This document shows positions 1-64,000 of a DNA stretch of 64,000 bases, one piece after another. The stretch covers positions 1 to 64,000 of the forward strand of contig JACRLR010000016.1 in assembly GCA_016219645.1 (NCBI GenBank), given 5' to 3'. This DNA comes from Nitrospirota bacterium (GTDB lineage: Bacteria > Nitrospirota > Nitrospiria > Nitrospirales > Nitrospiraceae). Made by a program: the position numbers and the translations under genes. How positions within the stretch are numbered: position 1 is the stretch's first letter; the number at the start of each line of letters is the position of its first letter. The notes under the pieces were generated by a model that did not search any database, had not been told where the DNA came from, and saw only the letters and a list, made by a program, of their open reading frames with translations.

Positions 1-1
1 C

Positions 2-385
2 AAGAATTATCAGATGGTGCAGTCGCCAGGGCCTGACGTGATGCACGTCCGTATCGGCATTACCGAAGCCGGTAAAAACGTTCCGGTGGTGGATAACCTC
101 ACCGCCGCGTATCCGGCCGCCATGGTCCTGTCAAAAGGGAAAAAATACGTCAGCAGCACCGAGTCGTTTGTCGGCAAGGCGTCGATTGAAGCGGAAGCGA
201 CCGACAGTCAGACCGGTGAACTGCTGGCTGCCGCAGTCGATCGCCGGGGAGGCGGCAAGTATGCCTGGAAGTCGCTGCATCGGTGGGGCGATGTCGAAGA
301 GGCCTTTACCTATTGGGCCAAGAAGTTTGCCTGGCGGGCCTGCATGATGCGGGGCGACGCCACGTGCGAGCTGCCGAAGGAATAG
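2..385 (+). CDS. DUF3313-like exported protein, 5' end cut by the window edge
   Basis: The frame is open from base 2, so the true start lies outside the window. A near-identical complete copy at 51787-52218 (minus) is 143 residues and begins with a short hydrophobic leader, so about 16 residues are missing here. The pattern (an HVRIGITEA stretch early, WGDVEEAFTYWAKKFAWR near the end) is what I recall of the DUF3313 family of small envelope proteins; no enzymatic role is known to me. The gene sits 88 bases before an arylsulfatase with a strong ribosome-binding site, and the same pairing occurs in the inverted copy, so the two are probably co-transcribed. The family call is from memory of the pattern; the pairing is seen directly. 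Confidence 0.7.
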   Translation, partial: KNYQMVQSPGPDVMHVRIGITEAGKNVPVVDNLTAAYPAAMVLSKGKKYVSSTESFVGKASIEAEATDSQTGELLAAAVDRRGGGKYAWKSLHRWGDVEEAFTYWAKKFAWRACMMRGDATCELPKE

Positions 386-473
386 CGGATCGTTCGAAGT
401 GACGTTCACCGACGGTTGAGCATGCGTTGCGTGAAGAAAGATGCACGCTACCATATAAGAAGGAGGAGCAGTC

Positions 474-2051
<1,578 letters not shown>

Positions 2052-2085
2052 CAGCAGACTCGGAGACACGCTGACTCAACACATC

Positions 2086-2117
2086 GGGCCGCACTCGCCG
2101 CAAGGCGGGTGCGGCCC
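2086..2117 (+). terminator. Strong hairpin after arylsulfatase
   Basis: A 14-base inverted repeat (GGGCCGCACTCGCC and its partner, one G-T pair) with a GCAA loop lies 35 bases after the sulfatase stop. No T-run follows, so it may stabilise the 3' end or act with Rho rather than be a classical terminator. An equivalent hairpin follows the paralogous sulfatase at 50080-50108. Confidence 0.6.
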
Positions 2118-2149
2118 GACAAGCCACTGATTCCAAGCAGGGGCCCCTC

Positions 2150-2209
2150 ATGAAAATCTTACACGCGCAACATCTCATTGTCATGGCGCTCGTTTCAGTT
2201 CAGGCTTGA
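2150..2209 (+). pseudogene. Remnant of the 5' end of a HAD-family gene
   Basis: Twenty codons reading MKILHAQHLIVMALVSVQA and stop. They match the signal-peptide start of the HAD/2H gene at 3455 (MMKTMRTQHLIVAALVCALA), with matching DNA such as CAACATCTCATTGTC. It occupies the place directly after the sulfatase where the inverted module also has a downstream sulfatase or HAD gene. I read it as the stump of an earlier HAD gene interrupted when the AAA ATPase gene arrived. Confidence 0.65.
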
Positions 2210-2242
2210 GAAATATAAAATGACAGTTTAAGATTCTCATTC

Positions 2243-3418
2243 ATGCGCTATATCAGACGCCAACTGGAAGAGCAGGTGTTGCAGGCGGTGAAAGGTTTTC
2301 CGGCCGTGGTGCTGACCGGGCCGCGCCGTGCCGGCAAGACGTTGCTGCTGCGGCGGCTGTTTCCCAAGGCGAGCTACTTTCTGCTCGAAGACCCCGACAT
2401 GGTGGCGCGGCTCCGGGCCGATCCGCAGGGATTCCTCGACGCCGTGCCGACGCCCGCGATCCTCGACGAGGTGCAGAATGTGCCGGAGGTATTCGCGTTC
2501 GTGCGCTCGCGAATTGATCGCCGGCCGCGGCGCATGGGACAGTGGCTGTTGACCGGTTCGCAGGAATCGCCGCTGATGCGGGGTGTGACGGAATCCATGG
2601 CGGGCCGGGCGGCGGTGCTACAATTGCTCCCGCTGTCGTGGCGTGAGACGCCGAAGGTCAGCCTGTGGCGCGGCGGGTATCCCGAGGTGGTGGCACGTCT
2701 GAGCGGGGCGCGCTTGTGGTTCAGTTCATATTTGCAGACGTACCTGGAACGGGATGTCCGGGGCGTGACGGCAGTGAAGAACCTCGCGCTGTTCCGCCGG
2801 TTCCTCGCGTTACTGGCCAGCCGGCATGGGCAGGTGTTGAACAAGACCGATCTGGCTGCGCCGTTGGGTGTGAGTGTGCCGACCATTGCCCAGTGGCTCG
2901 GCATACTGGAGACAACCGCGCAAATCCTGATCGTGCCGCCGTTTTACGAGAACCTCGGCAAACGCCTGATCAAGTCGCCCAAGATATATGTCGCCGATGC
3001 CGGTCTCGCGTGTCATTTGCTGGGCATTGATACGGTGGGAGAATTGGCTCGATCGCCGTTTCGCGGCGCGTTGTTTGAAGGTTTCATCGCGGCGGAGATC
3101 GCCAAAGCTCAGGTGAACGCGGGCGGCCGGCGCGAGCTGTACTATTTTCGCGACGAGCAGGGCTTGGAAGTGGATTTTCTCGTGCCCGGACGCGCCGGAG
3201 CTGTGGCGCTGGTGGAGTGCAAGGCCGGACACACGGTGACGCCCGCCATGGCCGCGCCGATGCAACGGCTGGCCGAGGCGCTAAAACGGAATCGCGCAAA
3301 GGCTGCCGGCACGAAGATGTTCCTTGTCCATCAATCACCGCAGGCGGGAACACCGACAGCGGCTGTCGCTCCCGGCGTGCGGGCGCTGCCATGGCAGGAG
3401 TTTCTCGAAGAGCTGTGA
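2243..3418 (+). CDS. AAA family ATPase with DUF4143 C-terminal domain
   Basis: 391 residues. Walker A is GPRRAGKT at residues 26-33 and Walker B ends in AILDE at 72-76. The C-terminal third (from about residue 270: GALFEGFIAAEIAKAQ, then ELYYFRDEQGLEVDFLV) is typical of the DUF4143 domain, whose E/D-x-D and later ECK residues resemble a PD-(D/E)xK nuclease fold. The family is widespread, mobile between genomes and of unknown function. No partner gene of known type is adjacent, and it splits two parts of a HAD gene, so it looks like a recent arrival. No clear ribosome-binding site is visible; the upstream region is AT-rich compared with its neighbours. Confidence 0.85.
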   Translation: MRYIRRQLEEQVLQAVKGFPAVVLTGPRRAGKTLLLRRLFPKASYFLLEDPDMVARLRADPQGFLDAVPTPAILDEVQNVPEVFAFVRSRIDRRPRRMGQWLLTGSQESPLMRGVTESMAGRAAVLQLLPLSWRETPKVSLWRGGYPEVVARLSGARLWFSSYLQTYLERDVRGVTAVKNLALFRRFLALLASRHGQVLNKTDLAAPLGVSVPTIAQWLGILETTAQILIVPPFYENLGKRLIKSPKIYVADAGLACHLLGIDTVGELARSPFRGALFEGFIAAEIAKAQVNAGGRRELYYFRDEQGLEVDFLVPGRAGAVALVECKAGHTVTPAMAAPMQRLAEALKRNRAKAAGTKMFLVHQSPQAGTPTAAVAPGVRALPWQEFLEEL

Positions 3419-3454
3419 CGACGAAGCAAGCCTATCAAGCGCCGAAAGGACCCC

Positions 3455-5110
3455 ATGATGAAAACTATGCGCACACAACATCTCATTGTCGCTGCGCTCG
3501 TGTGCGCGCTGGCTCTTACCACCACCATCGCCCACGCCGCTGACGCGCTCCCGTCCTGGAATGACGGAGCAGTCAAGCAGTCTGTGGTTGAATTCGTGGC
3601 GAAGGTGACGAAGGAAGGCGGACAGGATTTTGTCCCGCCTGCCGAGCGCATCGCCGTCTTCGACAACGACGGCACCCTCTGGGCCGAGCAGCCGCTGCCC
3701 GTTCAATTGTACTTTGCGCTCGACCGCGTGAAGGCCCTCGCGCCGCAGCATCCCGAATGGAAGACCAAGGAGCCGTTCGCTTCGCTGCTCAAGGGCGATC
3801 TGAAAACCGCGCTCACGGGCGGCGACCACGCGCTCCTCGAACTCCTCATGGCCACGCACGCGGGCAATACCACAGCGGAGTTCGAGCAGATCGTCAAGGA
3901 CTGGATCGCCACCGCGAAACATCCGAAGACCGGGCGGCTGTACACCGAAATGGTCTATCAGCCCATGCTCGAACTGCTGGCCTATCTGCGCGCGAACGGC
4001 TTTAAGAACTACATCGTCTCCGGCGGCGGTATCGAATTCATGCGCCCGTGGACGGAGAAAGTCTATGGCATCCCGCCCGAGCAGGTCATTGGCAGCAGCA
4101 TCAAAACGAAGTTCGAGTTGCGCGATGGCAAACCCGTGCTCGTGCGTCTGCCGCAGTTGAACTTCAATGACGACAAGGCCGGCAAGCCCGTCGCCATCAA
4201 CCAGCACATCGGCAGGCGCCCGATCGCCGCCTTCGGAAATTCCGTGGGCGACCAGCAGATGCTGGAATACACGCAGGGCGGCAGCGGCGCGCGGTTCGAG
4301 CTGCTCGTGTTGCACGACGACGCGGCCCGAGAATTCCCCTACGGTCCGGCGCGCGGATTGCCGAACGTCAAGCTCGGTGCCTTCACGCCGGCACTCGATG
4401 AGCATGCGAAGAAAGATGGCTGGACTGTTGTCAGCATGAAGGACGATTGGAAGAGCGTCTTCCCTGCCGCGCAGTCCGAGATCACCGCCATTGACATCCT
4501 GCTGCTGCCGGACGCTACGATGATCCAGCACGCGGAGGCTGACAACGCCCGCCTGCTCGGAGTCTTCCCGAAAGGCTTCGCTCTCGACGCCGCACACCAC
4601 CCGCACATCACGATGCTCCAGTGTTTCGTCCGCACGGCGGACTTGGACAACGTGTATGCCGCGGAAGAAAAGGTATTCGCCGCCGCCAACGTCAACGCCA
4701 TGAAGCTGGAGGCCGTCAAGTTGTACTACATCCCGGCCGGGGCGCTTGGGCTCGCCGGCATTGTTGCGAAGCCGACCCCGGAATTACTCAAGCTGCAAAA
4801 GGACATCATAGCCGCCGCGAAGCCATTCATGCTGGAAACCGGCCCCATTGGCGCGTTCACTGCTGGGCACGATAATCCTGCCATCGACGTGGCCCTCATC
4901 CAGTACGTGTCGACGTTCGATCCGAATGCGTCTGGCGCAAAGTTCAATCCGCATGTCAGCACTGGCACCGCGCCGAAAGAGTACCTCGACAAGATGCTCG
5001 CTGAACCGTTTAAGCCGTTCACCTTCTCGCCGGCGGGCGCGGCGGTTTACCAGCTCGGCCCGTTCGGCACGGCGGCGAAGAAACTCAAAGAATGGGAATT
5101 GAAACCCTGA
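3455..5110 (+). CDS. Exported HAD phosphatase fused to a 2H-phosphoesterase-like domain
   Basis: 551 residues. A signal peptide covers about 1-29 (TIAHAAD). Residues 60-335 are a HAD hydrolase: motif I is D70-N-D-G-T, motif II is IVSGG with Ser189, and the terminal acidic motif is GNSVGDQQ near 261-268. Residues about 345-551 form a second domain with H384-I-T and H500-V-S, the paired H-x-T/S signature of 2H phosphoesterases (2',3'-cyclic phosphodiesterase or RNA-ligase-like fold). A periplasmic fusion of a phosphomonoesterase with a cyclic-phosphate-opening domain suggests two-step release of phosphate, but this is inference. A broken homologue lies at 46384-47499. ATG 3455 and ATG 3458 both fit as the start. 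Confidence 0.8.
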   Translation: MMKTMRTQHLIVAALVCALALTTTIAHAADALPSWNDGAVKQSVVEFVAKVTKEGGQDFVPPAERIAVFDNDGTLWAEQPLPVQLYFALDRVKALAPQHPEWKTKEPFASLLKGDLKTALTGGDHALLELLMATHAGNTTAEFEQIVKDWIATAKHPKTGRLYTEMVYQPMLELLAYLRANGFKNYIVSGGGIEFMRPWTEKVYGIPPEQVIGSSIKTKFELRDGKPVLVRLPQLNFNDDKAGKPVAINQHIGRRPIAAFGNSVGDQQMLEYTQGGSGARFELLVLHDDAAREFPYGPARGLPNVKLGAFTPALDEHAKKDGWTVVSMKDDWKSVFPAAQSEITAIDILLLPDATMIQHAEADNARLLGVFPKGFALDAAHHPHITMLQCFVRTADLDNVYAAEEKVFAAANVNAMKLEAVKLYYIPAGALGLAGIVAKPTPELLKLQKDIIAAAKPFMLETGPIGAFTAGHDNPAIDVALIQYVSTFDPNASGAKFNPHVSTGTAPKEYLDKMLAEPFKPFTFSPAGAAVYQLGPFGTAAKKLKEWELKP

Positions 5111-5260
5111 GGTGTCGAATGGCGCATTCCTGCTACACCGATTCGCAAGCCGCCTATCGGACAACTCGACAGAGCTTGGGATGAAGCGCAGGCCAAAGGC
5201 TGGACGATCGTGGATATGAAACAGGATTGGAAGACCGTCTTTCCGTCCGAAAACAAGTGA
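5111..5260 (+). pseudogene. Remnant of the 3' end of a second HAD gene
   Basis: Directly after the HAD/2H stop, in the same frame, 49 open codons end in GQLDRAWDEAQAKGWTIV, DMKQDWKTVFPSENK and stop. They match the end of the HAD domain just upstream (DEHAKKDGWTVVSMKDDWKSVFP, residues 315-337), followed by a stop instead of a 2H domain. There is no start codon or ribosome-binding site. This suggests that a plain HAD gene without the 2H domain once stood here and that the fusion gene recombined into it, leaving its 3' end. Confidence 0.65.
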
Positions 5261-5277
5261 GTTGTAATCGGCGAGAC

Positions 5278-5718
5278 ATGAAACGAACGTGGTTGTCAGT
5301 GTCGATTGTGGCCATTGCCCTGATCTCTCCATGGGAAGGGGTTGGCAGGGGAGAGCCGCTGTCAACTCACCAATTGACGGGCGTCGAGTGGCGGGTGCAG
5401 GAACTCTCCGGTCACTCGGTCGCATCGTCCGTTGATCGGCAGCAGCCGTTCATCATCTTTGACGAAGCGAAGAAACAAGCCAGCGGCTACGCCGGCTGCA
5501 ACCGTTTCTTTGGCGGGTACGAACTGGAGGGAGTTGCGTTGAGGTTCGGCCTGATCGGCGCAACCAAGCGCGCATGCCCTGATCTTGAGGAGGGCGTCGA
5601 AACGGAATTTTTTAAAGCCCTCGATGCTACCAGTGGCTGGCGGATCGTCGATGGGACACTCGAGTTGCTGAATGGCGATCTGGTACTGGCGCGTCTAAAG
5701 AAGATTCAAGGGCCATGA
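5278..5718 (+). CDS. META/HslJ-domain exported protein
   Basis: 146 residues from ATG 5278, chosen because it begins a signal peptide (MKRTWLSVSIVAIALISPW, cut near GRGEP). The mature part carries the META-domain pattern: a W-R-V-QEL strand, GYAGCNRFFGGYELEG with its conserved G-C-N, a second Cys in TKRACPD, then ETEFFKAL. The two cysteines are conserved in the HslJ type. Such proteins are small periplasmic or outer-membrane-associated stress proteins of unclear biochemistry. It lies 17 bases after the HAD remnant and may be the last gene of the sulfatase/HAD operon. Confidence 0.8.
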   Translation: MKRTWLSVSIVAIALISPWEGVGRGEPLSTHQLTGVEWRVQELSGHSVASSVDRQQPFIIFDEAKKQASGYAGCNRFFGGYELEGVALRFGLIGATKRACPDLEEGVETEFFKALDATSGWRIVDGTLELLNGDLVLARLKKIQGP

Positions 5719-5846
5719 GGTGTACCGGTCTACCATGCTCCAGCCGGATCCCTGTACTTCCATCACCGGCGCCTGTCGAAACGTTGCTCTCCCTGTCCCT
5801 TGCCGATCATTGACTGGTCAGTCGCCTCATACCGCACGCTGCAGAC

Positions 5847-6140
5847 CTAACGAGTCGCCGTTACGGCGAGGCGGAACCCTAATGCATGGAGGAGCGCATC
5901 GAGACTTCTGAGTTCGGGGTTCCCACGCTCTGAGAGCATCTTGTAGAGGCTTTCACGGTTGAGCTTGGCTTTCTCGGCGAGTTGCCCCACGCCCCCCTGG
6001 GCTTCGGCCACGTTTCTCAATGCCAGTAGGAACAATTCAGGATCATCTTCCTCCAGGGCTGCATTCAAATACTCTTTGGCCTCGCCTGCATCGCGCAGGC
6101 TTTCGATCAAATCCGGTTGATAGGCTGTACGTTTTTTCAT
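5847..6140 (-). CDS. HigA-type antitoxin (XRE, HI1420 family)
   Basis: 97 residues from ATG 6140. The first part, YLNAALEEDDPELFLLALRNVAEAQGGVGQLAEKA, is typical of addiction-module antidotes of the HI1420 type. A helix-turn-helix follows (LNRESLYKMLSERGNPELRSLDALLHALGF). It overlaps the upstream toxin gene by four bases (ATGA), the usual arrangement for translational coupling. It should neutralise the toxin and autorepress the pair by binding the promoter upstream of 6469. Confidence 0.88.
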   Translation of the reverse strand: MKKRTAYQPDLIESLRDAGEAKEYLNAALEEDDPELFLLALRNVAEAQGGVGQLAEKAKLNRESLYKMLSERGNPELRSLDALLHALGFRLAVTATR

Positions 6141-6469
6141 AACCGCCTCCTGTACTCGTTCCAATACCGTTTGGCCGTTTCAATATCCTTGCTCTGTGTG
6201 CTTTTGTCGCCTCCGCAAAGGAGCAGCACGATTGTTGCCCCTTCTTGGCCGAAATACACGCGATAGCCTGAGCCATAATCGATTCGTAGTTCCTGCACTC
6301 CTTCACCTACGGCATGGCAATCCCCCAAATTGCCTAGACTAACTCGATCCAACCGTATGCGGATCTTTGCGCGAGCCCTGATGTCGCGGAGAGATGCAAT
6401 CCATTCACTGAAGGGTTCGCGACCATCTTCGGTGACATAGATGTGAAGCTCTTTGGGTGTCGCTTCCAT
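6137..6469 (-). CDS. RelE/HigB-family toxin (Gp49-like)
   Basis: 110 residues with the phage-derived Gp49-like/RelE pattern: FSEWIASLRDIRARAKIRIRLDRVSLGNLGD near the start, then the core ELRIDYGSGYRVYFGQEG and LLLCGGDKSTQSKDIETAKRYW. The R-I-DYGSGYRVY strand and the final K-x-x-DI-x-x-A helix are conserved in ribosome-dependent mRNA endonucleases of this group. It is the first gene of a two-gene unit, toxin before antitoxin as in higBA. It appears intact. Confidence 0.88.
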   Translation of the reverse strand: MEATPKELHIYVTEDGREPFSEWIASLRDIRARAKIRIRLDRVSLGNLGDCHAVGEGVQELRIDYGSGYRVYFGQEGATIVLLLCGGDKSTQSKDIETAKRYWNEYRRRL

Positions 6470-6625
6470 ACCGGCAAGTGTAGCTTATGCGCTACTATCT
6501 GGCAAGGGGGGAGAATGCCTCGGGAGAAGTATCGCTGGACGACTGGCCTTGCGTTCCGGCGACTCCAAAATCACCATGTGGGCTCAGTCCAAACTGTCTC
6601 AGCAGAGGGTTTCACTCCACTCCTA

Positions 6626-7531
6626 CTACGTTTCCTGCTGTCCTGTTCCTTGGAAGTTTCTGGGAAAACCCAGACAGACATCACCGGCGATGGATCGGTC
6701 GCCGCTTGCTCCGCTTTGACGGGCCACAATAGGGTATCGTAGACGTTCCATTGTCAGTGTGGCCATACTGGCCAGCCTGGCCCCAAGCGCAGGGTCCATA
6801 GTCTGAACCTGATTCGTGAAAAGCGCGATGGCGTGGCGCCGCAGCCGTTCGTCGATCTCGCGCGCGAGATCTCTGAGGCCGGTTCGAATGGACGTTTCGA
6901 TCGCGTCCCTTGAAACGAGGAGTCCGACCAGCCACGAAGGACCGGGCAGTTCCAAGAGAAAGTCCTCAACAGAGTGGCGCAGCATCGTCTTCAGATCGCT
7001 GGACTGATCGGGCTTGAGCACGAGCCGGCCTGATGCCTTCCCGCCCTTTCCGATGCAGGTGAGGGCGATACCGTTCGGGGTAATCGTTCCGGAGATCCGT
7101 TCGAGGTCGGCGACCTGTTTTTTCGTCTGTTCCAATAGACCGGCGAGATCGGCTTGAGAAAACCCGGATTTGTCTGAAATCACAGCGCGGGCCACGTAGA
7201 TCTCTTGTGCATGTTGGTCTAATGCGCCGGGTCGAACGCAGGCGGATCGATACCAACAACTCTCCTGAAGTTTTTCAGAGCCCCCCGCAACCACGAATAC
7301 CGGAGCATCGGGGACTTGTGATAGGTCCAGCTCGAAACGCCCTGTGTCATCCGTTCGACAGGGGGGCGGCAACGGAGATCCGGAATGAGCTCCATCGCCT
7401 CGGCAGAGTCTGACCCAGCCATTCTTGATCAGGCGGACGCAGTCCGGATGCGGCCGGCGCGACTTCAGCACGTAACGCTGAACGAACGACTCAAAATTTG
7501 TGATCTCATAGAGGGTGCCGTGCAGGGTCAT
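6626..7531 (-). CDS. Protein of unknown function
   Basis: About 301 residues from ATG 7531, preceded at ten bases by AGGAAG; a GTG six bases further upstream is an alternative start. I do not recognise the family. There is no signal peptide or membrane segment. Visible parts are an N-terminal stretch rich in Cys, Arg and Pro (residues 20-60), a region with LDLSQVPDAPVFVVAGGSEK, a helical segment with AGLLEQTKKQVADLERISG, and a C-terminal helical region with paired basic and acidic residues (RDLAREIDERLRRHAIALF). It stands alone on the minus strand between a TA pair and the divergent TolC-like gene. Length and codon use support a real gene. Confidence 0.6.
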   Translation of the reverse strand: MTLHGTLYEITNFESFVQRYVLKSRRPHPDCVRLIKNGWVRLCRGDGAHSGSPLPPPCRTDDTGRFELDLSQVPDAPVFVVAGGSEKLQESCWYRSACVRPGALDQHAQEIYVARAVISDKSGFSQADLAGLLEQTKKQVADLERISGTITPNGIALTCIGKGGKASGRLVLKPDQSSDLKTMLRHSVEDFLLELPGPSWLVGLLVSRDAIETSIRTGLRDLAREIDERLRRHAIALFTNQVQTMDPALGARLASMATLTMERLRYPIVARQSGASGDRSIAGDVCLGFPRNFQGTGQQET

Positions 7532-7689
7532 ACGCACATTACTTCCTGATCGTATCGCCGAAGTTCAGCGATGTGAGTGAAGACCATGAGGTGAGTCGGT
7601 GGTGTTAAGGGTGAGGCGCAGACCCGGCGGCTCGTCCTCGGATGCTGATCGGTCCGAGACCTCTCACGTTCAAACAATCCTGGCCGCTT

Positions 7690-7858
7690 GTACCATGCAT
7701 CTCCTTCAGCTGACAAGACCTATTTCCTGTCCTTACACTATGTGCTAACTTTACATCCCTTTTCACTTCGTGTGTGGTCTGTCTGGTTTGTTTGGTTTGT
7801 CTGGTTAGTTTCGTTCAACCCAACAAACCAAATAAACCAAATAAACCAAACAGACCAG
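7690..7858. repeat. Leader element with GGTTTG/CAAACC inverted repeat, copy A
   Basis: The 7538-7875 gap holds two joined parts. 7690-7770 closely resembles 21427-21503 (TCAGC-GA-AAGAC, TTTCCTG, TGTGCTA, TTCACTTC in the same order). It is followed at 7774-7858 by a run of GGT-CTGT-CTGGTTTG units and then the complementary AAACCAAATAAACC units, able to form a long imperfect hairpin. It ends 17 bases before the start of the TolC-like gene, so it would lie in its leader or promoter. Confidence 0.75.
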
Positions 7859-7875
7859 GATCAAGGAGGGATCAT

Positions 7876-9297
7876 ATGAACATTCAGTTCAGGCATGGGC
7901 GTAAGGAGACCAGACGCTGCATCCTCCCGTGGGCGATGGCCCCCGCGCTCATGATCGCCATTGCATGGCCAGGGTTGATCATAGATGCTCCGGCGCTGGC
8001 GGCGAACCAGATAGAAACGGAATCCTGGATCGATAATATTCTTGGGAGGTCTGGGTTCAAGCGCGGTCAGGCGCCGGAACCGACGATGAAGCCGGCGCCG
8101 CGTCCTTCCTTCCCGAAGGTCTTGCGGCTCACGCTGGATGACGCGATGGCGCTATTCCTGAAGCAAAACCTCGATCTCATCATCGCAAGTTACGGAATCG
8201 ATGCCGCGAAGGGCCGGCAGATCACCGCGCGGCTATATCCGAATCCAACTCTATCGGTCAGTACTCTTAGCGCCTATACGCAGGGGTGCAACTTTGACAA
8301 GTGCGGTGCGGTGGCTCCGTCGCTGACCCAACTGTTCGAGGTTGCGGGGAGACGGGGATACCGGATGGAGGCTGCCGCATTGGATACCATGTCCATCGAA
8401 GCGAAGTTTGAAGACGCGGTGCGGCAGTTGGGGTTCACGCTCAAGGAGACGTATTTCCGGGTGCAACGGCAGCGAGGGCACCTTGCGGTGGACCAAGAGG
8501 TCCAAAGCGTTCTTATCAAGTTACTGCACGGCTTCATCGGCGAGGGGAAAAAGGCCGGTCAGGATCTCGATCGCGTCCGGCTGGGCCTGCTGGCCGTGAA
8601 TGCCGACTCCGAGGTGCTCCGAGATATGCAGAGGATCGAAGAGGCATCGGGAGATTTGCGGATGATGTTGCAAATTCCGCCGGACGTGGAACTGGAACTC
8701 GACACGAATCTTGCGTATCGTCCGGCGGAACCGAACTTTGCAAAGTTGCTGGAGTATGCTCTGGCGAATCGGCCGGACATCCGGTCTAAAAGGCTGACCC
8801 GTGACAAGCGAAAGACTGAGTTACAGCTTGCCAAGGCGATCCGGATTCCCAACGTGACAACCAATCTCGGCTATTCGGTGCAGGGACCGCAGGGCCCCGA
8901 TAACCAGCAACAGTGGGCCTTGGGTCTTTCCGTGCCGTTGCCCGTCTTTAACCGGAATCAGGGTGGGATCGTCGAGGCTGAAGTCGCAGTCAGTTCGATT
9001 GACGCGGAGATCGAGAAGACGGAGATCCAGATTCAGAACGAGGTCGCTGTCGCCTACCGGAAGTTCTTGCATGGGCGGAAACTTGTTGAGGCCACGAACG
9101 GAGCCATGGCGCAGGCGTCAACCCTGTTGGGCGCGGCGCAGCAGGCGTTCGTCAAGAAAGAGATCGGAATTGTGGATCTAGAGAATACATACCGCTCCTA
9201 TGCCGACACGGAGGAAAACCATCTGGAAGCGATATTCGGTTATCAGCAGAATTGGCTGCGGCTCGAGTGGGCGGCCGGACGTGATATCACGTTCTAG
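7876..9297 (+). CDS. TolC-family outer-membrane efflux protein
   Basis: 473 residues from ATG 7876, chosen for AAGGAGGGATCAT just upstream; the open frame runs further up into the repeat, but that is not coding. A basic N-terminus with a hydrophobic segment (MAPALMIAIAWPGLIIDAPALAAN) is the export signal. The body shows the two-fold outer-membrane-factor pattern: LTLDDAMALFLKQNLDLIIASY, then ITARLYPNPTLSV; in the second half FAKLLEYALANRPDIRSKRL, AIRIPNVTTNLGYS and PLPVFNRNQGGI. It should be the outer-membrane tunnel of an efflux system of the CzcC/CusC kind. No RND pump or adaptor gene lies beside it, so its partner must be elsewhere. Confidence 0.88.
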   Translation: MNIQFRHGRKETRRCILPWAMAPALMIAIAWPGLIIDAPALAANQIETESWIDNILGRSGFKRGQAPEPTMKPAPRPSFPKVLRLTLDDAMALFLKQNLDLIIASYGIDAAKGRQITARLYPNPTLSVSTLSAYTQGCNFDKCGAVAPSLTQLFEVAGRRGYRMEAAALDTMSIEAKFEDAVRQLGFTLKETYFRVQRQRGHLAVDQEVQSVLIKLLHGFIGEGKKAGQDLDRVRLGLLAVNADSEVLRDMQRIEEASGDLRMMLQIPPDVELELDTNLAYRPAEPNFAKLLEYALANRPDIRSKRLTRDKRKTELQLAKAIRIPNVTTNLGYSVQGPQGPDNQQQWALGLSVPLPVFNRNQGGIVEAEVAVSSIDAEIEKTEIQIQNEVAVAYRKFLHGRKLVEATNGAMAQASTLLGAAQQAFVKKEIGIVDLENTYRSYADTEENHLEAIFGYQQNWLRLEWAAGRDITF

Positions 9298-9340
9298 CAG
9301 GATGTTGGAATAGTCCGCCTGCACCAGAAGAGCGTTATGG

Positions 9341-9448
9341 TGTTTATTTGGTTTGTTTCGTTTGTTTGCTCAGACAAGACCAACCAGGTGAACCAAATCA
9401 ACCAGATAAACAAAACAAACCAGAGCAACCAAATGAACCGTACAGACC
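9341..9448. repeat. GGTTTG/CAAACC inverted repeat, copy B
   Basis: TTTATTTGGTTTGTTTCG with neighbouring units is followed by AACCAAATCAACCAG-type units and ends near CGTACAGACC. It fills most of the space between the TolC-like gene and the Ca2+/H+ antiporter, whose start codon follows about 47 bases later. Confidence 0.8.
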
Positions 9449-9494
9449 ATGCTTGTCCAAGATGCGCCGTACGCTGCGAGAAAGGAAAGCCGAC

Positions 9495-10553
9495 ATGGGC
9501 TTGAATCTGTTGTTGGTGTTTATCCCGATCGCCGTGGGGCTCGACTGGTATGGCGCCAACCCTGTCATGGTGTTTGCCGCTGCGGCGCTCGCGATCATCC
9601 CGCTGGCCGGCTTAATGGGGCGCGCCACGGAACATCTCTCGACCTATGTCGGGGCCACCATCGGCGGCCTGCTGAGCGCGTCCCTCGGAAATGCCCCGGA
9701 GCTGATCATCTCAGGCTTTGCGCTGAAAGAGGGGCTTGTCGATGTCGTCAAGGCGTCGATCACCGGTTCGATTCTCGGCAATACGCTCTTCTCCCTCGGC
9801 CTGTCGATGATCATCGGCGGGTGGGGCAGGGAACGTCAGCGGTTCAATCCCACCGTCGCGGGCATGAGCGGAGGACTCTTGTTCGTGGCGGCGGTCGCAC
9901 TGCTGATCCCGGCCATGTTTCATTTCGCGAGCGGCAAAGAGCGCGAAGTGAGCATGGAAATCGCGGTCGTGCTCTTTGTCGTCTATATATTGAGTCTGGT
10001 GTTTACGCTCAAGACCCATCGGCAGCTTCTTCAGCCCGAGCCTGCTGCGTCCGGCGTGGCGGAGTCGCACGAAGCCTCGCACGAAGCTTCATGGAGCAAA
10101 GGGAAGTCCATCGGCGTGCTGGCCGGTGTGACTATCGTGATCGCCGTCGTGAGTGAAATCCTCGTCGGGGCGATCGAGCCTGCGTCTGCCTCGATCGGAA
10201 TGACGCCGATTTTCACGGGCATCATTTTTCTCGCGCTGGTCGGCAATGCCGCAGAGACCATGAATGCCGTGGGGTTCGCCCGCAAGGACCAGATGGATTT
10301 ATCGTTCGGCATCGCGGTCGGGGCCAGCACGCAGGTGGCATTGTTCGTGGCCCCCGTGCTCGTGTTTGCGGGCTATCTGATGGGGAAACCCATGGATCTT
10401 CACTTCACCGCCTTTGAGATCGTGGCGATCGTCCTCGCCGTCGCCATCGTCAGCCGCCAGACGTCTGACGGAGAGTCTCACTGGATGGGGGGAGTGATGC
10501 TGATGGCCGTCTATCTGATGCTCGCGATCGGGTTTTTCTTTCTACCGGCATGA
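9495..10553 (+). CDS. Ca2+/H+ antiporter, CAX family
   Basis: 352 residues from ATG 9495, with GAAAGGAAAG upstream; the longer open frame starts in repeat DNA. It is an integral inner-membrane protein of about ten to eleven hydrophobic segments. It has the two inverted cation-binding repeats of the CaCA superfamily: GNAPELIISGFALKEG followed by VKASITGSILGNTLFSLG, and GNAAETMNAVGFARKD followed by LSFGIAVGASTQVALFVAP. The acidic residues in GNAPE and GNAAE are the expected ion ligands. A short cytosolic linker (HRQLLQPEPAASG and onward) joins the halves. The role is calcium extrusion driven by the proton gradient. Confidence 0.92.
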   Translation: MGLNLLLVFIPIAVGLDWYGANPVMVFAAAALAIIPLAGLMGRATEHLSTYVGATIGGLLSASLGNAPELIISGFALKEGLVDVVKASITGSILGNTLFSLGLSMIIGGWGRERQRFNPTVAGMSGGLLFVAAVALLIPAMFHFASGKEREVSMEIAVVLFVVYILSLVFTLKTHRQLLQPEPAASGVAESHEASHEASWSKGKSIGVLAGVTIVIAVVSEILVGAIEPASASIGMTPIFTGIIFLALVGNAAETMNAVGFARKDQMDLSFGIAVGASTQVALFVAPVLVFAGYLMGKPMDLHFTAFEIVAIVLAVAIVSRQTSDGESHWMGGVMLMAVYLMLAIGFFFLPA

Positions 10554-10594
10554 GGGGGCGACTCGACAGTCCAGATAGCTCACAGTCCGGTCGG

Positions 10595-10906
10595 CTAGAG
10601 CATAATCGCAAGGAGGATTGCGCCCACGACCAGCAACTTGATGAACGCATTCTCTTTTTCCAGTGACTGGACGCGGTTCATGAGATCGGCAGGAGAAGGG
10701 GGTTGTGCAACTTGCGCGGCGGGCGCTGGTACGGTGCTGCTCTTAACTTTGGGCCGGCTCTGCGGTGCGGGTGTCCGGGCGCTGTCAGCGGAGGGACCAG
10801 CGGATCGAGCTAGGGCTGCGGACGGTGACTTGTTCCACCGGTCCTGTTTGGGATCAGGTGGAAGCGTGTCCAGCGGATTGACGCCGATTGTCTTGCGCTT
10901 AGCCAT
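10595..10906 (-). CDS. Small protein with C-terminal membrane anchor, next to ParA
   Basis: About 103 residues from ATG 10906; a GTG four codons upstream is also possible. It begins MAKRKTIGVNPLDTLPPD, a start I associate with small proteins encoded beside ParA. A Pro/Ala/Ser-rich linker follows, then a short coiled coil (LMNRVQSLEKENAFIKLL) and a terminal hydrophobic helix (LLVVGAILLAIML). It lies 52 bases after the parA stop on the same strand and probably shares its operon, perhaps as a membrane tether or a ParA partner. The function is inferred from position only. Confidence 0.65.
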   Translation of the reverse strand: MAKRKTIGVNPLDTLPPDPKQDRWNKSPSAALARSAGPSADSARTPAPQSRPKVKSSTVPAPAAQVAQPPSPADLMNRVQSLEKENAFIKLLVVGAILLAIML

Positions 10907-10957
10907 CAGCCCTTTCACTTGGTGTGACAGGATTCGAGATTTTTGCGCACGGGAAAA

Positions 10958-11728
10958 TTATGCCATGGGTCCGTTCTCTTGTCGGATCACGTCGCTCGAC
11001 AGCTTCCGGTAGTCCACCGCTCCGGCACAGAACGGATCATAGCGATCGATGGATTGGCAGAACGAGGGACACTCGGCCAGACGAACGTTTTCCCGAATCA
11101 TCGTGTCGTATACGAGCGGACCGAAACGGCTTCGGAGTTGCTCGACCACTTCCAGCCCGTGGCGGGTTCTCGCATCGACGCGGCAGGCGAGAATGCCGGC
11201 TATTTTAATATCGGGATTGAGTCGCTCCTTGACGACCTCGACAGCTTGGAGCAGCCGCGCAAGTCCACCGAGACCCATGACATGGCACTCCACGGGAACG
11301 AGCACCTCCTTGGCCGCGACCAACACGTTGGTCACCAGGATACCGAGTGTGGGAGGACAGTCGATGAGGATATAGTGCCACGGTCCCTTCAGCGCGGCGA
11401 GTCGCTGACGGAGAATCGATTCCGCTTCGACTGTACTCGCGAGAGCCTTCTCAGCTCCGACCAGCCACGCAGAAGATGGAATCACCTCGACCCCTTCGGC
11501 CGATGACGGTTGAACCAGCCCGGAGAGTGCCAGTCCGCCGGTGAAGACGTCCAGCAGGCCTCGCCCACCGTCTTTCACGCCGAGCCAACTCGACGCGGAC
11601 GCTTGCGGATCGAGATCCAGCACGAGCACCCGCCGACCCTGCCTGCCCAATGCCGCCGCCAAGTTGACAGTGGTGGTGGTCTTGGCGCTTCCGCCTTTTT
11701 GATTGATGATGGCGATCAGGCGCATCAT
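10958..11728 (-). CDS. parA: ParA/Soj-family partition ATPase
   Basis: About 256 residues from ATG 11728 (MMRLIAIINQKGGSAKTTTTVNLA). It has the deviant Walker A KGGSAKTTT with its signature lysine, the A' motif (VLVLDLDPQASASSWLG), and the B motif (YILIDCPPTLGILVTNVLVAA). The length fits the small chromosomal ParA/Soj type without an N-terminal helix-turn-helix. Such ATPases position DNA, protein arrays or organelles along the nucleoid. No parB is adjacent; only the small anchored protein follows. A start further upstream (ATG 11767, preceded by few usable signals) is possible but would add a non-conserved tail. Confidence 0.88.
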   Translation of the reverse strand: MMRLIAIINQKGGSAKTTTTVNLAAALGRQGRRVLVLDLDPQASASSWLGVKDGGRGLLDVFTGGLALSGLVQPSSAEGVEVIPSSAWLVGAEKALASTVEAESILRQRLAALKGPWHYILIDCPPTLGILVTNVLVAAKEVLVPVECHVMGLGGLARLLQAVEVVKERLNPDIKIAGILACRVDARTRHGLEVVEQLRSRFGPLVYDTMIRENVRLAECPSFCQSIDRYDPFCAGAVDYRKLSSDVIRQENGPMA

Positions 11729-11860
11729 GATCGGTAGGTTCCGCAAACCCTCGCACCTTTCCTTCATGGCGCGAGGCGGCATTCTATCTGACTTTCCTGC
11801 CACTGGCAACGCGCGCTCTTGGCATGAATCGATAGGAGTTCGTTGAGCTTTTCGAAGAAG

Positions 11861-11890
11861 TTGACTTCGGGGAAATAGTTCCTCTAGACT
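11861..11890 (+). promoter_or_regulatory. Candidate sigma-70 promoter
   Basis: TTGACT and TAGACT are separated by 18 bases, 65 bases before the start of the next gene at 11956. It is the only good hexamer pair I saw ahead of the DUF5132/P-type ATPase cluster. Read by eye only. Confidence 0.35.
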
Positions 11891-11955
11891 GAGTACGGTT
11901 GAACGCGTAGCAGACTCTTCAGCAGAAGGATGAGCGAACAGAAAAGGAGGGAGTT

Positions 11956-12225
11956 ATGGAAGTTATTATCGGCAGCGTAGCCGGTTTGGTAGTCGGTGCA
12001 GTCGCGACGAAGGTGCTCACGGGTGTTGCGTCAAGCGTAGGAACCGTGGTGTGGGCTGCGGCAAAAGAAGTGGTCAAGGGCGGGCTGGTTGTCCAGGAAG
12101 CTGTGACCGATATGTGCTCCGGAGGGGGTAGCTACTTCAGCGATTTAGTTGCCGAAGCCAAAGCTGAACTGGCTGCGCCTCAGACTGGAGCAACCGTGCC
12201 GGCTAAGGCGCATGCGGCTCATTAA
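11956..12225 (+). CDS. Small DUF5132-like membrane-associated protein
   Basis: 89 residues with a strong ribosome-binding site (AAAAGGAGGGAGTT). An N-terminal hydrophobic Gly/Val/Ala helix (residues 5-35, IGSVAGLVVGAVATKVLTGVASSVGTVVWAA) is followed by AKEVVKGGLVVQEAV and an amphipathic tail SYFSDLVAEAKAELA. The core KE-x-x-KGG-(I/L)-V plus -F-x-DL-(V/L)-AEAK-E- is shared with the two proteins that follow. I associate this pattern with DUF5132 proteins found beside HMA-domain P-type ATPases. It may be a small regulatory or structural partner of the pump at 13550; this is inference from position. Confidence 0.7.
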   Translation: MEVIIGSVAGLVVGAVATKVLTGVASSVGTVVWAAAKEVVKGGLVVQEAVTDMCSGGGSYFSDLVAEAKAELAAPQTGATVPAKAHAAH

Positions 12226-12616
12226 AGTCTGAAGCAAGTCCGTCAGGGACTGTTCTCACATTTCTTTCGGGGCAAACCTTCTCATGGTTATTCAGGTAGC
12301 CTGAGGATCGATCGTGGATATTCCCTTCGAGCAGTGCTATGTGACTTGTCGACCGCGACCGCGAACCCATACTACATCCTCCCCCCCCCCCCCGTATACG
12401 CACGACACTCCCTCAACCAAAGTTAGAGTGCGCTCCCGCACATCCAGCGGGAGGCTGTTCGTTTCAACTTAAGATCTTATCAGATCATCTGTACCCCCCC
12501 CCCTTAAGATGGGTGTCATCTCAACCATGCCTGTATTGAAACTTATCTAAGGAACTTATAGAGTCAACCCCCTATCCCGTTTTTCAAGCACGTCGGTATC
12601 TAATAGGAGGTCAGCC
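12226..12616. other. Non-coding gap with two poly-C tracts
   Basis: Contains thirteen consecutive C at 12381-12393 and ten at 12494-12503, flanked by AT-rich sequence. I see no gene. The second tract lies about 115 bases before the next start codon, close enough for slippage to change promoter or leader spacing. Confidence 0.7.
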
Positions 12617-12832
12617 ATGGAGCGCATCGTATCAGGGATCGGATCTATTCTTCGTCCCATTGCCAAAGAACTGATCAAGGGGGGAATCGTTCTGGCTGAC
12701 AACGTCGCTGAACTCGCCTCTGAGACGGGCGAGAAGTTTAAGGATCTCCTCGCCGAGGCAAAGTCCGAGATGGAAACATCGAAGACCCAGGCACAGGCGA
12801 CGAATCAGACTGATGGAAAAGACGGTCATTAA
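12617..12832 (+). CDS. Small DUF5132-like protein, duplicate 1
   Basis: 71 residues from ATG 12617, with AGGAGG eight bases upstream. The sequence ERIVSGIGSILRPIAKELIK, GGIVLADNVAELASETGEKF, KDLLAEAKSE is an amphipathic or hydrophobic helix pair followed by a charged tail. It is almost identical, in protein and DNA, to the C-terminal half of the protein at 12995-13384, so one arose from the other by tandem duplication. It shares the KE-x-x-KGG-IV core with the gene at 11956. Confidence 0.78.
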   Translation: MERIVSGIGSILRPIAKELIKGGIVLADNVAELASETGEKFKDLLAEAKSEMETSKTQAQATNQTDGKDGH

Positions 12833-12994
12833 AGACAGCACGTTTGGACTGCCTGTAGTTGCGTGAAGTAGGTACGGGGTGATCAGTTCGTCCGGGCGTG
12901 CGCGCCGGCGCCGGTATTGATTGAGCCGCGCGGTGGGGCTCGAAACTTGATTCAGGAAGGCGAGTGCCGACCTTGTTTCCTGAGGAGGCGTTTC

Positions 12995-13384
12995 ATGGCC
13001 AGGGAAAAGAAAAAGACCGGAGATCAGGGCAGGCCCAGGGTGATTGTGAAGCGAGACGAATCAGGTGCTGAGGCTGTCCAGAAGAAACCTGATCATCCCC
13101 CTACTCTCCATCAGGACACCGGCAGCCTTGCTGAAGACGTTGACGCGACGAAGGCGACTTCCACGTCAGCGGAACGCATCGTATCAGGGATTGCGGCCGC
13201 TTTCCGTCCTATTGCCAAAGAACTGATCAAGGGGGGAATCGTTCTGGCTGACAACGTCGCTGAACTTGCCTCTGAGACGGGTGAGAAGTTTAAGGATCTT
13301 CTCGCCGAGGCAAAGTCCGAGTTGGAGACGTCGAAGTCTCAGGCACAGGAGACGGAGAAGACTGATGGCAAGGACGGCAGTTAA
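12995..13384 (+). CDS. DUF5132-like protein with basic N-terminal extension, duplicate 2
   Basis: 129 residues from ATG 12995 (TGAGGAGGCGTTTC upstream). Residues 1-60 are a lysine- and arginine-rich, low-complexity extension (MAREKKKTGDQGRPRVIVK and onward) absent from duplicate 1. From about residue 61 it copies duplicate 1 (ERIVSGIAAAFRPIAKELIK and onward) with few changes. The basic arm could bind nucleic acid or anionic lipid; nothing in the sequence decides this. It lies about 165 bases before the P-type ATPase and is likely part of the same unit. Confidence 0.78.
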   Translation: MAREKKKTGDQGRPRVIVKRDESGAEAVQKKPDHPPTLHQDTGSLAEDVDATKATSTSAERIVSGIAAAFRPIAKELIKGGIVLADNVAELASETGEKFKDLLAEAKSELETSKSQAQETEKTDGKDGS

Positions 13385-13549
13385 GGACTGAGTGGATGGA
13401 CTGTTTGCAGTCGAGAGCAGGCATCATCGGGGCGATTGAGAATTGTCCACTCGCAAGCAGCCGACATTGGTCGATTAGCAACGTGGTATTCACATGTGGA
13501 GTTGAGGGAGGCAGTGGCCGACTGCGGCCCGGAAGGGGTATTCCTCATC

Positions 13550-15979
13550 ATGGAATCGATTCACACTGGAACGCGAGTCGAGAAGGTTCGAAAAAGACGG
13601 AGTACATTACACCAGGAAGATGGCCAGGGGAACCGCGATGCCTTCTCTCTGCTCACGAATGGAAGTGAGCGAGATGCGCTCTCGACTCTGATACCTCATC
13701 ACATACCACCGCGCCAGAAAAATGGGGATCACCCTTCTGCCCCGGCAACGACCGTTGAACCAGTCACAACGCCTGCGAAGCTGACTGATACGCTGGCTGA
13801 TACCAGCGTGGTCCATGCCATTCGCGGGCGCGTTCGATTGCGCGTACCGGCGCTTAAAACCTTCCCCGGCTTGGCCGACCCGCTGCAGCGGCTTCTCAGG
13901 GACCAGCCCGGAGTGATCGACGTCACGGTGAACGATTGGTGTCACAGTGTGACGGTCGTCTGCGATCCCTCCACATGGACATCCGACAGGCTCTGCCTGT
14001 GGGTGCAATTACTCAATCCGGCAGAGGTCATATCGTACAAATCAGCGAATGAACCGGCAGCTCAGGCACAGGCCTCGACTGACGAGGCGGGCAATGAACT
14101 CTGGTATTCGAGCGCCGGCATCTGTCTGGTGTTCCTCGTCCAGCCGCTGGCGGCCCCGCTGGTGCCGCTGTTGCTTCTGGCCAGTGCTCTGCCGATGCTC
14201 AAGCGGGCCCATCGCTCGTTGTCCGAAGACGGCAAACTGAACGTCGATGTGCTGGATGCCTCCGCCACTTCGTTGCTCGTCGTGCAAGGCGCCTTCCCGA
14301 TGGCGATCTTCATGGTCTGGCTCATCAACGTGGCGGACGTGATTCGAGACCTCACCATGCTGCGGTCGAAGAAGGCGATTGAGGAAATCCTCGGTTTCCA
14401 GAACATCGAGGCCTGGGTCGTGCGGGACGGACAAAAAATACGTGTCAGCGTGGCAGAGGTTCAACCCGGCGAGACAGTGGTGGTCTATCCGGGTGAGCGT
14501 ATTGCCGTTGACGGGACCGTGCTCAGCGGCAAGGCCCTGGTGGACCAGGCTGCGCTCACCGGCGAATCGCTTCCGGTCGAGAAGGAAGAGGGTGCCCTCG
14601 TATACGCCGCCACGGTGGTTCGGGAAGGCAAACTCTATATCTGCGCCGAGCGGATCGGAAGCGCAACCGAGGCGGCTCAGATTCTGCGGCTCGTGGAAGC
14701 GGCGCCTGCTCGTGAGACCAAAATCCAGAATTACGCCGTCAAGTGGGCGAACGATCTCGTACCCTACAGCTTCGTGGGAAGCGCCATCGGAGCGGTGATG
14801 GGCGGCGGTCTCCCGGGCGCGGCTGCTGTCCTCGTCGTCGACTACGGAACCGGAATCAGGATTGCGGCCCCCACGACCGTGTTATCTGCCATGACGAAGG
14901 CGATCCGGAACGGAATTCTGATCAAAGGAGGGCGGGCTCTGGAAAACCTCGCGGAAGTGGATGCCGTGGTCTTCGACAAGACCGGCACCTTGACCACGGG
15001 GCATCCCGACGTCCTGGAAGTAGTGCCGGTCAATTCCAGCACAGTCGATGAAGTGCTGGCGCTGGCCGCTGCAGCGGAACGGCGGTTGACGCATCCTGTG
15101 GCGAACGCCATCGTCCGGGCAGCAGAGGCCAGACAGGTGACGATTCCGGAGCGGACGACATCGGATTACAGCCTGGGTCTCGGCGTCGAAGCGATCGTGG
15201 ACAATTCGGTGGTTCTTGTGGGAAGTCCCAGGTTCATGACCCTTCGGGGGCTGACCCTGTCACCGGTAGTGCAGGACTACATCTCGAGATTCCAGCAACA
15301 GGCGATCTCTCCGCTCTGCGTGGCGCAGGATGGCTCAGTCATCGGATTACTGGCTATCTCCGACCCGGTGCGGCCCGAGGCACGGGATGTCGTCCAGGCG
15401 CTGAGGGATCGGGGAATCAAACATATTGTGATGCTCACCGGCGATCACACCGATGTCGCCAGGAGAATCGCCGCGGAGCTCGGAATCACCGAGTACCTGG
15501 CCGAAGTGTTTCCGGGAGACAAGTCTGAGGCAGTCCAACGCCTGCAACGGGAGGGCTTCAAAGTCGCGGTCGTCGGAGACGGGGTCAACGACTCGCCGAT
15601 GCTGGCCTATGCCGATGTCGGTATTGCTGTCGAGGGAGGCACGGAGGCAGCGCGGGAAACGGCGCCGGTGGTACTCTTGCACGGGGGGCTCTGGAAGGTT
15701 CCCCTCGCGATCGACATCGGCCGCGAAACGGTCGCGTTGATCAAGCAGAATTGGAACATCATTGCGATTCCCAACACGATCGCAGCCGCGCTGGCCTGCA
15801 TCGCCTTGCTCGGACCGATCGGGGCCACGCTGCTCAGTAACGGGTCGGCGATTGTCGCGACACTCAACGGCCTGCGTCCGATCATGGAGCAGCAGCCGAT
15901 CAAGGTGGTCTCTCCGGCGCGTGAAGGCGCAAAACTCTTGCCTGCGCCTGCTGCCGAGAAGCTAGTCCTCGCGGGATGA
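13550..15979 (+). CDS. P1B-like P-type ATPase with HMA_2 domain and no CPC metal motif
   Basis: About 809 residues from ATG 13550; the start is uncertain because the frame is open to 13436. Residues 86-160 form an HMA_2-like domain (VHAIRGRVRLRVPAL and onward) lacking a CxxC metal site. The catalytic parts are complete: a TGES loop near 335, phosphorylated D476 in DKTGTLT, a Thr-Gly-Asp motif (LTGD), and GDGVNDSP near 676. The sixth membrane helix, where metal pumps carry CPC or SPC, reads VLVVDYGTGIRIAAPTTV, so both cysteines are replaced. The substrate is therefore not the usual Cu or Zn, or binding differs. Neighbours are DUF5132-like proteins and a second HMA_2 protein. Confidence 0.85.
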   Translation: MESIHTGTRVEKVRKRRSTLHQEDGQGNRDAFSLLTNGSERDALSTLIPHHIPPRQKNGDHPSAPATTVEPVTTPAKLTDTLADTSVVHAIRGRVRLRVPALKTFPGLADPLQRLLRDQPGVIDVTVNDWCHSVTVVCDPSTWTSDRLCLWVQLLNPAEVISYKSANEPAAQAQASTDEAGNELWYSSAGICLVFLVQPLAAPLVPLLLLASALPMLKRAHRSLSEDGKLNVDVLDASATSLLVVQGAFPMAIFMVWLINVADVIRDLTMLRSKKAIEEILGFQNIEAWVVRDGQKIRVSVAEVQPGETVVVYPGERIAVDGTVLSGKALVDQAALTGESLPVEKEEGALVYAATVVREGKLYICAERIGSATEAAQILRLVEAAPARETKIQNYAVKWANDLVPYSFVGSAIGAVMGGGLPGAAAVLVVDYGTGIRIAAPTTVLSAMTKAIRNGILIKGGRALENLAEVDAVVFDKTGTLTTGHPDVLEVVPVNSSTVDEVLALAAAAERRLTHPVANAIVRAAEARQVTIPERTTSDYSLGLGVEAIVDNSVVLVGSPRFMTLRGLTLSPVVQDYISRFQQQAISPLCVAQDGSVIGLLAISDPVRPEARDVVQALRDRGIKHIVMLTGDHTDVARRIAAELGITEYLAEVFPGDKSEAVQRLQREGFKVAVVGDGVNDSPMLAYADVGIAVEGGTEAARETAPVVLLHGGLWKVPLAIDIGRETVALIKQNWNIIAIPNTIAAALACIALLGPIGATLLSNGSAIVATLNGLRPIMEQQPIKVVSPAREGAKLLPAPAAEKLVLAG

Positions 15980-15992
15980 TGAGGTTGTACGA

Positions 15993-16670
15993 ATGGCTCG
16001 GGACGATATGAGCGCATCCGATGCGCTGCTTGAAGGAGTCAACAACCCTTTGATTACACCTGCGCGTGTTTCAGGAGAGGATCGGCTCGCGCCAGTCAAA
16101 CGCGACGGACCATTGGTGGCTACCGATGTCATCCATTCGATTCCCGGGCGCGTCCGGTTGCGTGTGCCGGCGCTCAAAGCCGATTCGAACCTGGTTCGCG
16201 GACTACAAGGATTGCTGTCGGCGCAAGCTGGTGTGACTGAAGTCACTGTTGCGTCAGTCTGCCAGAGTGTGACGGTCGTGCACGATCCGGCGCGGTGGAC
16301 CCCGGAGTCGCTGTGCATATTTCTACAAAGCCGCAATTGCGAAGAACTCGATCAGTACGCATCAGCCGTCTTGCCGGACGAGGCAACCAGTTCGTTTGCG
16401 AAGACCTGGCTGCAACCGTGGCGATACCTGAATACGGCCGAAGATAGCCCTGATTCCGGGGGTGTGCCTCAGACAGCCGGGCCAGCCAAGTCCGGCTATT
16501 GGAAGGTGGGATATGCCAGCATGGTTGTGGGAGTTGCTTTGTTTGCTGTGCCGGGAGTTCCGGGCGTACCGTTCCTGATCCTGTCCACGTACTGCTTTTC
16601 CAAGGCCACCATCTTCAAAGCAGGCGATGAGCCTGAAGCCGGAGAGCGAGTTCCCAAAGCAGGGCAGTAG
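15993..16670 (+). CDS. HMA_2-domain protein with DUF454-like membrane tail
   Basis: 225 residues starting 13 bases after the P-type ATPase, so co-transcribed. Residues 40-110 (VIHSIPGRVRLRVPALKADS and onward, ending VTVVHDPARW) closely match the HMA_2 region of the pump upstream. The C-terminal part, SGYWKVGYASMVVGVALFAV, PGVPGVPFLILSTYCFSKAT, is a double membrane segment like the DUF454 (YbaN) family, with its PGVPGVPFL turn. The shared N-terminal domain suggests that both proteins recognise the same partner or ligand. No CxxC is present. Confidence 0.78.
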   Translation: MARDDMSASDALLEGVNNPLITPARVSGEDRLAPVKRDGPLVATDVIHSIPGRVRLRVPALKADSNLVRGLQGLLSAQAGVTEVTVASVCQSVTVVHDPARWTPESLCIFLQSRNCEELDQYASAVLPDEATSSFAKTWLQPWRYLNTAEDSPDSGGVPQTAGPAKSGYWKVGYASMVVGVALFAVPGVPGVPFLILSTYCFSKATIFKAGDEPEAGERVPKAGQ

Positions 16671-16723
16671 GTTTTCTCCTCTAAAGAAGACAGCTAGATA
16701 AATGGTGGTTAGACTATGACATG

Positions 16724-16767
16724 AAAGGGCCACTCACGTTCACTTTGTGAGCATGAGTGGCCCTTTT
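16724..16767 (+). terminator. Rho-independent terminator after the P-type ATPase operon
   Basis: Thirteen paired bases (AAAGGGCCACTCA with TGAGTGGCCCTTT) around a 17-base loop, ending in TTTT, 54 bases after the stop of the HMA_2/DUF454 gene. Its symmetry also allows it to serve the opposite strand. Confidence 0.85.
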
Positions 16768-16820
16768 GTGCAGTTTCTGTGCGGTTTGCAGACGCGCGGC
16801 CCATATGACCGTCGCCGGTC

Positions 16821-16904
16821 TTACAGGATGGCAACCGTCAGCAGAAATGCTGTGACCTCTAGCCCAAACCCAATGATGGATAGTATAAATCCTATAGTCT
16901 TCAT
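16821..16904 (-). CDS. 27-residue membrane peptide
   Basis: Reading ATG 16904 to TAA 16821 gives MKTIGFILSIIGF followed by GLEVTAFLLTVAIL. It is a single hydrophobic helix with one Lys at the start and one Glu in the middle. The ribosome-binding site, AAGGAGGAGCAAAC, is among the best in the window, which argues against a chance frame. It lies between the terminator of the P-type ATPase operon and the gene at 17314, facing the terminator. Small one-helix proteins often regulate membrane pumps, but no such role can be shown here. Confidence 0.6.
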   Translation of the reverse strand: MKTIGFILSIIGFGLEVTAFLLTVAIL

Positions 16905-17242
16905 GTTTGCTCCTCCTTGTGGGGTTCATGGCCTGATTTGAATCAAGCCCGTCTGTCATGGTTAGCATCGAGCAGCTTCTGTGCCAGGTTGTGTATTTAT
17001 GCAAAGAGGCTCCATAAGTACATGACTTCTCAGTAAGAACTGATGGTGAAGCGGAAGCAGATGTGCGTGAGAGAAGCATTTCGTCATCAAGCCGAGTGCC
17101 TGATCTACCATGCTGGGAGATGCTGTTCATGAACGAACCCTATGGCACCAACGTTCGACCACCTCTCGCAGGTTCGCTGCTCTCTCCTCGGCGACAGTGG
17201 CTGGCGTTGCCGAGATACCTCCATTGGAACATCTATACAAGC

Positions 17243-17258
17243 TACCTCCGTTGAGGTA
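17243..17258. promoter_or_regulatory. Short palindrome, possible operator
   Basis: TACCTC and GAGGTA are separated by CGTT, 55 bases before ATG 17314. A related TACCTCC(A)TTGG half lies about 27 bases upstream at 17216. It could be a repressor site for the gene at 17314. Weak evidence. Confidence 0.25.
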
Positions 17259-17313
17259 ATATTTGCGCGTTATTTTATTCAGTATGCAGGCCATGAAGGT
17301 GGAGGAGAGGGCT

Positions 17314-17679
17314 ATGGAAGAAAGCACAGCCGGTACGATGAACACAGAATCGGCGACTTCGACTGATTCTGTTGCTGCGGGCGGCAAGGGCGCATACCAG
17401 GTCCTAGAGGAAGGCTGGGAAGCGATAGGTACTGGAGTCCGGCATGTGTTTCACGCCCTCCCGGGCCACGGGACGATTCCTGGTTTTGCTTTAGGTGTTG
17501 GCGCGGCGATGGCGTTCGGCGTCGGGGAGTTGGTAGCGGGCTGCTTCACGGCTTATGTCAGCTATAGATATTTCGCGTATGGAGAATCGCTGAGCGAGGC
17601 GATTGAAAAGGCGATCAAGTTCGAGGCAGGCAAGCTTGAGGAGAAAGAGATCAACAAGCCTATTCCGAAGGACGTGTAA
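17314..17679 (+). CDS. Small membrane protein of unknown function
   Basis: 121 residues from ATG 17314, chosen for GGAGGAGAGGGCT upstream. A Ser/Thr-rich polar start is followed by AYQVLEEGWEAIGTGVRHVF, then a Gly/Ala-rich hydrophobic span (IPGFALGVGAAMAFGVGELV, AGCFTAYVSYRYFA), then a charged tail (SLSEAIEKAIKFEAGKLEEK). The architecture of a glycine-rich membrane helix plus an amphipathic acidic and basic tail resembles the small proteins at 11956-13384, so it may belong to the same functional group. I do not recognise a named family. Confidence 0.65.
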   Translation: MEESTAGTMNTESATSTDSVAAGGKGAYQVLEEGWEAIGTGVRHVFHALPGHGTIPGFALGVGAAMAFGVGELVAGCFTAYVSYRYFAYGESLSEAIEKAIKFEAGKLEEKEINKPIPKDV

Positions 17680-17712
17680 CGTTTCGCGCAGACATCAAGG
17701 GCCGCATCACGA

Positions 17713-18438
17713 TCACTTCACGTCGGATAAGCTCAGCTGTTTCCCGCCCATCACTACATAGGCTGTTCCCGGCCACACGAAGTGTCGGCCTTCCGGGACG
17801 TGGATCTGAATCCCAGTGAACACTCCATAATTGCTTCGCGTGGGATCGACCGTCAGGTGAATCATCCGCTCGACTTCTTCGAGGATGACCCCATGAACGA
17901 TCCTGGTCAAAGAGAGTAAATCCGGGACATCGCCATACCGGAGCTTGCCCAACAGATGTCGCTTGAGAACGCTCTGCTCTATGTCATCAGGATCGGGCAC
18001 CAAATGGAGAGACCGGCTTTCGAGTTCATGTTGAAACGCTATCAATGCCCCACAGGCATGGGAGGCTTGCTGACGACCTGGACGGAAATAAACGCCGAAT
18101 TCCCCCTCAGGCCCGATTGCAATATGGGGCAGGGCGTAATACACATATCGCTCTAGGCCGCTTTCATCGACAGGGGCATGATGCTGGGCGGCCAAGAACC
18201 CGGTCTTGCCCAAAATGGGTAGTCCAGCGAGACCGGAAAACAAGAACGCTTCTCCCCAGGTTCTCTCAATATCTTCTACCAGGGGCCAGGTGATTTCGTC
18301 GCGGCAGACACATGCGAATGCGATCGTATTCTCCGGCCGAAACCCTTGTCTCAATAGTGCCTCATAGGATTGGGCGACGAACCGGTCCTGTGGAATCGCC
18401 TCAGGAAACTCACTGGCCATGCGTGTCTCCCAATTCAT
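17713..18438 (-). CDS. LCIB-type carbonic anhydrase (theta class)
   Basis: 241 residues from ATG 18438; ATG 18420, with GGGAG seven bases before it, is an alternative. The order of motifs matches what I know of the limiting-CO2-inducible B/C carbonic anhydrase domain: GFRPENTIAFACVCRDEITW, LVEDIERTWGEAF, LGKTGFLAAQHHAP, YYALPHIAIGPEGEFGVYFR, ACGALIAFQHELE. Candidate zinc ligands are C43 or C45, H105 and C129, with the C-x-R-D-E cluster completing the beta-CA-like site. It would interconvert CO2 and bicarbonate in the cytoplasm; no signal peptide is seen. It stands alone, convergent with the gene at 17314. Activity is inferred from conserved residues. Confidence 0.78.
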   Translation of the reverse strand: MNWETRMASEFPEAIPQDRFVAQSYEALLRQGFRPENTIAFACVCRDEITWPLVEDIERTWGEAFLFSGLAGLPILGKTGFLAAQHHAPVDESGLERYVYYALPHIAIGPEGEFGVYFRPGRQQASHACGALIAFQHELESRSLHLVPDPDDIEQSVLKRHLLGKLRYGDVPDLLSLTRIVHGVILEEVERMIHLTVDPTRSNYGVFTGIQIHVPEGRHFVWPGTAYVVMGGKQLSLSDVK

Positions 18439-18634
18439 TGCGTCTGCCTGCCTATCGCACTCAGTTCCCTTGGGCCCTATTCAAAGGGCATTCTAGGATT
18501 CCGGCCGGTGGAGGTGTGAAACCTATCGCGGGGCCCAGGTACTGTCAATGAAAGAATACTCGGGCCCAATTGCTCCTCGGTCATGAACAGAGCGCGATTG
18601 GAGCCAGATGTCCGGTTCGTGTGGGCGACGGGGT

Positions 18635-20176
18635 TCAGAAAAAGAGCCGCAACGACAAGAATACATAGTCCGTATTTTTGTCGTTGGGAGCGCCTGCGAT
18701 GCCTTGCTTCAAGAGATTGGAGTAATAGCTCCCTTTCATCAAATACAGCCATCCTCCTTCAACCACCATATTGGGGCTGACCGTCCAGGCCAGGCGCAGG
18801 TCGAGTTCTGACCCGACATACTTGCCGGCTTGTCCGGTCTGGTCCTGCAAACCGGTTCCGACAAATTCGTCTCTAGCCTGGGCCAGCCACCAGAACCGTT
18901 GTTTGAAAATGACATGGAGGTCCTTCAGCGGCTCTACGGAAGCGACATAGCCGGGGGAGCTGATATTGGCTCGTTTGAATAGCGACCAAATCCCTGTATA
19001 CGTGAAGGGGAAGTTTTGTGTGCCGAAGAGCGGATTGAAGCGCCCATTCTGATTGTCGTGAGGATCATTGTCGCCGCTGGCGTAGTCGTATTTGAAACGG
19101 ATCGACGGTGTCCAGGGGAGCGCGAACGTATATCCGATCTCCGCATGCTGAAAGTACGCGAATGTGGTCAATAGAGGGCTGCCGGGCTTGAGTGCCGATC
19201 GGCCGAACTGGTAGGAGGATTCGATTTCGTAGTCAAAGGTGGCCTTGGCTTCCGGCTTGAAGAGCCGGAAGCCTGGGGTATAGAGGTCCGCCAGTTGGCC
19301 TTGGGTGCTCTGGTCCTGATTGATGCCGGTGGTGCCCCGTACCTGCTCGTTCTGCGATATGTAATAGACGTACAGTTCGGTATGGAGCCAGGGCATGCGC
19401 TGGTCCAGATAGGACATGCCGCTAAACAGAGTATTCGAGGGGACGGTGTCCGGCGACGTCTGATGATTCTGGACTGGGCGCATGACAAATGCGCGGACTT
19501 CCCAATCTTTGCGTGGTCCCAACGTCCAGTGAGCGCCCACAAACGAAAAGGGGACGTTGCTGTAGTTGCTCCTGGCGATGAGCCGGCTCTTTCCAAAGGC
19601 TTGAGTAAACTTACCGATCTGCAGCTCGGCCGGCAGGCCCGATTCGAGAAAATTGTCTGTCCCCACGCTGCCGTAGAGCTGGAGCACATCGTTCTGATTC
19701 TCCATCCGGCTGCTGACCGTGAGGCCGTAGTTGTAGAGCGGGCGGGCGTCGAGGAATTCCAGATGAAACTTGAACGGCTTGTAGCGGGCCTCAAGGTTCA
19801 CGTCCGTACGTTCAGAGAACTGCGCGCCTCCGGTCGTTTCGTTCTTCTTGACCGGCTGGCTGTAGGCTTCGTAGCGTGTACGAAAGTCGAGACCCAGGTG
19901 TAGCCATTCAGGGACATGGAGCATCTGATCAAGATGGAGCGGAGACTGCGGGACGTTGAGTCGGAGATCGTCCGAGAAGATAATCTCCTGAAATCGACGC
20001 GCGAGCGGTCCGAGACGCCGCTCGGATGGACGATCAGTTCGTTGTTCCTCCGGTGACGACACGGCTGCCTGCGTTTCACCTGCCCAGGCTGGTTGCGCAC
20101 CGAGATGAACGGCAATAAGTAACAGGGCACCCAGCGCAGCGGCGTTCAATTCCACGCGTGTCGTCAAGACTGTCAT
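18635..20176 (-). CDS. Alginate-export-family outer-membrane beta-barrel protein
   Basis: About 513 residues from ATG 20176; the frame stays open to 20236. A signal peptide (ALGALLLIAVHLGAQPAWA) is followed by a polar linker and a long barrel with alternating aromatic strands, ending in LSLRLFF with a terminal Phe, as barrel proteins do. The central pattern (LQIGKFTQAFGKSRLIARSN, PFSFVGAHWTLGPRKDWEV, TFAYFQHAEIGYTFALPW, RFKYDYASGDNDPHDNQNGR, FNPLFGT) is that of alginate_exp porins (AlgE-like). In many bacteria this family is encoded without alginate genes, and none are here, so the transported substrate is unknown. Confidence 0.82.
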   Translation of the reverse strand: MTVLTTRVELNAAALGALLLIAVHLGAQPAWAGETQAAVSSPEEQRTDRPSERRLGPLARRFQEIIFSDDLRLNVPQSPLHLDQMLHVPEWLHLGLDFRTRYEAYSQPVKKNETTGGAQFSERTDVNLEARYKPFKFHLEFLDARPLYNYGLTVSSRMENQNDVLQLYGSVGTDNFLESGLPAELQIGKFTQAFGKSRLIARSNYSNVPFSFVGAHWTLGPRKDWEVRAFVMRPVQNHQTSPDTVPSNTLFSGMSYLDQRMPWLHTELYVYYISQNEQVRGTTGINQDQSTQGQLADLYTPGFRLFKPEAKATFDYEIESSYQFGRSALKPGSPLLTTFAYFQHAEIGYTFALPWTPSIRFKYDYASGDNDPHDNQNGRFNPLFGTQNFPFTYTGIWSLFKRANISSPGYVASVEPLKDLHVIFKQRFWWLAQARDEFVGTGLQDQTGQAGKYVGSELDLRLAWTVSPNMVVEGGWLYLMKGSYYSNLLKQGIAGAPNDKNTDYVFLSLRLFF

Positions 20177-20661
20177 ACGTTTAAGGAGTGGCCAGAGCGG
20201 AGCGGGGAGACTAGCAGACCGGTTGCTACTGAGCAATGCCTGGCGCAGCGAACCTGTTCAGAAAAAGCGGACATCCGGCGCGTTGTGTTTGCTCTGACTG
20301 TCGACGTTGATCGAGCGAGTATCACTACCCGGTCCGGTCGGGTGAGGGGGAGACGCATTGGGAATGTTGAATGGTAAATGTTGAATGTTGAATTGTCGGG
20401 ACTGGCGCGACGGACGACGGATCAAGGGCCGAAGTTCGAGGTTTCCGGAACCGCGCATCCCGCATCCCGTATCCCGAACTTCGAGTCGCGCCCATCTCGC
20501 TCGTCCCGCCCCTCTCGCTTGAGTCAGGCATCGGCGATTGCAGCAGAAGCGCTCGTGAATAATGCGGGCTAGGCTAAGGAGCAGGTGGGGCCTGTCACCG
20601 CGTTCTCCTTCTCGCGCGATTTCAATTTGCGTACGTATATCCAATCCAGTATATTAAAGTC
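20177..20661. other. Non-coding gap with repeat fragments
   Basis: No gene is visible. 20305-20360 resembles 21660-21710 (GAGCGAGT-TCACT and CGGGTGAGG-GGAGAC). 20365-20395 holds AATGTTGAAT units in tandem. 20456-20480 holds CGCATCCCG units. 20532-20573 is one end of the CCCGCATTATTC element. The gap appears to be a graveyard of mobile-repeat ends ahead of a TA pair. Confidence 0.55.
20532..20573 (+). repeat. Half copy of the CCCGCATTATTC-end element
   Basis: GATTGCAGCAGAAGCGCTCG followed by TGAATAATGCGGGCTA matches the right end of the element at 42636-42833 and, inverted, the left end at 56110-56155. No opposite end is found upstream. Confidence 0.65.
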
Positions 20662-20988
20662 ATGAAGCTTCTACGATTCCTTGGGGACTCGCTCACGTGC
20701 TTGCGGGAGTTCCCCGAGGATGCCAGGCACGATGCCGGCTACCAATTGGATAAGGTACAACGCGGAGAACAGCCGGACGATTTCAAGCCGATGCCTTCCA
20801 TCGGCAAGGGTGTCGAAGAAATCCGGACGTGTGACGACACCGGCACATACCGCGTGGTCTACACGGCCAGGCGGGCCGATGCAGTCTTCGTGCTGCACGC
20901 GTTCCAGAAGAAAACGCAGACGACGGCCAAGCGCGACATCGAGCTTGCTAAAAAGCGATTCGCCGAACTGATGAGAGGTGCCCGATGA
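20662..20988 (+). CDS. HigB-type toxin (Gp49-like, COG4679)
   Basis: 108 residues. The pattern LREFPEDARHDAGYQLDKVQ, RGEQPDDFKPMPSIGKGVEE, IRTCDDTGTYRVVY, then DAVFVLHAFQKKTQTTAKRD, IELAKKRF is the phage-derived Gp49-like toxin family (RelE superfamily), with the conserved F-x-K-K-x-x-x-T-x-x-x-DI ending. It is expected to cleave mRNA on the ribosome. It is the first gene of the pair and overlaps the antitoxin by four bases. Intact, and from a different subfamily to the pair at 5847-6469. Confidence 0.9.
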   Translation: MKLLRFLGDSLTCLREFPEDARHDAGYQLDKVQRGEQPDDFKPMPSIGKGVEEIRTCDDTGTYRVVYTARRADAVFVLHAFQKKTQTTAKRDIELAKKRFAELMRGAR

Positions 20989-21272
20989 CCAAGAGCAAAA
21001 CCAAGATTTTCAGCAGTGTGTGGGATGCGATTGCCGACACCCCAGAGCAGGCAGCCAATCTTCAGGCGCGGGCCGAACTGATGCAGCAGATCGCGGCTAT
21101 CATCAAGGCCAAGGACTGGAAGCAGGCTGACGCTGCAGCCCATTGCGGCGTCACCCAGCCGCGCATCAATGACCTGTTGCGCGGGAGGGTGTCGCGGTTC
21201 TCACTGGATGCTTTGGTGAATATCGCCACGGCGCTTGGCCGGCGCGTGCACGTGGAGTTAGAAGTAGCATAG
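20985..21272 (+). CDS. HigA-type XRE antitoxin
   Basis: 95 residues, overlapping the toxin by ATGA. A helix-turn-helix in the middle (KDWKQADAAAHCGVTQPRIN, DLLRGRVSRFSLDALVNIAT) ends in ALGRRVHVELEVA, the usual end of COG5606 antitoxins paired with Gp49-like toxins. It should bind the toxin and repress the operon. A stress-responsive, self-contained module; no sign of decay. Confidence 0.9.
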   Translation: MTKSKTKIFSSVWDAIADTPEQAANLQARAELMQQIAAIIKAKDWKQADAAAHCGVTQPRINDLLRGRVSRFSLDALVNIATALGRRVHVELEVA

Positions 21273-21426
21273 CCAGCTGCCGGCATGGGCGTGGATATTG
21301 GCGGCTCGGTGGACCAGAAATCGTGTACGTTAAAAAGATTGAAGCTTTGAGCTGAGGCCGTGAGCTCCGATCAACAGCTCGCCACTTCGGCACGGGCTAG
21401 ATTCCTCCTATATGCCGCTCGTGCGC

Positions 21427-21654
21427 GTGCGTCTCTTTCAGCCGATAAGACTCTTTCCTGCCTGCACGGGCTGTGCTACCTTGAGCGCCCTGTTCACTTC
21501 CGGTGTGGTCTGTCTGGTCTGATTGGTCTAGCTGGTCTATCTCGTTTATTTGGTTTGTCTTGTTTATTTGGTTGGACCAGACTAACCGGATACATCAAAT
21601 GACCCAGATCAACTAAACAAACCAAATAAGCCAAATAAACCAGACAAACCAGAG
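21427..21654. repeat. Leader element with GGTTTG/CAAACC inverted repeat, copy C
   Basis: The 21273-21707 gap contains the same compound element as 7690-7858: the TCAGCCGATAAGACTCTTTC block, then TGTTCACTTCCGGTGTGGTC, then GGTTTG and CAAACC arms. It is followed by GAGCGAGTGTCACTGCC and the ribosome-binding site of the DUF4239 gene. The rest of the gap shows nothing else. Confidence 0.78.
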
Positions 21655-21707
21655 TGAGCTGATTGAGCGAGTGTCACTGCCTGTTCTGATCGGGTGAGGA
21701 GGGAGAC

Positions 21708-22502
21708 ATGGCTGGTGAGTCTGGTCTGAGTTATAACGCCATCGCATTCTTACTGATCCTGGGTCTCTTTGCCGGCATGCTCCTGATGCTGACAATCGGG
21801 CAGCGATGGGGAAAGCGAAGCCTCGGACAGGAGACGGATGTCGTTCGCTCGCGACTGACAGGAGTCGAAACCGCCATCTTCGGCCTCATGGGTTTGATGA
21901 TTGCGTTCACGTTCTCGGGCGCCGCTGCCCGATATGAGCTGCGCCGGGAGTTGGTCGTGGAGGAAGCGAATGCCATCGGCACGGCCTATTTACGGCTCGA
22001 TCTCCTGCCGGCTGCGTCGCAACCGGCGCTGCGGGAGAAGTTTCGCCAGTATACCGAAGCGCGCATCGCGGTCTATAGGCTGTTGCCCGACATCGGGGCC
22101 TCTAACGCGCGGGCAGCGGTTGGCATGACGTTGCAGAATGAGATTTGGACCGGGGCTCTCGCTGGATTGAAAGAGTCGCCGCCGCAGGCGACGATCGTCA
22201 TGGTTCCGGCGCTGAACCAGATGATCGACGTGACCACTACTCGCGCCATTGCGGCGCGGACTCACACCCCCATATTAATTTTTGCCATCCTTCTGATTCT
22301 CGGGCTGGTCTGTTCCTTGCTGGCCGGGTATGTGTTGGCTTACACCAATTCACGCAACATCAGGCTCCACGTATTCACGTTCGCTATCGTTGTGACGCTC
22401 ACCATTTATGTGATCTTCGATCTCGACTACCCGCGGTTCGGTTTCATTCAGCTCGATTTTGCCGACCAGGCGCTCATCGATCTCCTGGCCGGGATGAAGT
22501 AA
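21708..22502 (+). CDS. DUF4239 (bestrophin-like) membrane protein
   Basis: 264 residues with ribosome-binding site GAGGAGGGAGAC. Two hydrophobic segments near the start (residues 10-30 and 52-70) flank a short polar stretch. A long cytosolic or periplasmic helical region follows (RRELVVEEANAIGTAYLRLD to QMIDVTTTRAIAARTH). Two more membrane segments come near the end (ILIFAILLILGLVCSLLAGY and FAIVVTLTIYVIFDLDYPRF), then GFIQLDFADQALIDL. The EEANAIGTAYLR motif and the DLDYPRFG ending are the pattern I know for DUF4239. Such proteins are called bestrophin-like, but a channel role is unproven. Confidence 0.82.
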   Translation: MAGESGLSYNAIAFLLILGLFAGMLLMLTIGQRWGKRSLGQETDVVRSRLTGVETAIFGLMGLMIAFTFSGAAARYELRRELVVEEANAIGTAYLRLDLLPAASQPALREKFRQYTEARIAVYRLLPDIGASNARAAVGMTLQNEIWTGALAGLKESPPQATIVMVPALNQMIDVTTTRAIAARTHTPILIFAILLILGLVCSLLAGYVLAYTNSRNIRLHVFTFAIVVTLTIYVIFDLDYPRFGFIQLDFADQALIDLLAGMK

Positions 22503-22747
22503 GCCGCTGGATTCTCAGGAGCCATAAGAAACGGAACAGGGCGGATACAACACCAGGGTGCTCACCGGCTCCCTCCTCGAATGCTGTGTTGCACGATGAA
22601 TTTGGATACGGGGTTTGCCATTGCTAAAACTGTATTAATCGAGTATGTGAATCCCGCATCGACTGTACGTGAAGTTGGGGAGCTGTTGCACCACTTTCTA
22701 TGGTGCCGGCAGCACATTCCCGACATTTTCCGCCTGGAACTGTTGAT

Positions 22748-24013
22748 ATGGACAATATTACAGACTTATTCGCGCTGACCAAGACAACCATTACCCATCT
22801 GCCGTTATTAGTGCGTTTCATGATCGGGTTCACCGTCTTCCTGTTAGTTCCAGGCATCAGCGAGCGATTGAAGATTCCTGGCATGGTGGGCTTGATCCTG
22901 GTGGGACTGCTCGGAGGGCCGAGCGGCATCGACATCTGGCCCGACAATCCGGTGTTATTGACCGCCTTCTCAGAGGTGGGGGTGCTCTTGGTTCTGTTCT
23001 ATGCCGGCCTGGAAATCGATCTCGCCGTCTTTAAGCGGGTGGGCGGACGTGCCATCACTTTCGGCCTGGCGACATTGCTCTTGCCGCTCTCGGCCGGGGC
23101 CGGCTTGGGCTATCTCATGGGGTATGAACTCAACGCCGCCATCCTGATCGGCTCGCTCATCGCTTCGCACACTCTGCTCGGTTTCCCGATTCTGCAAAAG
23201 CTCGGTCTGGCCGGCCGCGAACCGGTGTTGGTGACCATCAGCGGGACCATCTTCACGGACATTGTCGCGCTACTGATCCTCGCGGTCTGCGTGCAGATCC
23301 ACCACACCGGTTTCGACAAAGCCACCCTGGCGCTGGAGATCATCGAAGTCGTGGCCTATGCCGCAATCGTCCTCTTCGTGGTCAGCCGCATCGCCAGTTA
23401 TGTGATGAGCAAGTATTCGGCCAACCACGACATGCAGTTGCTCGCGCTGCTGCTCATCATCACCGTATGTTCGCTACTGGCCCAAGTGATTCATCTGGAG
23501 CCGATCGTCGGCGCCTTCCTCGCCGGCGTCGCAGCCAGCCGTTCGTTGCAAGGCACGAAGGCGCGCGAGCATATCGAGGTGATCGGCAATACTCTCTTCA
23601 TCCCGGCCTTCTTCTTCATGATCGGCATGAGGATCAACGCCGGCGAAACTCTGCGCATGCTGTGGGACAACCCGCTGTTCTCGGCAGGACTGGTGCTCGC
23701 CCTGTTCGGCGCAAAATTTCTGGCCGCTTGGAGCGTGGGCTGGCTGTCTGGCTATTCCGTCCTCGATCGTCTCAACATGTGGTCGCTGACTTTGCCCCAG
23801 GTCGCCGCCACCATTGCCGCCACTGTCGTTGCCCACAGGACCATTAATTCCGCCGGCGAACCCCTGATCGACAAGACCGTGGTGAGCGGCATCTTCGTGC
23901 TGGTGATGCTGACCGCCACCTTCGGGCCGATCCTGACCGGGCGTTTCAGCAATGCGATTCACCGGAGGGAGTCGTCTCTCGCGGCAGAGCTGCCCCTTGA
24001 AACGGCACGATGA
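22748..24013 (+). CDS. CPA2-type cation:proton antiporter (KefB-like)
   Basis: 421 residues from ATG 22748; ATG 22700 gives a longer version with no hydrophobic start, and neither has a clear ribosome-binding site. About twelve membrane segments are visible. Family features are the early LVPGISERLKIPGMVGLILVG, FYAGLEIDLAVFKRVGGRAI, the discontinuous-helix region SLIASHTLLGFPILQKLGLA, and IFTDIVALLILAV with its conserved Asp. There is no C-terminal RCK/TrkA domain, unlike true KefB or KefC. It should exchange K+ or Na+ for H+ across the inner membrane. Confidence 0.88.
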   Translation: MDNITDLFALTKTTITHLPLLVRFMIGFTVFLLVPGISERLKIPGMVGLILVGLLGGPSGIDIWPDNPVLLTAFSEVGVLLVLFYAGLEIDLAVFKRVGGRAITFGLATLLLPLSAGAGLGYLMGYELNAAILIGSLIASHTLLGFPILQKLGLAGREPVLVTISGTIFTDIVALLILAVCVQIHHTGFDKATLALEIIEVVAYAAIVLFVVSRIASYVMSKYSANHDMQLLALLLIITVCSLLAQVIHLEPIVGAFLAGVAASRSLQGTKAREHIEVIGNTLFIPAFFFMIGMRINAGETLRMLWDNPLFSAGLVLALFGAKFLAAWSVGWLSGYSVLDRLNMWSLTLPQVAATIAATVVAHRTINSAGEPLIDKTVVSGIFVLVMLTATFGPILTGRFSNAIHRRESSLAAELPLETAR

Positions 24014-24239
24014 GGAGAATTTCAATTGGTAAGCTTGGAGCGTGGGAGAGCGTCGCTCGGTGCCGGCGCATTCGCCTGGTAGGTCGTTGCTCATTCGCTG
24101 ACACTTCAGTTATGCGACTCGACCGGCAGGGGGCATGGGCAGAGCGGTCGGCTAGTTCCTCGTGACCTTCAAGGAGTTCCCGCCATGCTAGAAGGCGTCA
24201 GCTGCCCTCCCTAGCGACTCTGCGGTCGCGTTGGGGCGG

Positions 24240-24257
24240 GTCTATGGAGTAGCTCAC
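24240..24257 (-). pseudogene. First codons of a lost VapC toxin
   Basis: GTG at 24257-24255 overlaps the antitoxin stop (GTGA) and is followed by codons for SYSID, the usual opening of PIN-domain VapC proteins. The frame then closes within about 15 codons with no PIN similarity. I read it as the stump of a deleted toxin gene; the short match leaves doubt. Confidence 0.35.
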
Positions 24258-24493
24258 GTCTTTTTCTCATCGAGAATAGCGTAGTGCGTTTCCTTATCCG
24301 TCAGATCGACGAAGGCCCGCATCGATCGTGATGTCCATTTGAAAGATGGCGCTTTCCGCGTGGTCCTCCGTCTTGCAAGAGCTTCGGACAAGAGCTGGGA
24401 AATAATTTGTCCCAGTGCGCGATGCTCCTTCTTCTGGAGAGACTTAATCTCCCTGAGAACAGGCGGGTCAATGTCAACAGTGGTTCGCGGCAT
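24254..24493 (-). CDS. Orphan VapB-like ribbon-helix-helix antitoxin
   Basis: 79 residues. MPRTTVDIDPPVLREIKSLQ, KKEHRALGQIISQLLSEALA is a ribbon-helix-helix DNA-binding domain, with the RTTVDID strand and LGQ-x-x-S-x-LL-x-EAL helix typical of VapB partners of PIN toxins. A tail with FKWTSRSMRAFVDLTDKETH follows, ending in a stop that overlaps the stump of a toxin gene. With the toxin lost, the antitoxin may persist by repressing other promoters or by neutralising related toxins. Confidence 0.75.
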   Translation of the reverse strand: MPRTTVDIDPPVLREIKSLQKKEHRALGQIISQLLSEALARRRTTRKAPSFKWTSRSMRAFVDLTDKETHYAILDEKKT

Positions 24494-24628
24494 GATGCGG
24501 TGATGCTAAATTATGTGGCATCAGATATCAAGCCTCGATGGCTTGATGCTTTTCAAGCATTATGCTCTCAAGACATAATGTCAAGGGTACCGGTGACGCA
24601 TGCGGGTAAGACACTCGGAAGCAGCATA

Positions 24629-24662
24629 AACGAGACAAACCAAACAGACCAAATAAATAAAA
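24629..24662. repeat. GGTTTG/CAAACC repeat, half copy D
   Basis: Only the CAAACC arm is present (GACAAACCAAACAGACCAAA and onward), downstream of the outer-membrane protein gene at 24683. The partner arm is missing. Confidence 0.7.
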
Positions 24663-24682
24663 TAGCGATCTTCGGATGCAGG

Positions 24683-25705
24683 CTAGCGTCCTTCTATCGG
24701 GAGCTCTTCCACGAGTTTTTCGGAAAAGAGCGGGGTCTGAAACACCCACCGTACGCCGGCTAGCACCTGCCAGTCTATCCCGAAGGGCGACTCCTTTCCC
24801 GCCACTCCCGCGCCGGACCCGACAAACACGTTCCAATGGTTATCAAACCGGTGACCGACCTCGCCCAGCAGGTTCATCGTGGTCTTGTTGTTATTGTTCC
24901 AATCCACATAGTAAGCCATGGACGCCAAGGTCCACCATCGCTCGGACCAGATGGTGTTGACGGCTGCCACGGTTTTCATGAAGTGGATGTCGCGACGGCT
25001 GGGATCGCCCCCGACAGAGCTGAAGTCCTGGACAATTGTAAGGAACAACGAGCGCGCCCTGGGTAACGGGATCGCCACCGCGCCTGCCGGCCCAAAGGTA
25101 TATTTCCCTGTGCTCAGCCGATCGTTCGAGCCTGTCGGAAACACGACATCTGTGCCGATCAACAGAGCCACATTCGGGCTGGCATAGAGTCGGTTAGCGG
25201 TGCGGACCGTCATGTCGCTTGCGCCGTGTGTCGTGAATCCGCGGGTTTGGTCCAGGTCGGCCCACACATAGGGCAGGGTTGCCCGCACGATCCAGTTGGG
25301 TGTGACGGGCACACGAACCTCGGCGTTCACGCTGTTGAAGCGCAAATTACTGTTGGAGAACGTGCTGTTCGCGTAGCTCAGTTCATAGTAGCCGTTGATG
25401 GCGGTGGGGTCTGTGCCGAAGGCCTTGGCGGCCGCCGAGATACGCTTTCGTTCTGCCTCGAGCCGTTCGTGCTCTTCGGGAGTGGCGCCCTGCAGCAGTG
25501 TTTGCAGCGGGCGGCGTTTACCCTCTTTTGATTCTGCGTCAGGTTTGGTTTCTTCGCTACTTTCAGATGCTGCGGCGGCTGCCGGCGTCGTACCGCCTCC
25601 TGTCACAGTGAGCGAAAGAGTCACGAGTGCAATGAGCAAGAAGCCCGCGTTCACATCCCTGCGCGCTGCCTGGTATTCCCGGTGCAATTTTCTTCGGTCA
25701 TCCAT
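24683..25705 (-). CDS. Outer-membrane protein, transporter-like family, paralogue 1
   Basis: 340 residues. A hydrophobic export segment lies at about 20-45 (FLLIALVTLSLTVTGGG). A charged linker follows with EEHERLEAERKRISAAAKAF and then GTDPTAINGYYELSY. The remainder is alternating strands of a barrel (VRVPVTPNWIVRATLPYVWA, LLIGTDVVFPTGSNDRLSTG, GGDPSRRDIHFMKTVAAVNT). The pattern resembles the MetA/phenol-degradation transporter-like family of outer-membrane proteins. The linker with KYGTDPTAI or FGTDPTAI, the LSTGKY strand and the GGDPSR strand recur in the protein at 55035 and in a fragment at 56335, so this is a local family. Substrate unknown. Confidence 0.7.
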   Translation of the reverse strand: MDDRRKLHREYQAARRDVNAGFLLIALVTLSLTVTGGGTTPAAAAASESSEETKPDAESKEGKRRPLQTLLQGATPEEHERLEAERKRISAAAKAFGTDPTAINGYYELSYANSTFSNSNLRFNSVNAEVRVPVTPNWIVRATLPYVWADLDQTRGFTTHGASDMTVRTANRLYASPNVALLIGTDVVFPTGSNDRLSTGKYTFGPAGAVAIPLPRARSLFLTIVQDFSSVGGDPSRRDIHFMKTVAAVNTIWSERWWTLASMAYYVDWNNNNKTTMNLLGEVGHRFDNHWNVFVGSGAGVAGKESPFGIDWQVLAGVRWVFQTPLFSEKLVEELPIEGR

Positions 25706-25751
25706 CGACAGCGAAGCGTCCCGTCGCTTGCCAGACTGAGGAAACCCTACG

Positions 25752-25972
25752 ATGGTTTGTCTGGTTCGTCTGGTCTTTCCGATTGGTCTGGTTTGTCTAG
25801 TTAGCAGGCTGTTGACAAAGTCCGCCAGCGGCGTTCCCTGCCTCCGCCGAAGCGCTTCGCGCAGGCAGGTCGCGGCGCTCAGAGGCTCAACGTACTGCAG
25901 AGAGTACGCTGTTAGTCTGGTTTACACCAAATAAACGAGTCAAACCAGACAGACCGAACAGACTAAATGAAC
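25752..25972. repeat. GGTTTG/CAAACC repeat copy E, interrupted by a second element
   Basis: The GGTTTG arm at 25752-25803 and the CAAACC arm at 25915-25972 are separated by about 110 bases beginning TAGCAGGCTGTTGACAAAGT, the end sequence of the third repeat family. The outer repeat appears to have been split by insertion of the inner one. Confidence 0.7.
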
Positions 25973-26004
25973 AAGATGGGCTGGCAGACTTCTTCAGCGT
26001 CCTG

Positions 26005-27108
26005 CTACCGCTTCCCCGCTTTGGTCTGAACTTCCCGGAACATGTCCTTGATATAGGGCGCGGTGATCGCTCGCGAGACGGGATGTAGCGCGGAACTCCC
26101 GAACCCCCCGACTTGGTCGGTCGAGACCCGGCCGATGTAAATCAAGAAGGTGCCGTCCTTGGTCGGAAGCGCAGCGATGCCTTGCAGCATGCTGTTGTAG
26201 TCGTGGCTCGTGTAGTAGTGACGCTCGATGGCGAGTGCGGCATCGCCCACATGGTACAGCATGCGGTGAACCAGGACGAACATCGGGCGGCCAAACACGT
26301 TGATGTTGAGCCAGTAGAAGAATTCCTCCAGGTTCTTGGCCTCATCCTGAGCCAGGCCCTGTGGATAGTTGAGCAAGAATTTATGGAAGGCCGGGAGATG
26401 CTTGGCCACGCCGGTCAATTCTTTGGTAGACAGGAGTAGCTCATCGCCTGCCAGCCGCTGTTGTCCGTGGCCACGCTCGTAGGGCGCGATGCCTGGGAGC
26501 CCCTTGCTCCGATAGGCCTGGTAGCGGGCGAGCAATCCCTGGCGGATAAGGACCTCGACTTTTTCTACAGGCACGGCGTCCGCATCGCCTCCTGCCTTCA
26601 GCGCTTGGAACGCCGCCATCTCCTTCGCGTCCAGATTCAGTTCGCTGCCCGGCTCCACGTTCAGATAGCGCTTGGCTTCCTTATCCCCATTCGGTTGCAA
26701 CTTTACCCCGGCCAATTCCGCCATGGTGCCTTCCGCCGTGAGCTTGCCGTTTGCCGTGATTACCGAGACTTCTTTCAGCACAAGGGCCTGCCGATACATC
26801 TCGGCCAGGTCCTCTGGTTTGGTCTTCACCAGGAAGGCCATGCCGAGCGCCAGTTCCCGATCCGATCCTTCACTGGCCGTCCAATCGACGATCTTGCCCT
26901 GCATGATGCTTTCCCTGTCGCTGTCCGCTAGATGCAATTCTTTCAGGACTTCATCGACCGTCGGGAGGGTTGCTGCCTCAAGGATGGGTCCGTTGAACGT
27001 CAGGCCGACCCAGAGGCTGAGGGCGGCGCAGGTGACGATTCGGCGGGTCGTCAACCAGTGGTGGAGATTAAGGGAAGGGGAATGGGTGACGGTCATGCGT
27101 TGGTCCAT
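26005..27108 (-). CDS. Exported protein of unknown function
   Basis: 367 residues from ATG 27108, chosen for GAGGAGCAGACCT upstream. A hydrophobic export segment (CAALSLWVGLTFNGPILEAA) ends near residue 45. The mature part is mixed: TVDEVLKELHLADSDRESIM, a segment with ASEGSDRELALGMAFLVKTK, and a C-terminal half with VFGRPMFVLVHRMLYHVGDA and ALAIERHYYTSHDYNSMLQG, then FLIYIGRVSTDQVGGFGSSA. The H-Y-Y-T-S-H-D-Y cluster and the His/Tyr-rich centre could bind metal or a cofactor, but I recognise no family. It lies downstream of atpG with a repeat between them. Confidence 0.65.
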   Translation of the reverse strand: MDQRMTVTHSPSLNLHHWLTTRRIVTCAALSLWVGLTFNGPILEAATLPTVDEVLKELHLADSDRESIMQGKIVDWTASEGSDRELALGMAFLVKTKPEDLAEMYRQALVLKEVSVITANGKLTAEGTMAELAGVKLQPNGDKEAKRYLNVEPGSELNLDAKEMAAFQALKAGGDADAVPVEKVEVLIRQGLLARYQAYRSKGLPGIAPYERGHGQQRLAGDELLLSTKELTGVAKHLPAFHKFLLNYPQGLAQDEAKNLEEFFYWLNINVFGRPMFVLVHRMLYHVGDAALAIERHYYTSHDYNSMLQGIAALPTKDGTFLIYIGRVSTDQVGGFGSSALHPVSRAITAPYIKDMFREVQTKAGKR

Positions 27109-27166
27109 AGGTCTGCTCCTCAAGGTTTCGACATTTATCGGGTGTTCACAAGGTCGACCAGCCAGC

Positions 27167-27265
27167 CTTGTCTATTTGGTTTATTTGGTTTGTTTAGTTT
27201 ATCTGGTTGGTTTGGTTCGAAGAGCGACAGAAACCAGATAAACCAAACAAACCAAACAGACCAGA
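27167..27265. repeat. GGTTTG/CAAACC inverted repeat, copy F
   Basis: TTTGGTTTATTTGGTTTGTT and following units, then a GGTTCGAAGAGCGACAGAAACC centre, then CAGATAAACCAAACAAACCA units. It sits immediately after the stop of atpG, between it and the exported protein gene on the same strand, where its hairpin could act as a transcript end. Confidence 0.8.
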
Positions 27266-28132
27266 CTATTTCAAAGCTTCCGCGCCACCCACAATGTCCA
27301 TCAGTTCCTTGGTGATTGCCGCTTGCCTGGTCTTGTTGTAGTAGACCGTCAACGATTTGATCAGCTCACCGGCGTTCCGCGTGGCGCCGTCCATGGCCGA
27401 CATACGCGCTGCCTGTTCAGCAGCCGATGACTCCAATAGGATTCGGTAGATCTGGGCCTGGGCCCACTTGGGAAGCAGCACGGCAAGCAACTCTTCCTCG
27501 TCTGGTTCGAACAGAAAGGCGCCTCCCGTAGGAGCCGCTCCGGTGTCCTCGAAAGGCTCGATCGGGAGCAATTTTTCGACGATGACTCGTTGCTGGACGG
27601 CCGATTTAAATTCGTTGTAGACGACATGGATTTCATCAAACACCTCGGTCCGGTAGGCTTCAGTCCCGGCCGTGCCGATCTCGATGGCATGTTCAAAGCT
27701 CAGTCGCTCAAAGATATTGATGAAGGGATCGTGGATCGGCCAATGGCGACGTCGAAAAAAGTCGCCTCCTTTTTTGCCGACCACTCCAACGCTCACTTTT
27801 GCGCCCCGCGCCTCGCATTCCTCGATAACCTGGAAGGCCTTGCGAAAAATGTTGGCATTGAAGGCACCGCACAACCCGCGGTCGCTTGTCACGACTGATA
27901 CTCGAATGTTCTTGACCGGGCGTTTCTGGAGGAGCGGGTGCGCTGTTCGATTTGTCCGGACACTCAGATCCGTGATTGCTTGGCGCATCCGTAATCCATA
28001 AGGGCGAAACGCCAGAATGCGCTGTTGCGCACGTTTCAGCTTCGCCGCCGCCACCATTTTCATGGCTTTCGTGATTTTCTGGGTTTTCTTGACGGAATTG
28101 ATTTTCCGTTTCACGGATTGAAGGCTCGGCAT
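27266..28132 (-). CDS. atpG: F-type ATP synthase gamma subunit, isolated gene
   Basis: 288 residues. Both hallmark ends are present: the N-terminal coiled-coil strand (MPSLQSVKRKINSVKKTQKI, TKAMKMVAAAKLKRAQ) and the C-terminal one (MDGATRNAGELIKSLTVYYN, KTRQAAITKELMDIVGGAEA). The middle has VTSDRGLCGAFNANIFRK as in other gamma subunits. It should form the central rotor stalk of an F1 motor. Normally atpG sits between atpA and atpD; here no other atp gene is near, and the neighbours are an unknown exported protein and an aldolase. It could complement an operon lacking its own gamma or make an alternative rotor. Sequence looks intact and functional. Confidence 0.93.
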   Translation of the reverse strand: MPSLQSVKRKINSVKKTQKITKAMKMVAAAKLKRAQQRILAFRPYGLRMRQAITDLSVRTNRTAHPLLQKRPVKNIRVSVVTSDRGLCGAFNANIFRKAFQVIEECEARGAKVSVGVVGKKGGDFFRRRHWPIHDPFINIFERLSFEHAIEIGTAGTEAYRTEVFDEIHVVYNEFKSAVQQRVIVEKLLPIEPFEDTGAAPTGGAFLFEPDEEELLAVLLPKWAQAQIYRILLESSAAEQAARMSAMDGATRNAGELIKSLTVYYNKTRQAAITKELMDIVGGAEALK

Positions 28133-28622
28133 ATCGGCTAAATCTCCCTGTCCATCGAAGCGGGCCCTGCACTATGACTCAGCGCCAACTGGGGCAGCAG
28201 GCTACCATCGGCAGTCAATGTGCGTCAAGGTTGCCGGATTCCGTCATCCGGATCTGATGCGATGTTCATTAGAAATTAGTCTTTCCCGGGTGAGGAGAAT
28301 TGGGACAACTCCCCTTGCGACTTTGTGGCACTTCTCCCCACGGACCTTCTTCCATCTGAAGCCCCCCCCCTTTAAACTGCTGGGGAAGTTAACCTTTCTG
28401 AGCAAAAGAGGGCACTCAATCCCGCTACGTATTTACGGCAAGGCTATTGCTCAATGCGCTGAGCAGGACGAAGAATTTACCAGGAATTTACCGTTGCTTC
28501 TATTTGGGGTGCTGGATACATTATTCCCCATTCAGTTATTTCGGATGGATCTGCCGGAAATAAGAGAGACTGGGTCGGGGGGGATTAGGGAGTAACGAAT
28601 CCAGATATTGGGGGGCATCCAG
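28133..28622. other. Non-coding gap before aldolase
   Basis: No convincing gene. It holds nine consecutive C at 28362-28370 and a G-rich tract just before the aldolase start. An open frame at 28218-28595 has no ribosome-binding site and no family pattern. The gap separates the divergent atpG and aldolase genes and must hold both promoters. Confidence 0.6.
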
Positions 28623-29690
28623 ATGGGACGACAAGAGCTGGAACAGACGGCAAGAGAGCTGGTCGCCGACGGCAAGGGTATTCTGGCAGCAGATGAAACG
28701 GTTTCCACGATCACCAAGCGGTTCGACGCCTTAAAAATTACCTCCACCGAGGACAGCCGCCGCACCTATCGCGAAATGTTTTTTACGACGCCGGGCGCTG
28801 CCGCTTTTATCAGCGGCGTCATTATGTATGACGAGACCATCCGCCAGAAGAATGCGGCAGGGGTACCGTTGGCCGAGGTGTTGTCCAAGCAGGGGATTAT
28901 TCCGGGGATCAAAGTAGATACCGGCGCAAAGGAGCTTACCGGTTCACCGGAGGAAAAAATGACTGAAGGGCTCGATGGGCTCCGGGACCGTCTGAAGGAA
29001 TACGCGGCCATGGGCGCACGATTCGCCAAGTGGCGAGCAGTCATTCGCATCACCGACACCCTACCCAGCCCGATGTGTGTGAACGTCAACGCCCATGCGC
29101 TGGCCCGGTATGCCGCCTTGTGCCAGGAACAAGGCATCGTGCCGATCGTGGAGCCGGAGGTTCTGATGGACGGGGCTCACACCATTGAACGCTGTGACGA
29201 GGTCACGAGTTCCGTGCTCCATACGGTCTTCGACGCGCTCTTCGAGCAGTGCGTCAGGCTGGAAGGTATGCTCTTGAAACCCAGCATGGTGATCGCCGGA
29301 AAAGTGTGCCCCAGGCAGGCTTCCGTGCAGGAGGTCGCAACGGCCACGTTGCGCTGCTTGCGCCGCCATGTGCCGGCGGCGGTTCCCGGCATCGTGTTCC
29401 TGTCCGGCGGGCAGCCGAGCGTGACGGCGACCGCGCATCTCGATGCCATCAATCGCCTGGACGGACCGAAACCCTGGTCGATCAGTTTTTCATACGGTCG
29501 CGCCTTGCAGGACGTGGCATTGGAAGCCTGGCACGGGAAAAAGGAAAACTTGAAGGCGGCCCAACAGGCCTTCCATCATCGGGCCAAGTGCAACAGCGAG
29601 GCGGCATTGGGCCGCTATACCGACAAGCTGGAGCGCGAACCGGCCGGTGCAAATGCGCCGGCGCATCGCCCGGACTGGCACGATGACTGA
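28623..29690 (+). CDS. Fructose-bisphosphate aldolase, class I
   Basis: 355 residues from ATG 28623; an in-frame TTG 15 bases upstream is less likely. Eukaryote-like class I pattern: LVADGKGILAADETVSTITK at the start, GARFAKWRAVIRI, PIVEPEVLMDGAHTIERCDE, and the Schiff-base lysine in EGMLLKPSMVIAG, then GIVFLSGGQPSVTAT and WSISFSYGRALQDVALEAW. It reversibly splits fructose-1,6-bisphosphate and needs no metal. It is the first gene of the carbon-metabolism run, followed 38 bases later by acetate kinase. It could serve gluconeogenesis or glycolysis. Confidence 0.93.
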   Translation: MGRQELEQTARELVADGKGILAADETVSTITKRFDALKITSTEDSRRTYREMFFTTPGAAAFISGVIMYDETIRQKNAAGVPLAEVLSKQGIIPGIKVDTGAKELTGSPEEKMTEGLDGLRDRLKEYAAMGARFAKWRAVIRITDTLPSPMCVNVNAHALARYAALCQEQGIVPIVEPEVLMDGAHTIERCDEVTSSVLHTVFDALFEQCVRLEGMLLKPSMVIAGKVCPRQASVQEVATATLRCLRRHVPAAVPGIVFLSGGQPSVTATAHLDAINRLDGPKPWSISFSYGRALQDVALEAWHGKKENLKAAQQAFHHRAKCNSEAALGRYTDKLEREPAGANAPAHRPDWHDD

Positions 29691-29728
29691 TATCTTCCGG
29701 GCACGGGCCGCAAGGCGTCAGCATTGAT

Positions 29729-30955
29729 ATGCAGGTTCTGGTGATCAACAGCGGGAGTTCGTCGGTCAAATTTCGCCTCGTGGAAGTGGTCGAAGAACCG
29801 GGGGGCGGACTGACAACCAGGCCGGCGTTGCTCCAGGGCGCCGTGAAGGGCATTGGAGGCGTCGCAAGCTTTGAGGTGACGGGGCAGGCTGCAGACCGTT
29901 CGACGACGACGTTGGAGATTCGGGACCATGCGCATGCGTTGCGTGTTCTGCTCGATCGTCTCGCCGGCTCTCTGGGTAAGGTTGAAGCGGTCGGGCATCG
30001 GGTGGTGCACGGAGGAGATCAGTACGTGAGGTCCACAATGGTTACTGAGCAGGTCGAGGCCGGAATCGACGCGCTGTCCGAGTTGGCGCCCCTGCACAAT
30101 CCCTCGTGCCTCGCAGGGATCCGCGGAGCGCGGGCGGCTTTTGGCCCGACGTTACCGATGGTGGCCGTGTTCGACACGGCCTTTCACCGGACCATGCCGG
30201 AAGTCGCCAGGCGGTATGCGCTTCCTGTTGACCTGGCCGAGCGGCATCGAATCCGTCGCTATGGTTTTCATGGGATTGCGCACGCTTCGCTTGCGGATGG
30301 GTACGCGACGGTTACGGGGATTCCCTTGGAGGAGGTGCGTCTGATCACCCTGCAGTTGGGCAATGGCTGCTCCGTCGCCGCGATTGCACAAGGCCGGTCG
30401 GTCGAAACCTCGATGGGGTTCACCCCGCTGGAGGGGTTGGTGATGGGGACACGCTCGGGCGATGTGGATGCCTCCATTGTCGGCTATTTGTCCGACCGGG
30501 AGAAGGTCGAAGCAGCTGAAGTCGAGCGGTGGCTCAACGAGCGATCGGGCCTCCTGGGGCTCTCAGGCCGGTCAAACGACATGCGGGAGTTGCTCCGCGC
30601 GGTCGGGCAGGAACAGGACAAACGAGCGGAGTTCGCCATTGATCTGTTCTGCTATCGGGCGCGCAAGTATCTCGGTTCCTACCTTGCCGTGTTAGGCGGC
30701 GCCGATGCCGTCGTCTTCGGAGGGGGAATTGGAGAAAACGCACCGGAGATTCGGGACCGGATTTGCAAGAAGATGGAATGGTGCGGCTTGAGGCTCGATC
30801 CAGACTTCAATCAAGCGGCGGTCGGGCTTGCGCCCGGTCGCGCAGCGAAAATCAGTGCGGATGGATCGCGGTTGGCGGCCTACGTGGTCGCGGCGGACGA
30901 AGAAACCTGGATCGCCAGGGAGACGGTTCAGTGCGTGCGAGGCGGACAGTCATAA
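29729..30955 (+). CDS. ackA: Acetate kinase
   Basis: 408 residues, the usual length. Landmarks are N-terminal [86 protein letters not shown] and the C-terminal [13 protein letters not shown]. It converts acetyl phosphate and ADP to acetate and ATP. It stands between aldolase and phosphoketolase; the latter makes acetyl phosphate, so the two genes form a direct two-step route. Start ATG 29729 begins the conserved first strand; the upstream ribosome-binding site is weak. Confidence 0.96.
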
Positions 30956-30995
30956 AGTCAACAGAGCCGGCTATAACAGAGGGAAAGGAGAGGTC

Positions 30996-33404
30996 ATGGA
31001 CAATCCGTTATCGCAGAAGGAACTGAAATTGATCGATGCCTACTGGAGGGCGGCGAACTATCTCTCGGTGGGACAGATCTATCTGCACGATAACCCGCTG
31101 CTGAAGAAGCCGCTGAGCAAGGAACATGTGAAGGCGAGGCTGCTGGGTCACTGGGGCACCACCCCGGGCCTGAATTTCATCTATGCCCATCTGAATCGAG
31201 CGATCAAGGCACGCGACCTCAGCATGATCTACATTATCGGTCCGGGCCATGGCGGTCCCGGCATCGTCGCCAATACCTACATGGAAGGCACCTACTCGGA
31301 GGTCTATCCGAACATCGCACAGGACGAAGAGGGCATGCAGCGGCTGTTCAAGCAGTTCTCGTTCCCCGGAGGCATTCCCAGCCACGTGGCGCCCGAGACC
31401 CCCGGCTCAATACACGAAGGCGGCGAATTGGGGTATGCGGTCTCTCACGCGTACGGGGCTGCGTATGACAATCCCGACCTGATCGTCGCCTGCGTCGTCG
31501 GCGACGGCGAGGCGGAAACCGGACCATTGGCGACCTCCTGGCACTCCAACAAGTTCCTCAATCCGGCGACCGACGGAGCCGTGCTGCCGATCCTGCACCT
31601 GAACGGGTACAAGATCGCCAATCCTTGCGTGCTGGCTCGTATCAGCCACGAAGAATTGGATCAGCTCTTCCGCGGCTACGGCTACACGCCCCATTTTGTC
31701 GAGGGCAGTGATCCGGAGAAGATGCACCAGCTCATGGCTGCCACCATCGACACCTGTATGGAGCAAATCCGCAGCATCCAGACCCAGGCGCGGACGAAGG
31801 GTGTGAAGGAGCGGCCGCGCTGGCCGATGATCATCCTCCGTTCGCCCAAAGGGTGGACCTGCCCGAAGGAAATCGACGGTAAACGGACCGAGGACTACTG
31901 GCGCAGCCACCAGGTGCCGATGGGTGAAATGCACGAAAAGCCCGGGCATGTGAAAATTCTCGAAAAGTGGATGAAGAGCTACAATCCGGAGGAGCTGTTC
32001 GATAAAACCGGCCGGCTGAAGCCCGAACTCGCTGATCTGCCGCCGAAGGGCGCGCGCCGCATGAGCGCCAATCCGCATGCCAACGGCGGCCTGCTGCTCC
32101 GGGACCTGCGTCTTCCGGACTTCCGCAACTATGCCGTCAAGGTGACGACACCCGGCGCCATCACAGCCGAATCCACCCGCCTCATGGGAAAGTTCCTGGC
32201 CGACACGATGAAGCTGAATATGGAGAGCCGCAATTTCCGTCTGTTCAGTCCGGACGAGAACAACTCAAACCGCTGGCAGGATGCGATGGAGATCACCAAT
32301 CGCACCTGGATGGCGGATCGCTATCCCTACGATGACCATTTGGCCCCTGACGGCCGCGTGATGGAAATGCTCAGTGAACACCAGTGCCAGGGGTGGCTGG
32401 AAGGGTATCTCTTGAGCGGCCGGCACGGGTTTTTTTCCTGCTACGAGGCATTCATTCACATCATCGACTCGATGTTCAATCAGCATGCCAAGTGGCTGAA
32501 GGTCTGCCATGAGATTCCCTGGCGCCGGCCGATCGCCTCGCTCAATTATCTGCTGTCCTCCCATGTCTGGCGGCAGGATCATAATGGATTCAGCCATCAA
32601 GATCCCGGTTTCATCGATCACGTTGTGAACAAGAAAGCGGAGGTCGTCCGTGTCTACCTGCCGCCGGATGCCAACACGCTGCTGTCGGTCACCGATCATT
32701 GTCTGCGCAGCCGTAATTATGTGAACGTCATCGTCGCGGGCAAGCAGCCTGCTCCGCAATGGTTGACGATGGACCAGGCGATCAGACACTGCACGGCTGG
32801 CATCGGAATCTGGGAATGGGCCAGCAACGACAAAGGAGGAGAGCCGGATGTCGTCATGGCCTGTTGCGGAGACGTGCCGACGCTGGAGACTCTGGCCGCC
32901 GTGGATCTGTTTCGCCAGCATCTCCCGGCGCTGAAGATCCGCGTCGTCAACGTCGTGAATTTGATGAAATTGCAGCCGCAGAGCGAGCACCCGCACGGCA
33001 TGTCCGATCAGGACTTCGATGCGCTGTTCACCAAGGACAAGCCAATCGTGTTCGCCTTCCACGGCTACCCCTGGCTCATCCACCGGCTCACCTACCGGCG
33101 GACGAACCACAAGAACCTGCACGTACGCGGCTACAAGGAAGAAGGCACGACGAGCACCCCGTTCGACATGGTGGTGATGAACGATCTTGACCGGTTTCAC
33201 CTCGTCGCCGATGTGATCGATCGGTTACCGCAACTCGGGTCACGCGCCGCCTATGCCAAGCAGGCGATTCGCGATAAGCTGTTCGAGCACAAAGAATACA
33301 TCGCCAAATACGGCGAGGATATGCCGGAGATCACCGACTGGCAATGGGGTAAGGTGAAAGCGGCAACGAGGCGGAGGACAACGACGGAGGGGGACAACGT
33401 CTAA
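30996..33404 (+). CDS. xfp: Xylulose-5-phosphate/fructose-6-phosphate phosphoketolase
   Basis: 802 residues from ATG 30996, with GGGAAAGGAGAGGTC upstream. Thiamine diphosphate enzyme with the family landmarks [80 protein letters not shown], and the C-terminal [20 protein letters not shown]. It cleaves xylulose-5-P or fructose-6-P with phosphate to acetyl phosphate plus glyceraldehyde-3-P or erythrose-4-P. It follows acetate kinase by 40 bases and is probably co-transcribed. Which sugar phosphate is preferred cannot be read here. Confidence 0.96.
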
Positions 33405-34046
33405 CAGTATGCTGAAAAAGACCGCCAGCGGGGGGGGGAATGACCCGATGAGCCCTCTGTGCTCGCGCAACGCGCGGTCTCAGAAAGGTGGAAAGGGTAG
33501 TCTGGTCGTCCTCCTGCTCGCGGAACGCGCACGATAAGGATGTGCTCGTTCGACGCGCGCAATCGAGGATCGACCAGGCTACCCTTGAAAAGATACTGGG
33601 GGAATTGAAAGGACGCGCGCAGGGGAGGGCTCAGTCGGGCCATTCTGGGGGAACTGCGACGAGCAAGCTTGGAGAAGCTATCGTTAGGTGCTCGCTGCAG
33701 CCTGGCCTGAGTCAAGACGCGTCCCTGGGCGAAGAGGCTGTCTTGGCAGACTCAGGGCGGGCGGGTGAAGAAGCCGCCAGGGTTGGGCGGGTGAGAAGTC
33801 TGGACTTTTGAGCATCCTGCGGCTTTGTTGCCATCGGCGCCAACATGGAGGATTCCAGCAGTATATTGTGTATAAACCGAGTTTGCCGCAGACTGCTAGG
33901 CGGCTGCGGAAAAGTTTTGTTGGTTTGTTTGGTTCATCTGGTCTAGCTGGTTGATCTGGTTGATTTGGTTCATCTGGTTAGTTTCGTTCAACCGAAAAAC
34001 GAGACAAACCAAACAAACTAAATAAACCAAACAGACCAGACAAACC
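33405..34046. repeat. Gap with third-family repeat pieces and GGTTTG/CAAACC copy G
   Basis: 33406-33500 starts TATGCTGAAAAAGACCGCCA, an end of the third repeat family, followed by nine consecutive G at 33430-33438. 33812-33826 holds the opposite end (GAGCATCCTGC). 33885-33910 has another piece (TGCTAGGCGGCTGCGGAAAA). 33918-34046 is a full GGTTTG/CAAACC element ending 13 bases before the glycogen phosphorylase start. No gene is seen between xfp and glgP. Confidence 0.65.
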
Positions 34047-34059
34047 TATGGGAGGTGTT

Positions 34060-36534
34060 ATGGAAAAGAACCGTCAGAACGAACTTCTTGAACAATATGG
34101 ATGTGGCCCTATCCAGTTTACCGGCACGAAGGATGCGCTCTATGAACGGCATCTGATCTTCGACCATGTGATCGATCCCAAGAAGGCGGATCCGCGCGAA
34201 CAGTTTGAGGCGGCGGCCCATGCAGTCCGCGACATCGTGTCACAACGCTGGCTGAAGACAGAAAAGACCTACGAGCAGAAGAATCCCAAGCGGGTGTATT
34301 ACCTGTCGATGGAGTTCCTGCTGGGGCGGTCGCTCGCCAACAATGTCACCAATACGATGCTCGGACCATTGGCATTTGAGGCCATGGAAATGAGGGGTGT
34401 CGATCCATTGGCGCTGCTCGAGGTGGAGCCGGATGCAGGATTGGGGAACGGAGGGCTCGGCAGGCTGGCGGCTTGTTTCATTGATTCGATGGCGACGATG
34501 CAGATTCCCGGGATGGGCTATGGACTCCGTTACGAGTACGGAATCTTCAAGCAAACGATCAAGGATGGCTGGCAGTGCGAACAGCCGGATAACTGGTTGC
34601 GTCGTCCCGATCCCTGGGAAGTGGCACGGCTCGAAGAATCGGTTGAAGTGAAAGTGAACTGCTCGTTCGAGCTGCACGACGGGGTGTTGCGCTTGATTCC
34701 CGGGCGGCCGTCCAGCCTCATCGGCATCCCGTTCGACCGTCCCGTCGTCGGGTATGGTGGAAAGACCATCAATACACTCCGGCTCTGGGCTGCGACGGTA
34801 CCGGATTACTTCGACTTCCAGCGATTCAGCAGCGGGGATTTCGTAGCCGCGTTGGCCGGAACGCTCGCGGCCGAGTCGCTGACGCGGGTGCTCTATCCCG
34901 ACGACTCCACAATGCGAGGCCAGGGGTTGCGGTTCTTGCAGGAGTATTTCCTCGTCGCCTGCTCGCTGGGCGACCTTGTGCGGCGCTTCCGGCGCGGCAA
35001 TCGCGACTGGAACGCTCTGCCCGGGAAAGTCGCCATCCAGATGAACGATACGCACCCGACGATGGCCGTCCCAGAACTGATGCGGATTCTGTTGGACGAC
35101 GCACATCTCAGTTGGGACCAGGCTTGGGATCTGACGCAACGATCGCTCGCCTATACCAACCACACACTGCTGCCCGAAGCATTGGAAAAATGGCCGCTCG
35201 AATGGTTCAAGCTCTTGTTGCCGCGTCATTTGGAAATTATCTACGAGATCAACCGCCGGCATCTTGACCAGGCGCGCGTTCGCTTCGGTGGCGACGAAGG
35301 CCGTCTCGCCGGCGTGAGTCTCATCGAGGAGGGAGCGACGCGGAAAGTCCGTATGGCCAACCTCGCCATCGTCGGAACGCATAGCACGAACGGTGTGGCC
35401 GCTATTCACTCAGAATTGCTGCGCACGATGACGGTCAAGGATCTGGCCGAGATGTTTCCGGAGCGGTTTAACAACAAGACCAACGGCGTGACGCCGCGGC
35501 GCTGGTTGCTCCTGGCGAACCCCGCGCTTTCGCGCGCCATCACCGATGCCATCGGAGACGGATGGATTACTGATCTGAGCAAACTGAACAAGCTCAAAAA
35601 ACTGTCTAGCGACAAGGGCTTTCGCGATGCGGTCCGCAAGGCAAAGCGCGAGGCGAAATCACAGTTTGCTCAGTGGCTCAAGACGACAACCGGGCAGATC
35701 GTCGATCCTGACAGCATCTTCGATTGCCAGGTGAAACGCATCCATGAATACAAGCGGCAACTGCTCAACGCGCTGCGCATCGTCGTGCTGTACAACCGGC
35801 TGCGGGAGAATCCGAACCTCAAGATGGCTCCGCGGACATTTTTCTTTGCCGGCAAGGCGGCGCCGGCCTACCACTTGGCCAAGATCATCATCAAGTTCAT
35901 CAATAATCTGGCCGGCACCATCGACGGAGATCCGATCGTTCGCGGACGACTCAAGGTTGTGTTCCTGCCGGAATACTGCGTGTCTCTTGCCGAGCGGCTG
36001 ATTCCGGCTACTGATGTCTCCAACCAGATTTCGACGGCCGGCTACGAGGCCAGCGGCACGAGCAACATGAAGTTTATGATGAACGGAGCCTTGACGCTGG
36101 GGACACGCGACGGCGCGACCATAGAAATGGCAGAAGAAGTGGGCGAGGACCACTTCTTCATGTTCGGTCTCACGGCGGACCAGGTGGCCGGCAGCAGGGG
36201 CTTTTATAGCCCGAGATGGCATTATGACAACGAGGCGGAGACCCGTGCGGCGCTGGACCTGATCTTTTCCGGCTACTTCAGCCAGTATGAACCGGGCGTC
36301 TTCGAACCGCTGCGGCACACGTTGCTGACGGGTGGGGACCATTATATGCACCTGGCGGACCTCACGGCCTATCTCAGGGCCGACCGGAAGTTGTGCGACC
36401 TGTACGACGATTCGGATGGATGGGTACGCAAAGTGATCCTGAATATCGCCGGCTCAGGGAAGTTCTCCAGCGACCGCACCATCGCCGAGTATGCAAAAGA
36501 TATTTGGAATGTGAAGCCCTGTCCGATTCCGTAG
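34060..36534 (+). CDS. glgP: Glycogen phosphorylase
   Basis: 824 residues from the second ATG (34060), because GGGAGGTGTT precedes it; the ATG at 34048 lies in the repeat. GT35 landmarks: [94 protein letters not shown], and the pyridoxal-phosphate lysine in [20 protein letters not shown]. It releases glucose-1-phosphate from glycogen using phosphate, keeping the phosphate bond energy. It is followed by phosphoglucomutase 37 bases on, a natural next step. No N-terminal regulatory extension of the animal type is seen. Confidence 0.96.
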
Positions 36535-36571
36535 TGTCGCTACAACGTGCCAGAAAGAAGGATTAAGGCCC

Positions 36572-38233
36572 ATGGCGATTTCACCCTTCGCAGGTAAACG
36601 GGCAACCAGAGATATGTTGGTGGATCTGGCCAGGCTTGAAGGGGACTATTACGCGCGCAAGCCGGATATGGGAGATCCCAACCAGGCGGTCGCTTTCGGG
36701 ACGAGCGGACACCGCGGCTCGTCGCACCGCGGCTCGTTCAACGAGGCGCATATTCTTGCCATCACGCAGGCCATTTGCGACTACCGGCGCGGGCAGGGCA
36801 CCGACGGCCCGCTCTATATGGGCAAGGATACGCACGCGCTCTCCGGGCCGGCTCAGCGAACGGCGCTCGAAGTCCTGGCGGCGAACAACGTGCACACCGT
36901 CATCCAGAAGGACGACGGGGTGACACCCACGCCTGTCATCTCACGAGCCATCCTGGTCTACAACCGCGGCCGCGACGAGCATCTCGCGGACGGGGTCGTG
37001 GTCACGCCTTCGCATAACCCGCCGGAGGACGGAGGCATCAAGTACAACCCGCCCAACGGCGGACCGGCCGATACCGATGTGACGAAATGGATGCAGGATC
37101 GTGCGAATGATTTGCTGCGAGAAGGCAACGCCGGCGTCAAGCGCGTGCCGTTCGAGAAGGCGTTCAAGGCGGAAACCACGCGCCAGGAAGATTACATCCT
37201 GCCCTATGTTCATGATCTTCGGAACGTGATCGACATGGAGACCATCCGCGAGGCGGGCTTCGTGCTGGGCGTGGATCCGCTTGGCGGCGCCGCGGTTCAT
37301 TACTGGGAGCCGATCAATCGAATCTACAAGCTGAACATCACCGTCGTGAACCAAAAAGTCGATCCGACCTTCTCCTTCATGACGGTTGATCACGACGGCA
37401 AGATCCGGATGGACTGCTCGAGTCCCTATGCGATGGCAAGCCTCGTCGGCCTGAAAGACCGGTTTCGCCTCGCCTTTGCGAATGATCCGGACTCGGATCG
37501 CCACGGGATCGTCACGCCGTCCTCCGGGCTGATGAATCCCAACCATTATCTCGCCGTGGCCATTCGCTATCTCCTCACGCATCGACCTCAGTGGCCTGCC
37601 GACGCGCTGGTCGGCAAGACGTTGGTGTCGAGCGGCATGATCGACCGTGTCGTCGCCAAACTCGACCGCCGGCTGTGCGAGGTGCCGGTCGGCTTCAAGT
37701 GGTTTGTGCCGGGCCTGTTCAACGGCTCTTGTTGCTTCGGCGGTGAAGAGAGCGCCGGAGCAAGCTTTCTCCGTCGCGACGGCACAGTGTGGACGACCGA
37801 CAAGGATGGTCCGATCATGAACCTGCTCGCGGCCGAGATTACCGCTCGAACCGGCAAAGATCCGGGGGAACATTACCGCGAACTGACGGCTGAATTTGGG
37901 AATCCTCTCTACACACGCATTGATGCGACGGCCACACCCGAGCAGAAGGAAAGGCTGGGAAAGTTGTCGCCCGATGCTGTGAGGGCATCGACGCTCGCCG
38001 GCGACCAGATCACTGCCAAGCTGACCAAGGCGCCGGGCAACAACGCCTCCATCGGAGGATTGAAGGTCATCACCGCGAACGGCTGGTTCGCGGCCCGGCC
38101 CTCCGGCACCGAGAACATTTACAAAATCTATGCAGAGAGCTTTAAGGACGAGCGTCACTTAAGGACGATCGTGACGGAAGCCGAACAGATCGTGAACAAT
38201 GCCCTGGCTGGGGCCGGGAGCCGCAATCGGTAG
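36572..38233 (+). CDS. pgm: Phosphoglucomutase
   Basis: 553 residues, alpha-D-phosphohexomutase superfamily of the E. coli Pgm type. The active-site serine loop is [18 protein letters not shown], the early motif [11 protein letters not shown], the metal loop [14 protein letters not shown], the sugar-binding loop [20 protein letters not shown], and the C-terminal phosphate-binding loop [16 protein letters not shown]. It converts glucose-1-P to glucose-6-P. Between GlgP and Pgi it completes the path from glycogen to fructose-6-phosphate. The next gene starts seven bases after the stop, so they are one transcript. Confidence 0.96.
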
Positions 38234-38240
38234 ATTTGCT

Positions 38241-38825
38241 ATGGCTGTTCCAGCGCAACTGGTGTTTCTCGTGCGTCACGGCGAAACCGAGTGGAGTCTC
38301 AACGGACGACACACAGGGACCACCGATATCCCGCTGACGGAAAACGGCCGACAGGTGGCGAGACTCCTGCTGCCGATCCTCGCGAAGGAGTCGTTCGCGC
38401 TGGCCCTGACGAGTCCCTTGCAACGAGCCAGGGATACCTGCCGGCTGGCCGGTTTCGGGGATGTGGCACAGATCGAGCCCGATCTGGTGGAGTGGAACTA
38501 CGGGAACTATGAGGGATTGACACCAGGCCAGATCCATGCGACGGCCCCGGGCTGGCTGCTCTTTCGAGATGGCGGCCCGGGCGGAGAACAGCCGGGGGAA
38601 ATCGGCGCACGGGTCGATCGTGTGATTGAGAAAGCGCGCGCCGTCAAGGGCAATGTCATCTTGTTCGCCCACGGGCATGTGCTCAGAGTCTTTGGGGCTC
38701 GCTGGCTGGGCCTCCCTCCTTCGGAAGGCCAGCGCTTTTTGCTCGATACGGCCACAATGAACATCCTGAGCTACTACCGCGGTATTCCGGCGATCAAGCG
38801 ATGGAACGCGCCGGTTCAGTTCTGA
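38241..38825 (+). CDS. Histidine phosphatase family protein
   Basis: 194 residues. The catalytic histidine is in FLVRHGETEWSLNGRHTG, the substrate loop is TSPLQRARDTCRLAGF, the acidic proton donor region is LVEWNYGNYEGLTPGQI, and the second histidine is in LFAHGHVLRVFGARWLGL. It belongs to the phosphoglycerate-mutase-like branch; the YEGLTPGQI pattern and the small size suggest a sugar phosphatase rather than a mutase. Start ATG 38241 lies seven bases after pgm, with no separate strong ribosome-binding site, so it is likely translated by coupling. The substrate may be a sugar phosphate of the surrounding pathway; this is inference. Confidence 0.88.
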   Translation: MAVPAQLVFLVRHGETEWSLNGRHTGTTDIPLTENGRQVARLLLPILAKESFALALTSPLQRARDTCRLAGFGDVAQIEPDLVEWNYGNYEGLTPGQIHATAPGWLLFRDGGPGGEQPGEIGARVDRVIEKARAVKGNVILFAHGHVLRVFGARWLGLPPSEGQRFLLDTATMNILSYYRGIPAIKRWNAPVQF

Positions 38826-38897
38826 GCGAGCGCGCCGCGACGGTGTCAGGAAAAGAGATCATATGGGGAACTGTCTGAATGCTAAGGAGGTGATGCG

Positions 38898-40538
38898 ATG
38901 ACGAGCGGCGCAGTTCCACTCACGCAAGGCACTGCCTGGAACGCCCTTCGTGAGCATTACGAGGCGATCAAGACCCTGCATATGCGGGATCTGTTTGCGA
39001 AAGATCCCGTGCGAGGCGCGCGCTTGGTGTGCGAGGCGCAGGGCATCTATCTCGACTATTCGAAAAATCGCGTCACGGATGACACGATGCGGTTGCTGCT
39101 CGACCTTGCCAACGCCGCCGGCTTGCGCGCCGCAATCGACGCGATGTTCCGCGGCGACAAGCTCAATGTGACGGAGAATCGCGCGGTCCTCCACGTCGCG
39201 CTGCGCGCCCCCGCCGGTGCCACCATTACAGTGGACGGCGAAAACGTGGTGCCGAAGGTCCATGCGGTGATTGAGGAAATGGCCGGCTTCGCACACCTTG
39301 TGCGCAGCGGCCAGTGGAAAGGCCATACCGGCAAGCGCATTCGCAACGTCGTGAACATCGGCATCGGGGGCTCGGACCTGGGGCCCGTCATGGCCTACGA
39401 GGCGTTGCGGGCCTACAGCGATCGCGCGCTGACGGTTCGTTTCGTCTCGAACGTTGATGCGACCGATGTCGCCGAGTCGACACGGGACCTCGATCCTGAG
39501 GAGACCTTGTTCATTGTCTGCTCAAAAACATTCACCACGGAGGAGACTCTCGCCAACGCGCAGACCGCGCGTACGTGGTGTCTGCAAGCGCTCAAGAGCG
39601 ATAAGGCGGTGGCCCGGCACTTCGTGGCCGTGTCCACGAACGCGGCCGAAGTCGCAAAATTCGGGATCGACCCCGCCAACATGTTCGAATTCTGGGATTG
39701 GGTCGGAGGCCGCTACTCGCTGCCCTCGGCCATCGGTCTCTCGCTGATGGTCGCCATCGGGCCCGAACGGTTCCGCGAGATGCTGGCCGGGTACCATGCC
39801 ATGGACGAGCATTTCCGGACCGCCCCGTTCGACAAGAACCTGCCCGTGCTGTTGGGGCTCATCGGACTCTGGTACGTGAATTTCTTCGGCGTCGAGTCCC
39901 AGGCGATTCTGCCCTATGATCACTACCTCGGGCGGCTGAGCGCCTATCTGCAGCAGCTCGACATGGAGAGCAACGGGAAGCGCGTGGACCGCGATGGGAA
40001 CGTGGTTGATTTCCAGACGGGCCCGGTCATTTGGGGGCAGCCCGGCACCAACGGCCAGCATGCGTACTACCAGTTGATCCATCAGGGCACCCGGTTGATC
40101 CCATGCGATTTCATTGGTTTCTGCCGGTCGCTCAATCCCATGGGGCAACATCACGATCTGCTGGCATCCAATCTGTTTGCGCAGACGGAGGCGCTGGCCT
40201 TTGGCAAAACTGCCGCGGAAGTGGAGGCGGAAGGAGCGTCTCCGGCCCTGGTGCCGCACCGGACGTTTCCGGGCAACCGCCCGACGAATACCATCCTGGT
40301 CGAGCAACTGACGCCGGACATGTTCGGGAAGTTGATCGCGCTCTACGAGCATAAGGTCTTCGTCCAGGGCACGATCTGGCGTATCAACTCGTTCGACCAG
40401 TGGGGCGTGGAACTGGGCAAAGTGCTGGCCACACGGATCACGCCGGAATTGACGAGCGGGACGGATCCCGATCTCCGGCACGACAGCTCGACCAACGCGT
40501 TGATCCGGCGTTATCGCCGGCTTCGCCTGCCGGGCTGA
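38898..40538 (+). CDS. pgi: Glucose-6-phosphate isomerase
   Basis: 546 residues with ribosome-binding site TAAGGAGGTGATGCG. Landmarks are [108 protein letters not shown] (catalytic Glu and His region) and [13 protein letters not shown] near the end. It interconverts glucose-6-P and fructose-6-P. The length and the long N-terminal region match the E. coli-type enzyme rather than the short archaeal-like forms. It feeds phosphoketolase and transketolase encoded on either side. Confidence 0.97.
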
Positions 40539-40579
40539 CACCTCGTTCCGCCAACAACAGATAACCAGAAAGGCTTGCG

Positions 40580-42667
40580 ATGACTGGTGAACAGCTTGAT
40601 CAACTCTGCATCAACACGATCCGCACGTTGTCCATGGATGCCGTTCAGCAGGCCAACTCAGGCCATCCAGGGACGCCCATGGCCTTGGCCCCCGTGGTGT
40701 ATTGCCTGTGGCAGCGATTTCTCCGTTTCGATCCGCAAGACCCGATCTGGCCCAACCGGGACCGTTTTGTCCTGTCCATCGGTCACGCCTCGATGTTGCT
40801 GTACTCCCTGCTTCATCTCACCGGGGTGAAGGCCGTGAGCAAAGAGTACGAAACCCTCGGTGAACTGTCGGTGCCGTTGGAGGCCATCAAGCAGTTTCGT
40901 CAATTGGGGAGCCGCTGCCCCGGTCATCCGGAATACCGCTGGACCTCCGGGGTCGAAACCACAACCGGACCGCTCGGGCAGGGGATTTCGAACAGTGTCG
41001 GCATGGCCCTGGCCGGCCGCTGGATGGCTGAGCATTTCAACCGGCCCGGCTTCGACGACCTGATCAATTTTAACGTCTATGCCTTGTGCGGGGATGGTGA
41101 CATGATGGAGGGGATCTCTCACGAGGCCGCCTCGATGGCCGGACACTTGGGCATCTCGAACCTCTGCTGGATCTACGACAACAATCACATCACGATCGAA
41201 GGCCACACCGCGCTGGCGTACTCGGACGATGTCGCAACCAGGTTTATCGCCTATGGCTGGAACGTCACCCGCGTCGGTGACGCCAACGACCTCGTGATGC
41301 TCGAGCGGGCGTTTCGAACCTTCCAGAAGACGACAGGCCGGCCGACTCTGATCATCGTGGACAGCCACATCGCGTATGGGGCGCCCAACAAACAAGACAC
41401 CTCGGCGGCTCACGGAGAGCCGCTCGGCGAAGAGGAAATCCGAAAGACCAAGAAAAATTACGGTTGGCCGGAGGATGCCAAATTCCATATTCCCGACGGC
41501 GTCGCTGAGCATTTCCGGAAGGGGATCGGCGCTCGAGGGGAGACGCTCCGCGGCGCCTGGTTCACGCGGATCACAGAGTACAAGGCCAAGTACCCGGAGC
41601 TGGCCGATGAATTGTACCGGATGCAGCACCGGCAGTTGCCCGAGGGATGGGACAAGGACCTGCCCGCCTTCCCGGCCGACGCCAAGGGTCTGGCCACGCG
41701 GGTCTCGTCCGGGCAGGTGTTGAACGCGGTTGGAAAGCGCGTGCCCTGGTTGATGGGCGGGTCGGCGGATCTGGCCCCGTCGGTCAAAACGCGGTTGACG
41801 TTTGAAGGGGCGGGCGATGTCTCAGTCGAGACTCCCGGTGGCCGCAATCTCCACTTCGGAATCCGCGAGCATGCGATGGCGGCGATCCTGAACGGGATGG
41901 CCCTGGTGAAGGTCCGGGCCTATGGTTCCGGATTCCTGATTTTCAGTGATTATGCGAGAGGCGGGGTCCGGCTTGGCGCACTGATGGAATTGCCGGTCAT
42001 TCATATTTTCACGCATGATTCGATTGCCGTGGGAGAAGACGGGCCGACCCATCAGCCGGTCGAACACCTCGCCTCCTTGCGCGCGATGCCCGGGCTGATT
42101 GTCCTACGGCCGGCCGATGCGAATGAGGTCGTGGCAGCCTGGCGCGTGATCATGAATCTGCATCACGAGCCGGTGGCGCTCATGCTCACCCGGCAGGATG
42201 TGCCGACGCTGGATCGCACGAAATACGCTTCCGCGGCCGGTCTGGCGCAGGGAGCCTATATCCTGGCCGATGCCGCCGGCGGCAAGCCCGATGTGATCCT
42301 TATCGGAACCGGCAGTGAAGTCTCGCTCTGTGTCGCAGCCTACGAACAGCTCAAGTCCGAAGGACTGAAGGCTCGGGTCGTGAGTATGCCTTCGTGGGAA
42401 CTGTTCGAGCAGCAGGACCAAACCTATCGCGACCAAGTCCTGCCGCCGGCGGTGACGGCTCGCGTCGCGGTTGAACAGGCTTCGACTTTCGGGTGGGCAC
42501 ACTACGTCGGCCCGACGGGCGCCATCGTCGGCATGACGACATTCGGGGCGTCGGCTCAACTGAAAGTATTGCAGAAGGAGTTTGGCTTCACGAAGGAGCG
42601 TGTGATTGATGCCGCCATGCAGCAGCTAGCCCTCATTATTCGTGACGGTTCGTTGCGAAATCGCTGA
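40580..42667 (+). CDS. tkt: Transketolase
   Basis: 695 residues. Thiamine diphosphate landmarks: MDAVQQANSGHPGTPMALAP, FVLSIGHASMLLYSLLHLTG, TTGPLGQGISNSVGMALAGR, LCGDGDMMEGISHEAASMAG, YDNNHITIEGHTALA, and in the pyrimidine domain FGIREHAMAAILNGMAL and SIAVGEDGPTHQPVEHLASL. It moves two-carbon units between sugar phosphates and can supply xylulose-5-P or use erythrose-4-P from phosphoketolase. The last dozen residues (ALIIRDGSLRNR) and the stop are encoded inside the end of a dispersed repeat (42636-42833), so the natural C-terminus has been replaced; this is unlikely to affect the active site. Confidence 0.96.
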   Translation: MTGEQLDQLCINTIRTLSMDAVQQANSGHPGTPMALAPVVYCLWQRFLRFDPQDPIWPNRDRFVLSIGHASMLLYSLLHLTGVKAVSKEYETLGELSVPLEAIKQFRQLGSRCPGHPEYRWTSGVETTTGPLGQGISNSVGMALAGRWMAEHFNRPGFDDLINFNVYALCGDGDMMEGISHEAASMAGHLGISNLCWIYDNNHITIEGHTALAYSDDVATRFIAYGWNVTRVGDANDLVMLERAFRTFQKTTGRPTLIIVDSHIAYGAPNKQDTSAAHGEPLGEEEIRKTKKNYGWPEDAKFHIPDGVAEHFRKGIGARGETLRGAWFTRITEYKAKYPELADELYRMQHRQLPEGWDKDLPAFPADAKGLATRVSSGQVLNAVGKRVPWLMGGSADLAPSVKTRLTFEGAGDVSVETPGGRNLHFGIREHAMAAILNGMALVKVRAYGSGFLIFSDYARGGVRLGALMELPVIHIFTHDSIAVGEDGPTHQPVEHLASLRAMPGLIVLRPADANEVVAAWRVIMNLHHEPVALMLTRQDVPTLDRTKYASAAGLAQGAYILADAAGGKPDVILIGTGSEVSLCVAAYEQLKSEGLKARVVSMPSWELFEQQDQTYRDQVLPPAVTARVAVEQASTFGWAHYVGPTGAIVGMTTFGASAQLKVLQKEFGFTKERVIDAAMQQLALIIRDGSLRNR

Positions 42668-42833
42668 GCTGCGTCGCGAGACCGGCGCGCGGAGCCCTGA
42701 GGACCCGATGCGTACTCGTGCAGTACGGTGAGGGTCCGAGTGGCGAGCCCGCCGGCCGAAGGCTCGTCGCAGCAGCGGATCGGTGATTGGAGCAGAAGCG
42801 TTCATGAATAATGCGGGCTCGGACAAGCGAAGT
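42636..42833. repeat. CCCGCATTATTC-end element, complete copy
   Basis: The left end, CCCTCATTATTCGTGACGGT, begins inside the transketolase gene. The right end, GCAGAAGCGTTCATGAATAA followed by TGCGGGCT, is its inverted partner about 200 bases away. The copy at 56110-56323 has the same ends and similar inner blocks (a TTCGCGACGAACCGTC segment) in the other orientation. It has no open frame and is of MITE or REP-like size. Confidence 0.7.
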
Positions 42834-42951
42834 AGCCGGCACTGCACACAACCTGTTTGAGGCGAATATCGATAGCCGGACGATCGATTGACTCAATCTG
42901 CAGACCTGTATATCATCGCGTATATACATAAGATATAGAGGGGGCGCCCCC

Positions 42952-43260
42952 ATGGCCACAAAGAAAACACGGCTCTTTATGAGCGGGAATAGTCAAGCTG
43001 TCAGAATTCCGCGGGAGTTCCAGCTGGATGGCGACGAAGTCGAGATTCGGCAACGCGGCAATACCCTCGTCATTCGTCCGAAAAAACTCTCGTGGGCGCC
43101 GCTCATGGACAGTCTGAAGAAGTTCACGGCAGACTTCATGGCACAGGGGCGTCGGCAACCTGCCGTTCAAAAGCGGAAGCGGCCCAGCAGCCTCCTTCCG
43201 TGCTCGAACGGTTCCTTTCGCATCCGGTCGGTGACATCGGGATCTCCAGTATCACCGTAG
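42952..43260 (+). CDS. VapB-type AbrB antitoxin, C-terminus altered
   Basis: 102 codons. The first 76 or so are a normal SpoVT/AbrB swapped-hairpin antitoxin: TKKTRLFMSGNSQAVRIPRE, FQLDGDEVEIRQRGNTLVIR, PKKLSWAPLMDSLKKFTADF. Usually the gene ends soon after and vapC starts. Here the frame runs on for about 25 codons through DNA belonging to vapC in another frame (RPSSLLPCSNGSFRIRSVTS). A deletion at the junction has removed the antitoxin stop and the toxin start. The DNA-binding part is intact. The toxin-binding tail (residues about 55-76) is largely present. Confidence 0.8.
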   Translation: MATKKTRLFMSGNSQAVRIPREFQLDGDEVEIRQRGNTLVIRPKKLSWAPLMDSLKKFTADFMAQGRRQPAVQKRKRPSSLLPCSNGSFRIRSVTSGSPVSP

Positions 43261-43526
43261 CGGAACTTGATTACGGCGTGAGTAAGAGCCGGCATGCCGT
43301 GAAGAATCGTCTCGCCCTCGCCCAGTTTCTCTCTCCACTCGAAGTGGCATCGTTCGACCGAGACGCAGCAGCCGCCTATGGACGACTCCGCACAACGCTT
43401 GAACAGAAGGGGACGCCGATCGGATCGATGGATCTCTTAATTGCCGCTCACGCGCTCAGCCTCGTGACGAACAATGCGCGAGAATTTCGGCGCGTCCCCG
43501 GGCTACGCGTTGAGAACTGGGTCTAG
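43182..43526 (+). pseudogene. VapC toxin missing its N-terminus
   Basis: The frame from PPSVLERFLSHPVGDIGISS through ITVAELDYGVSKSRHAVKNR to GSMDLLIAAHALSLVTNNAR and EFRRVPGLRVENW is a clear PIN-domain toxin with its later acidic residues (E of VAELDYG, D of SMDLLIA) and the TNNAREF end. The opening strand, normally MxYLLDTN and including the first catalytic Asp, is absent and is replaced by frame-shifted vapB DNA. The open frame that extends to 43092 is therefore not a real start. It should be an inactive toxin. Confidence 0.8.
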
Positions 43527-43589
43527 CGAAGGCATCGGGGAGCCGCTGATGGCTCCGGCCGGATTCATGATTTTCCAATCGTATTTGTG

Positions 43590-43752
43590 CTAGCAGTGTG
43601 TTGACAAACGAGATGACGACACCGGAAACGACACCACGTCTGAGATCACTGACGGAAGCTGAATGGCCTGCGGGCTGTTCAGAAAGGCCGTCCAGCAAGG
43701 CCGCAGCGAGCGAAGAGGCGACGCGTACTCTGTGTGTCAACAGCCTGCTAGG
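43590..43752. repeat. Third-family repeat, complete copy
   Basis: TAGCAGTGTGTTGACAAACG at the left and GTCAACAGCCTGCTAG at the right are inverted partners about 160 bases apart. The inner block GGCCGTCCAGCAAGGCCGCA followed by GCGAGCGAAGAGGCG is a sequence I recall from Nitrospira intergenic repeats. It sits just upstream of the Usp gene. Confidence 0.65.
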
Positions 43753-43780
43753 TATTGGCCGACCGAGCTGGAGGAGCTTC

Positions 43781-44650
43781 ATGAACAAGACGCCTCTGAG
43801 TCTGCCGATTCTGCAGCACGTGTTTCATCCTTCCGACTTTAGCGCAGCCAGCGAAACCGCCTTCGCCCACGCATTGAAAGCCGCGCTGATCGCCAAGGCC
43901 ACGCTCACCATTTTCCACGTGTCGCCGGACCGGAAGGAGAATTGGACTGAGTTTCCCGGCGTGAGGCAGACACTCGAGCGGTGGGGGCTACTGCCGAAAG
44001 ACAGCCCGAAGTCTGCCGTACCGGAGCTGGGCATCAAGGTCAAGAAAGTTATTGCTCAGGACAAGGATCCGGTGAAATCGGTGTTGGGATTTCTTGAGCA
44101 TCAGCCCAGCGACCTGATTGTCCTCGCCACGCAACAGGACAAAAGGCAAGTCCTATGGCTGGAGAACTCCGTCGCGAAACCTGTGTCCAGGAAATCTCAT
44201 CAGATGACACTCTTCATCCCCGCAGGCGTGGAGGGGTTTGTGTCGTTGAAAGACGGCTCCGTGTCGCTCAAGAACATCTTGATCCCTGTCGCACCGGTTC
44301 CGAAGGCACAGCCCGCGATCCAGGCCGCTGTCCGGATCGCGCAACGGCTCAACTGTTCCACCGGTCAGTTCACTATCCTTTATGTGGGCGACGAGAGCGA
44401 AATGCCCCAGGTCAACTGTCCCGAGTTGCCGGGATGGGAATGGACGAAGATGTCACAGAAGGGCGATGTCACGCAGGTGATTTTGCAGATCGCTCGCGGG
44501 ATGGAGGCCGATCTTATCGTCATGTCCACCGAGGGGCGGCAAGGTTTTCTCGACGCCCTGCGAGGCAGCAATAGCGAACAAGTGCTCCGGCACTGCGGCT
44601 GCCCGTTACTGGCCATTCCGGACGAAAGCCGGGTCTTGTCTGTGCTGTAG
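43781..44650 (+). CDS. Tandem universal stress protein
   Basis: 289 residues from ATG 43781, chosen for GGAGGAGCTTC upstream; the frame is open further back only through repeat DNA. Two Usp domains are present: one from ILQHVFHPSDFSAASETAFA to DLIVLATQQDKRQVLWLENS, and one from LKNILIPVAPVPKAQPAIQA to EADLIVMSTEGRQGFLDALR, with GSNSEQVLRHCGCPLLAIP as the terminal strand. The second domain has the G-2x-G-9x-G/S-like nucleotide motif in degenerate form (STEGRQGFLDALRGSNSEQV). A cytoplasmic stress-adaptation protein. It sits beside a K+ channel gene, a pairing that may be meaningful. Confidence 0.85.
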   Translation: MNKTPLSLPILQHVFHPSDFSAASETAFAHALKAALIAKATLTIFHVSPDRKENWTEFPGVRQTLERWGLLPKDSPKSAVPELGIKVKKVIAQDKDPVKSVLGFLEHQPSDLIVLATQQDKRQVLWLENSVAKPVSRKSHQMTLFIPAGVEGFVSLKDGSVSLKNILIPVAPVPKAQPAIQAAVRIAQRLNCSTGQFTILYVGDESEMPQVNCPELPGWEWTKMSQKGDVTQVILQIARGMEADLIVMSTEGRQGFLDALRGSNSEQVLRHCGCPLLAIPDESRVLSVL

Positions 44651-44747
44651 GGGCAATTCGACCGGATGCGAACAAGACGGGATGGGGGATACGCGATATG
44701 GGATATCCCGCATCTCGCATCCCGTATCACGGGAAGGATCATGTGTC

Positions 44748-45440
44748 ATGCCGAACGAAACGCTGAACGAGCGCCTGGCGCATATACCCGAGCAGCGCTG
44801 TTTCTTTCTCTTCCTGGCGCTGCTCGCTCTGCTTGTCGCGCTGCCGTTCCTGAGCGAGGCCACTCACGGCCCTGTGATACTGTTTCTCATCAACGTCACC
44901 ATTCTCTTGACCGCGGTTGCGGCAATGGGGCGCTCGCGGATAATGTTTGTCATTGCTGTGATCCTGGTTCTGCCGGCGATTGTCTTTCGATTCCTGGCGC
45001 TGGAGTCGGGCCAGCCAGGGTACCTCGTCTTGACCTGGGGTTTCAACGCCGTTTTCTATGTATTCATCCTCGCCAGGCTTCTGCATTATGTACTCCGACG
45101 GGACTTTATGACCTCGGACAAGCTGTACGGCGCCGTGGCTGCATACATACTGGTCGCCATCTTCTGGGCACAACTGCACGGCGTGACACAGTACTTCTAC
45201 CCTGGCGCCTATGCGTTCGGGGGAACGCCAAAGGCTCTCGACATGGCGGAACTGATCTATTTCAGTTTCGTGGCGCTCACGACTGCTGGATTCGGCGATG
45301 TTACTCCTGCGTTGGTGCAATCCCGTTTTCTGACAATCCTGGAGATGATTGCCGGTGTGATGTTTGTCGCCATTCTGATCGCGCGCCTGACCGGCGTCTA
45401 TCCGGTCGTGGATAAACCGATCGCGGATAAACAATCATGA
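44748..45440 (+). CDS. Two-pore-helix potassium channel family protein
   Basis: 230 residues from ATG 44748; GGGAAGGATC lies nearby. About five to six membrane segments are predicted: CFFLFLALLALLVALPFLS, VILFLINVTILLTAVAAMG, IMFVIAVILVLPAIVFRFLA, YLVLTWGFNAVFYVFILARL, LYGAVAAYILVAIFWAQLH, and the terminal FLTILEMIAGVMFVAILIAR. The pore loop ELIYFSFVALTTAGFGDVTP carries the selectivity filter T-A-G-F-G-D. There is no RCK or cyclic-nucleotide domain. It should conduct K+ across the inner membrane. Its promoter region holds CGCATCCCG-type repeats. Confidence 0.87.
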   Translation: MPNETLNERLAHIPEQRCFFLFLALLALLVALPFLSEATHGPVILFLINVTILLTAVAAMGRSRIMFVIAVILVLPAIVFRFLALESGQPGYLVLTWGFNAVFYVFILARLLHYVLRRDFMTSDKLYGAVAAYILVAIFWAQLHGVTQYFYPGAYAFGGTPKALDMAELIYFSFVALTTAGFGDVTPALVQSRFLTILEMIAGVMFVAILIARLTGVYPVVDKPIADKQS

Positions 45441-45472
45441 TGCAAGAGACGCTCCAACAATGACGGCACCTC

Positions 45473-46156
45473 ATGAAGATTGACGTGCTGGCCGACGCCG
45501 ATTCAGTTGCCCGAGCGGCGGCTTCGATGATTGCCGAGAAGGCTCGGTCAGGCGTGGCCGCGCGCGGACGCTTTATCATGGCCGTGAGCGGCGGCCGCAC
45601 GCCCCGGATGATGTTGCGCGCGCTCTCAAATCAGGACATGCCGTGGGAGAAGGTGCATGTGGTGCAAGTGGACGAACGAGTGGCCCCGGCCGGGCACCCG
45701 GATCGTAACCTTACGCATCTGCGCGACAGTCTGCTCACACACGCGCCGCTTCCGATGGATCACATTTATGCCATGCCGGTGGAAGCCGCCGATCTGGAGG
45801 CTGCTGCCGCACAATATGCCGCGACGCTTCAAGAACTCGCCGGCTCGCCGCCGGTGCTTGATCTGGTCCATCTCGGGCTTGGGTCTGACGGCCATACGGC
45901 GTCACTTGTGCCTGGCGACTCCGTGCTCGACGCGACCAACACCGATGTCGCACTGACCGGACTTTACCAGGGACTGCGCCGGATGACATTGACCTATCCC
46001 ATCCTCAATCGTGCGCGGTGTATTCTGTGGTTGGTAACCGGCAGCGAGAAGGCCGGAATGCTCGCCCGCCTGCGCGACGGAGACCTGTCGATTCCGGCCG
46101 GCCGTATTCACCAAACCCAAGCGCTTGTGCTGGCCGACCGGACAGCGGCCGCATAA
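45473..46156 (+). CDS. pgl: 6-phosphogluconolactonase
   Basis: 227 residues, the DevB/SOL type. Landmarks are FIMAVSGGRTPRMMLRAL, VHVVQVDERVAPAGHPDRNL, DLVHLGLGSDGHTASLVPGD and RMTLTYPILNRARCILWLVT, with GSEKAGMLARL. It hydrolyses 6-phosphogluconolactone in the oxidative pentose phosphate pathway. Glucose-6-P dehydrogenase and 6-phosphogluconate dehydrogenase are not in the window. It lies 32 bases after the channel gene. Its stop is followed immediately by a tRNA-like 3' fragment. Confidence 0.93.
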   Translation: MKIDVLADADSVARAAASMIAEKARSGVAARGRFIMAVSGGRTPRMMLRALSNQDMPWEKVHVVQVDERVAPAGHPDRNLTHLRDSLLTHAPLPMDHIYAMPVEAADLEAAAAQYAATLQELAGSPPVLDLVHLGLGSDGHTASLVPGDSVLDATNTDVALTGLYQGLRRMTLTYPILNRARCILWLVTGSEKAGMLARLRDGDLSIPAGRIHQTQALVLADRTAAA

Positions 46157-46206
46157 TCGGGCTCGTAACCCGTAGGTCACATGTTCAATTCCTGCCGGGC
46201 GCACCA
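46157..46206 (+). tRNA. tRNA 3'-half-like fragment
   Basis: Starting at the base after the pgl stop: CGGG-CTCGTAA-CCCG gives an anticodon stem-loop. It is followed by AGGTC as a variable loop, a weak T-arm around TTCAATT, an acceptor-like strand GCCGGGCGCA and terminal CCA. The 5' half (acceptor strand and D-arm) is missing. The layout resembles the 3' half of a methionine tRNA with a changed anticodon. Such fragments usually mark an integrase attachment site. It cannot be a working tRNA. Confidence 0.5.
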
Positions 46207-46277
46207 ATGGTTTCAACGAGGTACACCGGCGCAAAGGGTCAGCAAGAGTCGCAACGACATCAGCATTCTTATCCAAC

Positions 46278-46409
46278 ATGAATTGCCGCATGCGCAGTCG
46301 TATCAATCTCCCTGATGAACTTCTGGTGCAAGTCAAGAAGCTCGCTACCCGTCCGCGGTTCTGCCTCTTTCCTGACAGGCGTTTCAGGGCTTCGAATCCC
46401 ATTCTTTGA
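46278..46409 (+). pseudogene. Truncated ribbon-helix-helix antitoxin fragment
   Basis: ATG 46278 or 46290 opens MRSRINLPDELLVQVKKLAT, the start of a VapB-type ribbon-helix-helix domain (INLPDELL-x-x-VKKLA). The frame then runs into unrelated sequence and stops, overlapping the 3' end of the HAD remnant on the other strand. It appears to have been cut off when the sulfatase module joined. Confidence 0.55.
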
Positions 46410-47499
46410 GTTTCTTCGCAGCCGTGCCGAACTGACCTAGCTGGTAAACGGACGCACCCGCTGGCGAGAAGGTGAACGGCTCAAACGGTTCGGTGAGCAT
46501 TTTGTCGAGGTATTCCCGGGGAGCGACGCCGGTGCTGACGTGCGGACTGAAATGCTCGCCGGTATTCTTGGGAACGAACGCCGACACATATTGGATCAGG
46601 AGCGCGTCGAGGGCGGGGTCGTCGTGCACACTGACGAACGCGGCCATGGTTCCAGTCTCCACCGTGAACGGGGCCACAGCGGCGATCACGTCCTGCTGCA
46701 AATTGAGCAACTCAGGGGTCGGCCTGTCGACAATGCCCGCAATGCCAACATCCTTGCCCAGGGCATAGTAATACTTGAAGGCCTCCAGCTTCATGGCGGT
46801 CACATTGGCGTCGGCGAGTACCTTGCCGGCGGCGGCATAGACCTGGTCGAGATCCGCCGTGCGGACAAAACGCTGGATCAGCGTGATGTGCGGGTGGTGC
46901 GCCACATCAGGGCGAACCCTTTCGGGTAGACCGCCGGAGACGATGAAGTTCTTGAAGCCGTTCGCGCGCAGGTAGGCGAGCACTTCGAGCATCGGCTGAT
47001 AAACCATTTCGGTGTAAGGCCGCTGGGTCACGGGATGCTTCGCCGTGGCGAGTCAGTCCTTCGCGATCTTCTCAAACTCCTCGGTCGTCATGCCCGCGTG
47101 CGTGGCCATCGCCATTTCCATGAGCGCGTGTTCGCCGCCGGCGAGCGCGGATTTCAGGTCGCCTTTGAGCACGGAGGCGAACGGCTCTTTGTCCTTCCAT
47201 TCCGGATGCTGCGACGCGAGGGCCTAGATACGGTCGAAGATGAAGAGCGCCTGGGAATACATCGGCTGCTCGGCCCAAAGACAGCCGTCGTTGTCGAACA
47301 CGGCAATGCGCTCGGCAGGTGGCACAAAATCAGATCCACCTTCCTTCGTCACCTTCGCGACGAATTCAACAACGGAGTTCTTGGCTGTTCCGTCATTCCA
47401 GGACGGGAGCACGTCTGCGGCGTGGGCGATGGTTGCGGTGAAAGCCAGCGCGCTAACAAGCGCGGCGGCGATGAGGTTTTGTGTGCGGGTGGTTTTCAT
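46384..47499 (-). pseudogene. Broken HAD/2H-phosphoesterase gene
   Basis: A homologue of the gene at 3455-5110. From ATG 47499 it has the signal peptide (IAHAADVLPSWND) and HAD motif I (FDNDGCLW, with Cys in place of the usual Thr). A TAG at 47224-47226 stands where the paralogue has Lys92 (DRVKALAP). A TGA at 47053-47055 stands where it has Trp150 (VKDWIATAKHP). About 180 residues between IVSGG and AHHPHITL are deleted. The 2H part (HHPHITLIQRFVR and PHVSTGVAP) is intact from about 46950 down. All parts share one frame. The end could still be made as a short 2H protein only if a new start exists; GTG or ATG near 47031 lacks a signal peptide. Confidence 0.8.
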
Positions 47500-47561
47500 T
47501 GTTCTGTCTGTTGGCTGCTGCGCCCGCCGCCTTGTGACGGCGGACGCAGGCGCGTCGTCGC

Positions 47562-49958
47562 TTACTGTCCGACATTGATGGCGGCTTTCGCCCGCCGGAT
47601 CTGCTCCTCGTCTTCCGCACTGAGCGGGGAGTCGCTCAGCCGGATGACGACGCGGTTGAGGTCCCCCGTGAACTTGAACGGCACGTGGTAGTCCTCGCTG
47701 ACCGGCGTGCCGGTGTCCTCGCCGATATCCAGCGTTTCATCGAGCGCGACGCGGAGCGAGATGGTGCGCTCGATCCGGCTCTGGGCGACTTGCTTGCCGT
47801 CCACCGTCAGCGTGGCCGTGCCGCCTTTGCCGATGCCGCCGCCGTCATACTTGAAGTCCAGCAGGATGACATGCTTGCCCGGCGCGAGCTTGTCCGGGCC
47901 GGCGATGGTGGTACGGGTGACGCCGACGAGGTTGTAGTGGAACACCGGCTTGCCGCCGAGCAGGTAGAGGCCGATGCCGTTGAAGCGTCCGCCCTGCGTC
48001 ACGATCATTCCCTCCGCGCCGCTTTGGGGAATCTCCACGTCCGCGCCGATGCGCCAGGACTTGTTCTTGAGGTCGGGCGCTACGCCCTCGGAGATGCGCG
48101 TCTGACCGTCGTAATAGGTGAACACGGAGCGACCGTGGGTGAGGCTGGGACGCAGGCTGACGTCGAAGCGCTCGACCTTGCTGTTGTCGAGCGGGAGCAC
48201 GTTGTACTTGGCGGCTTCGATCCAGAAGAGGTCTTGCAACTCGCGGAGCTTGGCGGGCTCTTTGCCGGCGAGGTTGACCGATTCACTGAAGTCCTCCGCC
48301 ACGTTGTAGAGCTCCCACTTGTACTCGTCCACGGCCGGGGCTTTGCCCATGACCCAAGGCGCAACCGCAGGCGTGGTGCAGGCGACCCAGCCGTCGTGAT
48401 AGATGGCACGGTTGGCGAACATCTCGAAGTACTGCGTGCGGCGCGCCGAGGGGGCCTTGGCATCGTTAAACGAATAGACCATGCTCACGCCTTCGACCGG
48501 CTTCTGCGGCACACCGTTGAGCACCGAAGGCGACTGCACGCCGACGGCTTCGAGAACCGTCGGGTAGATGTCGATGACGTGGTGGAACTGCGTGCGGATG
48601 CCGCCCTGATCCTTGATGCGCGCCGGCCAGGAGATCGCCAGGCCGTTGCGCGTGCCGCCGAAGTGCGAGGCGATCTGCTTGGCCCACTGGAAGGGCGTGT
48701 CCATGGCATGCGCCCAGCCGACGGGATAGTGGTTGTAGGTCGTCGGACCGCCAATCTCGTCCATGCGACGCAGGACTTCGTTGGAGGCCTCCGGGATCAT
48801 GTTAAAAATAGCCACCTCGTTGAGCAGGCCCTGCGGCGTGCCCTCGGCGCTCGCGCCGTTGTCGCCCTGGATATAGATGACGAGCGTGTTCTCCGTTTCA
48901 CCCATCGCCTCGATCGCGTCGAGGATGCGGTTGATCTGGTAGTCGGCGTGCGCGAGGGCGGCGGCATAGACCTCCATCATGCGGGCATAGAGCTTCTTCT
49001 GATCGGCGCTGAGGCTATCCCAGGCGGCGATCTCCGCAGGCCTGGGCGTCAGCTTGGCGTTGGCGGGGAGGATGCCCAGCTTTTTCTGGCGGGCAAAGGT
49101 CTCTTCCCGCACTTTGTCCCAGCCCTGGTCGAACTGGCCCTTGAACTTTGCGATCCACTCCTTCGGGGCGTGATGCGGCGCGTGCGCCGTGCCCGGCGCG
49201 TAGTATTGCAGCCACGGCTTCTGCGGCGCGACCGAATTCAACAGGCGGATGCGGGCGATGGCGTGGTCGGCCATGTCCTTGTCGAAGTGGTAGTCCTTTG
49301 CATCGTGCGGCGGTTCGATGGGTTTGGTGTTCTCAAAAATGGCCGGCGCCCACTGGTTGGCGTCGCCGCCGATGAAGCCGTAGAAGTATTCGAAGCCCAG
49401 CCCCGTGGGCCAGAGGTCGAACGGCCCAGCTTGACTGGTGTGCCAGTCGGGGACGTTGTGGTTCTTGCCATACCAGGCGGTGTTGTAGCCGTTCTGCTTG
49501 AGCACCTCGGCGAAGGTGCCGGCGCTCTTCGGCATCAGCGAGTTGTAGCCCGGATAGCCCGTGCCCAATTCCATGATGACGCCCGTGGCCGCCGAGTGGT
49601 GGTTACGCCCGGAAAGGAGCGCCGCGCGCGTGGGCGAGCACAACGCCGTGGTGTGGAACTGCGTGTAGCGCAGCCCCGCTTGCGCGACCCGCTCGAACGC
49701 GGGCGTGGGAACCGGCCCGCCGAACGGACTGGTCGCGCCGAAGCCCACGTCATCGGTCATGATGAGCAGAATGTTCGGCGCGCCCTTGGGCGCTTTGACC
49801 TCTTGCGGGAAGTCCAGCTTGGAGTCTTTGGTCGTGCGGCCGACCTCGCCCTTGAAGGGTTGTTCGGGTCTGGGAAGGACTTCTTGCGCCCCTGCCGGCA
49901 GCACGATGGCCGCGACCAGCACGAGGCTGAGGACGGCGAGCATGGTTTTGGTTTTCAT
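47562..49958 (-). CDS. Exported arylsulfatase, long AtsA-like type (CSPTR active site)
   Basis: About 798 residues from ATG 49958; the open frame extends to 50087, but this start gives a clean signal peptide ([20 protein letters not shown], cut near AGA-QEV). Sulfatase landmarks: [20 protein letters not shown] (metal site, residues 62-81), the active-site C107-S-P-T-R that becomes formylglycine, and [13 protein letters not shown]. The length and the beta-sandwich-like C-terminal part ([20 protein letters not shown] and onward to [10 protein letters not shown]) match the long Pseudomonas AtsA-like family. It follows the shorter sulfatase on the same strand, 188 bases on, and probably differs in substrate. 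Confidence 0.92.
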
Positions 49959-50079
49959 GGTTGTGTTCTTTCGATAGTTGGTTGGTTTTTCAGAACTTGA
50001 ACAGGAGGTAACGGAGATTTCCATTTTCGCCTCTGCTATCTCTGTTTGCTGCTGTTGCATCAGGTATTTCTTTGGTGTG

Positions 50080-50108
50080 GGCCGCACCCGGTTGTGACGG
50101 GTGCGGCC
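50080..50108 (-). terminator. Hairpin after the short arylsulfatase
   Basis: Eleven paired bases (GGCCGCACCCG with its partner) and a seven-base loop, 38 bases after the stop codon in the minus direction. It is related in sequence to the hairpin after the paralogue at 2086-2117. No T-run. Confidence 0.6.
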
Positions 50109-50145
50109 TGGCAGATCAAGTCAGCAGTTCATTTCGAGCGTGGTG

Positions 50146-51702
50146 TCAGTTGCCTCCCTTGGTCGGGGTCTGGAGCGACTCCAGCACTCGATCCAGCGAG
50201 AAGCTGCCGGCCTTCTGGCTCGGTGGATATTCCTTGAACGTGGCGAGGAACTTCCCGACGTATTGCTGCGCCGGCACCAGCACGAATGCGTGCTCAGCGG
50301 TCCAACGGGTGTAGTCCATGCCATCCTTATCCGCGGTCTCGAAGGGGTCGGCGCGGAGGTTGAAGAGCTTGGGGAATGCCAGCGGCGTAGGCTCAGCCTG
50401 CCAGACAGGCCAGCCATACTCGGGCTTCTCGGCGAAGACGATCTTCCACCGGTCATAGCGGAGCCCGGCGAGCGTGCCGTCATCCAGGAAGTAGAAGAAC
50501 TCATGGCGCGGGCTGGGCGTCTTGCCCGCCAGCGCATCGGTGAGGTTGTAGCCGTCGAGATGGACCTTGAAGGTCTTGTTGCCGACTTTCATGCCCTTGA
50601 GCAACTGCTCCTTCACGTCGGGGACGCCGGCGGCGGCCAGCAGCGTGGGCAGCATGTCTTCGTGGGCGAAGATGTCGTTCAGCACAGTGCCGGGCTTGAT
50701 GACCCCGGGCCAGCGGATGGCGGTAGGCACGCGGAAGCCGCCCTCCCAGTTGGTGGCCTTCTGGCCGCGGAACGGTGACTGCCCGCCTTCCGGCCACACG
50801 TCTTTCATCGCGCCGTTGTCGGTGGAATACATGACGATGGTGTTCTCATCGAGGCCGAGTTCCTTGAGCTTGTCGAGCACCTGGCCGACGTGGCCGTCGT
50901 GCTCGACCATGCCGTCGGGATAGGGGCCGAGGCCGGTTTTGCCCCGGCTCTCTTCCTTGAGCCGCAGCCAGATGTGCATGCGGGTGAAATTCACCCAGAG
51001 GAAGAAGGGCTTGTCGGCCTTCTTGGCCTTGTCGAGATAGTCCATCGAGACCTTGGCGATCTCGTCGTCGATTGTCTCCATGCGCTTCATGTTCAGCACA
51101 CCGGCGCTCTCGATCTTTTGCGTGCCGTCCGGGTTGGCCCAGCTATGGATCACGCCGCGGGTGGCGTATTTCTTCCGTAGTGCCGGGTCTTTGAAATAGT
51201 CGGGATGTTCCGGCTCATCCTCGGCGTTGAGGTGGTAGAGCGTGCCCATGTACTCGTCGAACCCGTGGGCCGTGGGCAGGTGTTCATCCCGGTCGCCGAG
51301 GTGGTTCTTGCCGAACTGGGCGGTCGCATAGCCCTGGCCCTTGAGCAGCTCGGCGATGGTGACATCCCGCGCCTGCAAGCCTTCCTTGGCGCCCGGCAGG
51401 CCGACCCTGAGCAGGCCGGTGCGAAAGCCGCTTTGCCCTGTGATGAAGGCCGCGCGCCCGGCCGTGCAGCTCTGCTGGGCGTACCAGTCGGTGAACAGCG
51501 CGCCTTCCTTCGCGATGCGGTCAATGTTCGGCGTCTTGTAGCCCATCATGCCCTGGTTGTAGGCGCTGACGTTCCAGTAGCCGATGTCGTCACCCCAGAT
51601 GATGAGGATGTTGGGTTTCTTGTCGGCGGCGACCGCGGGGAGCGCGCCGGCGACCAGCGCTATCGCTCCCACGAGAACGAACCATTGAAGAAAACGACTC
51701 AT
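50146..51702 (-). CDS. Exported arylsulfatase (CTAGR active site), paralogue of the gene at 474
   Basis: 518 residues from ATG 51702, supported by AAAAGGAGGAGCAGTC directly upstream; the frame extends to 51756. The signal peptide (VLVGAIALVAGALPAVAA) and the first mature residues are nearly the same as in the protein at 474. Landmarks are NILIIWGDDIGYWNVSAYNQ, the active-site C-T-A-G-R at about 79-83, FGKNHLGDRDEHLPTAHGFD, and MYSTDNGAMKDVWPEGG. The two paralogues diverge more in the middle and end than in the leader. Upstream lies the DUF3313 gene, downstream the long sulfatase. Confidence 0.92.
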   Translation of the reverse strand: MSRFLQWFVLVGAIALVAGALPAVAADKKPNILIIWGDDIGYWNVSAYNQGMMGYKTPNIDRIAKEGALFTDWYAQQSCTAGRAAFITGQSGFRTGLLRVGLPGAKEGLQARDVTIAELLKGQGYATAQFGKNHLGDRDEHLPTAHGFDEYMGTLYHLNAEDEPEHPDYFKDPALRKKYATRGVIHSWANPDGTQKIESAGVLNMKRMETIDDEIAKVSMDYLDKAKKADKPFFLWVNFTRMHIWLRLKEESRGKTGLGPYPDGMVEHDGHVGQVLDKLKELGLDENTIVMYSTDNGAMKDVWPEGGQSPFRGQKATNWEGGFRVPTAIRWPGVIKPGTVLNDIFAHEDMLPTLLAAAGVPDVKEQLLKGMKVGNKTFKVHLDGYNLTDALAGKTPSPRHEFFYFLDDGTLAGLRYDRWKIVFAEKPEYGWPVWQAEPTPLAFPKLFNLRADPFETADKDGMDYTRWTAEHAFVLVPAQQYVGKFLATFKEYPPSQKAGSFSLDRVLESLQTPTKGGN

Positions 51703-51786
51703 GACTGCTCCTCCTTTTGTGTTGCGTGCGCGTTTCTTGACATAACGCATGCTCAATTGTTGCTGAGCTTCAATTCGAACAATCCA

Positions 51787-52218
51787 CTAGTCCTTCGGCA
51801 GTTCGCACGTGGCGTCGCCCCGCATCATGCAGGCCCGCCAGGCAAACTTTTTGGCCCAATAGGTATAAGCTTCTTCGACATCGCCCCACCGGTGAAATGA
51901 CTTCCAGGCATATTTCCCGCCACCCCGGCGATCGACTCCGGCAGCCAGCAGTTCACCGGTCTGACTGTCGGTCGCTTCCGCTTCAATCGACGCCTTGCCG
52001 ACAAACGACTCGGTGCTGCTCACGTATTTCTTCCCTTTTGACAGGACCATGGCGGCCGGATACGCGGCGGTGAGGTTATCCACCACCGGAACGTTTTTAC
52101 CGGCTTCGGTAATGCCGATACGGACGTGCATCACGTCAGGCCCTGGCGACTGCACCATCTGATAATTCTTGGCCACCACACAGATCGCACCCAACAGTAA
52201 GAATCGAGTTGCAACCAT
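51787..52218 (-). CDS. DUF3313-like exported protein
   Basis: 143 residues with a strong ribosome-binding site (AAAAAAGGAGGATTGAA). The hydrophobic start MVATRFLLLGAICVVAKNYQ looks like a short export signal; Cys13 is close to a lipoprotein box, but the fit is poor. The body carries HVRIGITEAGKNVPVVDNLT, a central SFVGKASIEAEATDSQTGEL and the final EAYTYWAKKFAWRACMMRGD. It is almost identical to the truncated gene at the left edge, with the same downstream sulfatase. It likely acts in the envelope; the biochemical role is unknown. Confidence 0.8.
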   Translation of the reverse strand: MVATRFLLLGAICVVAKNYQMVQSPGPDVMHVRIGITEAGKNVPVVDNLTAAYPAAMVLSKGKKYVSSTESFVGKASIEAEATDSQTGELLAAGVDRRGGGKYAWKSFHRWGDVEEAYTYWAKKFAWRACMMRGDATCELPKD

Positions 52219-52362
52219 TTCAATCCTCCTTTTTTCTCGTCTACGATGAATAACAAAAACAACTTGGGGGTGGAAACTTGGCGGAATACGTTACTATTTT
52301 CAAGTAGTAGTTTAGGCCGACATTCGATTAGAGCCAGTCACGCATCCTGGCTCCCCTTGTCG

Positions 52363-53688
52363 TCACGACGCCTGGCCACCGGGACCGAAGATCACCCCTT
52401 GAGATCCCCAGTTCATGGTAAAGGCGAAGAAATGCATCATCGTGTCCTTGTAGGCGCCGGTCACTTCCCCGGCCTGCAAGCTGCGATTTTGCGAGATCGC
52501 CATATCACCGATATAGGCCAGCTCGTAGCTGAATCCCAATTTGACCTTCGGGTTCATCAGCCAATTGGCGCCCAGGCCGAACTTATAGGTCGCGCCGACC
52601 GGAGCGGCCAAGGTCCGATCCGCTGCGCTGACCATCGAGGAATCGTAGGCAAATCCACCGTTGAGCAACCACTCGGGATTCAGCCGGTACTGGGTGCCAA
52701 TCCCCACGTGATAGGTGTCGTTGTAGTTACTGGTGGTCGTCAGCGACGTGGGACTGGCCCCACCTGAGACTGAGACGTCGACCTTACCGAAATCACTCCA
52801 ATCTTCCCACCCGAAGTCGCCCATGACCGCCCACCGGTCACTGAGCTCATGATAGCCGCTGAGGATGACATGCTGCGGCACCGTCATGCCCAGATCGATA
52901 TTACGGGTCAGGAGACCATTGCCTTGCAATGTGCTCCCGAACGTCCCCAGGTTCGAAAAGGTGGGGCTGGTCGAGAAATCCAATTTGATCGGAGAATAGT
53001 AGGTGACGCCGACGCGGGTGCCTTTTTGGGGCTCGACGAGGATGCCGAACTGGCCGCCGACGCCCGCGGTCGTATCCGAGAGATACAGCTGCCCGTCGCC
53101 GTTGCCCTGGCCCAGGGTGTTGATGTTCACGGTGTTCTTCAGATAGGCCACCATGACGTTGGGACCGCCTCCAATGGAAATATATTCGTTGACCCGGTAG
53201 CTCGCCACCGGCGCAAACGTGATCCCGACCAACGTCGCCTGCTTCACATAGTAGCGGCCGACAAAGCCCTGGTCATTCTTCAATCCCAAGCCGAAATTCC
53301 CCAGCATACCGAGCCCGACTTTGAAATCCTTGCCGAGGCTGTGCACATAGAAGCCGCTCGCACCCGGCACCACACCGACCGGATTCCCGCCGCCATTCCC
53401 GCCCTGTGGGGTATTGGTGCCGCTGAACCCGCCGCTTTGGAAGTACAAGGCTTGCAACCCGCCTTGGAATTGATTGCCTTCGAGTCGACTCATGCCGGCT
53501 GGATTTTTGAACAAAGTGGAGGCATCCTGCGCGCGCGCCGCCCAGCCTGCTCCCGCAAGGGCCACGTCCTCCGTTCCGAATTCCGTCAAGAACAGTCCTC
53601 CGGCATGAGTCATCCCGGGGATAAGGAACAACGCCAGAAGAAATGCTCCGACGGATACTTGAACAACGACTCGCCGATACACGCTCAT
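52363..53688 (-). CDS. FadL/OmpP1-family outer-membrane transporter
   Basis: About 441 residues from ATG 53688, chosen for GAAGAGG four bases upstream. A signal peptide (VGAFLLALFLIPGMTHAGG) is followed by the FadL hatch region GLFLTEFGTEDVALAGAGWA, ARAQDASTLFKNPAGMSRLE with its NPAGM motif. Barrel strands then alternate to the end (VGITFAPVASYRVNEYISIG, VGVTYYSPIKLDFSTSPTF, GYHELSDRWAVMGDFGWEDW, LGFSYELAYIGDM). The family moves hydrophobic molecules across the outer membrane. Next to sulfatases it could import the desulfated hydrophobic product, but that is inference. Confidence 0.9.
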   Translation of the reverse strand: MSVYRRVVVQVSVGAFLLALFLIPGMTHAGGLFLTEFGTEDVALAGAGWAARAQDASTLFKNPAGMSRLEGNQFQGGLQALYFQSGGFSGTNTPQGGNGGGNPVGVVPGASGFYVHSLGKDFKVGLGMLGNFGLGLKNDQGFVGRYYVKQATLVGITFAPVASYRVNEYISIGGGPNVMVAYLKNTVNINTLGQGNGDGQLYLSDTTAGVGGQFGILVEPQKGTRVGVTYYSPIKLDFSTSPTFSNLGTFGSTLQGNGLLTRNIDLGMTVPQHVILSGYHELSDRWAVMGDFGWEDWSDFGKVDVSVSGGASPTSLTTTSNYNDTYHVGIGTQYRLNPEWLLNGGFAYDSSMVSAADRTLAAPVGATYKFGLGANWLMNPKVKLGFSYELAYIGDMAISQNRSLQAGEVTGAYKDTMMHFFAFTMNWGSQGVIFGPGGQAS

Positions 53689-53805
53689 AAACCTCTTCGT
53701 AGTCACATATCCTAAAGGTCTTTCATTAGCGTCTACTTGCATGGGCGGGTCTTATATCACGAATTCAGAAAAAAGTAACAACCTCCGCTCACCCGGGTGA
53801 TGTCA

Positions 53806-54917
53806 CGCGACTTGTGTAAATTGGCGAAGGGTGCGTGGGCGCCACTCCAGATTAAATCGGTTGAAGATCGAGAAGATCATCCGCTCCACGCTCTGCACGT
53901 TCACGAGACACACCATCGGGCGGGTCCGCCGTCGCACTTCGACGAAGCACCGCTCAATCACATTGGTCGTCCGCAGCTTGCGCCAGAGCGCCCGCGGACA
54001 CTGGAAGAACGCCAGCAACTCGGGGAGATCCCGGAGCAGCCGGACCACGAGCTGCGGGTACCCCTCTCGCCACCGACGGGCGAAGGCCTGCGCCTGGGCC
54101 ACCGCCGGGCCATGCTCAGCAAATTCCGCAGCGTGTGCACCCAACAGCGCCGATGCGCCACACGGGGATAGACCGTCTGCAGGGCCGCGGCCAACCCCGC
54201 ACAGCCATCGGTCACGACGAGCTAGAGCTGGTGGCCCTCCAGTCCGCGCCGATAGAGATCCAGCAAGAGCCCTTCCCAGGCCGCTTGGCTCTCCCCCGTA
54301 CTCCGGGTAAACCCAAGCAGGTGTCGTGTCCCATCCGCTCGAACGCCGTAGGCCACGAGGAGTTGGACTCGCTTGCGGCCAGTGGGCCGCCGCACCCGCA
54401 GACTCACGCCATCCAGAAACAAATAGCGCCACTCATCGGCCAGTGGGGCCTGATGAAACTGGGCGACCGCGTGGTCGAGATCTCGCGTCACCCGCGACAC
54501 CGTCTGGGCACTGACCGGTTCCTCGGTGACCAGCGCGACCATGCGGCCCACGGCCCGCGTACTGAGCCCGCGTAAAAAGGCTTCCCGAATCAACCGCAAC
54601 ACCTCCGCCGCTCGGCGCTCCACCCGCACGAGTCCTGCTGGCAGGAACGCGCGGTGCCGGGTCCGGGCGCCCCACACTCGCAACGTGCCGAGGCGTGTCA
54701 CGAAGTCCCGCTCATAAAACCCGTTCCGGGCATCGGTCCGCGCCGGACTCCGTTCATAGTCCCGCACGCCGAGATAGCAATCCCGCGCCTCAAGGGAGAG
54801 CCGCCCCAACAGGTCTTGCCAACTCTGCCGGGTGTGCTGGGCGAGGTCGCCCCAGAACTGCTCCCGGACCTCGGAGGTGAAGTGTTGCCACTGCTCGGTC
54901 CACGGTGCTAGCGTCGT
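53806..54917 (-). pseudogene. IS256-family transposase, broken
   Basis: The first part (start near 54917, MTTLAPWTEQWQHFTSEVRE) has RDYERSPARTDARNGFYERD, and RYLFLDGVSLRVRRPTGRKR with the first catalytic Asp. A TAG at 54222-54224 replaces a Glu codon in LEGHQLELVVTDGCAGL, the second Asp region. A frameshift near 54110 then moves the end (WRKLRTTNVIERCFVEVRRR, TRPMVCLVNVQSVERMIFSI) into another frame; this holds the conserved NVIER Glu. All parts of a Mutator-like DDE transposase are present, but they cannot be joined. Confidence 0.85.
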
Positions 54918-54994
54918 CATGGGTGTAAGCCTCCTTGAGTGGAATGGGTTTGCCTTCGACAGCAACCCAGCTTACACCCTTCGTCTTTTACACA
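53813..54994 (-). mobile_element. IS256-family insertion sequence, inactive
   Basis: About 1.18 kb, bounded by imperfect inverted ends: TGTGTAAATTGGCGAAGGG at 53813 and, read from the other strand at 54994, TGTGTAAAAGACGAAGGG. It holds one transposase gene broken by a stop and a frameshift. No convincing eight-base target duplication is visible on the two flanks, so the insertion is old or has recombined. Confidence 0.85.
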
Positions 54995-55034
54995 GAGAAG
55001 ATTACATCACCAATGGCGCGAGATGACCAAGAGC

Positions 55035-56075
55035 TCAAAACGATTTGAACATGTAGCGAGTGCCGATCTCTACATTCCAATCGTAGGCTCCGGCGACATC
55101 GTTGCCCCAAATCCCAACACCGGGGCGCAGATACATCCCCCATCGCCCCACCACATTCCGGCCAAGTTCGACTTCGAACGTCATGCTGCTCTTCGCTTTC
55201 ATTTCCCAATTGACTTGCCACGCCCCTTGCACGGTGCTCCACCAACGGTCAGCCCAGATCGTATTGATCTGGACATTCGCTTGAGTCAGAGAGATCGCAG
55301 CTCGAGACGGATCGCCGCCGGCTGAGACCGAATGTTGGAACACCCCGAACAGGAAGGACTCCCATTGAGGGAGGAAACGGCCCGTGGCGATGAATGGGCC
55401 GACCGTATACTTTCCACTGCTCAAGGAGTTGTCGGATGCGGTGGGAAATGTAGAGGCGGCGCCGATGAAGAAGGCGTATTCCGGCGTGTTGTAGGCGCGC
55501 CACCCGAGTAAGGCTGATAAGTTGCCCAAGCCTTGGGCGCTGCTGATGCCGGAACGATTGGGATCGAGCCACCGGTGGAACGGAGTGTCCACACGGAGCA
55601 ACCAGTTACTCCGGAACGGGAGGTCCACGCGGGCTACGGTATCGGAGAGCCGAGCGCCATGAGGTAAGTCTGCGTATTGAGAGGACAGCTGCACACGGCC
55701 CACAATGGCGGTCGGATCGGTCCCATACTTGGCGGCCAGCGCTCTGAGTCGCTCGGCCTCCTCAAGTTCTTCCTGAGTCAGTTTGGGCCTCAGTCTTGGG
55801 GGGAGAAACCGGTGTTCGCGTGGTGAATCTTCCCGTTTCTGCTCCGAAGCTGCATCTGGTTCGTTTGTGGCGGGAGTATCCGTTCCCTGTTGAACTGACT
55901 TGCCACGTTCGCTCTCTTGAGGTGCCCGCGACGGTTCCTGGGCTAGGGCAACGTGCAGACTCCCTATTCCGAGCCATCCGTACAAAACTGAAGCGAGACC
56001 CACGGTTGCAATCCGGCCCCACGTGTCTCGGCTGCAATGTCTGGATTGAGTGTATCCGGTCGGTGTCGCGTCCAT
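55035..56075 (-). CDS. Outer-membrane protein, transporter-like family, paralogue 2
   Basis: 346 residues. A hydrophobic segment at about 22-45 (IATVGLASVLYGWLGIGSLH) is followed by a polar, Glu-rich linker (PKLTQEELEEAERLRALAAK, YGTDPTAI) and a barrel. The shared landmarks with the protein at 24683 are KYGTDPTAI, LSSGKYTVGPFIATGRFLP, AGGDPSRAAISLTQANVQIN and TIWADRWWSTVQGAWQVNWE; it ends in an aromatic Phe (RYMFKSF). Likely an outer-membrane channel of unknown substrate. Its start region lies close to the repeat at 56110. Confidence 0.7.
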   Translation of the reverse strand: MDATPTGYTQSRHCSRDTWGRIATVGLASVLYGWLGIGSLHVALAQEPSRAPQESERGKSVQQGTDTPATNEPDAASEQKREDSPREHRFLPPRLRPKLTQEELEEAERLRALAAKYGTDPTAIVGRVQLSSQYADLPHGARLSDTVARVDLPFRSNWLLRVDTPFHRWLDPNRSGISSAQGLGNLSALLGWRAYNTPEYAFFIGAASTFPTASDNSLSSGKYTVGPFIATGRFLPQWESFLFGVFQHSVSAGGDPSRAAISLTQANVQINTIWADRWWSTVQGAWQVNWEMKAKSSMTFEVELGRNVVGRWGMYLRPGVGIWGNDVAGAYDWNVEIGTRYMFKSF

Positions 56076-56109
56076 TGCGCTGATCGGCGAGAACAGGAGA
56101 TATCCTAAC

Positions 56110-56323
56110 CCGCATTATTCATGAGCGCTTCTGCTGCAATCGCGGATTCGCCGCTACGACAAGCCTGGACGCGGTGGCTTGGCGTCCAGGCAGGCGGGCT
56201 CGCCGCTCGGTCGGTCAACATACTGTTTCAAGTATGCCTTCCTCCCTCGCGGCTCCGCGCGCCTGTCTCGCTTGGCGACTGCACGATTTCGCGACGAACC
56301 GTCATGAATAATGCGGGCTAATG
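56110..56323. repeat. CCCGCATTATTC-end element, complete copy
   Basis: CCCGCATTATTCATGAGCGC at the left and TCATGAATAATGCGGG at the right are inverted partners bounding about 214 bases. Inner blocks include GCTTCTGCTGCAATCGCGGA and CGCGACGAACCGTC, shared with the copy at 42636-42833. No open frame of note. Confidence 0.75.
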
Positions 56324-56334
56324 CGCCTTTGTTT

Positions 56335-56640
56335 TGCACAGTGAAGCCCATTCCGTCAATCGATTCGCCACCTCGATTGTTCCAATCGAGGTCCCAGGTC
56401 AACGACGGTGTGGTTCACCAGTGATTGGACCAGATCGTATTGACGGTCGGTTGGACTTGCATGAAGTGGATGTCGTTCCGGCTCGGATCCCTTCCGAAGG
56501 AGTTGAAGTTTTGGACCAGTGTAAAGAACAACGAGCGCAGCCGGGGCATTGGGACCGTCACCCCGCCTCCCGGCCCAAGCCTGTACTGGCCCGTGCCTAG
56601 TTGCTTTTCCGAGGCTGTCGGATCGCGGCGTCACCACCGA
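56335..56640 (-). pseudogene. Fragment of the outer-membrane family (paralogue 3)
   Basis: Read on the minus strand, pieces in shifting frames match the proteins at 24683 and 55035. They are a PTASEKQLGTGQYRLGPGGG-like strand, a GRDPSRNDIHFMQVQPTVNT piece followed by IWSNHW, and TWDLDWNNRGG near the end. Start and end are missing and a stop follows the NHW codons. It is the decayed remainder of a third copy, cut by the adjacent repeat. Confidence 0.6.
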
Positions 56641-56776
56641 TGAACAGCACCGCGAATACCGTGATCGTGATGTCCTCTGTGCGGTAGGTGCAGGCAGAGG
56701 GCCCGTCCCTATATTTCCATTATCACGGCGTGATTCGCAGGAAGTTTTTGACCCTGATTTTGTGATTGACCGTGGC

Positions 56777-57901
56777 TCAATTGGCCTGGATCGTCATGAT
56801 CGGCGACGGGGCCTTCTCGCCTGTGTCAGCCAGGGTCATCAAGATGAGGAGGAAGGTGAACGTGCCTTTGGAGCGAAGATCATGGTTATCGATCCAAAAC
56901 CACAAGTCGTTGTATCGAATAATCGCGAAGGCTTCAGCCGGCTTGGACGTTCCGCTCATAATCCGAATCAGCGGCGGGGGAGCTTCCTGCCCATCGGGCG
57001 AGACCATCGCCTGCGGATATGCGCGCTGCTGCTTCTGGTGCTCTTCAGGAATCTGGACATGTGATGAAAGTTCTCGGAGGATCTGCATTCCCGAACGTGT
57101 CTGGATGGCCACGATGTCATCCCGCTCGTGCACCGTCCCGTAGATAATCCGAAATTCCGTTGTCTCTGGATTCAACCCGAGCAGGCGTTTGACGGTGGCC
57201 CGCTCAGCCTGAATTTCCGGAGGGATGGTTTTGAGGGGGAAAGACAGGACGAGGCCTCCACCTTTCTTGTCTTGTTCGGGCTCGGCGCGTATTCCGACGG
57301 CGCCGGATTCCTGGATCTGCCGCAGGGACTTGAGCAGCTTGGCGAATTCCGGGTCCGCCGGTCGCGCTCGTCCTCCGCCTCTGGCGTTCGAGAGCGCATT
57401 GATGCTCTGTGCGCACACGTTGAGCAACATATCAATCGGATACCCTGACTCGACCAACTCGAACAGTCGGATCGGCGGAATGGGAGTCATCAGGGTGCGG
57501 ATGAATTGAGATCCGGTCAGCGGCACGTAGGTGATGGTGGGCCGATCCGTGTACTGGCCCTGCGCGCCGAGATTGAAGAAGTTGGGGGTTGGCCCTGAGG
57601 GAAAGACGGTCCCCCCGGCTTGGACGGTGCTGACCAACTGGTAACCACTGACGATCTGACCAACATCGAGAAAAATCGGCGTGTCTGCATAGCGTATCTT
57701 GACGATATTGAGCAAGGTCTGTTGCTTCCAGGAATTGGCCACGGCCTGTGTAAAGTCAAAGCGATCACGGTCAAGCGTCAAGGCCCCGAAGTTCATACAG
57801 CCGCTCAAGCTGAGCAGGATGGCCATTGCAGCCAATGGCCGGAACCACTCGGACCGGAGACGGTTGTCGAAGTGTGCTCTCACCATCTGGTCTCTTTCCA
57901 A
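56777..57901 (-). CDS. Lipoprotein of unknown function
   Basis: 374 residues from ATG 57901; Met6 (ATG 57886) is an alternative start. A basic start, the hydrophobic stretch PLAAMAILLSLSGC with the lipobox LSGC (Cys35), and then Met-Asn-Phe suggest export and lipid attachment. The mature part has RFDFTQAVANSWKQQTLLNI, VKIRYADTPIFLDVGQIVSG, and a C-terminal LWFWIDNHDLRSKGTFTFLL, ILMTLADTG that could be a beta or buried helix. The VKIRYADTPIFLDV pattern recurs in uncharacterised proteins of environmental bacteria, as I recall. No role can be assigned. It is followed on the same strand by nothing related. Confidence 0.72.
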   Translation of the reverse strand: MERDQMVRAHFDNRLRSEWFRPLAAMAILLSLSGCMNFGALTLDRDRFDFTQAVANSWKQQTLLNIVKIRYADTPIFLDVGQIVSGYQLVSTVQAGGTVFPSGPTPNFFNLGAQGQYTDRPTITYVPLTGSQFIRTLMTPIPPIRLFELVESGYPIDMLLNVCAQSINALSNARGGGRARPADPEFAKLLKSLRQIQESGAVGIRAEPEQDKKGGGLVLSFPLKTIPPEIQAERATVKRLLGLNPETTEFRIIYGTVHERDDIVAIQTRSGMQILRELSSHVQIPEEHQKQQRAYPQAMVSPDGQEAPPPLIRIMSGTSKPAEAFAIIRYNDLWFWIDNHDLRSKGTFTFLLILMTLADTGEKAPSPIMTIQAN

Positions 57902-57992
57902 CAGGAAGACGTAATAGCTCCAGGCCGGCCGAGAGACTTGGACAGCTGCGTCAACCAGACCTTCACTCTTTCACGCTCATCGCCTGAGTCCT

Positions 57993-58127
57993 TCAAAACC
58001 ACGCGTTGCTGTCATGACTGTAGTCCTCCCGCACCCTGCCCCACTGCCGCTCGCTCAGATAGGGACCCCAGTGTTTCCAGTTGGAACCATCCTTTGACAA
58101 TCGATCGTGTTCAGAGGTATGCGGCAT
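57993..58127 (-). pseudogene. N-terminal fragment of a glucosidase-like gene
   Basis: 44 codons from ATG 58127 with a good ribosome-binding site (ACGGAGGACAAG). The segment [29 protein letters not shown] matches the start of the large enzyme at 63090 ([31 protein letters not shown]), then stops. Only the first of many conserved blocks survives. It is probably a second copy of that gene cut off by a deletion. Confidence 0.7.
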
Positions 58128-58777
58128 CTTGTCCTCCGTCGGCTTGCGTAGCGGTACGTTGTCCAACACAGCTCGATTCCTTGAACATGAGGCGACCGAC
58201 TCTTGCCGACAGTGACTTTGCCAGGGTGGTATCCGTAAAGATGTCGGGAAAGAAGCAGCGTTTGTGAAGATGGTCAGATGCATGTCATTGGTCATGGCAC
58301 CAAAACAGGCAGCAGTATAGAGAATCCGAAAGGAAAAATCATTAGCGAAGAGGACCAGCACGACTGTGTCACAGCATTTCTGATTGAGCCATATCGAGGT
58401 TGTCGCATGGAAGGGTCAATGTCGGACAGGCTCCTAGGCCTGATCTCAAAAGAGTTCCCCACTGGTTGTTGCAATAGTCACCAGATAGCCCGGAGAGATT
58501 GTCCCGAAACGCCTCAATGGACAGCCCTTGCTTCGAGGTCAACCCCTGGCAGATGTGAAAACTAGGTGTTTCTTGTGTGATGACTGTATTTCGCTTGCGC
58601 GCTGTAACGGCATAGGACGTGCAACCGTCGATAAATGTCCTCGTGGCAGGCACCCAGGTGTTACTCGCCAACGTGCATCGCCGATATGACTCTGGTGGTC
58701 AACGGACATCCTGGATTTGCGTGAGAATGTACGCCGGTTTCTTGCTCGCGAGTTATACCAAACTAAGGAGGAATCAT
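58128..58777. other. Non-coding stretch, nothing recognised
   Basis: I see no gene, repeat or clear hairpin between the glucosidase fragment and the OmpA gene. Short open frames lack ribosome-binding sites and family patterns. It may hold deleted remains of the fragment's gene. Confidence 0.5.
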
Positions 58778-59686
58778 ATGATAGCTAGAATCTTGGGGGT
58801 CATCTTAATATGCGGGACGATGTTGGCGGGGTGCGTCACGAAAAGCACCCATGTGGCGACTCTGACGGAGCTCGAACAGGCACAGAAGGCCTTAACCAAG
58901 ACGGCGGGGGAGTTCGATGCCTATAAGAAGCAAGCAACAGGGCAGATAGCCGGGCTTGAGGCGGACAAGACCAAGCTCTCGACTGATCTGCTGTCTGCTC
59001 AGACGGTCGCAGCTAATACTCAGAAGAAAAACGAAGAAGATTCGCGCATGCTACAAGCAAAGGCGAATGATCTAGAACAGAAACTGCAGGCCGAGAAGGC
59101 TACGGTCACCCGGTTACAGCAAGGCGGGGACGCGCTTGCCGCTGAGAAGGAGCGCCTTGAGAAGGAGCGGGCTGCCAAGGAAGCAGAAATTGAGCGGCTG
59201 ACCAGAACCCAGCAGGAGTTGAGTAAGTCCCTGCAAGCTGAAATCGAACGTGGTGATATCACGATCAAGCAGGTGCGCGACCGGCTGACGATCAACATGG
59301 TCGAAAAGGTGCTATTCAACTCCGGTCAGGCTCAGGTGAAACCGGCTGGGCTGAAAATTCTCACGCAAGTCAGCGATGTCCTCAAGAACGTGACCGATAA
59401 GCAAATCCGGATCGAGGGGCATACCGACAATGTGCCGATCGGCGTGAAAATCCGGGATAAGTTTCCGACGAATTGGGAGCTGTCTACCGCCCGCGCCACG
59501 AATGTCGTGCGATTCTTCATCGAGCGTGGTGGCGTGAATCGGGAAAGCCTTGAGGCGGTCGGCTTTGCGGATACCAGGCCGGTGGCCAGTAACGACATGG
59601 AGGAAGGACGGACGGAGAACCGGCGAATCGAAATCGTGCTGTATCCGAGGGATCTCTCCCAGGTTGTTGGAGAGGTGAAGCCATAG
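58778..59686 (+). CDS. OmpA-family lipoprotein with coiled coil
   Basis: 302 residues from ATG 58778 (AAGGAGGAATCAT upstream). The lipobox is CGTMLAGC near residue 19. Residues 30-195 are a long coiled coil rich in Lys, Glu and Ala (LTELEQAQKALTKTAGEFDA, EAEIERLTRTQQELSKSLQA). The C-terminal 120 residues are an OmpA-like peptidoglycan-binding domain: VLFNSGQAQVKPAGLKILTQ, IRIEGHTDNVPIGVKIRDKF, NWELSTARATNVVRFFIERG and GRTENRRIEIVLYP, with the Asp and Arg that hold diaminopimelate. It links the outer membrane to the cell wall, similar to MotB or Pal-type anchors. Confidence 0.9.
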   Translation: MIARILGVILICGTMLAGCVTKSTHVATLTELEQAQKALTKTAGEFDAYKKQATGQIAGLEADKTKLSTDLLSAQTVAANTQKKNEEDSRMLQAKANDLEQKLQAEKATVTRLQQGGDALAAEKERLEKERAAKEAEIERLTRTQQELSKSLQAEIERGDITIKQVRDRLTINMVEKVLFNSGQAQVKPAGLKILTQVSDVLKNVTDKQIRIEGHTDNVPIGVKIRDKFPTNWELSTARATNVVRFFIERGGVNRESLEAVGFADTRPVASNDMEEGRTENRRIEIVLYPRDLSQVVGEVKP

Positions 59687-59715
59687 GAATGGCAGCCTGT
59701 AGCGTAGTGGAGGAA

Positions 59716-59741
59716 TAAAAAGCCCCCCGAAAGGAGGATTT
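59716..59741 (+). terminator. Weak hairpin with T-run after the OmpA gene
   Basis: AAAAAGCCCCCC and GGAGGATTTTT flank CGAAA. Pairing is imperfect (two mismatches), but the layout, an A-run, a G/C stem, a short loop and a T-run 30 bases after the stop, is that of an intrinsic terminator. Confidence 0.5.
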
Positions 59742-59885
59742 TTACTTTTGTGACCGAGAAGTGCTGACAAGTGACCATTGCCGCATGTACTATGCGCACC
59801 GTCCTATAATCCGGCGTCACAAGGTTTCGAAGCAGAGTGTTTTCTGGAAGAGGTGAGAATCGTACCTGGGTGGGCCACGAGAGAG

Positions 59886-61964
59886 ATGACCATGCAGGCG
59901 ACCGGTAGCTCTTCACCCCTTGGCGCAACCGTCGGCGGCGACGGCGTCAATTTCAGCCTGTTCTCGCGTGACGCAAGAGACGTGGAATTACTGTTTTTTG
60001 ACCGGCCTGACGACCCCAAGCCCGTGCGCGTGATCAGTCTTGATCCCGTCACCAACCGCACATATCACTACTGGCACCTGTTCGTGCCAGGTGTACGGCC
60101 GGGGCAGATCTACGGCTATCGTGCTCAAGGTCCCTTCGATCCCGCCCAAGGGCTGCGGTTTGATCCCGCCAAAGTGCTGCTCGATCCATACGGCCGAGGC
60201 GTCGTCGTGCCGAAAGACTACAGCCGTGACGCGGCTCGTCGAGAAGGCGACAATACGGCGACGGCGATGAAGAGCGTGGTGGTGGACCCGTCGGCGTACG
60301 ATTGGGAAGGCGATGCGCTGCTGAAACGGCCCTCCGCCCGGACCATCGTCTACGAGATGCACGTGCGCGGATTCACCCGCCATCCCAGTTCCGGCGTCGC
60401 TGAGAACAGACGGGGCACCTATGCCGGCCTGATCGAGAAGATACCCTATCTCCAGCAACTCGGCATCACGGCCGTCGAACTGCTGCCGGTGTTCCAGTTC
60501 GATGCCCAGGACTGTCCGCCGGGAAGAATCAATTACTGGGGCTATGCGCCGGTTTCATTCTTTGCGCCACATCCCGCCTACAGCTCGCGCCAGGATCCGC
60601 TGGGTCCGGTGGACGAATTTCGCGACATGGTCAAGGCGCTGCACCGGGCGGGCATCGAGGTCATTCTCGACGTCGTGTTCAACCACACGGCGGAAGGCGA
60701 CAACAGCGGGCCGACGCTGAGCTTTCGCGGTTTGGACAATAAGGCCTACTACATCCTCGATGAGGACCGTTCGCGCTATGCCAACTACACCGGCACGGGG
60801 AACACGCTCAACGCCAACCATCCGATCGTTCGCCGCATGATCGTGGACAGTCTCCGCTATTGGGTCGAGGAGATGCACGTGGATGGATTCCGGTTCGACC
60901 TCGCGTCGATCCTTGCGCGGGGCCAGTCTGGCGCGGTGATGGAAAACCCACCGGTCCTGTGGGATATCGAAACGGACCCGTCAATGGCGGGCGTGAAGTT
61001 TATTGCCGAAGCGTGGGATGCGGCCGGGCTCTACCAGGTGGGCAGCTTCATCGGGGACAGTTGGAAAGAATGGAACGGGCGGTTCCGTGACGATGCCCGC
61101 AGCTTCTTCCGCGGTGAAGAGGGTTCTTTGGCGCGTTTTGCCGACCGCCTGGTCGGAAGCCCGGAGATGTACGGACACGAGGAGCGCGAACCGGAGCAGA
61201 GCGTCAACTTCGTGACCTGTCACGACGGGTTTACGCTCAACGATCTTGTTTCCTATGACCACAAGCACAATGAGGCGAACGGCGAACAGAACCGGGACGG
61301 AGCCGACGACAATCGAAGCTGGAACTGCGGCGTTGAGGGACCAACGGACGATCCGGTAGTGGAGAAGCTGCGGAACCGGCAGGTGAAGAACTTCCTGGCC
61401 GTCACGCTGCTTTCCGTGGGTCTGCCCATGATCCTCATGGGCGACGAAGTGCGGCGTACACAGCGCGGCAACAACAACGCCTACTGCCATGATGACGACA
61501 TCAACTGGTTCGACTGGACGCTGGTCGCCAAGCACGCAGACGTGCATCGGTTCGTGACGCTGCTCAACGCGCGACGGCTCTTGCGGGACGTGGAGCACGA
61601 GCGCCAACGCATGAGTCTGAGCCAACTGATCCGGCAGGCGAATAAAGCGTGGCATGGCGTCAAAGTCGGGCAGCCGGACTGGGGCCCTCAGTCGCGCAGC
61701 ATCGCGTTCAGCGCGGAGGTAGCGAAAGAACGACTCCTCTTTTACCTGATCCTGAACGCCTATTGGGAGCCCCTTGATTTCGAACTGCCTCCGGTGAGCA
61801 ATGGCAGCGCGAATCCCTGGCGCCGGTGGATCGATACAGGGCTCGACTCGCCCCTGGACATTGTCCCGTGGCAAACCGCTCAGCCGATTCCCGACGACAG
61901 CTATCGGGCCGAGGCGCGTTCTGTGGTGGTACTATTCGCCGGTTTGGCAGGGGGATCAGGGTGA
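59886..61964 (+). CDS. glgX: Glycogen debranching enzyme (isoamylase type)
   Basis: 692 residues from ATG 59886; ATG 59892 is equally possible and the open frame reaches back to 59778. An N-terminal CBM48-like domain (GATVGGDGVNFSLFSRDARD) is followed by a GH13 barrel: VEMHVRGFT-like segment at 60354, GITAVELLPVFQF, IEVILDVVFNHTAEGD, the nucleophile in VDGFRFDLASILAR, the acid in VKFIAEAWDAAGLYQ, and NFVTCHDGFTLNDLVSYDHK with the third acid. It hydrolyses alpha-1,6 branches of glycogen left by phosphorylase. With glgP and pgm it forms the glycogen breakdown set, though separated by 25 kb. It is followed by a repeat and PPK2. Confidence 0.94.
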   Translation: MTMQATGSSSPLGATVGGDGVNFSLFSRDARDVELLFFDRPDDPKPVRVISLDPVTNRTYHYWHLFVPGVRPGQIYGYRAQGPFDPAQGLRFDPAKVLLDPYGRGVVVPKDYSRDAARREGDNTATAMKSVVVDPSAYDWEGDALLKRPSARTIVYEMHVRGFTRHPSSGVAENRRGTYAGLIEKIPYLQQLGITAVELLPVFQFDAQDCPPGRINYWGYAPVSFFAPHPAYSSRQDPLGPVDEFRDMVKALHRAGIEVILDVVFNHTAEGDNSGPTLSFRGLDNKAYYILDEDRSRYANYTGTGNTLNANHPIVRRMIVDSLRYWVEEMHVDGFRFDLASILARGQSGAVMENPPVLWDIETDPSMAGVKFIAEAWDAAGLYQVGSFIGDSWKEWNGRFRDDARSFFRGEEGSLARFADRLVGSPEMYGHEEREPEQSVNFVTCHDGFTLNDLVSYDHKHNEANGEQNRDGADDNRSWNCGVEGPTDDPVVEKLRNRQVKNFLAVTLLSVGLPMILMGDEVRRTQRGNNNAYCHDDDINWFDWTLVAKHADVHRFVTLLNARRLLRDVEHERQRMSLSQLIRQANKAWHGVKVGQPDWGPQSRSIAFSAEVAKERLLFYLILNAYWEPLDFELPPVSNGSANPWRRWIDTGLDSPLDIVPWQTAQPIPDDSYRAEARSVVVLFAGLAGGSG

Positions 61965-61965
61965 G

Positions 61966-62112
61966 TGCTAGCAGGCTGCGGAGAAACTCAGTTGGTTTGT
62001 CTGGTTCATCTGGTCTATCTGGTTGGTCTGGTTTAACCAAACAAACGAGACAAACCAAATAAACCAAATAACAGTCTTATTTTTCTGGCGGACTTTTTCA
62101 GCATCCTGCTAG
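61966..62112. repeat. GGTTTG/CAAACC repeat copy H inside third-family ends
   Basis: AGCAGGCTGCGGAGAAACTC at the left and GACTTTTTCAGCATCCTGCT at the right are third-family ends. Between them, 61992-62070 carries GGTTTGTCTGGTTCATCTGG units and AACCAAACAAACGAGACAAA units. The two families are nested here as at 25752-25972, but in the reverse order. Confidence 0.7.
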
Positions 62113-62179
62113 AGGTGACGTCGTAGTACCGTGGAGGGTAATCAGTCCGCTGATCTGATACGAGTAGAAAAGGGAGAAG

Positions 62180-62998
62180 ATGATGTCAAAAGACAAGGGG
62201 CAGGAAGACAAGGGTCACTCTAAACTGAAGCGCAAAGAATACGAGAAGGAGCTGCGCAAGCTGCAGGCCGAGCTCTGCCACCTTCAGGCCTGGGTGAAAG
62301 CCAAAGGCCTGAAAGTGATGGTGGTATTCGAGGGCCGCGACGGCGCCGGGAAGGGCGGCACGATTCGCGCCATCACGGAGCGTGTGAGTCCGCGCATATT
62401 CCGCGTCGTGGCGCTCCCTGCGCCCTCCGACCGCGAGAAGACCCAGATGTATATTCAGCGTTACATGGCGCATTTCCCGGCGGCCGGCGAAATCGTCATT
62501 TGGGACCGCAGTTGGTACAATCGCGTCGGGGTCGAACATGTCATGGGCTTTTGCACCAAAGAACAGTACGAAGGCTTTCTCGAACATGCCCCGATCGTCG
62601 AAGGGTATATCACGAGGGCAGGGATCATCCTGATCAAGTACTGGCTCGAAGTGGGCAACGAGGAGCAGGAGCGTCGGTTCGAGGCCCGAGTCGAAGATCC
62701 ATTGCGCCAGTGGAAGCTCAGCCCCATGGACTTGCCGTCACGCGAGAGGTGGTACGACTACTCCCGCGCACGCGACCGGATGCTGGAGGCCACGGACTCG
62801 AAGCATGCGCCGTGGTATCTCGTGCACTCGGATGACAAAAAGCGCGCGCGCCTCAACGTCATGACCCATTTGTTGTCGCTGATTCCCTATGAAAAGCTGC
62901 CACGTGAAAAAATAAAGATACCCAAGCGATCGAACAAAGGCAAATACGATGACGAGGCGACGTTGAAGGGCAAACGGTTTATCCCGGAGAAATATTGA
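62180..62998 (+). CDS. ppk2: Polyphosphate kinase 2
   Basis: 272 residues with ribosome-binding site AAAAGGGAGAAG. Walker A is [16 protein letters not shown], the lid region [20 protein letters not shown], Walker [16 protein letters not shown], and the PPK2 signature [40 protein letters not shown]. These fit the short, single-domain class I PPK2 that phosphorylates nucleoside diphosphates with polyphosphate or makes polyphosphate. A basic N-terminal tail ([20 protein letters not shown]) precedes it. It lies between glgX and a glucosidase gene, so polyphosphate and carbon reserves may be co-regulated. Confidence 0.94.
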
Positions 62999-63089
62999 GG
63001 TTGGGCCCGACCTTCAGCCTTCAGCCTTCAGCCTTCGGACTTCTGGCACTCGTGGGCGACTATTCGAAAATCTTTGGAGGAGACTGACC

Positions 63090-64000
63090 ATGGCCGACTC
63101 AGCAAAAGGTGTCCAAGCTCAGAAGATCAACGACGAATCTCGCCGCCTCCAGGAGGCGCGCGACGGCAAGGAGGCATGGAAGAAATGGGGCCCCTACCTG
63201 AGCGAGCGCCAGTGGGGCACGGTGCGGGAAGACTATAGCCCTAACGGGGACGCCTGGAATTTCTTCACCCACGATCAGGCCCGCTCGCGCGCCTATCGCT
63301 GGGGCGAGGACGGTCTCGCCGGGGTCTCCGATGCCCAACAGCACCTCTGCTTTGCGCTGGCCCTCTGGAATGGGAAAGATCCAATCCTCAAAGAACGGCT
63401 CTTCGGGCTCACGAACAGCGAAGGCAACCACGGCGAGGACGTGAAAGAATATTACTTCTACCTCGACAGCACGCCGACACATTCCTACATGAAGTACCTC
63501 TACAAGTATCCGCAGGCAGCGTTCCCCTATGCCGATCTGGTGGAGACGAACCGCCGGCGCTCCCGGAATGAAATGGAGTATGAACTGCTCGATACCGGCG
63601 TGTTCAAGGACGACCGCTACTTCGACGTCTTCGTAGAATATGCCAAAGACGGCCCGGATGACATGCTGGTACAGATCACTGCGGTCAACCGGGGGCCGGA
63701 GCAGGCCGAGCTGCATCTGTTGCCGACTCTGTGGTTTCGCAACGACTGGGCATTTTGGATTGCCCCAGCCAACAGGGCGGCCGGGAGGCCACACCTCAAA
63801 CAGATCACCCCCCCTCAATCCCCCCCTTACCAAGGGGGGGCACAGGGGGGTATCACTGCGATAGAGGCGCAGCATTCTACCCTGGGCACGTACTATCTGT
63901 ACTGCGACGGCGAGGCGCCGCTGCTCTTTTGCGATAACACCACGAACAACGACCGGCTCTTTCCCGGCCAGCCCAATACCAGTCTCTACTCCAAGGACGG
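63090..64000 (+). CDS. Large glucosidase (GH63/MGH1-like), 3' end outside the window
   Basis: 303 residues visible from ATG 63090 (GGAGGAGACTGACC upstream); the frame is open to the window edge. The first block is [60 protein letters not shown], typical of the large family of glucosidase/MGH1-like proteins (about 880 residues in full), followed by [32 protein letters not shown]. It probably hydrolyses alpha-glucosides such as mannosylglycerate- or trehalose-like compounds in the cytoplasm; the catalytic half lies beyond the edge. A palindromic repeat is inserted in frame at 63807-63851. Confidence 0.82.
63807..63851 (+). repeat. Nested palindrome inserted in the glucosidase gene
   Basis: Seven C, TCAAT, seven C, TTACCAA, seven G, CACA, six G. 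The outer and inner C and G runs pair into a nested hairpin. It keeps the frame and encodes [15 protein letters not shown]. This is a known type of intergenic repeat, here in a coding region. Confidence 0.75.

Follow-up and report, generated by a model that had tools for sequence, protein, structure and literature searches.

The P-type ATPase described here belongs to a separate clade, sister to the P1B-6 ATPases, in which the residues of the P1B-6 metal site are replaced throughout. The cluster that encodes it is real and conserved; it is probably not a copy of the ferrosome cluster, nor is it an isolated system, and it adjoins the P1B-6 and PacL systems with new partners.

A conserved gene block around the pump

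The window is the whole stretch of DNA that was analysed (positions 1-64,000, on a 507-kb contig of a 3.65-Mb genome), and its named nearest relatives are mostly Nitrospira-type records. Positions 11956-17679 encode three DUF5132 proteins, a P-type ATPase, an HMA_2/DUF454 protein, and a glycine-rich membrane protein. The conserved unit is wider than the original prediction had it (approximately 7.8-20.2 kb). Upstream of 11956 it takes in a TolC-type protein, a CAX Ca2+/H+ exchanger, a 107-aa protein, and a ParA; downstream of 17679 an LCIB carbonic anhydrase and an Alginate_exp porin are encoded on the opposite strand. The block is not due to chance, since the same block was found again in several other genera; a TolC-type neighbourhood like that of the window is present at loci L033-L036, L038, L049, and L051. 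The features are as follows.

7774-9297, + strand: TolC-type outer membrane efflux protein (PF02321 OEP, 7e-39), flank of the conserved block
9348-10553, + strand: CAX Ca2+/H+ exchanger (TIGR00378 equivalog, 360.3 bits, cut-off 211)
10595-10918, - strand: putative ParA-adaptor-like protein (107 aa), N-terminus conserved across aligned relatives
10958-11809, - strand: ParA-type ATPase, Walker A KGGSAKT (PF13614, 1.8e-48), conserved in sister loci
11956-12225, + strand: DUF5132 protein 1, PacL-like (Pfam 1.4e-4; hydropathy 2.14)
12617-12832, + strand: DUF5132 protein 2, no TM helix (Pfam 2.8e-7)
12917-13384, + strand: DUF5132 protein 3, near-duplicate of protein 2 with an N-terminal extension (Pfam 3.2e-6)
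13436-15979, + strand: P-type ATPase of the GTG clade, sister to P1B-6 (domains, TIGR01525, tree, model)
13805-13987, + strand: N-terminal HMA_2 domain of the pump, HxxxGRxRLR, no CxxC (Pfam 6.5e-5)
14840-14860, + strand: TM4 motif DYGTGIR, YGT at the CPC position (alignments, model)
15836-15850, + strand: TM6 motif SNGSA (HN in P1B-6)
15993-16670, + strand: stand-alone HMA_2 protein with a C-terminal two-helix DUF454-like hairpin (sub-threshold Pfam matches, alignment, AlphaFold model)
17263-17679, + strand: glycine-rich protein with a single membrane segment, probable start 17314, conserved in sister loci
17713-18438, - strand: LCIB-type carbonic anhydrase, ligands C/H/C plus D conserved (PF18599, 1.1e-50; alignment)
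18635-20236, - strand: Alginate_exp-type outer membrane porin (PF13372, 3.3e-49), conserved in 5 loci

Two arrays of 9-bp units (TTTGTTTGG-like, then the complement) at 7768-7858 and 9333-9440 form long hairpins ahead of the TolC and CAX genes. In the called CAX ORF many of the ~50 initial codons come from the array ahead of it, and the CAX domain starts at about 9510. A search of 7000-20500 against Rfam gave zero matches to an RNA element, and the number of sites in a promoter and terminator scan was not above that of shuffled sequence. The window has no clear gene between 16670 and 17263, the place that a TMEM175 K+ channel occupies in sister loci.

Within the family the cluster has a patchy distribution, as would be expected from transfer or repeated loss. 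DUF5132 was absent from the 31 other genomes of the window's genus, and the genus mates in the phylum sample had neither LCIB nor, at E 1e-150, a clade pump. Among 345 genomes of the phylum of locus L064 no further clade member was found at E 1e-140.

The ion site and its relation to P1B-6 ATPases

The pump ORF encodes E1-E2_ATPase and HAD domains and scores 503.7 bits against TIGR01525 (cut-off 346). Its start is probably ATG 13550, as judged from the alignment. Actuator, DKTGT P-domain, N-domain, and P1B fold are all present and, as the original prediction held, all the catalytic motifs are kept. The AlphaFold model (pLDDT 82.6) matches CopA 7r0g with Z 34.7 and rmsd 3.8 over 601 residues, and a Cd2+ ATPase with Z 36.5. 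The predicted replacement of CPC by DYGTGIR was borne out: the motif occupies residues 469-475, Y470-G471-T472 align with the C-P-C of CopA in an alignment that includes the genome's own CopA, and in the model the TM4 helix is broken just ahead of D469-Y470-G471-T472-G473. The HMA_2 domain of the pump (residues 124-184, below the Pfam cut-off) likewise has HxxxGRxRLR in place of CxxC, and H127, R132, and R134 are invariant in 14 sequences.

A profile scan of genome contigs gave 80 loci, which were pooled with other loci. The pumps split into two non-overlapping sets, 43 with D[YF]G[TS]G[IV]R and 51 with D[YF]SC[AT]. When 40 clade members were aligned with 51 P1B-6 relatives, G471, T472, G473, and S801 were invariant in the GTG clade (40/40), while the P1B-6 set had invariant S471, C472, and H801 (51/51) and A473 in 50 of 51. 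In TM6, where HN is a P1B-6 feature (PMC9374683), all 40 clade members have SN (S801-N802) and all 51 relatives HN; in TM4, D[YF]GTG (DYGTG in the window pump) takes the place of the D[YF]SCA consensus of the relatives fetched. A tree built with the motif columns removed shows the GTG clade as monophyletic (SH-aLRT 99; 89 for the SCA side), so that the pump lies in a separate sister clade rather than inside P1B-6. The two share the P1B architecture, VDxLDA, the TM4 D, and the conserved N and RP end of TM6. With SCA and HN replaced by GTG and SN throughout, the conserved Cys and His are gone from the clade. Among the conserved polar residues of model helices M4-M6 are D469, T472, N772, N780, S801, N802, S804, and N811; most of these conserved residues are D, T, S, or N, and none is Cys or His. 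From this ligand set we infer a hard cation as the likely substrate.

The closest neighbour of the window pump in the tree comes from a 5.6-kb contig labelled Pyrinomonadaceae (Acidobacteriota; L045), which is probably a Nitrospira contig that was binned wrongly. Bradyrhizobium-family genomes of 5.0-5.3 Mb have pumps of the SCA type, together with HMA_2 and small proteins.

Partner genes of the pump

Partners were counted at loci with at least 2 kb of flank on each side, and all these locus counts are linked by shared ancestry and not independent. Every clade pump (30/30) and every P1B-6 pump (33/33) has a small PacL-like protein nearby, and an HMA_2-type protein accompanies 29/30 and 25/33, respectively. 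Pump homologues scattered without these neighbours had been named as a finding that would speak against the original prediction; instead, the neighbours co-occur with the clade pumps. The accompanying claim of an undescribed system stands as far as the conserved set goes, but the set is tied to known systems by its P1B-6 sister group, the same partners, and DUF6110 homology.

The small helix proteins that had been predicted correspond to three ORFs (11956, 12617, and 12917) with KE-x-x-KGG-[IL]V, two above the DUF5132 cut-off and one just below. Copy 1 has an N-terminal TM helix with a glycine motif, a KEVVKGGLV turn, and DLVAEAKAE; the helix is missing from copies 2 and 3, which are near-identical duplicates of each other. 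DUF5132, which is named in no paper of the literature searched, is homologous to the DUF6110/PacL-like proteins (hhalign probability 96.7, E 3.5e-10). DUF6110 proteins adjoin several SCA-set pumps and have been reported together with P1B-6 pumps (PMC9374683), and PacL proteins assemble P1B pumps into multi-metal patches (PMC9374683, PMC13043812). Copy 1 can be classed as PacL-like by its glycine-motif TM helix, AE-rich cytoplasmic part, DUF6110 homology, and P1B pump neighbour, features shared with the mycobacterial PacL/CtpC effluxosomes (DUF1490; PMC9374683, PMC13043812). Unlike in these effluxosomes, the clade pump has no CPC, several paralogous small proteins are present, the other neighbours differ, and no DUF5132 protein has a conserved His/Asp cluster or a DLHDHDH-like C-terminal metal motif.

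The second HMA_2 protein with a DUF454 tail, also part of the original prediction, is a real ORF. Both of its Pfam matches are sub-threshold, and its AlphaFold model has an HMA fold like that of MerP and the ATP7A/B domains (1yjr, rmsd 1.3 over 62 columns); the Foldseek E-values are weak because half of the model is disordered or membrane helix. H48, G52, R53, and R55 are invariant, giving the same CxxC-free HxxxGRxR pattern as in the pump. Calcyanin contains HMA-like basic domains (CoBaHMA, an HMA fold with conserved basic residues in place of CxxC), which the basic HMA domains of the clade may resemble. The DUF454 tail suggested FezC, and hence a ferrosome, at first sight. This identification was rejected: FezC is a DUF4405-type cytochrome of the fez cluster (PMC10979944), and DUF4405 was not found beside the clade pumps tested. 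The DUF4405 matches in the genomes of L052, L055, L059, and L064 lie elsewhere and that of L060 has none, with the limit that FezC may score below the DUF4405 threshold. The predicted one-helix peptide is the glycine-rich ORF, conserved in the 14 sequences aligned. A shell or encapsulin-like assembly, which had also been suggested, was rejected since no part has a Pfam match pointing there; a membrane patch or vesicle is the better analogy.

Other partners set the clade apart from P1B-6, among them CAX, LCIB, ParA, and TMEM175. CAX is within 3.5 kb of 17/30 clade pumps versus 0/33 P1B-6 pumps, and LCIB within 9 kb of 13/26 versus 0/21. Two subclades, separate from each other in the tree, show the CAX link: Nitrospirales (10/10 loci with enough flank) and Magnetominusculus-type Nitrospirota plus one Desulfobacteraceae MAG. 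In the Magnetominusculus-type subclade CAX accompanies the pump at 13/13 loci including duplicates, mostly 28-130 bp away on the same strand, and LCIB is near only two distinct loci. The 13 of 30 clade members with no nearby CAX are from Burkholderiales, Bradyrhizobium, Chloroflexi, Isosphaeraceae, and an N. moscoviensis subclade; the usual order in the CAX-free lineages is small protein, HMA protein, pump, on one strand. In L037, L038, L049, and L051 about 13 bp separate CAX from LCIB, with both genes on the same strand, and no CAX-LCIB neighbourhood away from such a pump was found in 296 Nitrospirota genomes among places above the family cut-offs. In the window both genes are outside the pump operon, and a second CAX, which genus mates also have, is elsewhere on the contig. 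Distant LCIB-like proteins near two Bradyrhizobium pumps (L060 13032-14156, L062 14249-15364) keep the C/H/C ligands; this linkage is tentative because it is based on a sub-threshold Pfam match (0.0069 in L062, none in L060) and the conserved ligands. Bradyrhizobium-family loci with a GTG-type pump also have adjoining EcsC and/or DUF445 membrane proteins (L060 12196-13023, L165 9705-12120, L062 12866-14236).

In several sister loci the HMA gene is followed by one for a TMEM175 K+ channel, and L064 has a CLC channel gene ahead of the pump; such channels could serve to balance charge. The ParA and the 107-aa protein recur together in relatives. The 107-aa protein has an N-terminal MAKRKTIGVNPLD (conserved start M[AMST]KR[KRS]TI[GR]xNPLD), a variable linker, and a C-terminal coil and TM helix. 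Some short basic N-termini act on ParA, and ParA can position organelles; the gene position and the shape of the protein suggest that it is a ParA adaptor and that the cluster provides the ParA cargo. In the Magnetominusculus-type and Desulfobacteraceae clusters, pairs of PilT/PilU-family ATPases follow the HMA genes (L059 13843-16078, L171 12620-14863, L064 12824-15010).

Possible substrate and compartment

The best explanation, to which we give an even chance, is a scaffolded pump that exports a hard cation, most likely Ca2+, from the cytoplasm into the periplasm or a vesicle. The PacL-like DUF5132 proteins would gather pumps into a membrane patch, the oxygen-donor ligands of the ion site would bind the cation, and ATP would drive it out of the cytoplasm. 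The basic HMA_2 domains of the pump and of the stand-alone protein may be regulatory or lipid/anion-binding adaptors rather than soft-metal chaperones. In this lineage the Ca2+/H+ exchanger would also move Ca2+ out at the expense of the proton gradient, LCIB would supply or buffer CO2/HCO3-, and ParA with its membrane-anchored partner would place the patch or vesicle in the cell. The original prediction of a membrane complex moving an ion or lipid that it left unspecified thus keeps its first part as the best reading. The ion is narrowed toward Ca2+ because of the CAX and carbonic anhydrase neighbours; the lipid has no support, and a lipid flippase was rejected since the pump fold and HMMs are P1B. 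The main weakness of the calcium assignment is the 13/30 members that lack CAX, because of which CAX may be a lineage partner uninformative on the pump substrate. CAX proteins may also carry Mn2+ or Cd2+. As for the far side of the membrane, TolC and the porin speak for the periplasm, and the relation to ferrosome pumps and the ParA pair for a vesicle.

Ordinary Ca2+ homeostasis at the cell membrane, with efflux when the water is hard or alkaline and with no compartment or carbonate chemistry, is a sub-case that overlaps the hard-cation reading and is possible, if tentative. CAX and a P-type pump would be enough for efflux, and outer-membrane TolC and porin are in the block, but this account leaves the closely spaced LCIB and CAX of four loci and the ParA pair unexplained, and the second CAX on the contig could serve that role. 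A plasma-membrane PacL-like efflux platform for a transition metal (Mn2+, Zn2+, or Fe2+), with CAX and LCIB as neighbours in a cation-resistance island, would draw on the DUF6110/PacL homology of DUF5132, the PacL patch precedent, the TolC and porin flanks, and the general heavy-metal P1B models that score best for the pump. It is nevertheless unlikely: the P1B-6-site Cys and His are exchanged in every clade member, neither the HMA domains nor the DUF5132 proteins have the expected metal motifs, and no metal sensor was identified beside the pump.

Very unlikely is a ferrosome-like organelle in which the pump fills a small-protein vesicle with iron. The closest characterised relatives are indeed P1B-6/FezB pumps with the same small-protein and HMA partners, and ParA with a membrane-anchored partner fits the positioning of a membrane body. 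However, the site residues are unlike those of every P1B-6 pump in the set, no FezC-type DUF4405 gene is near the clade pumps tested, and the CAX and LCIB genes, which relate to calcium and CO2, are absent from P1B-6 loci. We know of no iron-storage role for CAX or LCIB. A ferrosome-like, membrane-bounded compartment that instead stores calcium or calcium carbonate in Nitrospira-type and magnetotactic Nitrospirota is decidedly unlikely too, though not to the same degree. Here the P1B-6-derived pump and CAX would load the compartment, LCIB would give carbonate, TMEM175/CLC channels would balance charge, and ParA and the membrane adaptor would position it. Magnetotactic Nitrospirota form intracellular Ca-Ba carbonates (PMC12710302), and Ca-carbonate enclosed by membranes occurs in other magnetotactic bacteria (PMC11773610). 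Carbonate formation in the magnetotactic Nitrospirota and in the calcyanin cyanobacteria shares with the cluster the logic of Ca transport plus carbonic anhydrase; the difference is that no calcyanin was identified here. By analogy with the carbonate formers, a calcium vesicle would be a candidate in the species that carry the cluster. For the Nitrospirota carbonate granules, candidate transporters (GDT1, MgtE, ZnuA2) unlike this cluster have been proposed, and no dedicated gene cluster (PMC12710302).

The GTG clade stands as a family of its own beside the ferrosome pumps, with the soft-metal site exchanged in all its members. Should the ion be Ca2+, it would be a branch of the P1B ATPases that acts on a hard cation, not on transition metals. 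If a compartment is involved, the cluster would be a candidate set of genes for storing calcium or carbonate inside Nitrospirota cells.
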